From the NCBI GenBank assembly GCA_030429365.1, contig JAUIEW010000004.1, positions 1 through 57,202 on the forward strand: DNA of 57,202 nt. Reading direction: 5' to 3'. Below the pieces are notes generated by a model, which was not told the origin of the DNA, ran no database searches, and was given only the letters and a program-made list of their open reading frames with translations. Source of the stretch: Phycisphaerae bacterium (GTDB taxonomy: Bacteria > Planctomycetota > Phycisphaerae > UBA1845). Both the position numbers and the translations under genes were made by a program. Shown here in pieces: positions 1 through 57,202 of this stretch. Within the stretch, counting starts at the first letter, position 1; each line of letters opens with the position of its first letter.

Positions 1-940
1 TCCATCGGCATAGACTCATTGCATCTGGTCGATCCGGATGTTGTCGCTGTCGAAAATCTGGCTTGCCAAGGCTTCGATCAGGATAATTTGGGAAGAGCCA
101 AGGTCGAAGCAACTGCTGACTTCTGCCATCGCATCAATCCCTGCATGGAAGTCCTGACCGAAGAAAACCGATTCCGGCGCAGCGGTGCGTTCGGCAACGC
201 GATCTTCTGCTGTGTCGACAGCATCAAAACGCGCCGCTTTGTCTGGGAGAATGCGGGCGAACATGCCGAAATCTTCCTCGACGGCCGAATGACCGCCGAG
301 ACCATTCGAATTGTTACCGTCAGCGATGCGCATGGTCGCGATCATTACCCACGTACATTATTCGCACCGGACCGCGCCTACCGAGGCAACTGCACGAACA
401 AATCGACGATATTCGCCGCAAATATCGCAGCGGGATTGATGGTGTCGAACTTTAGCAAGTTCTTGAGAAGACTGCCCATCGAGCCAGACTTCTGCATGAA
501 TCTGTTAAGCAACGAGTTGTTGGTTTTTTGAGTCAAACGGTGGTTTCGCAGACCAAACCAATCCATACGCGAAAGGACATATCATGCAAGACTGTAATCC
601 GAAGAGTCGGCCCGATAGCCGAATTGAAAACCTGGAAACTAACCAGGCGGAGATTCGACATTCGAAATCAATTGCAACTGCACAGGCCCATTTCTTGCGC
701 CTTATTGCAGTGCGAATCGCACAACGATGGACCGCCAACCAGCGTGAGATTCCTGATTCCGATGACAAATAAAGTTGTTCTTGCCCCGCCGGTTTGCGGC
801 CAGTCTGCTGGAATTCGAATTGGAATGATGCTGCCGCCAAGCAGCAGGCGTTATTCCGCCAAATGTAAAATTTGGGGCCAATCATTCCTTCATGGTAAAA
901 CTGGCCCAGTTCACCGAGTGGCCTGTTCTTGGAGATTGAG

Positions 941-1966
941 ATGATATCGATTGAAGAAATCCTACCGAAAGCCAAATACCAAACGATTCCATCGCAATAC
1001 AAAAGCCATCCGCTAATTGAGGGGCGCTCGTATTACACTTTGCCCCTTCAACTTCTCAAAGAGCTAGTTAAACACTGCGGTGAAAACGCGTTCGACGCCG
1101 TTCTACTGAAAATGGAGCGCGATCTTGCGACGGCCCTTAGGCACAACCCGCGTCTCATCGGTTTTGACGGATATGGAGAAGTGCTCTCGCACGATTATCT
1201 GTCGAAGGATGATCTACCGCTTCCGAATCCTGACGACCAATTCTTGAATCGCATCGGCAAAACACGTGCGGGCTACGACCAATTCCTCGACGAAGCAAAA
1301 CAGCTGTTAACCTCCAGGCGAAACGAGTTACGAGGTTACATCGGGTGGCTGGTTACCAACCCGTCGTTCCGCAATGAACGGGACCAACTTTTTCAGAAGT
1401 GGGAACGCCACATCGCCGTCGTCGGTATACCCCAACATGGAACCATGTTCCTTCGCAATGCCAGTGGCAGCCATTTAGTGCTCAAAACTCGCAAGCCAAG
1501 ACGTTCACAGTTCTTTGACGATTTCACAGGATTCTATCGGCGGTGGCGTTTGCGACATCTGATGACGCATGAACTTCCAGTTCCAGTAGCGCCGAAGGTG
1601 ACTGCCCGTGGAGCGCTTGAGGGCAACGCACTTATGAACGGTGGCGGCGTTTGCGTCTGGCAGCCGGATACGGTTCCGGTGAGTTCCGGTGATCAACTCA
1701 AAGTGATGCTCGACGACATGCGCCTCAGTGGCGACAACGATCACCTTGACGAATGGATCAACAAGTTTAGCAAGACGGGGACGAACTCTCACACGATCCA
1801 TAAATTCGGCGACGTGCTCACAGTTCATTTTTACCGGAACCTGTTGCAGGAACGCCATCCAAATATGTTCAATCGCAGGAAAGGAAAAGTCATCGCGGCC
1901 TTTGGCGAATACCTTGGCCTCAGCCCGCGCCCAATCCAGAGGATCATTCGGCTGATCGACACTTAA
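941..1966 (+). CDS. hypothetical protein, unknown family (cargo of putative tRNA-Ser integrated element)
   Basis: Long ORF (929..1966 in the track) with internal ATG at 941 (MISIEEILPKAKYQ...); no recognised domain. Confidence 0.65.
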   Translation: MISIEEILPKAKYQTIPSQYKSHPLIEGRSYYTLPLQLLKELVKHCGENAFDAVLLKMERDLATALRHNPRLIGFDGYGEVLSHDYLSKDDLPLPNPDDQFLNRIGKTRAGYDQFLDEAKQLLTSRRNELRGYIGWLVTNPSFRNERDQLFQKWERHIAVVGIPQHGTMFLRNASGSHLVLKTRKPRRSQFFDDFTGFYRRWRLRHLMTHELPVPVAPKVTARGALEGNALMNGGGVCVWQPDTVPVSSGDQLKVMLDDMRLSGDNDHLDEWINKFSKTGTNSHTIHKFGDVLTVHFYRNLLQERHPNMFNRRKGKVIAAFGEYLGLSPRPIQRIIRLIDT

Positions 1967-2144
1967 CTGGCGGCAGGTTCATCCCACCAATTGAAATGAA
2001 CTGAGCCGATTTGCGTCACTTCCTCGTTAGGAAGTGGCGTATGAATTCACTCACTCGCCGCCAACAATTCCACGGAAACGAAAGCAACTCTCGGCGTATG
2101 CCGGCTTTGAAGGCCGGAATACGTCGAAGACTTGAGATCGATCC

Positions 2145-2531
2145 GTGGAAAAAGAGCCGTATTTCAACCAAGACGAGGAACAACACACTGGCGGAGGATC
2201 CGACCCAACACGTACGGACTCGCCGTCAGATTTGCAGTTCTTATCCGCTGCTGAATTTGCTGCGATTACCGGGCTCTCAAAAAGCACGGTGCGCCGCCGA
2301 ATCCGCGACAGTGATATTCCCGTTTTCCAGCCCGGCGGCCATCGCTGCCGGGTTCTGATCCCAGTTTCTGCAATCCAAAGCGTCACGCGAAAAGACAATT
2401 CAGACGACGACGGTTGCGCACCTTGTGCTAAACGTCCGGCAGAGCCTCGACTGCCAGGACCGTCGCCGACATGGCGACGTGCAAATATCAAAGCCAAGAT
2501 TCGGGGCCAGGGAGCAAACAATGGCTCATAA
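2145..2531 (+). CDS. small helix-turn-helix / excisionase-like DNA-binding protein
   Basis: LSAAEFAAITGLSKSTVRRRIRDSDIPVFQPGGHRCRVLIPVSAI resembles a MerR/excisionase-type HTH; 3' end overlaps the recombinase start codon. Confidence 0.6.
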   Translation: MEKEPYFNQDEEQHTGGGSDPTRTDSPSDLQFLSAAEFAAITGLSKSTVRRRIRDSDIPVFQPGGHRCRVLIPVSAIQSVTRKDNSDDDGCAPCAKRPAEPRLPGPSPTWRRANIKAKIRGQGANNGS

Positions 2532-3738
2532 ATCTTCGAATCAGACGATTTGCTGCAAATATTTTAAGTGGAAACTACGTCGCCGTAACGGCGTGTTCAT
2601 CGCCGATGGTCGAACAAACGCATCGCCGCTTGGTCGACATTCTCTTGGGACCAAAGACCGTGAAGAAGCCATGCGATTACTTTTTGAACTTGACCAGCTC
2701 AAAGCCGTCGAGTTGGACTTGGCCGATCCTGAAATCGTCGACCAGATTCAACACGATGCCGTCGAATTGGAAGAAGGTTGGAATCAGTATCGCGATTACC
2801 TCCGACGACCCGAAATCGCCGGCGGCGTGTGCGAGAAATCGGTCAAGAAGTACGCTGGAATTGTTAAGAAGTTCTTCCGGTTTGCACATAACCATGGTGT
2901 TACGAAATGGAACAATGTCACGACCCGATTCACAGAGAATTACCTTAGACATCTAAGCAACAAGAATTACGCCGACCGCACGATTTACTCCGAAGGGACA
3001 TTTATGAAACAAATCACAAAATGGATGATCGGCGAAGAAATCCTGCCCGCCGCCTGCATGATTAAGCTCAAACTCAAGAAAGTCCATGGGACAAATACAT
3101 ATTGCTGGAAGCAGCAGGAAGTGACGGCAATGATCAGACACTGCCGGCAAAGTCAGAAACTCAAATGGCTAGGCGACATTATCGTCGCATTGGCACACAC
3201 CGGTCAACGCATCAGTGAACTGGCGAACTTGCGATGGTCGGACGTGGATTTCGAGCATGGGCTCATTTGGATTACCAACGATAGAAGCAATGGAACTTCC
3301 GGACGACCAGCACGCAGAACCAAGAATCGGTGTGACCGAAGCATCCCCATTCATGGGGTTCTTCTAACGGTCTTAGGCGGTATTCCGAAATCGAACGACG
3401 GCTTTGTTTTTCGTGGACCACGGAATGGAAAACTGAAACCGGATGTGGTTCGGGTCGCCTTCATTCGTGATGTCATCAAACCACTCAAGGAGCGTTTTCC
3501 CACGGCAGAGGGTGCCATTGGTTTTGAAAACGGCCGATTGCATTCGTTCCGGCATTTTTTCTGCAGCGCTTCAGCCAACGCCGGTACACCTGAAGCTGTT
3601 GTGATGTCGTGGTTGGGGCACAAGAGCAGCGCCATGCTTCGTCATTACTACCACCTAAACAACAGCGAAGCCCAGCAGCAGATTGGGCGGATCGCGTTTA
3701 CAAGCGGGACGTTAGATCCCGAAGATGAAGACGAATGA
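2521..3738 (+). CDS. tyrosine recombinase / phage-type integrase
   Basis: ALAHTGQRISELANLRWSDV (catalytic R), HSFRHFF (HxxR), SWLGHKSSAMLRHYYH (H and Y); ATG at 2521 within the longer ORF. Confidence 0.9.
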   Translation: MAHKSSNQTICCKYFKWKLRRRNGVFIADGRTNASPLGRHSLGTKDREEAMRLLFELDQLKAVELDLADPEIVDQIQHDAVELEEGWNQYRDYLRRPEIAGGVCEKSVKKYAGIVKKFFRFAHNHGVTKWNNVTTRFTENYLRHLSNKNYADRTIYSEGTFMKQITKWMIGEEILPAACMIKLKLKKVHGTNTYCWKQQEVTAMIRHCRQSQKLKWLGDIIVALAHTGQRISELANLRWSDVDFEHGLIWITNDRSNGTSGRPARRTKNRCDRSIPIHGVLLTVLGGIPKSNDGFVFRGPRNGKLKPDVVRVAFIRDVIKPLKERFPTAEGAIGFENGRLHSFRHFFCSASANAGTPEAVVMSWLGHKSSAMLRHYYHLNNSEAQQQIGRIAFTSGTLDPEDEDE

Positions 3739-3798
3739 ACTAGGTGGTGCTGGTGGCCATTAAGAACGGCTGTCCCACAATTATCGAGACCGACCGGC

Positions 3799-3924
3799 AT
3801 GCGCTGGTTTGACCTTAAGAAAGAATCTGGGTGGCAATCTTGCGACGTCGCAACGGTCAAGCCGCTCAATACATTGGAGGACGCTCGAAGCGGATTGAAG
3901 ATTCGTGAAATGAAGAAGAAATAA
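3799..3924 (+). CDS. small ORF (41 aa), MRWFDLKKESGWQSCDVATVKPLNTLEDARSGLKIREMKKK
   Basis: Read directly from sequence; below the ORF-track size cutoff; lies between the integrase and tRNA-Ser. Confidence 0.25.
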   Translation: MRWFDLKKESGWQSCDVATVKPLNTLEDARSGLKIREMKKK

Positions 3925-4093
3925 ACGGTAAACACCAGATCTAAGACAACCGATTCCTTACCGATCCTCCGCTTGAACCGGGCCGCGGGCGGCCTGTTTT
4001 GGCACAGTTTTTGGCACAGTTGGCCATGCCAATAAAATGACGCCTCGTAACATCCTGTAAACCAAGGTGTTACAAAGCGTCTAGAATAAGAAA

Positions 4094-4180
4094 CGGAGAG
4101 GGAGGGATTCGAACCCCCGCTGCAGTCACCCGCAGACCGCATTTCGAATGCGGCGCCTTCAGCCGCTCGGCCACCTCTCC
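4094..4180 (-). tRNA. tRNA-Ser(CGA)
   Basis: Minus strand GGAGAGGTGGCCGAGCGGCTGAAGGCGCCGCATTCGAAATGCGG...GGGGGTTCGAATCCCTCCCTCTCCG; acceptor GGAGAGG/CCTCTCC, anticodon loop TTCGAAA, T-loop TTCGAAT, long variable arm. Confidence 0.93.
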
Positions 4181-4389
4181 TGCACCGATCGATTTACCCC
4201 AAAACCGCCCGCCAAACGGGCAAAATCGAGGATCGATCAGACCTATTCACTTTTTCTGGCACCTGCGGATTTATCGTCCGCAGCGTGTGAAACCCTTAAT
4301 ATCACGATCGCCCAAACAAGTCCAGATCACCCGACGGCATCAGGCGTCAATTCCGAAACCGATGGCGACGCAACACGAACGGATCGCGT

Positions 4390-5883
4390 TTAGCCTTTCG
4401 AAAGCTCGGCCAACACGGCTTTCAGATAGGACCAGATCTTCCCGACCGACTCGATCCACACCTGCTCGTCGGGACTGTGGGCTCCTTCGATCCGCGGCCC
4501 GAATGAGATGGTGTCCATCTTGCCGACCCGTTCGCCGATGATTCCGCACTCCAAACCGGCATGGATCGCGGCGACTTTCGGCTCTTCCTTGAACAACTCG
4601 GTGTAAATCCGCGAGCACGTCCGCAGGAGGGCTGAGTCCGGGTTCGGCTCCCAGCCGGGATAGTCATTGGCGTGGCTGATCTTCGCACCCGACAACTTGC
4701 CGACGCTGATGATCTGACTCAGCGCCACTTCCTTGCGCGAATCCGACGAGCTGCGCGTCAACATGCCGACATCCACACTCAACGCACCACCGTCGGCGAC
4801 TGTCTTGATCGTTGAGATGTTATTCGACGATTGCACCAACTCCGGAATTTTAGGATGCATCCCCATCACGCCATGCGGAATGGCCATCAATGCCGCGAGC
4901 AACCGGGCAGTGTCATCCTTTGACACCACAGCCCCACATTCTGCGTCCGCGATCTTGGCAACTTCGATGCGAATGTTCTTTTCAAACGACTCAGCCGTCG
5001 ATTCAGCCGCGACCGTCTTGGCGGCTTCTTCAAGCGCTTTCAACGTACCCGTTGGCCCACATACCACCGCGCTCGATTCGCGGGCGATCGCATTCCGCTT
5101 GCTTCCTCCGTTGATCGACGCAACCTGCACGTCGGCGGCATGCAGCAACGTCCGCACAACCAACCGGTTGGCCGACGCCCGCCCTTCATGAATATCACCA
5201 CCCGAATGCCCACCGCGAAGACCCGACACCGAAACCCGCAGACATTCCGCACCAGCCGGCACAGCCGACGTCTCAAAGCGCCAGGTCAGGTTCGTATCGC
5301 GTCCGCCTGCGCAACCGATATACAGCGCGTCATCTTCTTCCGAATCCAGATTGATCAGCCGGCGTCCTTCGAACGAATCGGGCGCGAGCGCCTTCGCACC
5401 GGTCATGCCCTCTTCTTCATCACTCGTAAAGAGCAACTCAAGCGGTCCATGCACAACCTCGGGATCAGTCGCGGCAGCGAGTGCCAAACTCACGCCCATC
5501 CCGTTGTCGGCACCGAGCGTTGTCCCGTCGGCGCGAACGATCTTCAAGCCTTCGTCATCTTCAGCGATGATCGTGCGAATCGGATCGTTGTCGAAATCCT
5601 GCTCAACCCCCGCATTCTTTTCGCACACCATGTCCAGATGCCCTTGCAAGACGGTGATCGGCGCCGACTCGCAGCCGGGCGATGCCGGCACGGTGATCAC
5701 GATGTTGCCAGCCGTATCGCGCTTCGATTTGAAACCGAGCGACTCGGCAAGGTCGAGAACATGCTTTTGAATCTTAGCCTCGTTCTTGGAAGGCCTGGGC
5801 ACGCCCGTCATCCCGGCGAAAAATCGCCAAACGGATTTCGGTTCCAGTTGAGTCAAGTCGGCTGACACACGATCGGCGGACAT
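4390..5883 (-). CDS. pepD: cytosol non-specific dipeptidase / aminoacyl-histidine dipeptidase (M20 family)
   Basis: VLQGHLDMVCEKN, TLGADNGMGVSLALA, LLFTSDEEEGMTGA, HAGLECGIIGER motifs. Confidence 0.88.
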   Translation of the reverse strand: MSADRVSADLTQLEPKSVWRFFAGMTGVPRPSKNEAKIQKHVLDLAESLGFKSKRDTAGNIVITVPASPGCESAPITVLQGHLDMVCEKNAGVEQDFDNDPIRTIIAEDDEGLKIVRADGTTLGADNGMGVSLALAAATDPEVVHGPLELLFTSDEEEGMTGAKALAPDSFEGRRLINLDSEEDDALYIGCAGGRDTNLTWRFETSAVPAGAECLRVSVSGLRGGHSGGDIHEGRASANRLVVRTLLHAADVQVASINGGSKRNAIARESSAVVCGPTGTLKALEEAAKTVAAESTAESFEKNIRIEVAKIADAECGAVVSKDDTARLLAALMAIPHGVMGMHPKIPELVQSSNNISTIKTVADGGALSVDVGMLTRSSSDSRKEVALSQIISVGKLSGAKISHANDYPGWEPNPDSALLRTCSRIYTELFKEEPKVAAIHAGLECGIIGERVGKMDTISFGPRIEGAHSPDEQVWIESVGKIWSYLKAVLAELSKG

Positions 5884-6051
5884 GAAAATCCCCTTCCTCA
5901 AAAGAGTTGATCCAGTGAAATCAGATTGAGTTGCCAAGGGGATATTGTAAGGAATGCCACACGAACCGCCACGCGTCCAAAGCGGCTTTTTCCATGCGTG
6001 TTCTGCAAGCACGCGATTTTGCCGCGATGCAATGCTGGCGACCCTGCGAAT

Positions 6052-6825
6052 CTATTTCGCAGATGCGACGGATGCCCGGCGATGCGGTTGCGACGGGGTT
6101 TCAGTTTCGCTGCCGTCGAGGATGTGTTTGGCGATTTCGTAGCGCACGAATTTCTGGTTGGTGCAATCGGTGTGTGCGCCAGCCCAGCCGAGTCGAACCC
6201 AACTGCGATTCCACGGCGTATTCACGACGCGATCTTCCATGCCACGCGGCGGTTTCAAACCGACTGCGCCGATCGAACTCACCCCGCGTTTGCCATCAAT
6301 CGTCCCGACGATCTTAACCGTCTCCAACACTTCGTCGTATGGCGAATGATAGACGTAGATCTTGCCGGTCATCTTGCTGAGTGCCCGACTCATGTTGTAG
6401 TCATGCGAAAGCGATGAGCCGAGCAGAACCAGATTGTGAATCTTGGTGCCCCCCTTCAATCCTTCGATCGCCCAGGTCGCAACACCCGTGCCGGCTGACA
6501 GCGCGATGACGTTGATCTTGCGATCCGGATATCGTTCGTGGTAATCCTGAATGCGGCGCGAGAGAGCCGACGCCCGCAACTTCGCGCCGGGAATGTTCAA
6601 CTGATCGACCAACGGATTGAAGGACAACGTCCAAACGTAAAGTTCAACGTCGCCATGATATCCGGCTTGCTCCAACCCACCGGGAACTTCCGAAGCCCCG
6701 AAGCCCCAGTTGCCGGCGCCGTCGAGGTAATAGGTCTTGCCAAAATTTTCAGCCGTGCTGCGCTTCTGGCACCCACACGTTCCAATCAGACAAAACGAAA
6801 TCAGCAGTGTCGTTATTATTCGCAT
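6052..6825 (-). CDS. putative lipoprotein alpha/beta hydrolase (esterase/lipase-like)
   Basis: MRIITTLLISFCLIGTCGC lipobox; VIALSAGTGVATW (serine-nucleophile-like region). Confidence 0.6.
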   Translation of the reverse strand: MRIITTLLISFCLIGTCGCQKRSTAENFGKTYYLDGAGNWGFGASEVPGGLEQAGYHGDVELYVWTLSFNPLVDQLNIPGAKLRASALSRRIQDYHERYPDRKINVIALSAGTGVATWAIEGLKGGTKIHNLVLLGSSLSHDYNMSRALSKMTGKIYVYHSPYDEVLETVKIVGTIDGKRGVSSIGAVGLKPPRGMEDRVVNTPWNRSWVRLGWAGAHTDCTNQKFVRYEIAKHILDGSETETPSQPHRRASVASAK

Positions 6826-7138
6826 TCTGACTATATCGCCGCGCAAATGCCCAAACATGAAGATCCGGCCCACATTAAACATGTAGTGTAAACCCGACTC
6901 GACTAGGGTCAAGATAACCTCATACCAATCCACCGCGCCGGCGATTTCGTGGGCGGCGATCCGCAAGCCCGATATTTGACCACCCGATTGTCCATGCCCC
7001 ATAATCACCGCTCCAACAGGGAATGAACGCGGGCAACAACCAACCCAATCGTCACGCCTTGCCTGAATTGATGGCATTGCATGTCGAATTCGCGCTTGGA
7101 ATCACTCGGCCATGCAATACGCAAACGGACCCAGCCCC

Positions 7139-7816
7139 ATGACCAGGGTCAAAATCTGTGGAATCACGACCGCAAAAGATGCGGTTCTGGCAGCCAGCGC
7201 CGGGGCGGACGCCGTCGGATTGAATTTTGTCGCAGGCCCCAGAAAGATCACGCCCGATGTCGCAGCCGACATTGTCGCCGCGCTGCCGCCATTCTGCGCG
7301 CCGGTCGCCCTCGTCAACGTCGAAACCAATCCACTGGGCGACGCCTTGTGGAATGCCATCGCTCAACTGCGGATTCGAACGATACAACTGTATGGCGACG
7401 AGCAGGATCAAGCCGTCCTGCCACTGATCCGCGAGGGATTCGCTCCGCTACTGGTGCACCGCATAATACCGGACGCATTCCCCGCCGACCTCGAAGCGCG
7501 AATCAATCGCCTCGATCCTGCGCCACCGCTCGGCGTAGTGGTCGATACGCACGATCCCGTTCAACTGGGCGGAACAGGACAAACGTTTGATTGGAAGATT
7601 CTCGACAAGGCGCGCATTGATGCGATCGCGCCGAATCCACCACGCCTCATTGTCGCCGGCGGACTCAACCCAACCAACGTCGCGGAGGCAGTGCGCATCG
7701 CCAAGCCATGGGCGGTAGACGTGTCTTCAGGCGTTGAAGAATCACCGGGACGCAAGTCGCCGGAATTGATGAGCACATTCGTGCGCGCCGCCAAGATTCC
7801 GACAACATCCACATAG
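7139..7816 (+). CDS. trpF: phosphoribosylanthranilate isomerase
   Basis: MTRVKICGITTAKDAVLAASAGADAVGLNF, LIVAGGLNPTNVAEAV, DVSSGVEESPGRKS typical of TrpF. Confidence 0.93.
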   Translation: MTRVKICGITTAKDAVLAASAGADAVGLNFVAGPRKITPDVAADIVAALPPFCAPVALVNVETNPLGDALWNAIAQLRIRTIQLYGDEQDQAVLPLIREGFAPLLVHRIIPDAFPADLEARINRLDPAPPLGVVVDTHDPVQLGGTGQTFDWKILDKARIDAIAPNPPRLIVAGGLNPTNVAEAVRIAKPWAVDVSSGVEESPGRKSPELMSTFVRAAKIPTTST

Positions 7817-8128
7817 TCGAATCGCGTGCTTCCCATAACGCTCGTTCCCATAAGCACACCTCCAAACTTATGAGCCCAACGGACCAAGCGCGCCGCGCGC
7901 CACGGATTTGTAAAGTCGTCAAGAATCACGTTCATCGTCATCAAAACCCGTCTGCCAATTCTGAACGATTCCATCCTTATTTCGCATAAACGCGCCGGAC
8001 GCTGGTAAGTCGTGCGTGCAGCGAAGAACGTATCGTAGCTTTCCCCCGAGACAACTCCGGCAGCGCGGACCCCCCAGGTCGCGCCCGGCCCAATCGCCTC
8101 TACAAAAAGGAATCGGGGGAGAGACACG

Positions 8129-8482
8129 ATGGAAGACATTGCAAGACAGCTCGACGACGTTCGCGACGAAATGGTCCAACTGCTCAACGAATATCCCTAT
8201 GTCGAAGGGCAGGAACGCGAAGACATCTACGAGCGGTGCGAAGTGCTCGGCGGCGAAATCCAGGAGCTGGTCGGACTGCTGAAAATCGCCATCCGCTCAG
8301 CCAACCAGGAAGCCGAAGCCGAACGCGAATCCGATCCGGCATACTCCGAGCAGATTCAGAAGCTTAGCAACGAGAGTCTGGCTGCCATCCACGAAGCCGG
8401 CGTCGAAGTTTCCGCGGTGATCTCCGTCCTTCGCGAACGTCGCAACGAATTCCAGGACCTCGACGAGCCCGACTACATCTAG
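8129..8482 (+). CDS. hypothetical acidic coiled-coil protein
   Basis: 117-aa ORF, helix-rich and charged composition, RBS-like ggggagag upstream. Confidence 0.55.
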   Translation: MEDIARQLDDVRDEMVQLLNEYPYVEGQEREDIYERCEVLGGEIQELVGLLKIAIRSANQEAEAERESDPAYSEQIQKLSNESLAAIHEAGVEVSAVISVLRERRNEFQDLDEPDYI

Positions 8483-8774
8483 CCAATAGGCTTGACAACC
8501 GGCGCCGTTTTCTCGCGGCGCCCAACTGACGACGTCAGGGTCGATTCAGCGCATCAAGGAGGCGCCGCCCTGCGTCAGTTTCCCTCCCCGCACGCTCGCA
8601 AGTACCTGCCAGCCACTTTGTCGTAGCCCAATTGCCTAAGCCCACCCTTTGCTATATCGTGCGCGAATCGCGGCGGCACACGCATCACAATGCACCACTA
8701 CAGAGAACACCGCCCGCGAGCATTCAGTCGTCGAACTGACAACACCCTTATCCTTTTCGTCATTGGAGAATCCC

Positions 8775-10493
8775 ATGATTTGTAACCCAACGACGGTGAT
8801 CGCGTTTGGCGCCGCGCTCGTCCTGTGCTCCGTTTCAAACGCCGTTGCCAACGATGTCCCCGACAAAGGCGCAGCCGCTCAGAAAGCACCAAACGAGTTC
8901 ACCGCCCTTCGCGATGACTACCTCACCCGCTTCAAACCTCTGTTCCTCACGTCGTCCAATGCGTGGTGGAATGCGTCGATCTCAGGCAAGGATGAAGACT
9001 TTACCAAGAAGAAAGAAGCCGACACCGCTGTCCTCGAACTTCACAGTGACCACGACTTCTTCAGCAAACTAGACGCGCTACGGAAATCCGGCGAAGTGCG
9101 CGACCCCAAACTCGCCCGCCAACTCGAAGTGATGTACTTCACGTTTCTCCCTGCCCAAGCCAACAAAGAACTGCAGAAGAAGATCCTCGACATCGAAAAC
9201 AAAGTCGAACAAATCTTCAACACCCATCGCAGCGAAGTGAAAGGCAAGAAGATCACCGAAAACGATGTTCGCAAGATCCTCAAAGACTCGAAGGATTCAG
9301 AGGAAGCGAAACAGGCCTGGATGGGCTACACCAGCGTCGGCCGAAAAATCGCGCCGGACCTCAAAGCCGTGGTTGGTTACCGCAACCAGATCGCCAAAGA
9401 ACTCGGCTTCCACAACTACTACGACATGAAGCTCGCCGTTCAGGAAATCGACAAACAGGAATTCGTCGCCCTGTTCGATGAACTCGACGCCTTGACCCGC
9501 CAGCCCTTTGCCGAAATCAAAGCCGAAATCGATGACCGGATGGCCAAGAAATTCGGCGTCAGCAAAGACCAGCTGCGCCCCTGGCACTTTGGCGATCTCT
9601 TCTTCCAGGAAGCGCCGGGCATGGAGTCGGTCAACCTCGACGACTACTTCGCCGACATCGACATGATCGAACTCACCAAGAAGTATTACGCCAGCCTGGG
9701 CATGCCCTGCGAAGACATCTTCGAACGCAGCGACATGTACGAACGCGAAGGCAAGAGCCCGCACGCATTCTGCACCCACATCGATCGCGAAGGCGACGTC
9801 CGCGTCCTCTGCAACCTCAAGCCCAACATGTATTGGGCTGACACGCTCATGCACGAAATGGGCCACGGCGTTTACGACAAATACATCGATCGCGAGCTAC
9901 CGTGGTTGCTGCGCGAACCATCACACAGCATCACCACCGAAGGGGCTGCGATGATGTTCGGCGCGCTCGTCAAGAACGAAGACTGGCTCGTCAATGTTCG
10001 CGGTCTGTCAGCCGAAGAAGCCAAGAAAGCCGTGGAAGCCGCCCAAGCCTCACTTCGCATCGAAAAGCTGATCTTCTCGCGCTGGACGCAGGTGATGGTG
10101 CGGTTCGAGATGGCCATGTACGCCAACCCCAATCAGGACCTCAGCAAACTTTGGTGGGATCTCAAAAAGAAATATCAACTGATGAATCCGCCCGACGACC
10201 TGACGCTTCCCGGATACGCCGCGAAGATCCACGTTCTTTCCGTCCCTGTCTATTACCACAGCTACATGATGGGCGACCTCTTCGCCGCGCAGGTGCATGC
10301 CTATGCCGCACAAAAAGTCCTGGGCATCAAACACCCCGACAAGACCTGCTTCTACAATCAACCCAAAGCCGGCGAGTATTTCCGCAACAAGGTCTTTGGT
10401 CCTGGCAACTTGATGAGTTGGAACGAGTTGACGAAATTCGCCACCGGCGAGTACCTCAGCGCCAAATATTTCGCCAAGCGCTTCGTCAACTGA
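8775..10493 (+). CDS. M2-type zinc metallopeptidase (peptidyl-dipeptidase-like), secreted
   Basis: HEMGHGVYDKYI (HExxH), signal peptide MICNPTTVIAFGAALVLCSVSNAVA, conserved SITTEGAAMMFG. Confidence 0.85.
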   Translation: MICNPTTVIAFGAALVLCSVSNAVANDVPDKGAAAQKAPNEFTALRDDYLTRFKPLFLTSSNAWWNASISGKDEDFTKKKEADTAVLELHSDHDFFSKLDALRKSGEVRDPKLARQLEVMYFTFLPAQANKELQKKILDIENKVEQIFNTHRSEVKGKKITENDVRKILKDSKDSEEAKQAWMGYTSVGRKIAPDLKAVVGYRNQIAKELGFHNYYDMKLAVQEIDKQEFVALFDELDALTRQPFAEIKAEIDDRMAKKFGVSKDQLRPWHFGDLFFQEAPGMESVNLDDYFADIDMIELTKKYYASLGMPCEDIFERSDMYEREGKSPHAFCTHIDREGDVRVLCNLKPNMYWADTLMHEMGHGVYDKYIDRELPWLLREPSHSITTEGAAMMFGALVKNEDWLVNVRGLSAEEAKKAVEAAQASLRIEKLIFSRWTQVMVRFEMAMYANPNQDLSKLWWDLKKKYQLMNPPDDLTLPGYAAKIHVLSVPVYYHSYMMGDLFAAQVHAYAAQKVLGIKHPDKTCFYNQPKAGEYFRNKVFGPGNLMSWNELTKFATGEYLSAKYFAKRFVN

Positions 10494-10524
10494 GTTACTT
10501 CAAAGCGAGACGATTAACAACCGA

Positions 10525-10563
10525 TGGCGGCCTCCTGCTTCAAGACGGGAGGCCGTCTTTTTT
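10525..10563 (+). terminator. Rho-independent terminator after metallopeptidase gene
   Basis: GGCGGCCTCC-TGCTTCAAGAC-GGGAGGCCGTC followed by TTTTTT. Confidence 0.75.
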
Positions 10564-10653
10564 GACAAGATCACGTTCAAAGCGCACGATCAGTCCAACG
10601 CGATCAAACGTGTGACGCAAACAGAACCGCGCAAACGAAGGTGAGCCCGCACC

Positions 10654-11565
10654 ATGTCCGAATCAAAGTTTCAACTCGTGGGAATCGGCGAACTGCTCTG
10701 GGATTGCTTTGAGGACAAGCGCAAACCGGGCGGTGCGCCCGCCAACGTCGGCTTTCATGTCAACCAATTGGGCATGCACGCCACGATCGTTTCCAGTTTG
10801 GGCGCCGATGCGTTGGGCGACGAACTGCGCGGGTTCATGGAGGAGCACGGCCTCGACACGACGCAAATCCAGTCCGACCAGGAACATCCGACGTCAACAG
10901 TCAGCATCAAAATGGTACGGGCGGACCATCCGCAATACACCATCCACGAAAACGTCGCCTGGGATCACATCAAGTTCAACGACAAACTCCGCGCCGAGTG
11001 CGAAAAAGCCGACATCCTCTGCTACGGAACACTTGCCCAGCGATCGGCCGTTTCAAGACAAACGATTCAAGAATGTGTGGCGGCTGCGAAGAACGCCATC
11101 AAGATCTTTGACGTCAATCTTCGACCACCGTACTACGATCGCCAGACGGTCGAGGCGTCGCTGAAAACATGCAACATTGCAAAATTCAACGACGAAGAGT
11201 CCGAAGTGCTGTCCGGCATGCTTGAGTTGCCACTTCCCAACCTTGAGACGTTCGCGGAATCCATGCTTAAGCGCTACGGGCTTGATGCGGTTTGTATCAC
11301 CAAGGGCGGTGATGGCAGCTTGGTGATGACTGCCAGCGAGTCAGCCACCGCCCCCAGTCCTTCGATCACGGTCGCCGACACGGTCGGAGCTGGCGACGCG
11401 TTCACCGCAGCGCTTTCATTCGCCCAGTTGCATCGATGGAGCGCCAAAGCGACAGCCACCTTCGCCAATCAAATTGCCGGGAGAGTCGCGTCTGAATTCG
11501 GCGCGATGCCCCGCATTGACCGCAATGTCATCGAGGAATTGATTGAATCGGCGAAGGACCTGTAG
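10654..11565 (+). CDS. PfkB-family carbohydrate kinase (fructokinase-like)
   Basis: GGAPANVGFHVNQLG, VADTVGAGDAFTAALSFA. Confidence 0.9.
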   Translation: MSESKFQLVGIGELLWDCFEDKRKPGGAPANVGFHVNQLGMHATIVSSLGADALGDELRGFMEEHGLDTTQIQSDQEHPTSTVSIKMVRADHPQYTIHENVAWDHIKFNDKLRAECEKADILCYGTLAQRSAVSRQTIQECVAAAKNAIKIFDVNLRPPYYDRQTVEASLKTCNIAKFNDEESEVLSGMLELPLPNLETFAESMLKRYGLDAVCITKGGDGSLVMTASESATAPSPSITVADTVGAGDAFTAALSFAQLHRWSAKATATFANQIAGRVASEFGAMPRIDRNVIEELIESAKDL

Positions 11566-11580
11566 CGCCAAAACGATGCA

Positions 11581-12582
11581 CTAAACGACAGACGGCGCGT
11601 CCACCAAACGAGAAGGTGAGAAGGCGTGCTTATCTTCGACCGAACCGCGCATGATCGCGCCGGCTGCAAACTGCCCCACGGCATACGACGACGTCACCCC
11701 GTGCCCCCCAAGTCCGGCGACATGGAACAACCCACGGTAGCGCGCATCAAATCCGATCACAAACTTCTCGTCGGCTGCAAACACACGCTGACCGGTCCAT
11801 CGCGTCTTGATCCGAACCCCCGCAAGCTTCGGCTGATGCTTCTGGAACTTGGCGGCCAACATCTCCTCAACGGCATCATCGACAAGATAGTCGCCGGGAT
11901 CGCGCGTAGATTCATCGCACGCACAGAGCAAAAGCCCGCCCCCTTCGGGTCGAAAATAAAGACCGTTGACCACATCCCAAACAAACGGAAGCGTTGGATC
12001 GATTCCGTCCATCGATGGCGTGACATAAAGGTGTCTGTTCCGCGGTTCGAGCGGTAGTTTGCCAACCACACCAGCCCAAGGCCCCGCCGCGTTGACCAGC
12101 ACACGCGAACGGTACGTCGCGCCGTCGGTGCGAATCACGAAGCCATCGTCAACCGATTCCCACGCCAACACCGAGTTGTTGTATCGGACGTCTTGACCGC
12201 GCAAATAGGTCTGTAGCAGACCAGCCGGATCGACGATGCCATCATCCGGACACCACCGCCCAGCGCCTTCCGCCATCGGAAAATAGTCACTGACCGAATC
12301 ATCCCCCAAACCAAGCAGCACGCTCCCGGTTTTTCGAAACTCGCAATGCTCGCCAGAACGCAGAGCCGCCGCGCCAGCAACCGTGAACCGCGCGACATCC
12401 GGATCACCGACCCACGCCCGAATCATCGCGGCATTTCGGCCGGATGAATGCACGCCCGGGTCGTTCTCCTTTTCCAGCAGCACAACGTCCCCCGCACCCA
12501 GGCGTTTCAGATGATATGCCGTGGATGCGCCGGCGAGCCCGGCTCCTATGATCAAAATGTCGCATTGGTGCTGACCGCCCAT
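11581..12582 (-). CDS. FAD-dependent oxidoreductase (DAO / glycine oxidase-like)
   Basis: CDILIIGAGLAGASTAYHLKRLGAGDVVLLEKE (Rossmann GxGxxG); GLGGHGVTSSYAVG. Confidence 0.88.
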   Translation of the reverse strand: MGGQHQCDILIIGAGLAGASTAYHLKRLGAGDVVLLEKENDPGVHSSGRNAAMIRAWVGDPDVARFTVAGAAALRSGEHCEFRKTGSVLLGLGDDSVSDYFPMAEGAGRWCPDDGIVDPAGLLQTYLRGQDVRYNNSVLAWESVDDGFVIRTDGATYRSRVLVNAAGPWAGVVGKLPLEPRNRHLYVTPSMDGIDPTLPFVWDVVNGLYFRPEGGGLLLCACDESTRDPGDYLVDDAVEEMLAAKFQKHQPKLAGVRIKTRWTGQRVFAADEKFVIGFDARYRGLFHVAGLGGHGVTSSYAVGQFAAGAIMRGSVEDKHAFSPSRLVDAPSVV

Positions 12583-12716
12583 GACCCGATTCTAGCGAAT
12601 CGATGCCGAAAGGATAACCTGCCCCAATCGGTCATCATTCGCCGATAATCCCCATGTCAGCCGCCCTTGCCAGGAAGCAAACCCAGCGGCGCCACACAAG
12701 CACAAGCGACACGACA

Positions 12717-13109
12717 ATGCCAAGCGACCAACCCACGGGAGACAAATCCGCCGTCACGATCGAGTCGATCAGCGCCGTGACGCTTTCCACGCCCGACATG
12801 CGCGCGTCGATCGGGTTCTACACGTCGTTGGGATTCGAAAAAATCTACGGGGGCGAGGACGAGCCATTAACCAGTTTCCAGGTCGGACGGGGCTTTTTGA
12901 ATCTCATGCCCACCGATGACGGTGGACGCTCAACAACGTGGGGCCGCGTGATCATCTACGTGTCCAACGTCGACGCAATGTTCGAGCGGTGCCTTGCAAA
13001 TGGATGGAAGCCGTCAACCAAACCCGCTGACGCCCCCTGGGGTGAGCGGTACTTTCATATCTCAGACCCCGCAGGCCACGAGATCAGCTTTGCCCGTCCA
13101 ATCAATTAG
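12717..13109 (+). CDS. VOC family (glyoxalase/bleomycin resistance-like) protein
   Basis: ISAVTLSTPDMRASIGFYTSLGF...WGERYFHISDPAGHEISFARPI. Confidence 0.85.
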   Translation: MPSDQPTGDKSAVTIESISAVTLSTPDMRASIGFYTSLGFEKIYGGEDEPLTSFQVGRGFLNLMPTDDGGRSTTWGRVIIYVSNVDAMFERCLANGWKPSTKPADAPWGERYFHISDPAGHEISFARPIN

Positions 13110-13249
13110 GACGTGTCCAACACTGCTCGACACTTCAATCGATGTGAAATTGATTGCCACTGGAAAGCGGTTTGGTGATACAGGGGCATTGAATGAAACA
13201 GAGGTCCGAGTGATTCGGAGGCTGGGGTAAATCGGTGCCGCGAAAAGAA

Positions 13250-13753
13250 TCACCCCACCATAGCCGCTTTGTCTGGCGGTGGCGGAATCATTTGCACCGG
13301 TTTGACACACAGCGCGAATGAGAACTTGCCAAAGCGACCAACCATGGGCACTTCCAGCCACGCACCTTGCTTGCGCAACGCCGAGCTCTCAAAAGAACCA
13401 TCGGCATTGGAGACTTCGGCGAATTTCATCTCGGGGGTATGGGAGTTTTTTCGCACGAGCGTTTTGACCAACCTTGCGATCAGGTCCCCAGCCCACAAGT
13501 TCTGATCGGCAGGATCCATCTCCTCGGGAGCGCCCAGCATGGAAGCCGCGACACTTGCGACAGTCCCAGGAATATTCAAGACCATGTAGCCCTGATGGCT
13601 ACCGGATACCTCCACGACGGCTCGCACCGTTTCGTCGCTCGATCCCAAACCGCGGCTGACGGATGGTTTACCAACGCGGCACGGACAATCCAGCATCTTT
13701 TCAAATACCCTTCGGGTTGACACCATGAAGGGCCGGACGATCGCAGTGTTCAT
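13250..13753 (-). CDS. CheX-like chemotaxis phosphatase family protein
   Basis: MNTAIVRPFMVSTRRVFEKMLDC...GYMVLNIPGTVASVAASMLG; N-terminal and central pattern of CheX/CheC-like proteins. Confidence 0.6.
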   Translation of the reverse strand: MNTAIVRPFMVSTRRVFEKMLDCPCRVGKPSVSRGLGSSDETVRAVVEVSGSHQGYMVLNIPGTVASVAASMLGAPEEMDPADQNLWAGDLIARLVKTLVRKNSHTPEMKFAEVSNADGSFESSALRKQGAWLEVPMVGRFGKFSFALCVKPVQMIPPPPDKAAMVG

Positions 13754-14079
13754 GGACTGACCTTCGATTCCCAGGTACGTACGGGCTCCCCTGCCGTTGC
13801 TCCAGCACTACACCATCGAGGTGCAAGACATCAGCTTGACACGGTGCCTACATCTTACATTAACGACACCGAATTCACGTCTCCTTACAGAAACACACGA
13901 CCAAACTATGGGGTAGACTCCTCAACCATCGTACCCAGTATTGAATTCGGTTTTGCGACGTGGCAAGTTGATTGAAACCTAGAAGAAAGACGGGCCGAAA
14001 AGACCTCGCAGTGCAATGATGCCAGCGACGCTTTGGGTGATTTGACGCCAAACAATTCTTTGTGTTCAACAAGCGCGGA

Positions 14080-14547
14080 TCATTTCTTTCCGAGTGCCCG
14101 TTGTTTCTTAAAGAACTCGGTCAATGCCAAGCTACATGCATCCCCTTCGACGTCCGATAACACGGAAACCTGGTGGTTCGATCGGGGATCATCGACGATC
14201 GAATACAACGACCCACACGCCCCGAACTTCGGGTCCTCTGCCCCGAAGACCAATTGCTTGATTCGAGCCAGTACAATCGCCCCCGCGCACATCGGGCAGG
14301 GTTCCAGCGTCACGTAAAGGGTGCAGTCCGTCAGGCGCCAATCGCCAACCGCCGAACAGGCAGCCGTAATCGCCAACATCTCCGCATGGGCGGTCGGATC
14401 GCGCAGCGATTCCTTCTCATTGTGCCCGCGTCCAATAATGCGACCCTCGCGCACAACCACCGCCCCCACCGGAACCTCATCGTATTCCTCAGCGATGCGC
14501 GCTTCTTCGAGCGCCGCCCGCATGAATTTCTCGTGATCGATACTCAC
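14080..14547 (-). CDS. tadA: tRNA-specific adenosine deaminase
   Basis: [38 protein letters not shown] start overlapping the upstream stop (GTGA). Confidence 0.9.
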
Positions 14548-15437
14548 GACAGACGCTCCAGCAATTCCACGAACCACTCGCCTCCGAACGTCTCCCATCC
14601 AAATAAACACAATGCCGACATCGCCACCGGCGTGGTCCGCCTGGCTTGCATCATGTAGTTCCCCACGTCCGTCTCCGAAACATGAATTCGATCGACGCCC
14701 ATGTGCTCTGCGGTCTTTGAAGAAACGTCCACCCGGTTTGCAACCTCGTCGACATCCATGCCCACCCGCGCCGCGAAAACGAGTTCCGGCTGCCATATCG
14801 ATCGGTCGTACACCAACCCAAGGCATTCAAGTCCGGTCAGGTCTTCGGGCTTCAACGCCAGTTCTTCGCAGATTTCCCGAGTCACGGCTGCAAACACATC
14901 GATTCCCCCGTCTTTGTCGCGATCGTCGGCATCCAGCCCCCCGCCGAAAGTATGAACGGCGCCCGGTTGATCGACGACCTTGGCGCTGCGATGACCGAGG
15001 AGAATGGTTGCGGGTTCACTTTCGCAAACGATCAACGCGCTGACGCCGATCGCGTTGGCAAAGGCATCGCGGCCAACCTCGCCAATCAATTGCCCGTTTC
15101 GCAGATTTGTTCCGAGAAATGACTTGTAGTCCGTCGGCCCGACGTCGATGCGTAACGCGCCATCAACCAACGCATGATCGACATGACGAACGAGATCACC
15201 GTTGAACAGCACAGCGCCGTTGCGATCGGCCAACGCCCGTTCACGCGACCACACGCCTTCGATCAGCCGCTCCAGTACGTCAGTGGTTTGGCGTGGCGTG
15301 TCGCTCCAACACAGCTTGACACAATCCCGTGCGAACGGACCGGCAACTTCAACGCTTGCCAACCGCGCGATCTTCTCCAATCGATGGGCGGGAAACGCCG
15401 ACATGCCACACTCCGACCGACGCAAGCCCCTACTCAA
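14544..15437 (-). CDS. NUDIX-like hydrolase family protein
   Basis: [34 protein letters not shown] (NUDIX-box-like, GX5EX7REUXEE region). Confidence 0.6.
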
Positions 15438-16107
15438 CGTCGCGGGTGAAGAACACGCCCGGTGAAACGTCTTCGTCGTCGGTGTTTAGAAAGAAGAACG
15501 TCACCACCTGGCCAGCCTGTGCCGTGAAAGGTGCAAACGTCCGCAGAATCTCATCGCCAGCCGCATTGCGAATCTGCAAGACCAACTCCCCCGCATCGAC
15601 CGCGACATATTCGCTGACGTCGCGGAACATCATGTCGTCCACCAAGAGCGTCCCATCAGACAGGTTGATATCCACTTCGGGACCGTCGGGGTGCACGTTC
15701 ACAAAGCGAAGTCGCGTCATGCCAGCCGCCGGAGCGGAATTGTCGTCGTCCAGCAATACTGCCTCGATTTCGTCGAATACGTTGAGGAGGAGGATCGTCG
15801 ACGCCGTGTCCACAGCCAACGAAACGTCCGCATCGACTAGGGACGGTTCCGAACAATCGTCGCCGTCGGCTACGAAGTTGACAGTGAAGTTCGATGCAGC
15901 CACTTGACCGTATGAGGTCCCGGGACGCTCTCCGCCGATCGCATCGAACGCGACCGTCCCGTCGTCAAAGCAGCCGTCGAGCAGCGGCGAATCGGGACTT
16001 GCGTTGATCGCCCGAAGCGACGCGGTTTCCTGAGGCGGTGCTGGGGTGCAACCGGCGATGGCAATCGACACTAAAACCGTTGGCAAGAATCGATGAAATC
16101 GAAACAT
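15430..16107 (-). CDS. DUF4397-like lipoprotein
   Basis: MFRFHRFLPTVLVSIAIAGC lipobox; LRAINASPDSPLLD..., LRFVNVHPDGPEVDI pattern. Confidence 0.7.
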   Translation of the reverse strand: MFRFHRFLPTVLVSIAIAGCTPAPPQETASLRAINASPDSPLLDGCFDDGTVAFDAIGGERPGTSYGQVAASNFTVNFVADGDDCSEPSLVDADVSLAVDTASTILLLNVFDEIEAVLLDDDNSAPAAGMTRLRFVNVHPDGPEVDINLSDGTLLVDDMMFRDVSEYVAVDAGELVLQIRNAAGDEILRTFAPFTAQAGQVVTFFFLNTDDEDVSPGVFFTRDVE

Positions 16108-16316
16108 AAAATCACGTCTCCCAAGTCAGGTCAGCCGCATGGCTCCATCCATGCGCGTGCGTCGGATTCTAAAGGCAACTCGCCGCTGGTGCGAATATGG
16201 CGAATTGGCGACCATCACGCACGCCGGCAGCTTGATGCCCGATTCGGGCGGCGCTACACTGCTGGCATCAGACAAATCGATGCCAGCAACCTCCAAGACC
16301 GGCAGAGATCCGCCCC

Positions 16317-17363
16317 ATGAGACGAACCATTGCCCAACTGCTTCTTATCGTTCTGGTCATCGGACTGGGCTGGGGGATCGTTTCCACTGCGCCAAAGATC
16401 GCGGAACAATATCGCCAGATGCGCGAAACCGGTGACGCGATGGCCCTTCCGTTCTTGGGCATCGTGGGTGTGGGCGCACTGTTGGTACTAAGCGGCGCAT
16501 CCTATGCTGGCTGGCTGATCTGGCGCGAACTCGCATCTCCAAGAACCAAGCGCCATCGCAAGATCGAAACGATGTCCGACGCGCAAATCGCCCGCGAAAC
16601 GCGCAAACACATTTCCCGCGCCGAGAAGAAACAAGCATCGCCATCGACGACCGGACCGCTGTCTTCCGATCAACGCGAACTGCGCGACGAACTTCGCAAC
16701 CTCGATCGCAAGTCCGCCGAAAGCACGCTCGAAGTCATCGTCTTCGGCGCGATCAACGGCGGCAAATCGTCGCTGCTCAACGCCATCTGCGGACAAGACC
16801 GTTTCGCCACCGACGTGGTCGGCGGCGCCACCACCCAATCGTCTGAAATCAGCTTTCCTGATCAAGGTAAGATCATCCTGCGCGACACGCCCGGCTTGCA
16901 GGAGGTCTTCGGTGATCGGCGGGCGCTCATCGCGCGAACCCAAGTCGGAAAAGCCGACGTGGTGGTCTTCGTCATCGCCGACGATCTGCGCAGCTTCGAG
17001 CTCGACGAAATCAAAGACGTCGCTTCAATTCCCAAACGCGTCATCGTCTGTTTCAACAAGCGCGACTGCTTCACGAAGACCGACGCCAATGCCCTGCACC
17101 GGCGCATCATCGAACGCCTCGACGGAATTGTCGAACCGTCTGACGTCGTGCAAACCCAGGCGATCGACGTCGCCCAAACCGTCGAAATCCAAAAAGCCGA
17201 CGGAACCGTGGAGACGCGCACTGACACCAAACCGCGCGACGTGTCCGCCCTCAACGAGCGACTACTGTCCATCCTGGAATCCGAAGGCCAAAAGCTGCTC
17301 GTTCGAACCATGCTGCAACGGGCGAGAGAACTGGAAAACCTGACCACGCAACCTCAAGAATAA
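16317..17363 (+). CDS. membrane-anchored Era-like GTPase
   Basis: GAINGGKSSLLNAI (P-loop), RDTPGLQEVF, CFNKRD; two N-terminal TM segments. Confidence 0.8.
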   Translation: MRRTIAQLLLIVLVIGLGWGIVSTAPKIAEQYRQMRETGDAMALPFLGIVGVGALLVLSGASYAGWLIWRELASPRTKRHRKIETMSDAQIARETRKHISRAEKKQASPSTTGPLSSDQRELRDELRNLDRKSAESTLEVIVFGAINGGKSSLLNAICGQDRFATDVVGGATTQSSEISFPDQGKIILRDTPGLQEVFGDRRALIARTQVGKADVVVFVIADDLRSFELDEIKDVASIPKRVIVCFNKRDCFTKTDANALHRRIIERLDGIVEPSDVVQTQAIDVAQTVEIQKADGTVETRTDTKPRDVSALNERLLSILESEGQKLLVRTMLQRARELENLTTQPQE

Positions 17364-17368
17364 ACGCG

Positions 17369-18724
17369 ATGACCAACGACGCACCCGACAATCCCAACCC
17401 GACCGAAGCGCAGCACGCCTTCTTCGAAGAATCCGCGCGTTCGCTCGAGCGTATCCTTGAGGACGTGCGCAACGCCTCGCCCGAAGAGCGGCACCTGATG
17501 GCCGAAGACCTCGCCCAACTGGAAGCGATGCAGGAAAAACTCCGCCAGGGCGAAGTCCACATCCTTTGCTTCGGTTCGATCAACGTCGGCAAAAGCTCAC
17601 TGATCAACGCCCTGCGTGCAGAGTCCGACGCCGAAACCGGACCCATCGGCGGCTGGACGACCGCCAACAAGCGTTACGACTGGGCCACCTGCTCTTACAA
17701 AGTCCCGGGACTCGCCAACTCCAAGGTTGTGCTTGTCGATACGCCCGGACTCAACGAAGTCGACGGCGCAGAACGCGCCAGGATGGCCCACGATGCCGCG
17801 TCGGCTGCCGATTTAATCCTCTTCGTCGTCGCCGACGATTTCATGGACGTGCAATACGACGCACTCAGGCAACTGGCTGAAGCCCGCAAACCGATCATCG
17901 TCGTCTTCAACAAAACCGACACGCGCAAGCCCGACGAACTCCAGCGTCTCCTCGCAAAGATCCGCGACGATCGCGTGCCCAAGTTCATCAAACCCGAAGA
18001 CGTCGTCGCAGTGGCAGCCAACCCCATGCCGCGCCTCCGCATCATCGAACGCGCCGACGGAACCACCATCGAAGAGGAATATCAACCACCGCCCGACATC
18101 GAAGCGCTGCAAATCCGCATGCTCGAAATCCTCGGCGCGGAAGGCAAGGCGCTCATCGCGCTCAACTCAGCCGTCTTCTCGTCAGACAAAGCCGACCGCC
18201 TCATCGCGGTGAAGGAATCCATTCGCAGCCAGCAAGCCGAAAAGATCGTGCGCAACTTCGCCATCGGAAAAGCGCTGGCCGTCGCGTTCAACCCGGTGCC
18301 GATCGCTGACATCGCTGGCGGCGCACTCGTCGATGCGAAGATGATCCACAGCATCGCGGACATTTACGATTGTCGATTGTCTGCGAAACAAGTGCGCTCG
18401 CTGATTCTGGAAATCGGTAAGAGCGCAGGTTGGGTCGCCGGCGCCGAATGGATCACCCACGCTGGTTCCGGCGTGCTGAAAACGCTGACATTTGGTGTCA
18501 GTACGCTCGTTACCGGACCCATGCAGGCCTGCGCAGCCGCCGTCGGTTCTTACATTGTGGGGAAAGCCGCCCAGCACTATATTGTGCACGGCGAGGGATG
18601 GGGAAAAGACGGGGCAAAGAAGGTCATTCTCCGCATCATCAAAGACGCTGCCGCCGGTGGTAAAATCGACGACCTCAAGGACGAGATCAAGCAGCGCATC
18701 GCGCAGAATCGTCACGCATCCTGA
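17369..18724 (+). CDS. Era-like GTPase with DUF697-like C-terminal domain
   Basis: GSINVGKSSLINAL, VDTPGLNEV, VFNKTD; FNPVPIADIAGGALVDAKMIHSIADIYD. Confidence 0.82.
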   Translation: MTNDAPDNPNPTEAQHAFFEESARSLERILEDVRNASPEERHLMAEDLAQLEAMQEKLRQGEVHILCFGSINVGKSSLINALRAESDAETGPIGGWTTANKRYDWATCSYKVPGLANSKVVLVDTPGLNEVDGAERARMAHDAASAADLILFVVADDFMDVQYDALRQLAEARKPIIVVFNKTDTRKPDELQRLLAKIRDDRVPKFIKPEDVVAVAANPMPRLRIIERADGTTIEEEYQPPPDIEALQIRMLEILGAEGKALIALNSAVFSSDKADRLIAVKESIRSQQAEKIVRNFAIGKALAVAFNPVPIADIAGGALVDAKMIHSIADIYDCRLSAKQVRSLILEIGKSAGWVAGAEWITHAGSGVLKTLTFGVSTLVTGPMQACAAAVGSYIVGKAAQHYIVHGEGWGKDGAKKVILRIIKDAAAGGKIDDLKDEIKQRIAQNRHAS

Positions 18725-18894
18725 TTGATACCAGCGCCGAAGCTGTCGATCAAAATGGTGCGAAACGGTTGCGCGATCGCCGTGTCTGCGTATTTTCGCA
18801 GCACGGCGCACTAAGCATCCTTGATTCCAGCCCCCGGCTTGGCCAACAATAACGAGTGGCTGGGTTGTTTTCGTCAACAGCACCGGACGTTCCT

Positions 18895-21800
18895 ATGCGA
18901 ATCAAAATCAATGCTCTTTTCATCACGCTGATCTGCGCGCTGCCCGCGACTGCATTCGACCCAATCGCGGGCGATTACTCACGCGACAATCCGCTGCACA
19001 TCCGCGTGATGTCCTACAACACGCAGCGTAACTTCATCTCGGATCCTGGAAGCGACGACACATTCAATCGCATCCTCGTCGCCGTCGATCCAGACGTGAT
19101 CGTGTTTCAGGAAATCGAAACCGACGTCGCCCAATCCACGATGATCGCTCGCCTCAATGCGGTCCTGCCTCCGCCTTCGGGAAGTTGGCAGGTGCAGTTC
19201 GGGTTGACAGGTGGTATTCGCAATGTGCTGGCTTCGCGATTCCCCTTGGCCGACACGCGGACAGATACGATCCCCGCATCGGCAACGCGCGGCGTCACCA
19301 TTGGCCGCATCGACTTGCCCGATTCAATTTATGCCGACGACATTTACGTCATGGGGGTCCACCTCAAAGCGTTCAGCGGTAGCGAAGAAGATGCCCTGCG
19401 ACAACAAAGTGCCGATGCAATCACAAACTGGTTGGCGGACGCGCGCGGTGTCGTTCGACCATCCGGCAACAACATCGTCTTGCCCAATAGCACACCGATG
19501 ATCGTCATGGGCGATTTCAACCTCGTCGGCCCGAGCATCCAGCCGGAACTCACGCTGACAAACGGCGACATTCAAAATGAAGCGACCTACGGAACGGATG
19601 TGAAAGGTGACTGGGACAACACCGACATGGGCGACCTCATGCCCGCAGACCCATTCACAGGCGACACCGACACCTGGCCCAGCACGTCGGGCAACCCCAG
19701 TTCGCGACTCGACCGCTTCATCTACACCGACAGTTCGACGGTGGTGGCCAACAGCTTCGTCCTCAATACGTTGAACATGAACAGTGCGGCGCTTACGGGA
19801 ACGGGGTTGTTTTCGAACGACACCACGTCGTCGAACTCGGCCGACCACCTGCCGATCGTGATGGACATCGAAATTGTTCAGGACTGCAACGAAAACTCGA
19901 TCCCTGACGAAGTCGAGATCGCAGCCGGCACCGCCACCGACTGCAACGCGAACATGATCCCAGACGACTGCGAGGGGTTGGACGATTGCAACAACAACGG
20001 CATCGCCGACCTGTGCGATATCGCCAACGAACAAAGCCTCGACTGCAACAACAACATCGTCCCCGACGAATGCGAACCGCCCGCAGACTGCAACGCCAAC
20101 GGGATTCAGGACATTTGCGACATCGCAGCCGGCACCAGCAGCGACTGCAACGACAACGATGTACCCGATCTGTGCGAACTCATGCAGGGCGCGGAAGATT
20201 GCAACGCCAACGACGTCCCCGACGAATGTGAGCCGGACGAAGACTGCAACAACAACGGCACGCAGGACATCTGCGACATCGCCAACGAAACCAGCATCGA
20301 CTGTGACGGCAACAGCGTACCCGATTCATGCGAACTCGACGGGACCGACGACGTCGTCGTGTTGGCCAGCGATTTTGAAACGCAGTTCCCACCGACCGGA
20401 TGGTCTGCCAGCGGTTTGTGGCATGGCTCAACCGATTGCCCGAGAACCAACTCCTGCGACCCGGTCGCCTGGGCCTACTTTGGCGACGACACGGTCTGCA
20501 ACTTCGCAACCGGCTTGACCGAAGTCGGCGTGATGTCTGCACCACAAGTGACGATCCCATCCGGCGCCCTCTCCGCGACGCTGACTTACTGCTCCGCATA
20601 CAACGGCGAAGGCGGCAATGCCAACGCCTCTGGTTTCGATTGGGCATACGTGACCGTCAATGGTGCGGAAGTTGACGACGCGGGCGTTGACGGCGTTCAA
20701 AACACCTGGGAAGTTCGCACGGTCAACTTAGACGCCTACATCGGGCAAACGATCAACCTTGAATGGCGATTCGACTCGCGCGACGGATCGGTCAATACCG
20801 GTCTCGGTTGGCAGGTCGACAACATCGAACTCATCGCGCCAACGCCAGCCGACCGCGACTGCAACCAAAACGGCACCCTCGATTCTTGCGAGATCGACGC
20901 CGGCAGCGCCGACGACTGCAACCTCGACGGCATCCCCGACGAATGCAGTCCCGACTGCAACGCGAATACCATTCCCGATGTGTGTGATGCTGTTGCGCTA
21001 CTGACGGGTCAGCCCGAGGACAACGAGCGGTGCTTGGGCGGCGACGCCAACTTCAGCGTCACCGTGACCGAACCAACCGCAAGCATTCAATGGTTCAAGG
21101 GAGCGACGCCGCTTGCCGATGGCGGAACCGTTTCCGGCGCAAACACTGAAAACCTGACGATCACCAATGTGGGTGTATCAGACGAAGGAAGCTATCACTG
21201 CGTCGTCACCGATGGGTGTGTCGTGGCGACCAGCGATCCCGCCTCGCTTGATGTCGTGGGCACGCCCGCGACGATTACCGGCCAGCCCGAATTCCTCATT
21301 GAGAAATGCGCTGGCGAAGACACTTCATTCTCCGTCAGCGCCGCTGGTTCAGAACCGCTGCACTACGAATGGCGGAGGAATGGACAACCCATCGGCGCTC
21401 CTGACGCGCCAACACTGAACCTGAATTTCGTCACGACCGATGACTCCGGCGACTACACGTGCATGGTCTCCAATGCGTGCGGGTCTGAACTGTCCTCGAT
21501 CGGCGAACTCGCAGTGGGCGGCGGAGCGTTCACTCAGCATCCAGCCGACACCTGCGTCGAGTCCGGCGCGAACATTGTGCTGCAAGCGTCAGCGGCTGGC
21601 AGCGGATTCCTTTGGGCGTGGACGAAGGATGGCCTTGGCATCGCCAATGGCGGGCAGATTTCCGGCGCAACAACCGGAACGTTGACCATCTCCAATGCCA
21701 CCGCAGCCAATGCTGGCGACTACATCGCGTACGCGTACAACACCGCGCCGCTTTGCGTCAACGCCAGCAGCCCAGCCACCGTGTCTGTTGACGGCTGCGA

Positions 21801-21993
21801 CCCGTGCCCCACGCCTGGCGATTTTGACAACGATGGCGATATAGACCTGTCCGACGCGCAGTTCTTCATCGAATGTTTCGGCGAAAACGTGTTCCTTCAA
21901 CCGGCGTGCGAATGTGCGAACTTGAACGCGGCCAGCCCGGTCATCGACATAGCCGACTGGGAAATGTTTACACCACTGCTGACAGGGCCGTAG
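18895..21993 (+). CDS. secreted multidomain protein: endonuclease/exonuclease/phosphatase domain, DCN-x-N-x-IPD-x-C repeats, Ig-like domains, dockerin-like C-terminus
   Basis: Signal peptide MRIKINALFITLICALPATA; VMSYNTQRNF, VMGDFNLVGPS (EEP); 12 DCN repeats; CVVTDGC and CMVSNACG Ig motifs; GDFDNDGDIDLSDAQFFIECF. Confidence 0.85.
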   Translation: MRIKINALFITLICALPATAFDPIAGDYSRDNPLHIRVMSYNTQRNFISDPGSDDTFNRILVAVDPDVIVFQEIETDVAQSTMIARLNAVLPPPSGSWQVQFGLTGGIRNVLASRFPLADTRTDTIPASATRGVTIGRIDLPDSIYADDIYVMGVHLKAFSGSEEDALRQQSADAITNWLADARGVVRPSGNNIVLPNSTPMIVMGDFNLVGPSIQPELTLTNGDIQNEATYGTDVKGDWDNTDMGDLMPADPFTGDTDTWPSTSGNPSSRLDRFIYTDSSTVVANSFVLNTLNMNSAALTGTGLFSNDTTSSNSADHLPIVMDIEIVQDCNENSIPDEVEIAAGTATDCNANMIPDDCEGLDDCNNNGIADLCDIANEQSLDCNNNIVPDECEPPADCNANGIQDICDIAAGTSSDCNDNDVPDLCELMQGAEDCNANDVPDECEPDEDCNNNGTQDICDIANETSIDCDGNSVPDSCELDGTDDVVVLASDFETQFPPTGWSASGLWHGSTDCPRTNSCDPVAWAYFGDDTVCNFATGLTEVGVMSAPQVTIPSGALSATLTYCSAYNGEGGNANASGFDWAYVTVNGAEVDDAGVDGVQNTWEVRTVNLDAYIGQTINLEWRFDSRDGSVNTGLGWQVDNIELIAPTPADRDCNQNGTLDSCEIDAGSADDCNLDGIPDECSPDCNANTIPDVCDAVALLTGQPEDNERCLGGDANFSVTVTEPTASIQWFKGATPLADGGTVSGANTENLTITNVGVSDEGSYHCVVTDGCVVATSDPASLDVVGTPATITGQPEFLIEKCAGEDTSFSVSAAGSEPLHYEWRRNGQPIGAPDAPTLNLNFVTTDDSGDYTCMVSNACGSELSSIGELAVGGGAFTQHPADTCVESGANIVLQASAAGSGFLWAWTKDGLGIANGGQISGATTGTLTISNATAANAGDYIAYAYNTAPLCVNASSPATVSVDGCDPCPTPGDFDNDGDIDLSDAQFFIECFGENVFLQPACECANLNAASPVIDIADWEMFTPLLTGP

Positions 21994-22017
21994 TGTCCGC
22001 TGTGTGAATCTGACACG

Positions 22018-22398
22018 TCAATAGTCGAGCGACACCAGATATTCGCAACCGATGAGGAACCCGTCATCCGTCAGCGTGCGGTGGCGCACCACTGCCGGAA
22101 CAAGCGGACTGTCCGATTCGCTCCAGAACAGGCGCAACCGGATGATCGACCCGACATCGATCGACCGTCGATACAGGAACGCGATTCCGCCGATCGACGC
22201 GTCATGCAATGCGGCTGATTCCTCGCGGCTTGGATCCTTTGGGTCGATGATCGCCAGCGGCCACGTTCGCTTGTGTCGCAAGAATGCTCGACGCCCGGTT
22301 GCCCGGGTCGAGTCGCACCGCCGTTGTGAGATTGCCAGAAATCGCAACAGCACTTCGCGAATCAGCACGTTCGATGAAGGCTTCGTGTCCACGTCCAT
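22018..22398 (-). CDS. PilZ-domain-like protein
   Basis: GRRAFLRHKRTWPLAIIDP...ALHDASIGGIAFLYRRSIDVGSIIRLRL pattern (RxxxR, D/NxSxxG). Confidence 0.65.
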   Translation of the reverse strand: MDVDTKPSSNVLIREVLLRFLAISQRRCDSTRATGRRAFLRHKRTWPLAIIDPKDPSREESAALHDASIGGIAFLYRRSIDVGSIIRLRLFWSESDSPLVPAVVRHRTLTDDGFLIGCEYLVSLDY

Positions 22399-22566
22399 TT
22401 TGCTCCCCTCCCTGCCAAACAAAACTTTACGATCCGAAAAAAGCCTTTGGCAATCGGCGTCATGTCGCAATGGACGGACGTGGAAAGTTATCAGCCGCTC
22501 GCATGGAAAGAGCCGGCGCAACGTGCTAAGGTAGCCGGCAATTCCACGCGAAACGGACGCAACGAT

Positions 22567-23223
22567 ATGGGACTTGCTAAAGAGGGACTGCGGGAGATTC
22601 TGCTTTCAACGCTCGTGCTCGGCGCGGCGATGTGGGGGCTTTGCTATGTGCATTGGGCGCTTGCGATCATCCCTGCCGTCGTCTTGATCTGGGCGTTCTC
22701 GTTCTTTCGCGACCCGAAGCGCATCACCAACGTGGCGGACAACGTGCTCGTTTCGCCAGCCGACGGCACCGTGACCGAAGTCGTCCACCTCGATCACCAC
22801 GAACAGATCGGCGGGTCCGCCATCCGCGTCGGCATCTTCCTGAGCATCTTCAACGTCCACATCAATCGCGCTCCGTGCGCGGGTGTCGTGCGCACGGTCA
22901 GCTATCAGCCGGGAAAGTTTCTCGACGCCCGTCACGAGGATGCCGGCAGACTCAACGAATCCAACACGCTGGTCATCGACCCGGCGTCGCCGATCGCCGG
23001 GCCCGTCGTCGTGCGGCAGGTCTCCGGACTGATCGCCCGCCGCATAATCTGCCATGCCAAGCCTGAAACCGAGCTGGTTTGCGGGGAACGCTTCGGGCTG
23101 ATTAAATTTGGTTCGCGAACCGAGTTGATCGTTCCCGATAAACAGGGGATCACCATCACGACCCAAGTCGGCGACAAGGTGCAAGCCGGCCTGACAGAAA
23201 TGATGACCTGTTCCGGGAAATAG
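22567..23223 (+). CDS. psd: phosphatidylserine decarboxylase (short archaeal/bacterial type)
   Basis: FFRDPKR, VSPADGTVTEV, NVHINRAPCAG, FGSRTELIVP (cleavage-site region). Confidence 0.9.
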   Translation: MGLAKEGLREILLSTLVLGAAMWGLCYVHWALAIIPAVVLIWAFSFFRDPKRITNVADNVLVSPADGTVTEVVHLDHHEQIGGSAIRVGIFLSIFNVHINRAPCAGVVRTVSYQPGKFLDARHEDAGRLNESNTLVIDPASPIAGPVVVRQVSGLIARRIICHAKPETELVCGERFGLIKFGSRTELIVPDKQGITITTQVGDKVQAGLTEMMTCSGK

Positions 23224-23239
23224 AGTTGCGATTTGCCGG

Positions 23240-23265
23240 GTGCCACTGGCTGCTCGCCAGCCAGT
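23240..23265. repeat. palindromic REP-like element, family C copy 1
   Basis: GTGCCACTGGCTGCTCGCCAGCCAGT; CACTGGCTG/CAGCCAGTG 9-bp stem; similar copy at 56082. Confidence 0.6.
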
Positions 23266-23321
23266 GCTCAAAGTAGCGAACCCCGCTAGAAAGCGAACCG
23301 CAAGAGCCACAGGGAGAGATC

Positions 23322-24275
23322 ATGAAAATCGCCGACGAAACCGGCAAACCCGTCACGCATCACCGATCGGTGCGCCGGCTCCGCTCCATCGCCGTTCTTC
23401 CGACCATGCTGACACTCGCCAACATGCTTTGCGGATTTGCAGCCGTCTACCTTTGCATGCTTGGCCTGATCGATGCGTTCACCGGCGTTGGTGCGGCTGC
23501 GAAGACAACCCTGAACCGGCAAATGATTGAGGACCTGCTTCCGACCTATGTGTCGGTTGGTGGTGTACTGATTTTCCTCGGCATGTTTTTCGACGGCATG
23601 GATGGCCGCGTCGCCCGCATGACCACCGGAACGACCAACTTCGGCGGACAACTCGACTCGCTCGCCGACATGATCACCTTCGGCATCGCGCCGGCCATGC
23701 TCGTGATCGTGATGATCCTGACCGGACATCACGAAGGCCTCGAAGGTCCGTTCATCAAACAGCGCATCGCCTGGGTCGCCGGCGCGGTCTATGTCAGTTG
23801 CTGCGGCCTGCGGTTGGCAAGGTTTAACGTCGAACACGCCGAGGGCGACCTCAAGCACACGCGCTTCTATGGCCTGCCCAGCCCAGGCGCCGCCGCCCTC
23901 GTCGCGTCGCTGGTTATCCTTCACGAACACGTCGCCGAGGCCCGCGGCATGGTGCTCGTCAATTCGCTTCCGGTCATCACCGTCATCGCCGGCATGCTCA
24001 TGGTAAGCCGCGTGCAATACGTCCACGTCGGCAACACCTACCTCCGCGGCCGCAAACCATGGGGATACGGCGTGCTCATGGTCCTCATCGCCGGCGTCTT
24101 CATCGCTTACCCATCACCGACCCTGGCCGGCATCGTAGCCATCTACGTCCTGAGCGGACCGATCAACACGCTGTTCAAAAAGAAGAAACAAAAGCACGCT
24201 CCAGAAAGCAAGAAACAAACCACCGAACCAACCGCAGACGCATCAGGCGTGAGCCAATCGAACAGTGCTTCGTAG
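23322..24275 (+). CDS. pssA: CDP-diacylglycerol--serine O-phosphatidyltransferase
   Basis: DGMDGRVARMTTGTTNFGGQLDSLADMITFGIAPA (CDP-alcohol phosphatidyltransferase signature). Confidence 0.93.
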   Translation: MKIADETGKPVTHHRSVRRLRSIAVLPTMLTLANMLCGFAAVYLCMLGLIDAFTGVGAAAKTTLNRQMIEDLLPTYVSVGGVLIFLGMFFDGMDGRVARMTTGTTNFGGQLDSLADMITFGIAPAMLVIVMILTGHHEGLEGPFIKQRIAWVAGAVYVSCCGLRLARFNVEHAEGDLKHTRFYGLPSPGAAALVASLVILHEHVAEARGMVLVNSLPVITVIAGMLMVSRVQYVHVGNTYLRGRKPWGYGVLMVLIAGVFIAYPSPTLAGIVAIYVLSGPINTLFKKKKQKHAPESKKQTTEPTADASGVSQSNSAS

Positions 24276-24338
24276 CGATAGCGGCAAACCGAAGAAAGGG
24301 AGCTTTGGGCACCCATCCGTCGACACCGGGACAGATTC

Positions 24339-24836
24339 GTGATTAGGCGGCTAGGCAAATCTCTTTTGATTGGATCGCTGATATCTATTGTTGCAATTTG
24401 GATTGCAAGCTATTGGAACATACTCTACGCATTGTCTGGGAATCGCCATACACTTCTTTTATCGCGAGGCTGCGTTTCCTGGACTCAGCAATCAGTGCTG
24501 GATGAGTTTGCATTTGGAGTCTATGAGTCCATGGGTTTCAAGCAAACCAAATTGGTCGTTCTGGGATTCAATGATCTGTCAACAGATTGGATGCCTCTTC
24601 CATTCCACCGGAAGTTTGCAGACGGCCAAATTCAATTGCGAATACCACTGTGGCCACTTGCGCTCTTCCTATTCATCGCGGCACTCTGGAATCTTGTGCT
24701 TCGCAGTTACTGGATTCAATGGAGATTCCCGAATTGCTGCAAGAAATGCAGATACAGCTTGGTTGGCAATTCAAGCGGTGTTTGCCCGGAATGTGGAACC
24801 AAGACAGATAGTGAAACACAAGTCAAAGACGATTGA
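24339..24836 (+). CDS. hypothetical membrane protein with C-terminal zinc-ribbon
   Basis: Two TM segments; CCKKCRYSLVGNSSGVCPECGTKT (CxxC...CxxC). Confidence 0.6.
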   Translation: MIRRLGKSLLIGSLISIVAIWIASYWNILYALSGNRHTLLLSRGCVSWTQQSVLDEFAFGVYESMGFKQTKLVVLGFNDLSTDWMPLPFHRKFADGQIQLRIPLWPLALFLFIAALWNLVLRSYWIQWRFPNCCKKCRYSLVGNSSGVCPECGTKTDSETQVKDD

Positions 24837-24877
24837 TTGTAGAAGCGCAAGGAACGGACTTGTCCGGTGAATCCGCG

Positions 24878-26149
24878 TTAAATCGTATCCGCCACGCGTC
24901 TTACATCTGCACCAACCGCTTTTAACTTCTCTTCAATTCGCTCGTAGCCGCGATCGAGGTGGTACATGCGTTGCACGCGCGTTTGCCCCTTCGCCAATAG
25001 ACCTGCAAGAACCAGCGCCGCCGACGCGCGCAGGTCGGAGGCCATCACCGGCGCGCCGACGAGTTTCTTGACGCCTTCAACAATGACGGTCGGGCCTTCC
25101 TTGCGAAGGCGCGTGCCCATGCGGTTGAGTTCCGCGACGTGCAGGAATCGATCGGGGAAAATCTTCTCGGTGATCACGCTGTTACCGTCGGCCAGCGAAA
25201 GCAGCACCATCGTCTGCGCCTGCAAGTCCGTCGGGAAACCGGGGTAAGGCTGCGTCGTAATCTCGGTCGGATCCAACCTTCGCGACGACGACACGTTCAC
25301 ACCCTTGTCGGTTTTTTCGATATTCAAACCAACGCGGCGAAGCGTATCGACAAACGCCACGAGGTGATCGATGCGGCAATCCTTGAGCGTCAGTTCACCA
25401 TTGCTGACCGCAGCCGCAATCATGAACGTGCCGGCTTCGATCCGGTCGGGAATGATCGTGTGCTCTGCACCATGAAGCGAAGCCACGCCCTCGACAACAA
25501 TGCGCGGCGTCCCCTGTCCCTCGATCCGCGCACCGCACTTATTCAAAAAGTCAGCAAGGTCCACGATCTCCGGTTCGCAGGCGGCTGACTCGATGACCGT
25601 TCGCCCTTCGGCGAGGGTGGCGGCCATCAATACGTTGGCCGTTCCGGTGACGGTCGACCCAAACGCACCACCAAGAAACAGCTCGGACCCGCGCAGCTTC
25701 TTCGCTTTCATCACGAAGTCACCGTTGACCAGATCGGTGTCCGCACCCAGCGCTTCGAGTCCTTGAATGTGCAAGCGAACGGGGCGATCGCCAATCGCGC
25801 AACCACCCGGCATCGAAATCTGCGCTTTCCGCCGTTTCGCGAGCAGCGGTCCCAACACGCAGATGCTCGCCCGCATCTTGCTGACGAGTTCGTATTCGGC
25901 GTGGCAGTTCATTTCATCTTCGGCGCGGAGGTGCAGTGCCCCGGACTCGTCGCGTTCGGTTTCCACGCCCAGTCGATTAAGTAACACGCACATCTGTCGA
26001 ACGTCGCGAAGGTCGGGCACGTTGCGAAGAATGGTCTCGCCTTCGCAGAGAATGCAGGCGGCCATGATGGGCAGCGCCGCGTTCTTCGCCCCGCTCACTG
26101 GAATGGTACCCTTGAGACGATTCCCTCCCTGGATAATCAAGCTCTCCAC
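24878..26149 (-). CDS. murA: UDP-N-acetylglucosamine 1-carboxyvinyltransferase
   Basis: MESLIIQGGNRLKGTIPVSGAKNAALPIMAA; GYPGFPTDLQAQ-like PYPGFPTDLQAQ; RASAALVLAGLLA. Confidence 0.96.
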   Translation of the reverse strand: MESLIIQGGNRLKGTIPVSGAKNAALPIMAACILCEGETILRNVPDLRDVRQMCVLLNRLGVETERDESGALHLRAEDEMNCHAEYELVSKMRASICVLGPLLAKRRKAQISMPGGCAIGDRPVRLHIQGLEALGADTDLVNGDFVMKAKKLRGSELFLGGAFGSTVTGTANVLMAATLAEGRTVIESAACEPEIVDLADFLNKCGARIEGQGTPRIVVEGVASLHGAEHTIIPDRIEAGTFMIAAAVSNGELTLKDCRIDHLVAFVDTLRRVGLNIEKTDKGVNVSSSRRLDPTEITTQPYPGFPTDLQAQTMVLLSLADGNSVITEKIFPDRFLHVAELNRMGTRLRKEGPTVIVEGVKKLVGAPVMASDLRASAALVLAGLLAKGQTRVQRMYHLDRGYERIEEKLKAVGADVRRVADTI

Positions 26150-26252
26150 AACAATGACCTCGCGAAATTAAGGGTGAAATGAATAAGACAAAAGGCAACC
26201 GCGCCGCCGGCATCATAACCGATTCGTCAAGTCCGCCCAAGGTCGATAAATG

Positions 26253-26318
26253 CGTAGGGTGGGCCGTGCCCACCAAGTCGTTGGCGCGCAAAAGGCGGTG
26301 GGCACGGCCCACCCTACG
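26253..26318. repeat. REP/BIME-like inverted repeat pair, family A
   Basis: CGTAGGGTGGGCCGTGCCCACC (26253-26274) and perfect inverse GGTGGGCACGGCCCACCCTACG (26297-26318). Confidence 0.85.
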
Positions 26319-26357
26319 ATTCGCCAACCTACGATTCGAATGTCGAATCAAATGCGC

Positions 26358-27263
26358 TTATGTCGATCGATCGAATCGCATCACGCGTTCATGCCCGCCG
26401 ACCGTGTCGCGCCAGACTTGTCCCGGTTCGAACCCGCCCGCAGCCGCAAAGATTTGCTTCACCGCGTCGGCTTGCGATTCGCCGATTTCGATCAGCACCA
26501 CTCCCGAAGGCTTCAACACGCGCGGCGACCCCTCGGCGAACATGCGATAGAACGACAACCCATCCGCACCGTCGTGCAGCGCCATGTGCGGCTCATGATC
26601 CTTGACGTGTCGCGGCAGGTCGGCCATCTCCGCCTCGGCGACATACGGCGGATTCGACACCAACGCATCGAAGCCCCCGTCCGCGACCGCGTTATCCGGC
26701 AATTCCAATCCGCTGCACTCGACGAATTCGATCCGGTCAGCCACCCCGTGCTTTTCAGCATTTCGCCGGGCCAGTTCCAACGCGCCGGCTGACACATCCG
26801 TCGCGACAAACCGCACATCCGGGGCGTTCTTGCACGTCGCCACCGCGATGCATCCGCTACCCGTCCCGATCTCAAGAAAGCGAGGCGACTCGCCGCCGGA
26901 TTTGATCAACTCCAGCAACCGCTCCACCAGCATTTCGGTCTCGGGACGCGGCACCAAGACATCGGGCGACACCTCAAAATCGAGGCTGTAGAACTCTTTG
27001 AAACCCACCAGATAGGCGATTGGAACATGGTCAGCCGCTCGATTGACGAACTCGCGAAAGACGGCCAACTGATCGGGCGGCGGCACGCGATCGAACCGCG
27101 TGTAAAGTTCAAGCCGCGCGCACCCCAGCGCCTTGGCCAGCAAGATCTCCGCCGCCAGCCGCGGTTCGTCGAGACCCTTACGCTCGAAGAACGGTTTCGT
27201 CCATTCAAGCAGACGCTGAATCGTCCACTGTTGATCTGTGGGGGCGGTGCTCATGTTCGCCAA
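26358..27263 (-). CDS. prmC: peptide chain release factor N(5)-glutamine methyltransferase
   Basis: VPRPETEMLVERLL, LEIGTGSGCIAVA, DALVSNPPYV (NPPY). Confidence 0.93.
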   Translation of the reverse strand: MANMSTAPTDQQWTIQRLLEWTKPFFERKGLDEPRLAAEILLAKALGCARLELYTRFDRVPPPDQLAVFREFVNRAADHVPIAYLVGFKEFYSLDFEVSPDVLVPRPETEMLVERLLELIKSGGESPRFLEIGTGSGCIAVATCKNAPDVRFVATDVSAGALELARRNAEKHGVADRIEFVECSGLELPDNAVADGGFDALVSNPPYVAEAEMADLPRHVKDHEPHMALHDGADGLSFYRMFAEGSPRVLKPSGVVLIEIGESQADAVKQIFAAAGGFEPGQVWRDTVGGHERVMRFDRST

Positions 27264-27353
27264 CTATAGGCGCGTGACCGGCCCATCGCCAGAGGCGCAG
27301 GCGATTGCAGTTTTGGATTGGGAATTCGAAGCGATGAGATGAAACGAATACGG

Positions 27354-27734
27354 TCAATACCACATGCCAGCGACGGCATCGGGAATACGCTCGGGCTTGC
27401 CAGCCATCCGCTTGCGATAGTTTTTTTGTGCGCGAGCCCAGCGCGCCGGCCAACGGTCGCGTTCGGCTTGCTGTTTGGATTCGAGCAAATCCAACGTAAA
27501 CGCCAACCGCTTCGCATGATGCGGTTCGACCGCCTCGATGATCGCCCCCACCTTTTGCAACCGCTCAGGGCACTCCTGCTCGCGGGCAGCGACGGCTCGA
27601 TTGACGGCGCCGATGTTCTCCCAGCGCTTGATCGACGCCTCCTCGAACCGCTCATTGTGGCAGCCGGTCAGCCCGAACCCCAGAAGCATTGCGCCCAAGA
27701 CCATCGTCCGTCGAAGAATGGGAGAGTTTCGCAT
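27354..27734 (-). CDS. small lipoprotein, unknown function
   Basis: MRNSPILRRTMVLGAMLLGFGLTGC lipobox within ORF 27354..27824. Confidence 0.55.
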   Translation of the reverse strand: MRNSPILRRTMVLGAMLLGFGLTGCHNERFEEASIKRWENIGAVNRAVAAREQECPERLQKVGAIIEAVEPHHAKRLAFTLDLLESKQQAERDRWPARWARAQKNYRKRMAGKPERIPDAVAGMWY

Positions 27735-27937
27735 CATACCGTCCTTATCGTCCAAACAATCAGGCCCTCGACAGCGGCATCGCCAACCCGTGCAAGGCCC
27801 CCTCCAACCCTTGTTCCAACCCAAGCCGCAACGGTTGCAAGCCGACCCAGAAATGGTATCGTTTGCCGTTGCTCTGACGCCAGTTTCGCCAGAGCTTCCC
27901 GGTTTTTGCCGCCCTCAGGCGGGTATCACCGGACATT

Positions 27938-28012
27938 GGTGGGTGTAGCTCAGTTGGCTAGAGCGCCAGGTTGTGGTCCTGGAGGCCGCGGGTTCGAGCC
28001 CCGTCACTCACC
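27938..28012 (+). tRNA. tRNA-His(GTG)
   Basis: GGTGGGTGTAGCTCAGTTGGCTAGAGCGCCAGGTTGTGGTCCTGGAGGCCGCGGGTTCGAGCCCCGTCACTCACC; anticodon loop TTGTGGT; extra G-1 opposite C73. Confidence 0.95.
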
Positions 28013-28057
28013 CTTCTTTTTGGCCCCCTTCTGTTTCTTTCCTTCGCAATACGCCCG

Positions 28058-28504
28058 CTATTTCATCGATGCCGCAGACGCAATCACCTTCAGCTCAACG
28101 TTGATCGGTGTCGGCAGGCAGTTGATCTCGATGGTCGTCCGCGTCGGATTCGGTTTGCCTTCGCCCGCAAAGTACTCGGCGTAGAGTTTGTTGAACGTCG
28201 CGAAGTCCTGCTTCATGTTCGTCAGAAAAACCTGCACGTCGAGAATGTCATTCCAAGACGCCCCGGCATCTTCCAACACGGTCCGCACGTTTTCAAATAC
28301 CGCAACGGTCTGCACCGCGATGTCATACGACACGACGCGGTCCGCATCATCCATCGTCACACCGGGGATCACTTTCGTCCCGCGCTTTCGCGGACCGATC
28401 CCCGAGAGAAACAGAAGGTCACCCGCGCGCTTGGCATGGGGAAACGCGCCGACGGCTTCCGGCGCTCGCTGGCTGACGATGTCTTGATTGCTCGAATCGC
28501 TCAT
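28058..28504 (-). CDS. RidA family protein, 2-aminomuconate deaminase-like
   Basis: APEAVGAFPHAKRAGDLLFLSGIGPRKRGTKVIPGV...VQVFLTNMKQDFATFNKLYAEYF...NPTRTTIEINCLPTPINVELKVIA. Confidence 0.8.
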   Translation of the reverse strand: MSDSSNQDIVSQRAPEAVGAFPHAKRAGDLLFLSGIGPRKRGTKVIPGVTMDDADRVVSYDIAVQTVAVFENVRTVLEDAGASWNDILDVQVFLTNMKQDFATFNKLYAEYFAGEGKPNPTRTTIEINCLPTPINVELKVIASAASMK

Positions 28505-28528
28505 GCTCGACCATTTCAACAATGATGA

Positions 28529-29992
28529 TTAACTTTGCGATGCATCGGGAACGCGAATGCAGACGTTCTTCGGTTCGGTATAGAACCGCAGCGCTTCGTC
28601 GCCGCCTTCGCGCCCAACGCCGCTTTGTTTCATTCCGCCAAACGGCACCCGCAAGTCGCGCACCATCCAGCAGTTGACCCACACCGTGCCCGATTGGATG
28701 CGTTCAGCCACCCGGTGTGCCCGCGACACATCGCCCGTCCAAACCGAGGCGGCTAACCCGTATGGCACACCGTTGGCATATTCAACCACCTGATCCTCGT
28801 GGTCGAATGGCGTGACCGTCACCACCGGACCAAAGATTTCTTCCTGATTCACGCGACAATCGACGCCCAGTTGGCTAACGACCGTCGGCGCGTAGAAATA
28901 TCCATCCTTGCAGCGTTCGTTTAAACCCTCGGGCCGATCGCCACCGCACAGAATCGAACCGCCTTCTTCGCGCGCGAGGGCGACGTACTGCGTCACCTTG
29001 TCCAACTGCACCTTTGAAACCAACGCGCCTTGATCGGTGTCGCCATCGAGCGGATCGCCAACTTTCAGCGTCTTGGCCCGTTCGACAAACCGCGTCACGA
29101 ACGCGTCGAAGATGCTGCGCTCGACAAACATCCGCGACCCGCAAAGGCAGACTTGACCTTGGTTGGCAAACGACGATCGAACGCTGCCTTCCAATGCCGC
29201 ATCAAGATCGGCATCGGCGAAGATGATGTTGGGATTCTTTCCGCCAAGTTCCAAACCGACCTTCTTGAACATGGGGGCTGCATCGCTGGCGATCCGCGAG
29301 CCCGTGGCTGTCCCGCCGGTAAAGGCGATCGTCGGTGCGTCAGTATGCGTCACCAGCGCCGCGCCGGCTTTTGCGCCGAGACCGTGAACAATGTTGAGCA
29401 CACCCGGGGGCATCCCCGCGTCCGCGCACAGTTCGCCGAGCATGTAAGCCGTCATCGGCGTCACTTCCGACGGTTTGCCGACGACGGTATTGCCGGTCGC
29501 AAGCGCGGGAGCGATCTTCCAGGTGAACAGGTACAGTGGCAGATTCCAGGGCGAGATGATTCCCGCGACGCCGCGCGGTTGACGCAGCGTGTAGTTGAAC
29601 CCGACGCCTTCCATCGGATGCGTTTCGCTGCGCGCGTGCAGGACAGCCGTCGCAAAGAATCGAAGGTTCTTCGCCGCCCGCGGAATATCGAGCGTCCGCG
29701 CGAGTGACAAAGGCTTACCGTTGTCAACGCTTTCCGCCCGAGCCAATGCGTCGAGATTTTTGTCCACAAGGTCGGCCAACCGCATCATGACAGCGCAGCG
29801 ATCCTCTGCTGGCATCGACGACCACGCAGGAAACGCCGCGCGAGCAGCAGATACTGCGGTATCAACATCGCGCCCATCGCTGTCTGCTACCTGCGAGTAC
29901 ACCTTCCCGGTGGCCGGCTCAACGTTGTCGAGGTATTCACCCGAAACCGGCTCGACGGTTTCGCCATTGATATGGTTCAGAATTCGCTGCAT
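28529..29992 (-). CDS. aldehyde dehydrogenase, (2-amino/2-hydroxy)muconic semialdehyde dehydrogenase-like
   Basis: SPWNLPLYLFTWKIAPALATGNTV, GLELGGKNPNIIF, FANQGQVCLC (catalytic Cys), FGGMKQSGVGREGG. Confidence 0.88.
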   Translation of the reverse strand: MQRILNHINGETVEPVSGEYLDNVEPATGKVYSQVADSDGRDVDTAVSAARAAFPAWSSMPAEDRCAVMMRLADLVDKNLDALARAESVDNGKPLSLARTLDIPRAAKNLRFFATAVLHARSETHPMEGVGFNYTLRQPRGVAGIISPWNLPLYLFTWKIAPALATGNTVVGKPSEVTPMTAYMLGELCADAGMPPGVLNIVHGLGAKAGAALVTHTDAPTIAFTGGTATGSRIASDAAPMFKKVGLELGGKNPNIIFADADLDAALEGSVRSSFANQGQVCLCGSRMFVERSIFDAFVTRFVERAKTLKVGDPLDGDTDQGALVSKVQLDKVTQYVALAREEGGSILCGGDRPEGLNERCKDGYFYAPTVVSQLGVDCRVNQEEIFGPVVTVTPFDHEDQVVEYANGVPYGLAASVWTGDVSRAHRVAERIQSGTVWVNCWMVRDLRVPFGGMKQSGVGREGGDEALRFYTEPKNVCIRVPDASQS

Positions 29993-30349
29993 GGCCTATC
30001 GATACACCCTTCAACAATGCCACAGTGTGACACTCAATGTCGCGACACGATCGCGCCGGTGCGCCAGCAAGACCGCGTCCCATTCAAGTGAACTCGGCCA
30101 CAAGTCAACATTATTGGCCAACACCGGACAACACACAAACCCCTCGCCTCCAGGCGCATTCGTCCGCCCAGAATTGCCACGCAAGTCGATTCGGCTGTTA
30201 TCGGCCCCAGATTGTGCCCCATAAACCGCCTTCGACCCCACCCGCGAACGCCGCCACATCGTACCGTTAAGTAGGGGTATGCGCCTGCCGATTCAGACTT
30301 GAGATTCCATGTTTTCGGGCCAACGAAAATCGACGGAGCGTGATCGCCA

Positions 30350-31717
30350 ATGTCGCAGGATTCATCCATAGGCTTCGACGAGCCAACTTCGCTGGAAGAC
30401 GCAGAAGCCACGTCCAGCCGACCGCAAAAAGAATCGCGGAGCGACGACGGCCGTCAACGCAAGAATAATTCCCTCATCAGTCTCGATGAGCTGCGTTGCG
30501 AATTCATCGAATCCATTCGCGCCGGCATGACCGCGATGGATGACATCTACTCGGCAGACGGCATCCTGCTGCTGTCAGCTGGCTCGCGCATTACCCCGCG
30601 ATTCCTGCACCTTCTTCGCGAACGCGGCATCTTCCACGTTCAACTCGGCGCTCCGGGCACGATCGCAGAAGCACCGGTCGACGTCACCGAAGACTACGAA
30701 CTGCCCATCGACATCGGGTACGAGTTCCAGACCCCTAGGACCCGGGCGCTCGACAAGAAGCTCGACGGCGCGTTGATGGTACCGGTCAAGATCAATTCGA
30801 TCAGAGGATGGCGGCGACCTCGGTTGTCCATCGATGATCTTAAGAACGAAGCCGCCCAAGGCGTCGAACATCACGAAGCCACCACGACGGCTGTCTCGGA
30901 CATCTGCGACTCGCTTCGATCGGGTCGAAAGATTTCGTCGAGCGATTTGCGCAAGCACATCAACCACTTCGTTAACATTTCGACGTTTGACTTCGATTTG
31001 CTCCCGCTCATCGTTGCGATGAAAAACAGCAATGACGAATACCTTTACGACCACTGCGTCAACGTGGCGCTGCTGACGCTATCACTCGCAGCGCAGCTGG
31101 GACTTGACCGTGAAAGTGTGACGGAACTGGGTCTGGGCGGGTTGCTTCAAGACATCGGGATGATGCGCGTGCCCGAATCGATTCGGCTGTCTGCTGGCGA
31201 ACTGGGCGGACGCGAATGGCACGAAATCCACCTGCATCCGCTGCACACCGTTGAGATGCTGTCGAGCCTGACGGGCATCCCCCAATCGGTGAAATTCATC
31301 GGATACCAGGCCCACGAACGCATCGACGGCAGCGGCTATCCAAACCATCGCCGCGCCGAAAAACTGCACATGTACTCGCGCATCGTGTCGCTGGCGGACG
31401 TGTTTGCCGCGATGACCAGCGCACGACCGTATCGCAGCGCCATGCCCGCCTATGAAGCGGCGAAGACCATCCTCCTAAAAGGGACGGCCAACCATTTCGA
31501 CCGAACGCTCGTGCGCGGTTTCCTCGACACCGTTGCACTTTTTCCCATCGGCAGCACGGTCACGCTGAGCGACGAAACCCTCGCCCGCGTCCTTCGTGCA
31601 AACCCCGACGCGCACACCAAACCAGTCGTCGAAGAAATCGGCGAAGACGGCGAGACCACCGGCCGCGTTATCGATCTATCAAATCAAGAAGAGTTGTCCG
31701 TCATCAAAGCCGGCTAG
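30350..31717 (+). CDS. HD-GYP domain protein (c-di-GMP phosphodiesterase family) with altered HD motif
   Basis: GLGGLLQDIGMMRVPESI, QAHERIDGSGYPNHR, SRIVSLADVFAAMTSARPYR. Confidence 0.85.
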   Translation: MSQDSSIGFDEPTSLEDAEATSSRPQKESRSDDGRQRKNNSLISLDELRCEFIESIRAGMTAMDDIYSADGILLLSAGSRITPRFLHLLRERGIFHVQLGAPGTIAEAPVDVTEDYELPIDIGYEFQTPRTRALDKKLDGALMVPVKINSIRGWRRPRLSIDDLKNEAAQGVEHHEATTTAVSDICDSLRSGRKISSSDLRKHINHFVNISTFDFDLLPLIVAMKNSNDEYLYDHCVNVALLTLSLAAQLGLDRESVTELGLGGLLQDIGMMRVPESIRLSAGELGGREWHEIHLHPLHTVEMLSSLTGIPQSVKFIGYQAHERIDGSGYPNHRRAEKLHMYSRIVSLADVFAAMTSARPYRSAMPAYEAAKTILLKGTANHFDRTLVRGFLDTVALFPIGSTVTLSDETLARVLRANPDAHTKPVVEEIGEDGETTGRVIDLSNQEELSVIKAG

Positions 31718-31886
31718 GTCGAATCGTCCACACGCGTGATCGCGGCGATGGATCATTCACCCCATACATCATTCACCCCAATTGTTTGCCGGGATTGCAC
31801 GCAAGACACTACTGCGCGGCGATCAAAGGAAACTGTCCATCGTCAAGTGTTAGAAAATCTGGTCGAAGGAAGATCCGAAATTGATT

Positions 31887-31994
31887 GTTTGACAGTCATT
31901 CCGAGCCGGGTACAGCCAATTCCATTTCGAACAACAGACCTGGAGTGAACGTGTCCTCAATCGATCGACGCACGACAGTAAGTGATTGTCAAAC
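31887..31994. repeat. imperfect inverted repeat upstream of H-NOX-like/kinase operon
   Basis: GTTTGACAGTCA (31887-31898) versus TGATTGTCAAAC (31983-31994), 11/12 complementary. Confidence 0.5.
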
Positions 31995-32123
31995 TTCTGT
32001 TTGAATCGCGTCGATGATTGGCGTGGGGCGATTCAATATCAGTGCCCCAGTGGTCGGGCAGGAATTTGAAAGCGAGGCGGCAAGACCCTAGTGCCAGGTC
32101 GTGTCATCCCCAAGGAGCGATCG

Positions 32124-32675
32124 ATGGTTGGGCTGATTCACAAGATCCTGTTTAACATGCTCGAATCGACTGCTGAACCCGAGGTCGCTATGGAGATTCG
32201 GCGACGCGCAGAGATCCCCGCGGAAAAAGAATTTCATATCAACGAAGTCTACGACGACGAAGAGTGGCGGCGGTTGTTCGCTGCGACGATCGACGTATTG
32301 AATATCACCCAGGAGCAGGCCGAAGAGGTGTACGCGGAGCACTTCATCAAAGACGGCCAGAAACGTTGGCCCGTTTGGTTCACCATGGCCAAGTCCGCCC
32401 GCGAGTTTCTCATCCGCCAACCGAAAATCCACAACGGTTTTGCGACCAGCCAACAGGACCCGGTTCTGAGATCGGCCATTGATGACAAGTTTCATGTCGA
32501 AGAGTGCGACGACGAACTCGTCATTCACTATCAATCGCCCAACAAGCTTTGCGGTTTGTACAAATCACTCGCAAACCAAGTCCTCAAGCTCTATGAAGAA
32601 AACGCGCAGGTGGATGAGTCATGCTGTATGAAGCAGGGCGCGCCTGAGTGCAAAATCCATGTCCGTTGGTCTTAG
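32124..32675 (+). CDS. heme NO-binding (H-NOX/HNOB)-like sensor protein
   Basis: MVGLIHKILFNMLESTAEPEVAMEIRRRAEI, FLIRQPKIHNGF (candidate proximal His), HYQSPNKLCGLYKSLANQV, CCMKQGAPECKIHV. Confidence 0.75.
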   Translation: MVGLIHKILFNMLESTAEPEVAMEIRRRAEIPAEKEFHINEVYDDEEWRRLFAATIDVLNITQEQAEEVYAEHFIKDGQKRWPVWFTMAKSAREFLIRQPKIHNGFATSQQDPVLRSAIDDKFHVEECDDELVIHYQSPNKLCGLYKSLANQVLKLYEENAQVDESCCMKQGAPECKIHVRWS

Positions 32676-32689
32676 GTCTCGAGAACAGC

Positions 32690-34183
32690 ATGCCAGAACT
32701 GCAATCGGCGCCGGCCAACAATCAAGAGCTCTGCGTTCTCATCGAACAGTTGGCCGATCAACTCTGCCCGGCCATTGACGGTAACTTCGATTTTTCCATA
32801 CAAGTCTCCAGCCGCCATGAAGGCGTCGACAAACTCCAGATGCTGATGAATCTTGTTCTGGATTCAGCCCACAGGGCACTTAGCAAACTCAACACCACGA
32901 ATACCGAGCTGATCGCGCTCAATGCCTCTTTCGAACTTGAAAGCGCGAAGGCAAAGCGGGCCACCGCAGCCAAGAGCGAATTCCTCGCGCGCATGAGCCA
33001 CGAGATTCGCACACCGATGACCGCCATTCTCGGGTTTGCAGAAAGCCTTCGAATGCGCGAACTGAACGAAGCCCAGATGACCGATGCCATTGATACGATT
33101 CACAGCAATGGTCAGTACCTGCTGGGGTTGATCAATGACATCCTCGACATGACCAAGATCGAGGCGGGCAAGATGGAAATCGAGCACGTTGCATGCACGC
33201 CCCGATCAATCGTCGCTAAAACGATGGAGTTGATGAGTGTGCGCGCGGAAGCCAAGAAGATTGGTCTCCACGCTGATTTTGTCGGATCGATACCCGAAAC
33301 CATCGTCTCCGATCCAACTCGGGTCAAGCAGATCCTTATCAACTTGCTCGGTAACGCCATCAAATTCACGGAAAACGGTGAAGTGCGTGTGATCGTTCAG
33401 ACCGTGCCCGATCCCCAAGTTGATACAACCGAAGCGAGCGACGAAGCCCTCCTGCAATTCGATGTGCTCGACTCCGGTATCGGTATGACTGAATCGCAGA
33501 CCCAGCGCCTTTTCAAACCGTTTGTCCAAGCCGACACAACGATGACCCGGAGATTTGGCGGGACAGGTTTGGGGCTGGCGATCAGCAAAGAACTCGCCAA
33601 TTTGCTTGGTGGAGACGTCGCGGTCATTCATTCGCAACTCGGGAGCGGTACGCAATTCAGGGCGACCATTGCCACAGGATCGCTCAATGGCGTCAAGATG
33701 CTCGACGGAAACTCAGTTGAAGAATCTGAAACGCTTGAGCGTTCCGCCGGCGCTCAACCGCAGGATAGTTTGCTTGGAGCAAGAATTCTTCTGGCTGAGG
33801 ATGGCATCGACAATCAACGCTTGATCACATTTGTGCTGGAGAAAGCCGGAGCCGAAGTCGAGGTGGCTGAGGATGGACAATGCGCACTATTCAAAGCCCT
33901 GAGCGCGGAAAGAAAGGGCCATCCTTTCGATGTAATCCTCATGGACATGCAGATGCCGGTACTGGATGGCTATCAGACCACAACGGCGCTGCGCTGCTGC
34001 GGATACTTGCGGCCAATCATTGCCCTGACCGCACAGGCGATGACCGGTGACCGTGAAACGTGCATCAATGCCGGCTGCGACGGTTATGCGACCAAACCCA
34101 TTGATCGAGACCGGTTGATTGAAGAACTCAATTTCCAGATCAAGAGAGCGCGGTCGGCCTCACCGGTCAAGATTTCTATCTAG
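32690..34183 (+). CDS. hybrid sensor histidine kinase with C-terminal receiver domain
   Basis: EFLARMSHEIRTPMTAILGF (HisKA), NLLGNAIKFTENGEV and GGTGLGLAISKEL (HATPase), DVILMDMQMPVLDGYQ and ATKPID (REC). Confidence 0.93.
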   Translation: MPELQSAPANNQELCVLIEQLADQLCPAIDGNFDFSIQVSSRHEGVDKLQMLMNLVLDSAHRALSKLNTTNTELIALNASFELESAKAKRATAAKSEFLARMSHEIRTPMTAILGFAESLRMRELNEAQMTDAIDTIHSNGQYLLGLINDILDMTKIEAGKMEIEHVACTPRSIVAKTMELMSVRAEAKKIGLHADFVGSIPETIVSDPTRVKQILINLLGNAIKFTENGEVRVIVQTVPDPQVDTTEASDEALLQFDVLDSGIGMTESQTQRLFKPFVQADTTMTRRFGGTGLGLAISKELANLLGGDVAVIHSQLGSGTQFRATIATGSLNGVKMLDGNSVEESETLERSAGAQPQDSLLGARILLAEDGIDNQRLITFVLEKAGAEVEVAEDGQCALFKALSAERKGHPFDVILMDMQMPVLDGYQTTTALRCCGYLRPIIALTAQAMTGDRETCINAGCDGYATKPIDRDRLIEELNFQIKRARSASPVKISI

Positions 34184-34237
34184 AAAAAATCGCCCGGTGG
34201 ATTGGAAGAGATGATTTTCCCTTCACTGAAACGGAAA

Positions 34238-35236
34238 TCAGAGCAATTCCGCGATTTGGACGGCGTTTAGCGCTGCGCCTTTCAGCAGTTGATCACCGCT
34301 GACGAACATGTCGATACCGCAACCGTCGGGCTGGCTGATGTCCTGGCGAATGCGGCCAACCAAGACGTCATCTTCACCGCTGGCATCAATCGGCATCGGG
34401 TAATGTTGCGGGCTTCGCTGATCGACGATGCGCACGCCCGGCGCTTTGCTTAGAACGTCGCGCACTTCGTCCGGTGTGATCGGGTTGGTGAATTGCAGGT
34501 TGATCGCTTCGCTGTGGGCACGCATCACCGGCACGCGCACGCACGTCGCCGTCACCTGAATCCCTTCGCAGTGAAACATCTTCCGCGTCTCGTTGACCAT
34601 CTTCATCTCTTCGGTGTTGTAACCGTTGTCGCCAACGTCGGAGTTGTGCGAGAAGAGATTGAAAGCGTATTGGAAGGGAAAAATGTTCGGCGTGACCTGC
34701 TTGCCCGCGAGCACGTCGCGCGATTCCTGCTCAAGTTCGAGCATCGCAGCCTGCCCGGCGCCGCTGGCGGCTTGGTACGTGCTGACGACAATGCGCTTGA
34801 TCGGATTGACCTGGTGGAGCGGCCAAACCGGCACGACCATGATGATCGTCGAGCAATTCGGGTTGGCGATGATGCCCTTGTGGTTGCGAACGTCTTCGGG
34901 ATTGACTTCGGGCACGACGAGCGGTGTGCCCGGGTCCATGCGAAACGCAGACGAATTGTCGACGACGACGCTGCCCGCATTGGCTGCGATCGGTGCGTAC
35001 TCCTTGCTGATGCTTCCACCGGCACTGAAGAGCGCGAGGTCGACGCCGTTGAAGCTGTCGGGTGTCAATTCCTCGACGGTCAGATCGCGTCCGTTGAACG
35101 CGACTTTTTTACCGGCGCTGCGCGCCGACGCGAGCAATTTGATCGACTCGGTTTGCAGATTTCGCTTGTCGATCAGCGACAAAAATTCCTGCCCGACCGC
35201 ACCGGTCGCGCCCACAATTGCAACACATTTGAACAT
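34238..35236 (-). CDS. asd: aspartate-semialdehyde dehydrogenase
   Basis: VAIVGATGAVGQEFLSLI, NPNCSTIIMVVPVWPLH, TYQAASGAGQAAM, VPVMRAHSEAINLQF. Confidence 0.95.
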   Translation of the reverse strand: MFKCVAIVGATGAVGQEFLSLIDKRNLQTESIKLLASARSAGKKVAFNGRDLTVEELTPDSFNGVDLALFSAGGSISKEYAPIAANAGSVVVDNSSAFRMDPGTPLVVPEVNPEDVRNHKGIIANPNCSTIIMVVPVWPLHQVNPIKRIVVSTYQAASGAGQAAMLELEQESRDVLAGKQVTPNIFPFQYAFNLFSHNSDVGDNGYNTEEMKMVNETRKMFHCEGIQVTATCVRVPVMRAHSEAINLQFTNPITPDEVRDVLSKAPGVRIVDQRSPQHYPMPIDASGEDDVLVGRIRQDISQPDGCGIDMFVSGDQLLKGAALNAVQIAELL

Positions 35237-35397
35237 GACTTTTGACCTGTGAAATGATCGCCCGATATGATGCGTCGGAACCCCGCAACGCCGTCCGATC
35301 AAACTAACTTTTGCCCCATGATAGACGGTAGCAAAACCCCTCTAATTGGTCAACGACGGGCGTTGCGAACTGCGCTAAATTACTGTCATTTGAGGGG

Positions 35398-35427
35398 TTG
35401 ACGCATGATCGGGCACATTGCTAGACT
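35398..35427 (+). promoter_or_regulatory. candidate sigma70-type promoter for the atp operon
   Basis: TTGACG - 18 nt - TAGACT, about 115 bp upstream of the first atp ORF. Confidence 0.4.
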
Positions 35428-35541
35428 ACCGCCCCTCGCTGGCAACGAAGCGCCTTCGGGACTTCGTTCAGGCTGCCCGATCCGGGCTGTCGGATGTCGC
35501 CGAAGTGACACGCATTGTCAGCGTCATAGGTGCGAGGTGGG

Positions 35542-35880
35542 ATGTCTGGAAAACGGTCGACCTCAAGGGACACTGGAAGGTCGAGTGGACGCGAATTCTA
35601 CAAGTACAGTGGACTTGGATTTGAATTCGTCGTCATCGTAGGCATCTTCGCCTTTCTGGGAGACTGGGCAGACCGCCGGTGGCAGTGCGACCCTTGGGGC
35701 TTGTTAGCCGGTTGCGGATTTGGCCTGACGACGGGCCTCTACTTCCTGGTCAAGGAATCGAACAAGATGATGCGGTCGATGGATTCCAAACCGAATCCGG
35801 ACGACACGACTCAGCGCATCGGCGCCATCGACGATTCCAAGGGTGTTGGTCGAGAGGCAGACAGACAGGACGAGTCATGA
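35542..35880 (+). CDS. AtpZ/AtpI-type ATP synthase accessory protein
   Basis: GLGFEFVVIVGIFAFLGDWADRRW...LLAGCGFGLTTGLYFLVKE; first gene of atp operon. Confidence 0.7.
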   Translation: MSGKRSTSRDTGRSSGREFYKYSGLGFEFVVIVGIFAFLGDWADRRWQCDPWGLLAGCGFGLTTGLYFLVKESNKMMRSMDSKPNPDDTTQRIGAIDDSKGVGREADRQDES

Positions 35881-36278
35881 TTGCCCTCGTCCTATCAACC
35901 TTGACCGTCACGGGGATGTTGGTCGTTGCCGGTATCTTCGCGATCGGGCGATGGTTCCCAGATCAGAGCACGACGCCGCTGTACATCGCGGCTTCGATCA
36001 ATCTGCTGGCCGGCTGGGTGGCGTTTATCCCGCTGGCACTGGTGTCTAGAAGTCGGTTGACCGACTACATCCCCCAAGCCGCAATGGGGGCGATGGTGAT
36101 TCGGATTCTCATCGTCGCGTTTGCCCTCTTGGGCCTGATGGTTTGGGGAAAGTGGGATAGCTACACACTATCGATTTGGATGCTGGTCTTCTATCTGGCG
36201 CTTTTGATGGTGGAAACCATCTTCGCGTTGCGGCTGGTAAAGCAGTTTTTTTCAAGCGGTGAGAGCGACCAACAATGA
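35877..36278 (+). CDS. ATP synthase subunit I-like membrane protein
   Basis: Four TM segments, position between AtpZ-like gene and atpB; ATGA start/stop overlap. Confidence 0.65.
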   Translation: MIALVLSTLTVTGMLVVAGIFAIGRWFPDQSTTPLYIAASINLLAGWVAFIPLALVSRSRLTDYIPQAAMGAMVIRILIVAFALLGLMVWGKWDSYTLSIWMLVFYLALLMVETIFALRLVKQFFSSGESDQQ

Positions 36279-37159
36279 CGCACCTGACAACATTGATGGC
36301 ATCAGCCGACCCGATGACGCACGTCCTTCCTCACGAAATCGCGCGTTTCGGCCCCTTCAGCTTCACCAACCACATGCTGATGCTTCTCATCTCCGCAGGG
36401 TTGATGCTTCTGATATTTCCGATGCTCGCCCGTCGATACACGGCATTGTCGGCTGGCGAACGCCCCTCGGCCCCAAGCGGGATCCTCAACTTCTTCGAAT
36501 CGATCATGAATTTCATTCGCAAGGAAGTCGTTTACCCCTCCTTGCACGAGCACACCGATCGATTCCTGCCGTACCTTTGGACGCTATTCTTCTTTATTTT
36601 GTTCAATAACCTGCTTGGCATGATTCCGATGGACGCCATTTCATCGGCGGTCTTTGGCAAACAGCACCTGTTCGGAACGGCGACTGCGGGCATTTCGGTG
36701 ACGGCTGGCCTTGCGGTCATTTCGTTCCTGGTGTTTCACGGGGCTGGCGTTGTCGCGCAATATCACCACGGCGTTGAACACGGCAAGTCGGCCGGCGCGG
36801 CATTCGTGATGGCTCCGTTCAGCTATCTGGCCAGTATGGTCCCAGCGGTACCGGGCATCATTGGAAAACTGCTGTTCCTGCCTTTGCTGGTGCTCGAATT
36901 CGCACTCAGTTTCGTCAAGCCATTCGCCTTGGCGATTCGATTGTTTGCAAACATGTTGGCGGGCCACGTCGTGTTGGCGTCGCTATTGGCGCTTGCTCCG
37001 GCCATCCGACACATGGCCGACGCGGGCGTTGCCCTGCCCGCCGTTCTGGGCTGTGCAGCTCTCAGTTGTCTCGAGTTGTTCGTGGCGTTTCTACAAGCGT
37101 ATATCTTCGTCTTCTTGACAAGTATGTTTATCGGTGCGGCAGTGAGTCCGGATCACTAG
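36275..37159 (+). CDS. atpB: F0F1 ATP synthase subunit a
   Basis: FLPYLWTLFFFILFNNLLGMIP; KPFALAIRLFANMLAGHVVLA (conserved Arg). Confidence 0.95.
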   Translation: MTHLTTLMASADPMTHVLPHEIARFGPFSFTNHMLMLLISAGLMLLIFPMLARRYTALSAGERPSAPSGILNFFESIMNFIRKEVVYPSLHEHTDRFLPYLWTLFFFILFNNLLGMIPMDAISSAVFGKQHLFGTATAGISVTAGLAVISFLVFHGAGVVAQYHHGVEHGKSAGAAFVMAPFSYLASMVPAVPGIIGKLLFLPLLVLEFALSFVKPFALAIRLFANMLAGHVVLASLLALAPAIRHMADAGVALPAVLGCAALSCLELFVAFLQAYIFVFLTSMFIGAAVSPDH

Positions 37160-37227
37160 TTTTGATTACGGCGCGGCTTGCAATCGTTTTATTGATGCGG
37201 TCTAAGAAATAATTGGAGGCAGTAAGA

Positions 37228-37539
37228 ATGGGAACTTTCGGATTTTTCCCGATGTTGGCAACGGTTTTGATTGATGGCACGGGTCTCGCACTCCTGGGTG
37301 CTGGCTTGGGCGCAGGCTTGGTCACGATGGGTGCGGCCAAAGGCATTGGCCACTTGGCTGGTGCAGCCGTTGAAGGTCAGGCCCGTCAGCCGGAAGCAGG
37401 CGGTCGTATCTTTACTTCGATGATCATCGCCGCGGCACTGATTGAAGGTTTCACCTTCTTTGCTCTCGTGGTCTGCATGCAAATCGGTGGAAAGCTCGAA
37501 GCCGCATTGAAGCTTGCCAGCGCCGCAGCCGGACACTAG
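37228..37539 (+). CDS. atpE: F0F1 ATP synthase subunit c
   Basis: Two-helix hairpin with GAGLGAGLVTMGAAKGIG, EGQARQPEAGG loop and Glu in AALIEGFTFFALVV. Confidence 0.95.
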   Translation: MGTFGFFPMLATVLIDGTGLALLGAGLGAGLVTMGAAKGIGHLAGAAVEGQARQPEAGGRIFTSMIIAAALIEGFTFFALVVCMQIGGKLEAALKLASAAAGH

Positions 37540-37586
37540 TCGTATTCTTGAGGATTCTGTTGGCCTTTACGAAGGGAGTTTGCGCG

Positions 37587-38174
37587 ATGCGCTTCTCTTT
37601 GCGCCATGCAATGATTGCGACGCTGTGCTTTTCAGCCGTCGCCTTCGCATCAGGTGGTGGTGAAAACGTAGACCCGGTGTCGCCAGATCTCTGGCAAGCC
37701 GGTTTCACCATTGCGGTATTCTTGATCCTGCTCTTCATCCTCGGCAAGTTCGCATTCAAGCCGATCATGAAAGGGCTCAACGATCGTGAGGCATTCATCA
37801 CCAACGCTCTGCGCGATGCGGATGAAGCCAGCAAGAAAGCCCAGGCCCAGTTGGCCGAGTACAGCCAAAAGCTCGACCAGGCCCGTGCGGAAGCCACCGC
37901 GATCGTTGAAGAAGGCCGCCGCGACGCCGAAGTTACGAAACGCTCCATTCACGAAGAGGCACGAAACGAAGCCGACAAGATGATCGAGCGTGCCAAACGC
38001 GAAATCGGCATCGCTCGCGACTCCGCTGTCCGCGAACTATGCGACCTCGGTGCGAAACTCGCGACCGACGCCGCATCCAAGATCGTCGGCAGGGAACTTT
38101 CGCCATCCGATCACGAACGACTCATTCGTGAATCGATCGACGAAATCAGCGCGCAAAACGCGTCGCGTAACTAA
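37587..38174 (+). CDS. atpF: F0F1 ATP synthase subunit b
   Basis: N-terminal TM, LGKFAFKPIMKGLNDREAFI, long charged coiled coil. Confidence 0.92.
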   Translation: MRFSLRHAMIATLCFSAVAFASGGGENVDPVSPDLWQAGFTIAVFLILLFILGKFAFKPIMKGLNDREAFITNALRDADEASKKAQAQLAEYSQKLDQARAEATAIVEEGRRDAEVTKRSIHEEARNEADKMIERAKREIGIARDSAVRELCDLGAKLATDAASKIVGRELSPSDHERLIRESIDEISAQNASRN

Positions 38175-38180
38175 GGGTGT

Positions 38181-38236
38181 GTAGGGTCCGCGGTGCGGAC
38201 CTTGGTCAATGACAGCGGTCCGCTCAGCGGGCCCTA
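38181..38236. repeat. REP-like inverted repeat pair, family B, between atpF and atpH
   Basis: GTAGGGTCCGCGGTGCGGACC ... GCGGTCCGCTCAGCGGGCCCTA (imperfect inverse). Confidence 0.65.
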
Positions 38237-38260
38237 GCGAAACGGATTCTGCAACAGATC

Positions 38261-38863
38261 ATGGCTAAGTTCGAACACGGCAGCATCGCCATCGCAGACA
38301 GCTACGCCAAGACGCTCCTCGAGTTGACCGAGAAAAGCGGTCAGTCAGAAGCGGTGGCCGACGACTTCAGCGAGTTCGACAAACTCCTCAAGACCGACGA
38401 GGCGTTTGCGGAGTTCATGTACAGCCAGTCCGTTGATTCTGACACCCGTGAAGGCGTTCTCGAAAAGAACTTTCGGGGACGCATGAACGACCTGCTCCTC
38501 AGCACGATTCAAGTGGTCAACCGCAAGGATCGCTGCGAACTGCTCGAACTCATCCGCGAGCGATTCCGACTTGCACTTGAAGAAGCGCGAAACGAAGTGG
38601 ACGTCTACGTGACGTCGGCCATCGCTCTCACGGACGAATTGCGTGACAACCTTCGCCAAGCCACGTCGTCGCTCACCGGAAAAACCGTTCGGTTCATCGA
38701 AAAGGTCGACCCTTCGATCCTCGGCGGACTGATCGTGCGCATCGGCGACGAAAAACTCGACAACAGCGTGGTCAATCGCCTCCGCGGTTTGAACGCGTCG
38801 TTGACGCAGAGGGCAACTGAAGAAATCCACAAAGGCCATGCGTTCGCGGAAGCGACTGGCTAA
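38261..38863 (+). CDS. atpH: F0F1 ATP synthase subunit delta
   Basis: SYAKTLLELTEKSG...DPSILGGLIVRIGDEKLDNSVVNRLRGL. Confidence 0.93.
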   Translation: MAKFEHGSIAIADSYAKTLLELTEKSGQSEAVADDFSEFDKLLKTDEAFAEFMYSQSVDSDTREGVLEKNFRGRMNDLLLSTIQVVNRKDRCELLELIRERFRLALEEARNEVDVYVTSAIALTDELRDNLRQATSSLTGKTVRFIEKVDPSILGGLIVRIGDEKLDNSVVNRLRGLNASLTQRATEEIHKGHAFAEATG

Positions 38864-38872
38864 CTGGTTGTG

Positions 38873-38942
38873 CAGGGTGGGCTATGCCCACCAACGATCT
38901 AGATATTTGCAGCGAACGAATGGTGGGCACGGCCCACCCTAC
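38873..38942. repeat. REP/BIME-like inverted repeat pair, family A, between atpH and atpA
   Basis: CAGGGTGGGCTATGCCCACCA ... TGGTGGGCACGGCCCACCCTAC; same family as 26253-26318. Confidence 0.8.
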
Positions 38943-38999
38943 TGATAAACCCGGTCGAGTTCGACCGCCGTTGGTTCAAACGAAATAAGCGAGTACGCG

Positions 39000-40724
39000 A
39001 TGAAGTTCAAAGTCGATGAAATCTCCTCGGTCCTACGGGAAGAAATCAGCAAGTACCAATCCACGATCGATGTCGCCGAAGTCGGCAAGGTCCTTGAGGT
39101 CGGTGACGGTATCGCCCGCCTCTATGGTCTGAGCAACGCGATGGCTGGCGAGATGGTCGAGTTTGCCGACGGCGCCATCGGACAGGTGCTTAACCTCGAA
39201 GAAGGCTCGGTCGGTGTCGCGATTCTGGGCGACTACCTCGGCATCAAAGAAGGCGACGAGGTCAAGCGCACCGGTAAGCTGCTGAGCGTGCCGTGCGGTC
39301 CCGCGATGATTGGTCGCGTGGTCGATCCCCTCGGTCGTCCGCTCGACGGCAAGGGCAACATCGAAACCAACCTGTCGCGCCCGCTCGAATTCAAAGCCCC
39401 CGGTATCGCCGAACGTCAGCCGGTGACCGAGCCGCTGCAGACCGGTATCAAAGCCATCGACAGTATGATTCCCGTCGGCCGCGGCCAGCGCGAACTCATC
39501 ATTGGCGACCGCAAGACCGGTAAGACCGCCATCGCCCTCGACACCATCATCAACCAGAAAGACACGGGCGTTATCTGCGTTTACATCGCGATCGGTCAGA
39601 AAGAATCGACCGTCGCCTCGGTGGTCGAAACGCTCCGCGAACAAGGCGCGATGGACTACACGATCGTCGTGTCGGCGACGGCAGCCAACCCCGCACCGCT
39701 GCAATACATCGCACCGTACGCGGGTGCAGCGATGGCCGAATACTTCATGTACGAGCAGGGTAAAGCCACGCTCTGCATCTATGACGACTTGTCCAAGCAG
39801 GCACAGGCCTATCGCCAGATGTCGCTCTTGCTGCGTCGCCCGCCGGGACGTGAAGCCTACCCCGGTGACGTGTTCTATCTCCACTCCCGTTTGCTCGAGC
39901 GTAGCTGCAAGCTCCTCGACGAGTACGCGGTGGTGCCGGCATCAACGGCTGACGACTGCCGTGATCGCAGCGTCATCGTCAAACACCCAGAAGGCCTGTC
40001 CGCACCGAAGGAACACCGTCCCGACGACGAAACCGGCGCATATCACCGCCCGGAAGGCAAAGAGAAAGCCGAAGCCTGGCTTGAGACGATGCCCAACAAG
40101 GATTCGCACAAGATTCACCGCTTCCCCGACTCGGGTGGCTCGATGACCGCCCTTCCCGTGATCGAAACGCTGGAAGGTGAAGTGTCCGCATACATTCCGA
40201 CCAACGTGATTTCGATTACCGACGGTCAGATCTATCTCGAACCCGATCTGTTCTTCGCCGGTATCCGACCGGCTGTTAACGTCGGTATCAGCGTGTCGCG
40301 CGTGGGTGGTAACGCCCAGGTAAAAGCGATGAAGAAGGTGTCCGGTTCGCTGCGTCTGGACCTGGCGGCTTTCCGCGAGTTGGAAGCGTTCGCCCAGTTG
40401 GGAACCGATCTCGACAAGTCGACGCAGGCCCAGCTCGATCGCGGTATGCGAATGGTTGAGTTGCTCAAGCAGCCGCAGTACGTGCCGCTAAGCGTCGCCG
40501 ACCAGGTCATCAGTATCTTCGCCGGTACCGGTGGTTTGCTCGACCCGATTCCGGTCGACAAGGTGCTCGACTTCGAAGCCAAGATGCTCCAACTCATTCG
40601 CGACGAGTATCCGGAAATCCGCGATGAGATCACCAACAAGAAAGCAATGTCAGACGATACGTCGGCAAAGCTGAAGCAGATCATTGCAGACTTCTCGCGT
40701 CGTTACCTGAGCGAGAACGCATAG
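39000..40724 (+). CDS. atpA: F0F1 ATP synthase subunit alpha with long internal insertion
   Basis: [14 protein letters not shown]-loop, [29 protein letters not shown]; unusual ~70-aa stretch after LLERSCKLL. Confidence 0.97.
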
Positions 40725-40732
40725 TTGTAGTT

Positions 40733-40754
40733 GTAGGGTCCGCTGTGCGGACCA
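40733..40754. repeat. REP-like element, family B single copy, between atpA and atpG
   Basis: GTAGGGTCCGCTGTGCGGACCA; near-identical to the 38181 arm. Confidence 0.6.
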
Positions 40755-40788
40755 AGGGTGCCTATAAACGCAGGAAGCATGTAACGTC

Positions 40789-41682
40789 ATGGCCAACCGC
40801 AGAGAACTCGTCAAGCGCCGCAAGTCGGTACGCAACATCCGCAAGATCACGCGGACGATGCAGCTCATTGCCACCGCCCGCTTCCAGCACGCGATGAACC
40901 GCGCCACTGCCACCAAGCCCTACGCAAGCACCATGGGCAAGATGGTCGCAGCCGCCGCCAAGTCGGCAGAAAAAGTCGACAACCCGCTGCTCAAGACAAA
41001 CGAGTCCGGTGCGGACGCGCTTCTGGTCATCACCTCCAATCGCGGTTTCTGCGGTGGACTGAATGGAAACGTCCTCCGCCTGGCAATGGATACGCTCCAG
41101 GAAAAACGAGACGCTGGCGAGACGGTCAACCTCAATGTCGTCGGAAAGAAAGGGATCGCATACCTGCGATTCCTCGGCGAAGAGATGGCCATGCAGGAAG
41201 ACGGCATCGATGAGCAGCCGGGCTTCGCGCAAGTATCCAGCATCGCCGACACGATGATGAACGCCTATCGCGATGGCGATATCAGTTCGCTCAACGTCTG
41301 CTATATGCAGTTCATCTCCGCAGGTGTGCAAAAACCCGCGATCATGCAACTGCTACCCATCGCCGGGATCGGCGGCGACGAAGAAGGCGAATCCGAAACA
41401 ACCGAACCTCAGTCGACGGCAGAAACGAAAATCGATTTCTCACCGAAACCGGCTGAGCTGCTCAACGAACTGCTGCCCGCGTCGGTACGGATGCGTTTAT
41501 TCCAGTGCTTCACCGAAGCCGCAGCCAGTGAGCAGGTCGCGCGAATGGTCGCGATGAAGGCAGCCACCGATGCGGCTGGCGACATGATTCGCGTGTTGAC
41601 GCAGCAATACAACCGCGCCCGTCAGACGGCGATCACGATGGAACTGCTCGACATCATTGGTGGTGTCGCGGCGATTTCCTAA
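40789..41682 (+). CDS. atpG: F0F1 ATP synthase subunit gamma
   Basis: RRKSVRNIRKITRTMQLIATARF; TSNRGFCGGLNGNV; MKAATDAAGDMIRVLTQQYNRARQTAITMELLDIIGG. Confidence 0.95.
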   Translation: MANRRELVKRRKSVRNIRKITRTMQLIATARFQHAMNRATATKPYASTMGKMVAAAAKSAEKVDNPLLKTNESGADALLVITSNRGFCGGLNGNVLRLAMDTLQEKRDAGETVNLNVVGKKGIAYLRFLGEEMAMQEDGIDEQPGFAQVSSIADTMMNAYRDGDISSLNVCYMQFISAGVQKPAIMQLLPIAGIGGDEEGESETTEPQSTAETKIDFSPKPAELLNELLPASVRMRLFQCFTEAAASEQVARMVAMKAATDAAGDMIRVLTQQYNRARQTAITMELLDIIGGVAAIS

Positions 41683-41707
41683 ACGGATCGACGGAGCGGG
41701 CTTGTAA

Positions 41708-43237
<1,530 letters not shown>

Positions 43238-43249
43238 TACAGGTTCATC

Positions 43250-43642
43250 ATGGCCGACAAAACTTTTTCATGCACAGTCCTGACGCCAGAGCGCACGATC
43301 TTGAACGCCGAGGTCACGTCCGCGGTCATTCCCGCGCACGACGGCGAAGTCGGTATTTTGCACGGCAGGGCCCCACTCCTATGCCGCCTGGGGATCGGCA
43401 TCCTTCGGCTTGAAGGTTGCCCCGATCCCGACCGCCTCTATCTCGATTCGGGCTTTGCTGAAGTGGCGAACAACAAGATTACCATCCTGACCGAGAATGC
43501 GCTGACGCCGCAACAAATCGACAAGGAACAGGTGCAAGCCGACCTTCAAGAAGCGCAGAAACGATCGGCAACCACTCAGGAAGATCAGGAGAAGCGGCAG
43601 AAGGATTTGGCCCGCTGCAAGAAAAAGCTCGAGTTGGTTTAG
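43250..43642 (+). CDS. atpC: F0F1 ATP synthase subunit epsilon
   Basis: FSCTVLTPERTILNAEVTSAVIPAHDGEVGILHGRAPLL. Confidence 0.93.
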   Translation: MADKTFSCTVLTPERTILNAEVTSAVIPAHDGEVGILHGRAPLLCRLGIGILRLEGCPDPDRLYLDSGFAEVANNKITILTENALTPQQIDKEQVQADLQEAQKRSATTQEDQEKRQKDLARCKKKLELV

Positions 43643-43694
43643 AATCTGTGCTTAACCGCCCGACCGACGGTTGGACGCAAGCGTTATCATCGAG

Positions 43695-44360
43695 TCAAGC
43701 CTCAATGATGCCTTCGCGAATCGCGAATCGAGCCAGCGAAACCCGATCGTGAATATCAAGCTTCTTCATCAGGCTGACTTTCTGCTTGTCAGCCGTCTTG
43801 TAGGAAATCTCCAACTCTTCGCACGCCTTGCGAAGCGACTTGCCCGCCACCAAAACTTTCATGAGCTGCTGTTCACGCGGACTCAATAAGTCCGAGCGAG
43901 TCTTGATGGAACTGCTGGGTTTGAAATTTCGAACCGATGGGTCGATACGGGCCATGAATTCTGCTGAATAGTAGTGTTTGCCGGCATGGACTTTGCGCAT
44001 GGCCTCACAGATTTCCTCGAAGTTCCCGGATTGATGAACCAAACCGGGTACTTCAGAATCCAGGGCACGGCGAAGGTCGACATCGCACACGCGACGAGGA
44101 ACGGCCACGACCCCCGTCTCCGGAACCTCCTGACGCAAACGCGCCACCGCGCCAAAGGCGTCGGTATCATCTTCAGCAATGCTGATGACTGAGATGTCTG
44201 GTCTGAGGCGGCGCGCAACCTCCACCAACTGAGCGTGATCACCGAACGATCCGACACATTCAAATTCGTGAGATTTACTGAACAGAAACCGCAACCCGTC
44301 GCGCAACAGCGCATAGGGATCAACGATCATCACGGTGACTGCCCCTGCAGAAATGGACAT
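43695..44360 (-). CDS. LuxR/NarL-type response-regulator-like protein with degenerate receiver
   Basis: VMIVDPYALLRDGLRFLF receiver start; LLSPREQQLMKVLVAGKSLRKACEELEISYKTADKQKVSLMKKLDI LuxR HTH. Confidence 0.83.
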   Translation of the reverse strand: MSISAGAVTVMIVDPYALLRDGLRFLFSKSHEFECVGSFGDHAQLVEVARRLRPDISVISIAEDDTDAFGAVARLRQEVPETGVVAVPRRVCDVDLRRALDSEVPGLVHQSGNFEEICEAMRKVHAGKHYYSAEFMARIDPSVRNFKPSSSIKTRSDLLSPREQQLMKVLVAGKSLRKACEELEISYKTADKQKVSLMKKLDIHDRVSLARFAIREGIIEA

Positions 44361-44867
44361 GCGTGAATCACTTCATATAAAACCGAACAGTTCTTCAGTG
44401 CCGAGCAGAATTGAGCAGCCCAGCGACGACGGCAAAGCTAGCCCGACCAAGGTCCGAATCACAATATTGTATGAACTTGCACACAGGGACCTTAGGGTAT
44501 TTGACCCAATTGTCGCCAAATCACGCATATATACCCCAAACTAACAGCTATGGGCTATGAAATAGGAACTGCACAGATTCAAGTGGCTTGCAGAAGGTCG
44601 TGCAATGGATTTGTTCTTAATCTATTGAGACGAATTAACACTAATCCGCACACCGGGATCGAATATCGCGCAGATCGATTGCAGGCGATACAATGGCGAG
44701 GACGTGATTCATTCGTGGCTCGAATGCTCACGACACCTGGAGATTAAAGCAATTCGCGCGATCGTTCGATTGTCGATTTTGTTTACAATGGCAATGACCT
44801 GCCCAGGTTTAACACGATTTATCGCAGAAGGCGGAGCCCTCATGGCAGGGTGCGACAGGGAATCAAC

Positions 44868-45749
44868 ATGCTGACGATCACATTCCTCGGAGTTGGCGGC
44901 GCCTTCGCCAAACGCAACTATCAATCAAACGCACTGATCGAAGCGTGGACCGAGGGGCCCGGTGCGCAAAAAGCGCCGGATGACAACCTGTTGGTCGACT
45001 TCGGCTCGACAGGCCCGATGGCACTTCACGATCTCAAGGATGTGGATGGCTTTGAATACCTCAACGATGAGGGCCGAATCCACTTTCCGTCGATCAAGCG
45101 CGTCTTCATCTCGCACCAGCACGCCGACCACATCGGCGGTCTGGAAGAAATGGCTTTTGCGAACAGATTCATGTACGCCGCTTCAAACGGCGACGCAGGA
45201 TATCGACCGCAATTGATCAGCAGTGCCGACATTCTGGAAAGACTCTGGGACCAATCGCTGAAGGGTGGGCTTGGCGTCTTAAAAGACAAAAGCGCAACGC
45301 TTCAGGACTATTTCGACGTGCGGGCGTTGGCCAACAAGAATCCTCAGGAAATCGCATTCGATATGCTTCAGAATTATCGGTTTTCGATATTCCCAACCGA
45401 TCACTTAAGCATTCAACGCAAGTACGATTGGCCGAGCCTAGGCTTGTTCGTCACCGACACCAAGTCAAACGCATCTGCATTCTTCTCGGGTGACACCAAG
45501 TACGACTACGAAGCCTATCAAGCGATGTTGCACGAGTCGAAGGTCATCTTTCACGACGTGCAGTTGTACGAGCAGCCGGACCCGGTACACGCTTTGCTGA
45601 GCGAGCTTTGGAATCTGCCCGAAGAAATCAGGCGAAAAACGTACCTGTACCACTTTGATGACACGTGGGATGAACCGCGTTTTGACAGCGTGCGCGAACA
45701 GTTTGCCGGATTCGTCGCCCCGCGAAAACGCTACACGATCTTTGAGTGA
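44868..45749 (+). CDS. MBL-fold metallo-hydrolase
   Basis: VFISHQHADHIGGLEEMAF (HxHxDH), SAFFSGDTKYD. Confidence 0.88.
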   Translation: MLTITFLGVGGAFAKRNYQSNALIEAWTEGPGAQKAPDDNLLVDFGSTGPMALHDLKDVDGFEYLNDEGRIHFPSIKRVFISHQHADHIGGLEEMAFANRFMYAASNGDAGYRPQLISSADILERLWDQSLKGGLGVLKDKSATLQDYFDVRALANKNPQEIAFDMLQNYRFSIFPTDHLSIQRKYDWPSLGLFVTDTKSNASAFFSGDTKYDYEAYQAMLHESKVIFHDVQLYEQPDPVHALLSELWNLPEEIRRKTYLYHFDDTWDEPRFDSVREQFAGFVAPRKRYTIFE

Positions 45750-45767
45750 GCGTGCAAAACAAAGAAC

Positions 45768-45796
45768 GGTCCGCGAAGTCTTGATCTTCGCGGACC
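45768..45796. terminator. hairpin between convergent genes (possible bidirectional terminator)
   Basis: GGTCCGCGAAG-TCTTGAT-CTTCGCGGACC, perfect 11-bp stem; no strong U tract. Confidence 0.55.
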
Positions 45797-45862
45797 GCCA
45801 TTATTTGCGATTGATTCGCTTCAAGTTGCGATGACCGTCAAACGATCGCAACTCAGACAACG

Positions 45863-46576
45863 CTAGCTTTGGGCGGCGCCAAAAGTCTGCCGGGCCCAGT
45901 CAGCCGTCACGCCTTTCTCGGCAAGGGCCTTGGCCACGTTCGACTTCTCATCACGCAAGAGTGCGATCAACAAATGCTGCGGTTCGATTTCGCCTGCACC
46001 GAGGCGGTTTGCGGAATCGACGGCCAACACCAGTGTGTGCCAAAATTTTGGCGAACGAAACGCCTTCGACAATTCCTGCTGATGCAACCACTCAAACTCG
46101 CCGTGGCGCGAATGGGCGAGATCGTGCGAGTCGTCAACGCTCGACCGCAACATGCCCAGCACCTTTTCGCGTAGTGGCGATGACTCAACGCCCTGCTTGC
46201 GCAGCACTTTCGCGGGAATGCCATCTTCGTAACCGAGCAGACCGAGCATCAGATGTTCGGTGCCGATGTACTTGTGTCCGAGTGAGCGGGCTTCTTTAAC
46301 CGCCAAGGCAATGACGTCCTTGGTGCCCTGCGTTTGCGCGCGGAAACCAATCCCACCACTCCCATCGCCTTCGCCCAACTCCTGAGCCACCTCGCCGCGA
46401 ACACGCTCGAGATTCACATCGAGAACCCGCAACGCTTCGGTCGCAACGCAATGCCCCTCACCAATGATCCCGAGCATGATGTGCGCGGGGGCCAGGTAAC
46501 CATGTTTGAGTCGCCCAGCCTCCTGGTTCGCCAATGCCATCGCGTGGCGTGCCCGGTCAGAAAATCTCTCTTGCAT
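45863..46576 (-). CDS. stand-alone Clp N-terminal domain protein (ClpC-like N-domain without AAA+ ATPase)
   Basis: MQERFSDRARHAMALANQEAGRLKHGYLAPAHIMLGII; ALAVKEARSLGHKYIGTEHLMLGLLG; AVDSANRLGAGEIEPQHLLIALLRDE. Confidence 0.85.
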   Translation of the reverse strand: MQERFSDRARHAMALANQEAGRLKHGYLAPAHIMLGIIGEGHCVATEALRVLDVNLERVRGEVAQELGEGDGSGGIGFRAQTQGTKDVIALAVKEARSLGHKYIGTEHLMLGLLGYEDGIPAKVLRKQGVESSPLREKVLGMLRSSVDDSHDLAHSRHGEFEWLHQQELSKAFRSPKFWHTLVLAVDSANRLGAGEIEPQHLLIALLRDEKSNVAKALAEKGVTADWARQTFGAAQS

Positions 46577-46712
46577 GACTGATTCTCGCTTTCTTGGATC
46601 CATATCCCAGCCGCGACTTGACCACCAAAACACGCTTGATTCGGCTGGCGACTCGGCAGTTTAGCGTGTTAACTCACACCTGCAATGGACTCCGCCAACC
46701 GCCGATTTCGGG

Positions 46713-47960
46713 TCACCCGACGGGCAAGGTCAGGACCGGATCGGTGCGGTTCACCTCGCCCGTTTGAAGCATAAATAGCTGCCCGAGCAGCGAAAATGTG
46801 GACTTCGAATCCTCGTCGTCATCCCGGATGTAGAACCAGCGTCCACGGTGCCGGACCGCGACGGCAGCCCCCCGCGGCTTGGTCCGGCTGGTATGGACGT
46901 GAAACAGATCGTCGAGCACGTTGGACCACTCGAAGGGCGTCCCATCGGGGAGTCGCGTCTGGGTCGCGAGCCCATCTTCAATGTGCTCCTCGGGCACATC
47001 CACGCTCTGCGACAGGAAGTAGAGCACCCCCATCAGCGAGCGCGTATCCAGCCCGATCTTGTCCCGCGTTGTGCCCGGCTTACGAGCGTCGGCAAGCTCC
47101 ACTTCGTCCACGATATCGAATTCGTCGCGGCTCCGATCGAGCGAGAGCAATTCGCGAAACCGAGATTGCGCGGATTGACTTGTCGATGTGTCGCTGAGCT
47201 GCATCACCAACACACGGCGCGACGCCACCAGGTTGACGCTTTCCTTGTCGCCTGCGGTCGCGAACCCCACGCCGGACTTGGCGGCCGATATCAAATCGCC
47301 GCTGGAAACCTTATCGCGCGGAAGCTCGAACGATATCTGGCGGCGGCGCGGAATGTAGGTGATGTTCATCGCGCCAGACGCCCGCATGTCTTTGATGAGC
47401 GCCATCACTTCAGCAAAGGACTCGTACTTGGGGGCGCTGCCCGGTGTCGGACCCGATGCGGTTGGCGCATTGGGCAGCCCATTGAGCGCTTCGACTGATA
47501 AGCGCAACACACGGTCCGAACGCCACCCCGACTCGGCCAACAACGAGATGTTCTCAACCGAAATCGGCATCAACATCCGCCGCAGAAATGCCTCGCCGCC
47601 CAGCAGCGAATACGTAATCGTCGGTTTCTCCGAGTAACCCAATTGCCCTTTCAACTGAAGCACGTTGGGGTTGAGCGCATCGCTGCCGACGTTTTCATTC
47701 AACGTACCGACGGCTTCTGCCCCTTGGTCAAATTGAAACTGCGTGGCAATGCTCGTCACCCCCAGGAAAACAGGCAAATCGCGATACCGTAGCCGCACCA
47801 GGTTCACCAGCATCTGCTCCGAGGTCGCCACCCTCAGCGCATCGCTGTACTCCGATTGACCGACCTTAAGGGCCTTGGGACCGAACTGACACCCCGACAA
47901 CAACAGACCGAGCACAATCAGCATTCCGCCGCACAGACGAGCCGGACACGTGTTTTTCAT
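46713..47960 (-). CDS. hypothetical lipoprotein
   Basis: MKNTCPARLCGGMLIVLGLLLSGC lipobox; no recognised domain. Confidence 0.6.
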   Translation of the reverse strand: MKNTCPARLCGGMLIVLGLLLSGCQFGPKALKVGQSEYSDALRVATSEQMLVNLVRLRYRDLPVFLGVTSIATQFQFDQGAEAVGTLNENVGSDALNPNVLQLKGQLGYSEKPTITYSLLGGEAFLRRMLMPISVENISLLAESGWRSDRVLRLSVEALNGLPNAPTASGPTPGSAPKYESFAEVMALIKDMRASGAMNITYIPRRRQISFELPRDKVSSGDLISAAKSGVGFATAGDKESVNLVASRRVLVMQLSDTSTSQSAQSRFRELLSLDRSRDEFDIVDEVELADARKPGTTRDKIGLDTRSLMGVLYFLSQSVDVPEEHIEDGLATQTRLPDGTPFEWSNVLDDLFHVHTSRTKPRGAAVAVRHRGRWFYIRDDDEDSKSTFSLLGQLFMLQTGEVNRTDPVLTLPVG

Positions 47961-48173
47961 GACAACCAACACCTTCCCTGGATACATGGACTTGGATTTC
48001 TCAAAGTACAAAGGCCCGACCGATCGTATGGCAAGCGCACTGTTTCCGCAAAATTTTCACGACGGAAGATGGCGTCAACCGTCGCTCGATTGTGATTAGT
48101 CGGCGCTCAAGCTTGCGACTATCATACGCGATAAGGACGTACCAAAACCGGCCACATCAAACGGAGGTGCAAC

Positions 48174-48941
48174 ATGACACGGCGCATGACAACCCTGGGC
48201 CTGCTGGGATTCATCACCCTTTCATCCTGCGCGATTCAATCGCAAGCGGAAGCGCCCGATGAATTACGAAAGTCCAAAGCCGAATTCAAAACCGATGACG
48301 GCGTCACCATCGTCGGCGACTACTACCCGCCAACCGGACGGGCGATTTCACCCGCCGCGATCCTGCTCCACATGTACAACCACGATCGATCCACCTGGGC
48401 GCCTTTAATCAAACCGCTCCACGAAGCCGGGTTCGCCGTGCTCGCGATCGACATGCGCGGTCATGGTGAAAGCACCGAGCCAGCCGACATGAAGCTGGCT
48501 GACCGCGTTCAGGAACGCGACCCGAAACTCTTCAACGACATGCACAAGGACGCCCAAGCGGCGATCAAATGGGTGCGCACCCAACCCAACGTCGATCAAG
48601 AGCGACTCGTTTTGATCGGCGCCAGCGTCGGGTGCAGCGTCTCGATCGACACGATGGCCCGCGAGCCCTCCGTCGACGCCATCGTGTGCATGACGCCCGG
48701 AACGAACTACCTTGGTGTCAATTCGACCGAACACATTCTAAAGACCGGCAAGCGCCCCATCCTCCTGCTCGCCACCGAGGTCGAACGCGAGGCCACCGAC
48801 GCATTGGCCAAGTCAGCCGACAACGCCACCGGTGAAATCGTCGGCAGCGGCAGGGTCCACGGCACGAACATGTTCGGCAAGATCGACGGGATCGAAGCCA
48901 AGATCACCGCGTTCGTCCGAGACGCCGTCCACAGTCCATAA
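48174..48941 (+). CDS. alpha/beta hydrolase (dienelactone-hydrolase-like), secreted
   Basis: AILLHMYNHDRSTWAPLIKPLHEAGFAVLAIDMRGHGES; LIGASVGCSVSI (GxSxG). Confidence 0.85.
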   Translation: MTRRMTTLGLLGFITLSSCAIQSQAEAPDELRKSKAEFKTDDGVTIVGDYYPPTGRAISPAAILLHMYNHDRSTWAPLIKPLHEAGFAVLAIDMRGHGESTEPADMKLADRVQERDPKLFNDMHKDAQAAIKWVRTQPNVDQERLVLIGASVGCSVSIDTMAREPSVDAIVCMTPGTNYLGVNSTEHILKTGKRPILLLATEVEREATDALAKSADNATGEIVGSGRVHGTNMFGKIDGIEAKITAFVRDAVHSP

Positions 48942-48979
48942 AGCAACTGCCAAGGACGTCCAAAGAGCAACTGACAGGG

Positions 48980-51070
48980 ATGTCATCAAACCGGAAAACG
49001 CGCACCATGAGCAAACGATCCACCCCACGCCGCAAGGAGGCTGGCGGACTTTCGTATCGCATGCCCAAGCTCTGGAATTGCTGGGGATACGATGGGCCAA
49101 CCGCATCCGCTGGGCGCGAATGCACGGTTGAACCCAAGCACTACTTCACCGCCCTCCTCGATTGGATCAACGGTCAGTCGCATTTGCCGAAACGCATACG
49201 CGGCAAGAGCCTGTCGCAGATTCAACGACGCAAGATTCAGCGCACACAGCGCGGCGGGGATTGGATCAGAACGTCGGTCGCGTATGGCATGCTGATCCGA
49301 GCCGCAACCGCGTGGGACCATGACGGTGATGGCAAGTTGGACGCGCGCCCGTTTCACGACATGGGTTCATTCTGCAAGACGATCCTGCTGCTACCGCACA
49401 TCAAACGCCTCGGCGCCGACGCCCTGTACCTGCTGCCCGTCTGCAAAGCCAGCAACGCCTACCGCAAGGGCGAACTCGGCTGCCCTTATGCAACACAGGC
49501 TTTCCTTCAACTCGATCCATCGCAAAATGACGGAACGCTCGGGCCGCTTATCGGCGACATCAACGAACAATTTCACCTTCTCGTTGAATGTGCCCATCGC
49601 CTGGGAATTCGCGTTCTGATCGACTTCGCTCCGCGCACCGTCGCCCGCGATCACGTGTGGGTGCTCGATCACCCCGAATGGTTCTATTGGATCGACCGCC
49701 GGTTCGACAAACGTTTCGCCGCGCCGTACATCGACAACGTGCAATACCAAAACCCAAGCGCCCAAACGCTCGGCGATATTTACAACACGCCAGCCGTCAA
49801 CCGCCATCTCAAGAGATTCCGCTTCGATCCAAGCAAAACGCATCCCGAGAAGTGGCAACGTTTCGTCGCACAAGAAAAAGCGCGTCCCCGCACGGGCGTC
49901 ATCAGCCGCATCGCCAAGACGTTCGGCGTCACCACCACCCCCGGCTACACCGATGTCATCAACGACCCGCAACCGCCATGGTCCGACGTCACCTACCTGC
50001 GACTTTATGGCGACCACCCAACGGCGTCGGCGAAGTTCCTGCGCGACCCCCAAAGTCAGCCGCCCTACATGCACTTTGACGTCGCCAAATCCAGCATATT
50101 TCAAGGGGTCAAACCGCACCGCCTGCTTTGGAACAAGCTGGCCAACATCATCCCGTTCTATCAGAAGTTCGGCATCGACGGCGCCCGCATCGACATGGCC
50201 CACGCCCTCCCGCGCGAACTCGAAGCCCGCATTTTAGGGAAACCGCGTGAGCGCGATCCGGATTTCTGCTTCATCGCCGAAGACCTCGGCACCGACAACC
50301 ATGCCAAGGCGAAAGAGACGGGTTATAACCTGATGATCGGGCCCAGTTGGTGGATGCAGCCGCGGGCGCACGAAGGCATGCTGCACGAAATGGTCGAAAA
50401 AATCGCGCCGCTTAAGATTCCCGTGTTCGCGTCGGCAGAGTCACCCGACACGCCGCGCGCTGTGACGCGTCATGGCAAGCGCAAGTACGCCAGGCAGATG
50501 ACCGTCATCAACTGCCTGCTGCCCAACAGCGTCCCCATGATCAACAGCGGCGCGGAAGTCTACGAACGCCAACCGCATAACCTCGGCCTCGACGCCAAGC
50601 CGAAAGATCAATTCGCCCTGCCCAAAAGCGACCCGTATTACGGCAAACTGGCGTTCTTCGACAAAGCCATCCAGCACTGGACCAATCAGGGCGCTGACGA
50701 AATGTGCGCCACGATCGCAGCGGCCACCGCGCTTCGCGAGCGGTTTATCAAAGCGCTGACCAACCCCAAAGCGAGGCTTAACCCCGTCGTCAAAGGCAAC
50801 GCCAAGAGCATTTTGGCCCTTGGATACAGACTCAATTGGACCGGCACAGCGCTGCTCGTCATCGCCAACCTTGACTACAAGCGATCCCTCCGCACAGCGC
50901 TTTCGGGACTCGGAGCGCTTCGCACACCTTGCGAGCTGCTCATGCACCTCGCGGCGAAACCGCCAACGATCGCGATGAAACGATCGACGATCACAGCGAA
51001 ACTCGCACCAGGCGAATGCGCCGTCATCCACCTGAAAGGCAAGTCAACCAAACGCACCCGATCCAACTGA
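48980..51070 (+). CDS. GH13 alpha-amylase-family glycosidase/transglycosidase-like protein
   Basis: LGADALYLLPV, RVLIDFAPRTVARDH, FGIDGARIDMAHALP (region II), FCFIAEDLG (region III). Confidence 0.8.
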   Translation: MSSNRKTRTMSKRSTPRRKEAGGLSYRMPKLWNCWGYDGPTASAGRECTVEPKHYFTALLDWINGQSHLPKRIRGKSLSQIQRRKIQRTQRGGDWIRTSVAYGMLIRAATAWDHDGDGKLDARPFHDMGSFCKTILLLPHIKRLGADALYLLPVCKASNAYRKGELGCPYATQAFLQLDPSQNDGTLGPLIGDINEQFHLLVECAHRLGIRVLIDFAPRTVARDHVWVLDHPEWFYWIDRRFDKRFAAPYIDNVQYQNPSAQTLGDIYNTPAVNRHLKRFRFDPSKTHPEKWQRFVAQEKARPRTGVISRIAKTFGVTTTPGYTDVINDPQPPWSDVTYLRLYGDHPTASAKFLRDPQSQPPYMHFDVAKSSIFQGVKPHRLLWNKLANIIPFYQKFGIDGARIDMAHALPRELEARILGKPRERDPDFCFIAEDLGTDNHAKAKETGYNLMIGPSWWMQPRAHEGMLHEMVEKIAPLKIPVFASAESPDTPRAVTRHGKRKYARQMTVINCLLPNSVPMINSGAEVYERQPHNLGLDAKPKDQFALPKSDPYYGKLAFFDKAIQHWTNQGADEMCATIAAATALRERFIKALTNPKARLNPVVKGNAKSILALGYRLNWTGTALLVIANLDYKRSLRTALSGLGALRTPCELLMHLAAKPPTIAMKRSTITAKLAPGECAVIHLKGKSTKRTRSN

Positions 51071-51077
51071 GCGCGGG

Positions 51078-53930
51078 CTATTCGTCGGTCATATCCACTT
51101 CGATCTTCAGCGCCGATTGCTTGCTGCTTCGTTCGCCAAAGTGAATGTACCCAACCGGATGCGCCCCACTCGGCGCTTTTGGCAGCGAACCATCGAGTTG
51201 ATACTTCACGTCGATGGGCACATGCGGTACGAAATCGATCTTCGTCGAATCGCCTCGGGTCACTTCCAATCCAACCGCGTCCGCGAGCATGTGATCGATT
51301 TTGACGGTGATCGGCGTCTTGCGTTGATCGTCGGAAACGGCGAACGCACCCGTGATCTTAAGCTTCAAACTGCTGCCCGATTTCGGTTTGGACACGGTGG
51401 CCGAGTACAAGTTGTCGCTGAAACCCGCATCGAGAAGATTCTTGCCGTTCGAATCTTCAACCGCCACCGCAATATCCGTCGTTTCCGCGTAATCCTTGAA
51501 CGACATTTCCAGGTTGATGCGCACCGCATCAAATTCGTCGCCCAGTTCAATATCGTATGTCAGTACATCCTTGAGACCCTTGAACGTATCTTCGGTCGTC
51601 TTGCGGAATCCTTCGATTCGACCGCTGGCCGACGCGAACAACGGCGTATCGAATTCATTCGTCACCGTGACCGTCCCCTTGGTGCCCGAAGCCCACTTCG
51701 TGATCGGGTTCTCTGACGCATGCAAACCGAAGAATCGCACGTCCAAGTCGTAGGGCCACGACTTGTCGGGGCGGTCGGCCACCACGTCCAATTCCCAGAC
51801 ACCCGGCATCAACTCATCATCCACCGTCCAGATCAGCTCGCGTTTGCCTTCTGCTGAATTCAAATGATAACTGCGTTTGCGGCTCTGATGCCCGTTGGGG
51901 TCAAAGATGCGCTCGATCGACGCCTTGGACGCTTCACCCTTGGGCGCCGACAAGGTCACGACCATCGCGCTCGCCCCAGGTGGAACGGAAACGAAATGCC
52001 GATCCGGCGCCCATCCATGAACGACCTGCTTCTCAAAATGCAACGAGTGATCTGTCTTGGCACTGACACGATGTGGCACCACAATCGTATTGAGCATACG
52101 GAACGCAACCTGCTCACCCCACAGTGCATCGACAGCCGCCACGTAAACGCCGGGCTCGGTCAACTCGTCAGCCACATAGTCCACGAACACCGTCGCTGAC
52201 TGAACGCTTCGCAGGTACACGCTTTCCTGACGCAAACGGCACCACGGGCTACCCGACCGCAACGTGAACTTGCGCGTGAACGAGGTCTTCGTCGAACCAT
52301 CGATGCCCGGTGCGAAGATCGGCTTAATCGTGAAGACTTGCGGTTCGTCCTTCGGGAAATACGTGCTGCGCCAATAAGCCGCCGACGATGTTCCCTCGTA
52401 CGCGCTGGGACATGGCGTTGAAACGTCATAACCGATGATGGGGTCGTCATTGGCGGCGTTGGCCAGCTTGGCAAGTTGCTTCGCGGCGTGGGTCGCGTTG
52501 GGCAAACCGAATCCAAAATCGAGCGCCGTTGCGTTCTTGAGTGGCAGGCACGAGTCGCACAGGGCGCGCTTCACGTCACACGATCGGATCGTCGCTTTGG
52601 AGTCGGCGTTGAGCGTGTGACTGATCATCAGGGCGCAAAGTCCCGACGCGTACGGGCTGGCCATGCTGGTGCCTGCCCAGTAATCGCCCCGCATCGTCCA
52701 GCGAGGCACCGTCGAGGTGGACCAACCCGGGGTGGCGATGTCCGGCTTGGCTGTGTCACCTCCGCGCGACGTAAACACCGTCGGAATGGGACCATTAATA
52801 TCATACCCCTGCACATCGCGGGCGGAGTCCGGCGCCAACAGCGCCCCGACCGTGATCGCTGCCGCCGAAGCAGCTGGCGTCCCGACCGTCGACAAGCCTG
52901 GCCCGATATTTCCAGCCGACGTGCAGAAAATCAGATCCGGGTACTTGTGCAGAATGTCATCCATGAACGTATCGATCGCCGAACGTCCTTCGATCGTGGA
53001 TGCCACCCCGTACGACAAATTGCACACGACCGGCACGCCATGTTCGTGCGAGTACCGCGCCGCATACTCCATCGCCTTCTTCTTCGCATCGGTCGTGCTG
53101 ATGCCGCCGATCGCGTTGTTGCCGATCTTCAAACTGATGATCTTCGCGCCCGGGGCGACGCCGTTGAATCCATCCTGCCCGTTGATCTTATAGCCAGCCG
53201 CAATGCCTGCGACGTGCGTGCCATGTGCACCGTCGTCGTAATGCAACACGATCTTGCTCTTGTTCAAGAAGATGTTCACCGCGAATGACAACGGCACGAT
53301 CTGCTTTTCGGGTGTTGGGCGCGACAGCGTGAACGAGTCGTAAGCCAGCTTGTAATTCTGGATCGGAACCTCGTCGGCGAAACTGCGATCGTGATTGGTG
53401 TCGACGTAGCAGATCGCCTGATCGTCGCCTTCGTTGGGCATCGCCGAAACGAGAATGCCGAACTTGTCGTCGGTGCTACCATTGTCATCGAGGTCCGGGA
53501 TCGACGCGTTCACAAAGTCCTTTTCATCGAGACTGCCAAACCAGAAACGCCGCTCATCTTTTTGACCCGCCCAGTTCTTCGGAAGGGCATACTTGATCGC
53601 AGCGCCCTCGTCTTCGAAGTTCACGATCGAACCGCCGTCTTCGTCGCGGCGGACAATGTGCAACTCGATGTCGCCCTCACCGCTGAAATCCTGAACGTCG
53701 ACAACTTTGACTGCACCGTCCGGTGTGTGGGTCAAGCCGGGAATCGAGGGGTCCACCCCCGTGTCCAGAACGGCGATGACCACGCCGCGACCATCATCGT
53801 TGGGATGACTGGCAAGGAACTCGTTGACGCCGCATGTGTCGAGCGAAAGCTGCGTCCAGGATTCCGGCCCGCGAGCCTGTGCAATGGCAACCGCAGCCAC
53901 CAGCGTGAATACACCCAATGACAAACGCAT
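51078..53930 (-). CDS. S8 subtilisin-family serine peptidase, tripeptidyl-peptidase-II-like
   Basis: VVIAVLDTGVDPSIPGL (Asp), HGTHVAGIAAG (His), YWAGTSMASPYASGLCALM (Ser); signal peptide MRLSLGVFTLVAAVAIAQA. Confidence 0.88.
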   Translation of the reverse strand: MRLSLGVFTLVAAVAIAQARGPESWTQLSLDTCGVNEFLASHPNDDGRGVVIAVLDTGVDPSIPGLTHTPDGAVKVVDVQDFSGEGDIELHIVRRDEDGGSIVNFEDEGAAIKYALPKNWAGQKDERRFWFGSLDEKDFVNASIPDLDDNGSTDDKFGILVSAMPNEGDDQAICYVDTNHDRSFADEVPIQNYKLAYDSFTLSRPTPEKQIVPLSFAVNIFLNKSKIVLHYDDGAHGTHVAGIAAGYKINGQDGFNGVAPGAKIISLKIGNNAIGGISTTDAKKKAMEYAARYSHEHGVPVVCNLSYGVASTIEGRSAIDTFMDDILHKYPDLIFCTSAGNIGPGLSTVGTPAASAAAITVGALLAPDSARDVQGYDINGPIPTVFTSRGGDTAKPDIATPGWSTSTVPRWTMRGDYWAGTSMASPYASGLCALMISHTLNADSKATIRSCDVKRALCDSCLPLKNATALDFGFGLPNATHAAKQLAKLANAANDDPIIGYDVSTPCPSAYEGTSSAAYWRSTYFPKDEPQVFTIKPIFAPGIDGSTKTSFTRKFTLRSGSPWCRLRQESVYLRSVQSATVFVDYVADELTEPGVYVAAVDALWGEQVAFRMLNTIVVPHRVSAKTDHSLHFEKQVVHGWAPDRHFVSVPPGASAMVVTLSAPKGEASKASIERIFDPNGHQSRKRSYHLNSAEGKRELIWTVDDELMPGVWELDVVADRPDKSWPYDLDVRFFGLHASENPITKWASGTKGTVTVTNEFDTPLFASASGRIEGFRKTTEDTFKGLKDVLTYDIELGDEFDAVRINLEMSFKDYAETTDIAVAVEDSNGKNLLDAGFSDNLYSATVSKPKSGSSLKLKITGAFAVSDDQRKTPITVKIDHMLADAVGLEVTRGDSTKIDFVPHVPIDVKYQLDGSLPKAPSGAHPVGYIHFGERSSKQSALKIEVDMTDE

Positions 53931-54023
53931 TTTATTTCCTCCTCCAAGGGATTGAATTGCTGAATCCAGAGACTGTAACCCCGATGGGCCAATCGTTTCA
54001 ACGGGCCCGCGACAACCCCTTAC

Positions 54024-54054
54024 AAAAAAAGCCCGCAGACCGGAGCCTGCGGGC
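54024..54054 (-). terminator. Rho-independent terminator downstream of sppA (minus strand)
   Basis: Minus-strand TGCCCGCAGGCTCCGGTCTGCGGGC followed by TTTTTTT. Confidence 0.8.
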
Positions 54055-54129
54055 ATCTGATTTATATCGGTTTTGACCGCTGATCCAGGAGTCAGTCGAA
54101 AGACCCCCAAACCGCGCGACTGTACCGCA

Positions 54130-55968
54130 CTACTTCATTCGCACGACCCAATCGCCGGCCGGCATCAAAGCGATGTTCTCTTCGTGGAGGATCTGCAATT
54201 TCGTCAGTGCCGTTCCCAAAGCGGCTGCCCGCTGCGGATCGAGCGAACTGAGCATTGGGAGCACCATGTCCATCAACGGCGAGCCGGAGTTGAACAGTCC
54301 CTGCTTGGGAGTGAGCGAAACGCTCACGTTTTCACTTTCCTTACCACCCAGTTCATCGCCGAAAATCTCAAAGATGTTCTTCGGGCGCGGCAAGACTTTC
54401 AACTCATAGTCACCCAGGCTGGCCAGGTCTGCCGCCGACTCGATCGCATCGCGCATCGATCCCAACTCATCGACCAGACCGAGTTCAAGCGCCTGCTTAC
54501 CGGTGAACACGCGCCCACCGGCCATCTCGTCAATCGGCTTGGTCAACTTGCTGCCGCGATGCTCGGTGATGTGGCCTTTGAAGATTCCATAGACCTCTTC
54601 CATCCAGCTGACGATGCGTTGGCGTTCATCGTCGTTCCAGGCGCGGGCGGTGCTCATGATCCCAGCCTGCTTTCCACGCTGATATGGATGCCAGTGGATA
54701 CCCATCGAGTCCCACATGCCGGTGGTCACGACCTTACCGCCAACAACGCCGATCGACGCGGTGATCGTCATCGGATCGGCAATGATCTTGTCAGCCCCGC
54801 ACGAGACGTAGTAGCCGCCACTGGCTGCGACGTTGCCCATCGACACCACCAACGGTTTGCCAGCCGCTTTCACCCGCATCGCTGCGTCGTAGATGATCTC
54901 GCTCGCCAGCGCCGATCCACCGGGCGAATCCACGCGGAGGACGACAGCCTTCACGGAATCGTCGGCTGTCGCTTTATCGAGCGCCTTGCGAATGCTCGTG
55001 CTCTTGGCACCACTGCTTCCACCGAACGGGCTGACCTCGTCCTGCCCCGTGCTGATCGCACCTTCAACGTAAACGATTGCGATTGACGGATCTTTGGATT
55101 CCTTCTCGCCCGACATGAGGTCGCCGATCATCTGGAAGATGGCGAATGGGTTGTTGAAATCGATGTCGGGTCCGGACTTCTTGCCGAAACCGTGGACGAA
55201 TTTGAGATCGTCGCCATAGCGCTTTTTCAACTCAGCGACCAGATCCTGACGATGCTGCACGGAATCGATCAACCCGAGTTCCAGCGCCTTCTCTGCGGTG
55301 TACGGTGCGTTGTCGATGATCTTCTTGACCTTCGCGGTGTCGCCGTTGAAGCGCGAGTCGGCGATGTTCTTGACCATGCCGTCGTACAAACCGTCGAGCA
55401 GCCAGTTCATGTTGGCTTCAGCCGCTTCGCTTGGTCCGTTGCGTGAAAGTGTTTCGCCGGCGCTCTTGTAGTCGCCGATGTGAACGATGTCGGGTTCGAC
55501 GTGAATCTTGCCAAGCATGTCGCGGAGGTACAGGCCTTCGGTGTAGAAACCGAGCAGCCAAACGTCACCAGTCGGCGTGACACTGAGGTGCTTTGCAGCC
55601 GACGCGAGGGTGTACATGCCGGTTTGGAGCGAATCGACGTGGACGTAGACCGGTTTGCCACAGGTCTGCATGGCCTCGCGAAGTTCTTCCAACTGACCGA
55701 AACCCATGCCCGGCGCGCCGACGGTCATCAAAATCGCTTTGATCGAATCGTCGTCACCGGCTTTGTGAAAGCGCTCGATCAGACCCTTGAGCGTTTCCGG
55801 CTGATTGCCAAACGCAAATCCCATGTCGCCCATTGGGCGCTCAATCAGCGGGCCGTTCAGGTGGAAGACCGCCACCTTGCTGGTTTCCACGCCAGCCAGC
55901 GCCGACGACGCCACGAAGGTCGCGGCCAAGCACGCCGTCACTGCTATTTTACGAAATGAAAATCTCAT
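54130..55968 (-). CDS. sppA: signal peptide peptidase SppA, 67K type
   Basis: VDSPGGSALASEIIYDA, VSMGNVAASGGYYVSCGADKIIADP, VTASIGVVGG-like ITASIGVVGGKV. Confidence 0.9.
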   Translation of the reverse strand: MRFSFRKIAVTACLAATFVASSALAGVETSKVAVFHLNGPLIERPMGDMGFAFGNQPETLKGLIERFHKAGDDDSIKAILMTVGAPGMGFGQLEELREAMQTCGKPVYVHVDSLQTGMYTLASAAKHLSVTPTGDVWLLGFYTEGLYLRDMLGKIHVEPDIVHIGDYKSAGETLSRNGPSEAAEANMNWLLDGLYDGMVKNIADSRFNGDTAKVKKIIDNAPYTAEKALELGLIDSVQHRQDLVAELKKRYGDDLKFVHGFGKKSGPDIDFNNPFAIFQMIGDLMSGEKESKDPSIAIVYVEGAISTGQDEVSPFGGSSGAKSTSIRKALDKATADDSVKAVVLRVDSPGGSALASEIIYDAAMRVKAAGKPLVVSMGNVAASGGYYVSCGADKIIADPMTITASIGVVGGKVVTTGMWDSMGIHWHPYQRGKQAGIMSTARAWNDDERQRIVSWMEEVYGIFKGHITEHRGSKLTKPIDEMAGGRVFTGKQALELGLVDELGSMRDAIESAADLASLGDYELKVLPRPKNIFEIFGDELGGKESENVSVSLTPKQGLFNSGSPLMDMVLPMLSSLDPQRAAALGTALTKLQILHEENIALMPAGDWVVRMK

Positions 55969-56081
55969 CGAATTGCCTCCTTCAGCAAATGAAGTGCATA
56001 GGTATTCAAGACCACCGGCCACCAACTGCCCAGCCCACATACGTCACTAAGAACTGCCTCAATTCCGTTGCGGCGTCCAGC

Positions 56082-56107
56082 GTGCCACGGGCTGCTCGCC
56101 AGCCAGT
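56082..56107. repeat. palindromic REP-like element, family C copy 2
   Basis: GTGCCACGGGCTGCTCGCCAGCCAGT, one mismatch to copy at 23240. Confidence 0.6.
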
Positions 56108-56297
56108 AACCACCGAAAGCGTCACGTCATAGACGTATCAGGATCGCCCCGGAACACCATGCAGTCTACAGCGCTTTCGGAAGAAATGCCCCAGCAGAAG
56201 CATCCAAATGACAATTATCCACACGCGCCGACCACATCAAACGGCCCGACAAACGCATGCAAAAACCGACATAATGCGGAGAGATGAAGCACGGGTG

Positions 56298-56328
56298 CCC
56301 CGCCCTTGAGCGAAGCGGAAGGGTGGGG
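56298..56328. repeat. hairpin, possible terminator or REP-like element (family D)
   Basis: CCCCGCCCTT-GAGCGAAGCGG-AAGGGTGGGG. Confidence 0.5.
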
Positions 56329-56404
56329 GACTGAAGATATGCAAGGTGCGCCACGGCTCAAAAAACACGACGAAGCAGAACACAAACCCAAGTGCCAACA
56401 AGCG

Positions 56405-57202
56405 TCACGGAATAAACGCCATCTGGAAGAATCCGAAGTCACGAAGATCAACATCGGCATCCGAATCCAGATCAAGACAAGCGCAGCCGACACCCAACGC
56501 CGCACCCGGACTGGTCAGGCAACCGTCAAGAATCACATGATCGTCAAGGTCGGCATCGCCATCGGCATCGCAATCGCCAAGCACAAACTCGTAGGCGCCC
56601 ATGTCAACAATCGGCGAAGCGCCCACACCCGTGTCAGGCGTCGTGACGTCGTCCACAAACCGCGCATGGCCATCCAAATCAGTCAGCGCGCCGATTGGCA
56701 CTGCCGAGTTGTCACCAGCATCGATCGCCGGCGAACCCGGCAGCAGTCTCAGATTATCGTCTTCGGTCCCGGCGATGTTATCTGGCCCATTGGAATCGAC
56801 GAAGCGAGGATCGACAGAGGTTACGCCGGGCCCACCGAGTTCTTCAACAATACACTTCACAAAATTCCCTATGGTGCTCGCCGATTGAGTCGGGTAGTTG
56901 TCCCAAAAGATGCAATTGGTCGCATTAAACGACTCGAATGAACCAGAGCCAATCGCTCCCGCATGCGACCCCAACGTGCCCGTGCTGATATTTCCTGCAA
57001 ATGAGCAGTTGATCATCGTTGGAATACAATTGTTGAAGTACAAACCACCGCCATTGGTCGACTCGTACCAAGTCGCCATGTTGCCGCTTAGCACACTGTT
57101 TTCCAGAAGCAGCGATCCGGAATCACAATGTATTGCCCCACCCGACTGGGACATGTTGCCTAAAAACTGACATCGATTCACATAAGCATCGCACTCGTCA
57201 CA
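56405..57202 (-). CDS. parallel beta-helix surface protein with dockerin-like C-terminus (5' end beyond window)
   Basis: CQFLGNMSQSGGAIHCDSGSLLLENSVLSGN; LLPGSPAIDAGDNSAV; GDCDADGDADLDDHVILDGCL...LDLDSDADVDLRDF; reading frame stays open to the window edge. Confidence 0.75.
   Translation of the reverse strand, partial: CDECDAYVNRCQFLGNMSQSGGAIHCDSGSLLLENSVLSGNMATWYESTNGGGLYFNNCIPTMINCSFAGNISTGTLGSHAGAIGSGSFESFNATNCIFWDNYPTQSASTIGNFVKCIVEELGGPGVTSVDPRFVDSNGPDNIAGTEDDNLRLLPGSPAIDAGDNSAVPIGALTDLDGHARFVDDVTTPDTGVGASPIVDMGAYEFVLGDCDADGDADLDDHVILDGCLTSPGAALGVGCACLDLDSDADVDLRDFGFFQMAFIP

Follow-up and report, generated by a model that had tools for sequence, protein, structure and literature searches.

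In characterised H-NOX systems the NO-bound form of the H-NOX protein usually inhibits, and the heme is contacted by a conserved proline and by the arginine of the YxSxR motif, which anchors the heme propionates. The YxSxR motif has been described as absolutely conserved in H-NOX domains, and discrimination between O2 and NO depends on a tyrosine of the distal pocket (PMC12329717). Histidine kinases and GGDEF/EAL enzymes have already been characterised as being under the control of H-NOX proteins, so the kind of system considered here is known; no high-resolution structure of an H-NOX protein with its partner existed according to a 2022 review (PMC8738867). Here we describe a gene pair from a Phycisphaerae bacterium, found in a stretch of 57,202 nucleotides (the window), in which a variant H-NOX gene is followed by that of a soluble hybrid histidine kinase. 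We put the probability at roughly 0.6 that the pair is a heme-type, putatively NO-responsive sensor that signals in trans through a receiver module at the N-terminus of its partner.

The open reading frame at 32124-32675 on the forward strand starts with the ATG at 32124, encodes 183 residues and is a member of the H-NOX family. The HNOB profile PF07700 matches residues 3-164 with an E of 8.9e-21 and 74.9 bits, above the profile’s cut-off of 25.5 bits, and an AlphaFold2 model computed from nine sequences, that of the window and those of relatives, predicts an H-NOX fold (pLDDT 85.7). The 48 PDB matches of this model at E<=1e-3 are H-NOX domains or soluble guanylate cyclase (sGC) beta subunits, the best of them (4u99, 2o09 and others) reaching a TM of about 0.8. 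Both the profile match and the predicted fold bear out the initial annotation, which had proposed an H-NOX-like sensor from the letters alone. Among solved structures, sGC beta-1 is the nearest by sequence (E 5e-6), while the S. oneidensis H-NOX (2kil) is nearest over the C-terminal part. A genome search found no other HNOB gene in this genome. Against the 91%-identical relative L032 the gene is under purifying selection (dN about 0.04, dS about 0.67), with a dN/dS of about 0.06 for the H-NOX protein and about 0.09 for the N-terminus of the kinase. Profile and fold thus place the protein in the family, and the departure from YxSxR makes it a variant rather than a canonical H-NOX.

The departures lie in the heme pocket. 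His103 (32430-32432, forward strand), the candidate heme-iron ligand, aligns with the heme-ligand histidine of human sGC beta-1, and the YxSxR motif reads YQSPN (Y136-Q-S138-P-N140; 32529-32543, forward strand), with asparagine in place of arginine; the initial annotation had recognised both. It was silent on Asp121-Lys122 (32484-32489, forward strand), which replace the canonical Pro-x, as it was on the spread of the asparagine through a whole clade, the three-cysteine site and the N-terminal module of the kinase, all discussed below. Eight relatives from public genomes share invariant blocks with the window’s protein, including QPKIHNGFA and YxSPN. We aligned 57 HNOB sequences, made up of these eight relatives, further members from genome searches and the protein of the Acidiphilium cryptum plasmid pACRY01; in plasmid searches, clade members were found in Acidiphilium only. 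Asparagine (19 sequences) or histidine (2 sequences) takes the place of the arginine in 21 sequences from Planctomycetota, Gammaproteobacteria and one Alphaproteobacterium, whereas arginine is present in 35 of 35 others. Column 121 holds Asp or Glu in all 21 Asn/His-type sequences and Pro in all 35 of the Arg type, and column 122 holds Lys in all 21 and in a single one of the 35. In a tree built with the residue-swap columns left out, the two types fall on opposite sides of one branch (SH-aLRT 99); because this is a single split, the swaps count as one evolutionary event and not as independent replicates. As judged from the alignment, the asparagine is a trait of the clade and not a local oddity. 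The H-NOX of L036, an Acidobacteria record, is very like those of Planctomycetota metagenome-assembled genomes, which may reflect misbinning or recent transfer.

Given the known roles of the proline and arginine in heme contact, the propionate side of the pocket appears to have been rebuilt, with Lys122 as a candidate substitute for the lost arginine as propionate partner. The properties most directly touched by the arginine-to-asparagine change are the affinity for heme, the distortion of the heme and the relay of its movement. It had been suggested that ligand specificity may differ on account of this change; this does not follow directly, since the arginine anchors the propionates and discrimination runs through the distal tyrosine (PMC12329717).

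That two known heme contacts are altered (Arg-to-Asn and Pro-to-Asp) counts against a heme sensor and speaks for a pseudo-H-NOX, a protein that has lost heme binding and serves as a structural or constitutive kinase subunit, or senses an unrelated small molecule. Precedents exist: His-less H-NOX clusters are known, among them the P. denitrificans group (PMC8738867), the H-NOX domain of sGC alpha binds no heme (PMC8196705), and the R139 mutant of sGC beta-1 has been cited as an apo-form precedent (PMC3212528). The HNOB relative at L093 (4547-5224), which lacks both the proximal histidine and the YxSxR motif, is nevertheless followed by a protein of module-PAS-GGDEF architecture; having lost His, Tyr and Ser while keeping its module partner, it indicates that the pairing can outlive heme sensing. 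Against such a loss in the clade proper, all 21 Asn/His-type sequences, drawn from two phyla, keep His103, Tyr136 and Ser138, a constancy that would be difficult to account for if no heme were bound, and Lys122 was gained together with the loss of the arginine. We therefore regard the loss of heme binding as quite unlikely.

A second potential input lies in the C-terminal part of the protein, where Cys143, Glu165, Cys168 and Cys176 (32550-32651, forward strand) form a candidate zinc-type site. Three cysteines align with the zinc cysteines of the S. oneidensis protein (2kil), whose site comprises Cys139, His161, Cys164 and Cys172; the position of the fourth ligand, His or Gln in sites of this type (PMC7108781), is occupied by Glu165. 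The protein could accordingly be a redox or zinc sensor independent of heme, in which these residues bind zinc and oxidation to disulfides controls the kinase, heme being absent or dispensable. Apart from the aligned cysteine pattern, such a sensor would be in keeping with the activation of heme-free V. cholerae H-NOX and of Caulobacter H-NOX by cysteine oxidation (PMC7108781, PMC12329717), with a weak Pfam match of the window’s protein to V4R, with a weak match to the MsvR model in six of nine members and with an additional cysteine, Cys167. The site is gone, however, from L079 and L120 (Acidiphilium), both of which retain the histidine, the YxS residues and the asparagine, and it also occurs in canonical Arg-type H-NOX proteins, so that its presence cannot account for the altered pocket. 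A purely redox- or zinc-based sensor is for these reasons unlikely; because the heme residues persist where the cysteine site has been lost, we rank heme above redox as the input and take the pocket to be the better-kept of the two.

The partner is encoded at 32690-34183 on the forward strand, its ATG at 32690 lying 14 bp after the H-NOX stop codon; an alternative in-frame GTG at 32648 would overlap the H-NOX gene. The protein of 497 residues is a hybrid histidine kinase with HisKA (residues 94-160), HATPase_c (208-327) and REC (366-480) domains by Pfam, and with H104, D419 and the N and G boxes intact. Hydropathy reveals no membrane segment in it (highest 19-residue value 1.14), so a soluble histidine kinase stands beside the H-NOX gene as in HnoK-type systems. 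Coordinates, domains and hydropathy all agree with the initial annotation’s description of a hybrid kinase 14 bp downstream with no obvious transmembrane sensor, and its idea that the signal is delivered by a partner gains much strength from the conserved, clade-exclusive N-module described below. About 400 bp upstream of the H-NOX gene, on the same strand, 30350-31717 encodes an HD-GYP-type protein with the motif HERIDGSGYP (PF13487, E 2e-27), the N-terminal half of which (~225 residues) has no family assignment. A phosphorelay to this protein was considered and rejected, and the gene was excluded from the system, because no REC domain was found in it and it is shared with the near relative L032 only and not with the other clade loci. 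Elsewhere in the window, an ATP synthase alpha-like frame (39000-40724, 574 residues) appears to contain an unusual charged insertion and is longer than is usual for this protein.

A search of the genes downstream of the H-NOX showed that conservation of the kinase’s first ~80 residues extends to partners whose remaining sequence is not that of a kinase. Within them lies a module of ~60 residues (about residues 11-75 in the window; 32720-32914, forward strand), the proposed H-NOX receiver, which begins the gene directly 3' of every H-NOX gene of the clade. Across 15 aligned N-termini, Q24, C26, A28, G31, K48, L49, L52, N54 and R62 are invariant, besides Met1. The outputs behind the module vary: hybrid histidine kinases, in which PAS or GAF domains may be present or absent (the window, L037, L086, L088, L089 and L090), other histidine kinases (L034, L081, L082 and L091), PAS-GGDEF proteins (L036 and L093), GGDEF-EAL proteins (L033 and Acidiphilium) and Ser/Thr kinases (L079 and L080). 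The last are Hanks-type kinases (L079 5351-6541 and L080 3269-4459; PF00069, E about 1e-41). At L037 a second hybrid-kinase frame (255-3896, 1214 residues) lies directly upstream, placing the H-NOX gene between two hybrid kinases.

The module is restricted in its distribution. Each of the 21 clade-member genomes has one copy, directly downstream of the H-NOX gene, and a genome search found none in two genomes with canonical H-NOX. Among 296 Planctomycetota genomes the module occurs in 4, all with the variant H-NOX, and among 369 Gammaproteobacteria genomes strong matches are confined to 4 clade-member genomes, with three further matches that are marginal (E 7e-4 to 9e-4). Genome G399 has a second, canonical H-NOX, and its single module stands beside the variant one. 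The pairing of H-NOX and module-bearing partner is thus strongly supported. Conserved adjacency does not prove contact, and one might suppose that the two proteins are mere neighbours and that the N-module answers to something else; adjacency in 21 of 21 cases, the restriction of the module to variant-H-NOX genomes in two phyla and its persistence in front of outputs that are unrelated to one another make this very improbable. A conserved pair, an exclusive module and exchangeable outputs together support, instead, a sensor that acts in trans on a receiver module.

No Pfam family describes the window’s copy of the module, members giving scattered coiled-coil noise, and the same holds for NCBIfam; no significant PDB sequence match was found. 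Its model (pLDDT 86.0) predicts a helix at residues 8-24(29), an extended connector and a long helix at 44-99. The HAMP domain (PF00672) resembles this predicted arrangement in its helix, connector of about 14 residues and long helix, and in a Gly...Leu...Asn pattern: in profile-profile comparison with 13 HAMP domains of the same genome the Gly-connector-Leu-Asn pattern aligns, though at a low probability of 20%. The best Foldseek matches are likewise HAMP domains, none of them significant (E at least 0.88). The module differs from HAMP in having no adjoining membrane helix, and PF00672 is absent from the matches of every one of the 15 copies, even with the E cut-off set at 10. With profile, Foldseek and profile-profile comparison all short of significance, formal identity with HAMP was dropped, and on the strength of the model we describe the module as HAMP-like and not as HAMP.

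We propose that the H-NOX protein would bind heme through His103 and report NO or another heme ligand, and that its change of state would act in trans on the N-module of the next gene’s product, probably by physical contact. The module, perhaps working as a HAMP-like helical dimer, would then alter the activity of whichever output lies behind it; in the window, this would be autophosphorylation of the HisKA/HATPase unit followed by transfer to the fused REC domain. Within the pocket, Lys122 may take over the propionate role of the lost arginine. We infer NO as the signal, and a close relative of quinol-type NO reductase in the window’s genome (L138 643-2943; PDB matches with E about 1e-255) is consistent with exposure to NO; no copper nitrite reductase was found in that genome. 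The odds are about even for a more specific proposal, in which the N-module is a dedicated HAMP-like, plug-in H-NOX receiver for any output, Hanks-type Ser/Thr kinases included, and the heme is held by a Lys122/Asn140 anchor.

Searches of open-licence papers returned no description of the variant pocket, the shared module or the Ser/Thr kinase outputs, and nothing that paired H-NOX with ‘Planctomycetes’. The clade-exclusive module offers a concrete docking candidate of ~60 residues, and H-NOX control would probably extend to Ser/Thr kinases. By breaking a motif described as absolutely conserved, the clade also constitutes a natural experiment on heme anchoring.

Compared with the H-NOX-HnoK systems of S. 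oneidensis and V. cholerae, the locus shares the H-NOX fold, the proximal histidine, the three-cysteine site and an adjoining soluble histidine kinase, and differs in having Asn for Arg, Asp-Lys for Pro-x and Glu as the presumed fourth zinc ligand; its kinase differs from HnoK in its fused REC domain and its N-module, the latter being absent also from the HnoK-like kinase beside a canonical H-NOX at L095. In Vibrio HqsK/HahK and Caulobacter HnoK, as in the window, the H-NOX gene adjoins that of a hybrid histidine kinase with REC, but the motif of these systems is the canonical YxSxR according to the literature, in contrast to YQSPN. The P. denitrificans H-NOX/DgcA pair (group 5) is similar in that a divergent H-NOX gene overlaps a GGDEF gene whose product has an unnamed N-terminal domain (PMC8738867). 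The group 5 H-NOX lacks the proximal histidine, unlike that of the window, and is possibly kin to the degenerate type seen at L093.
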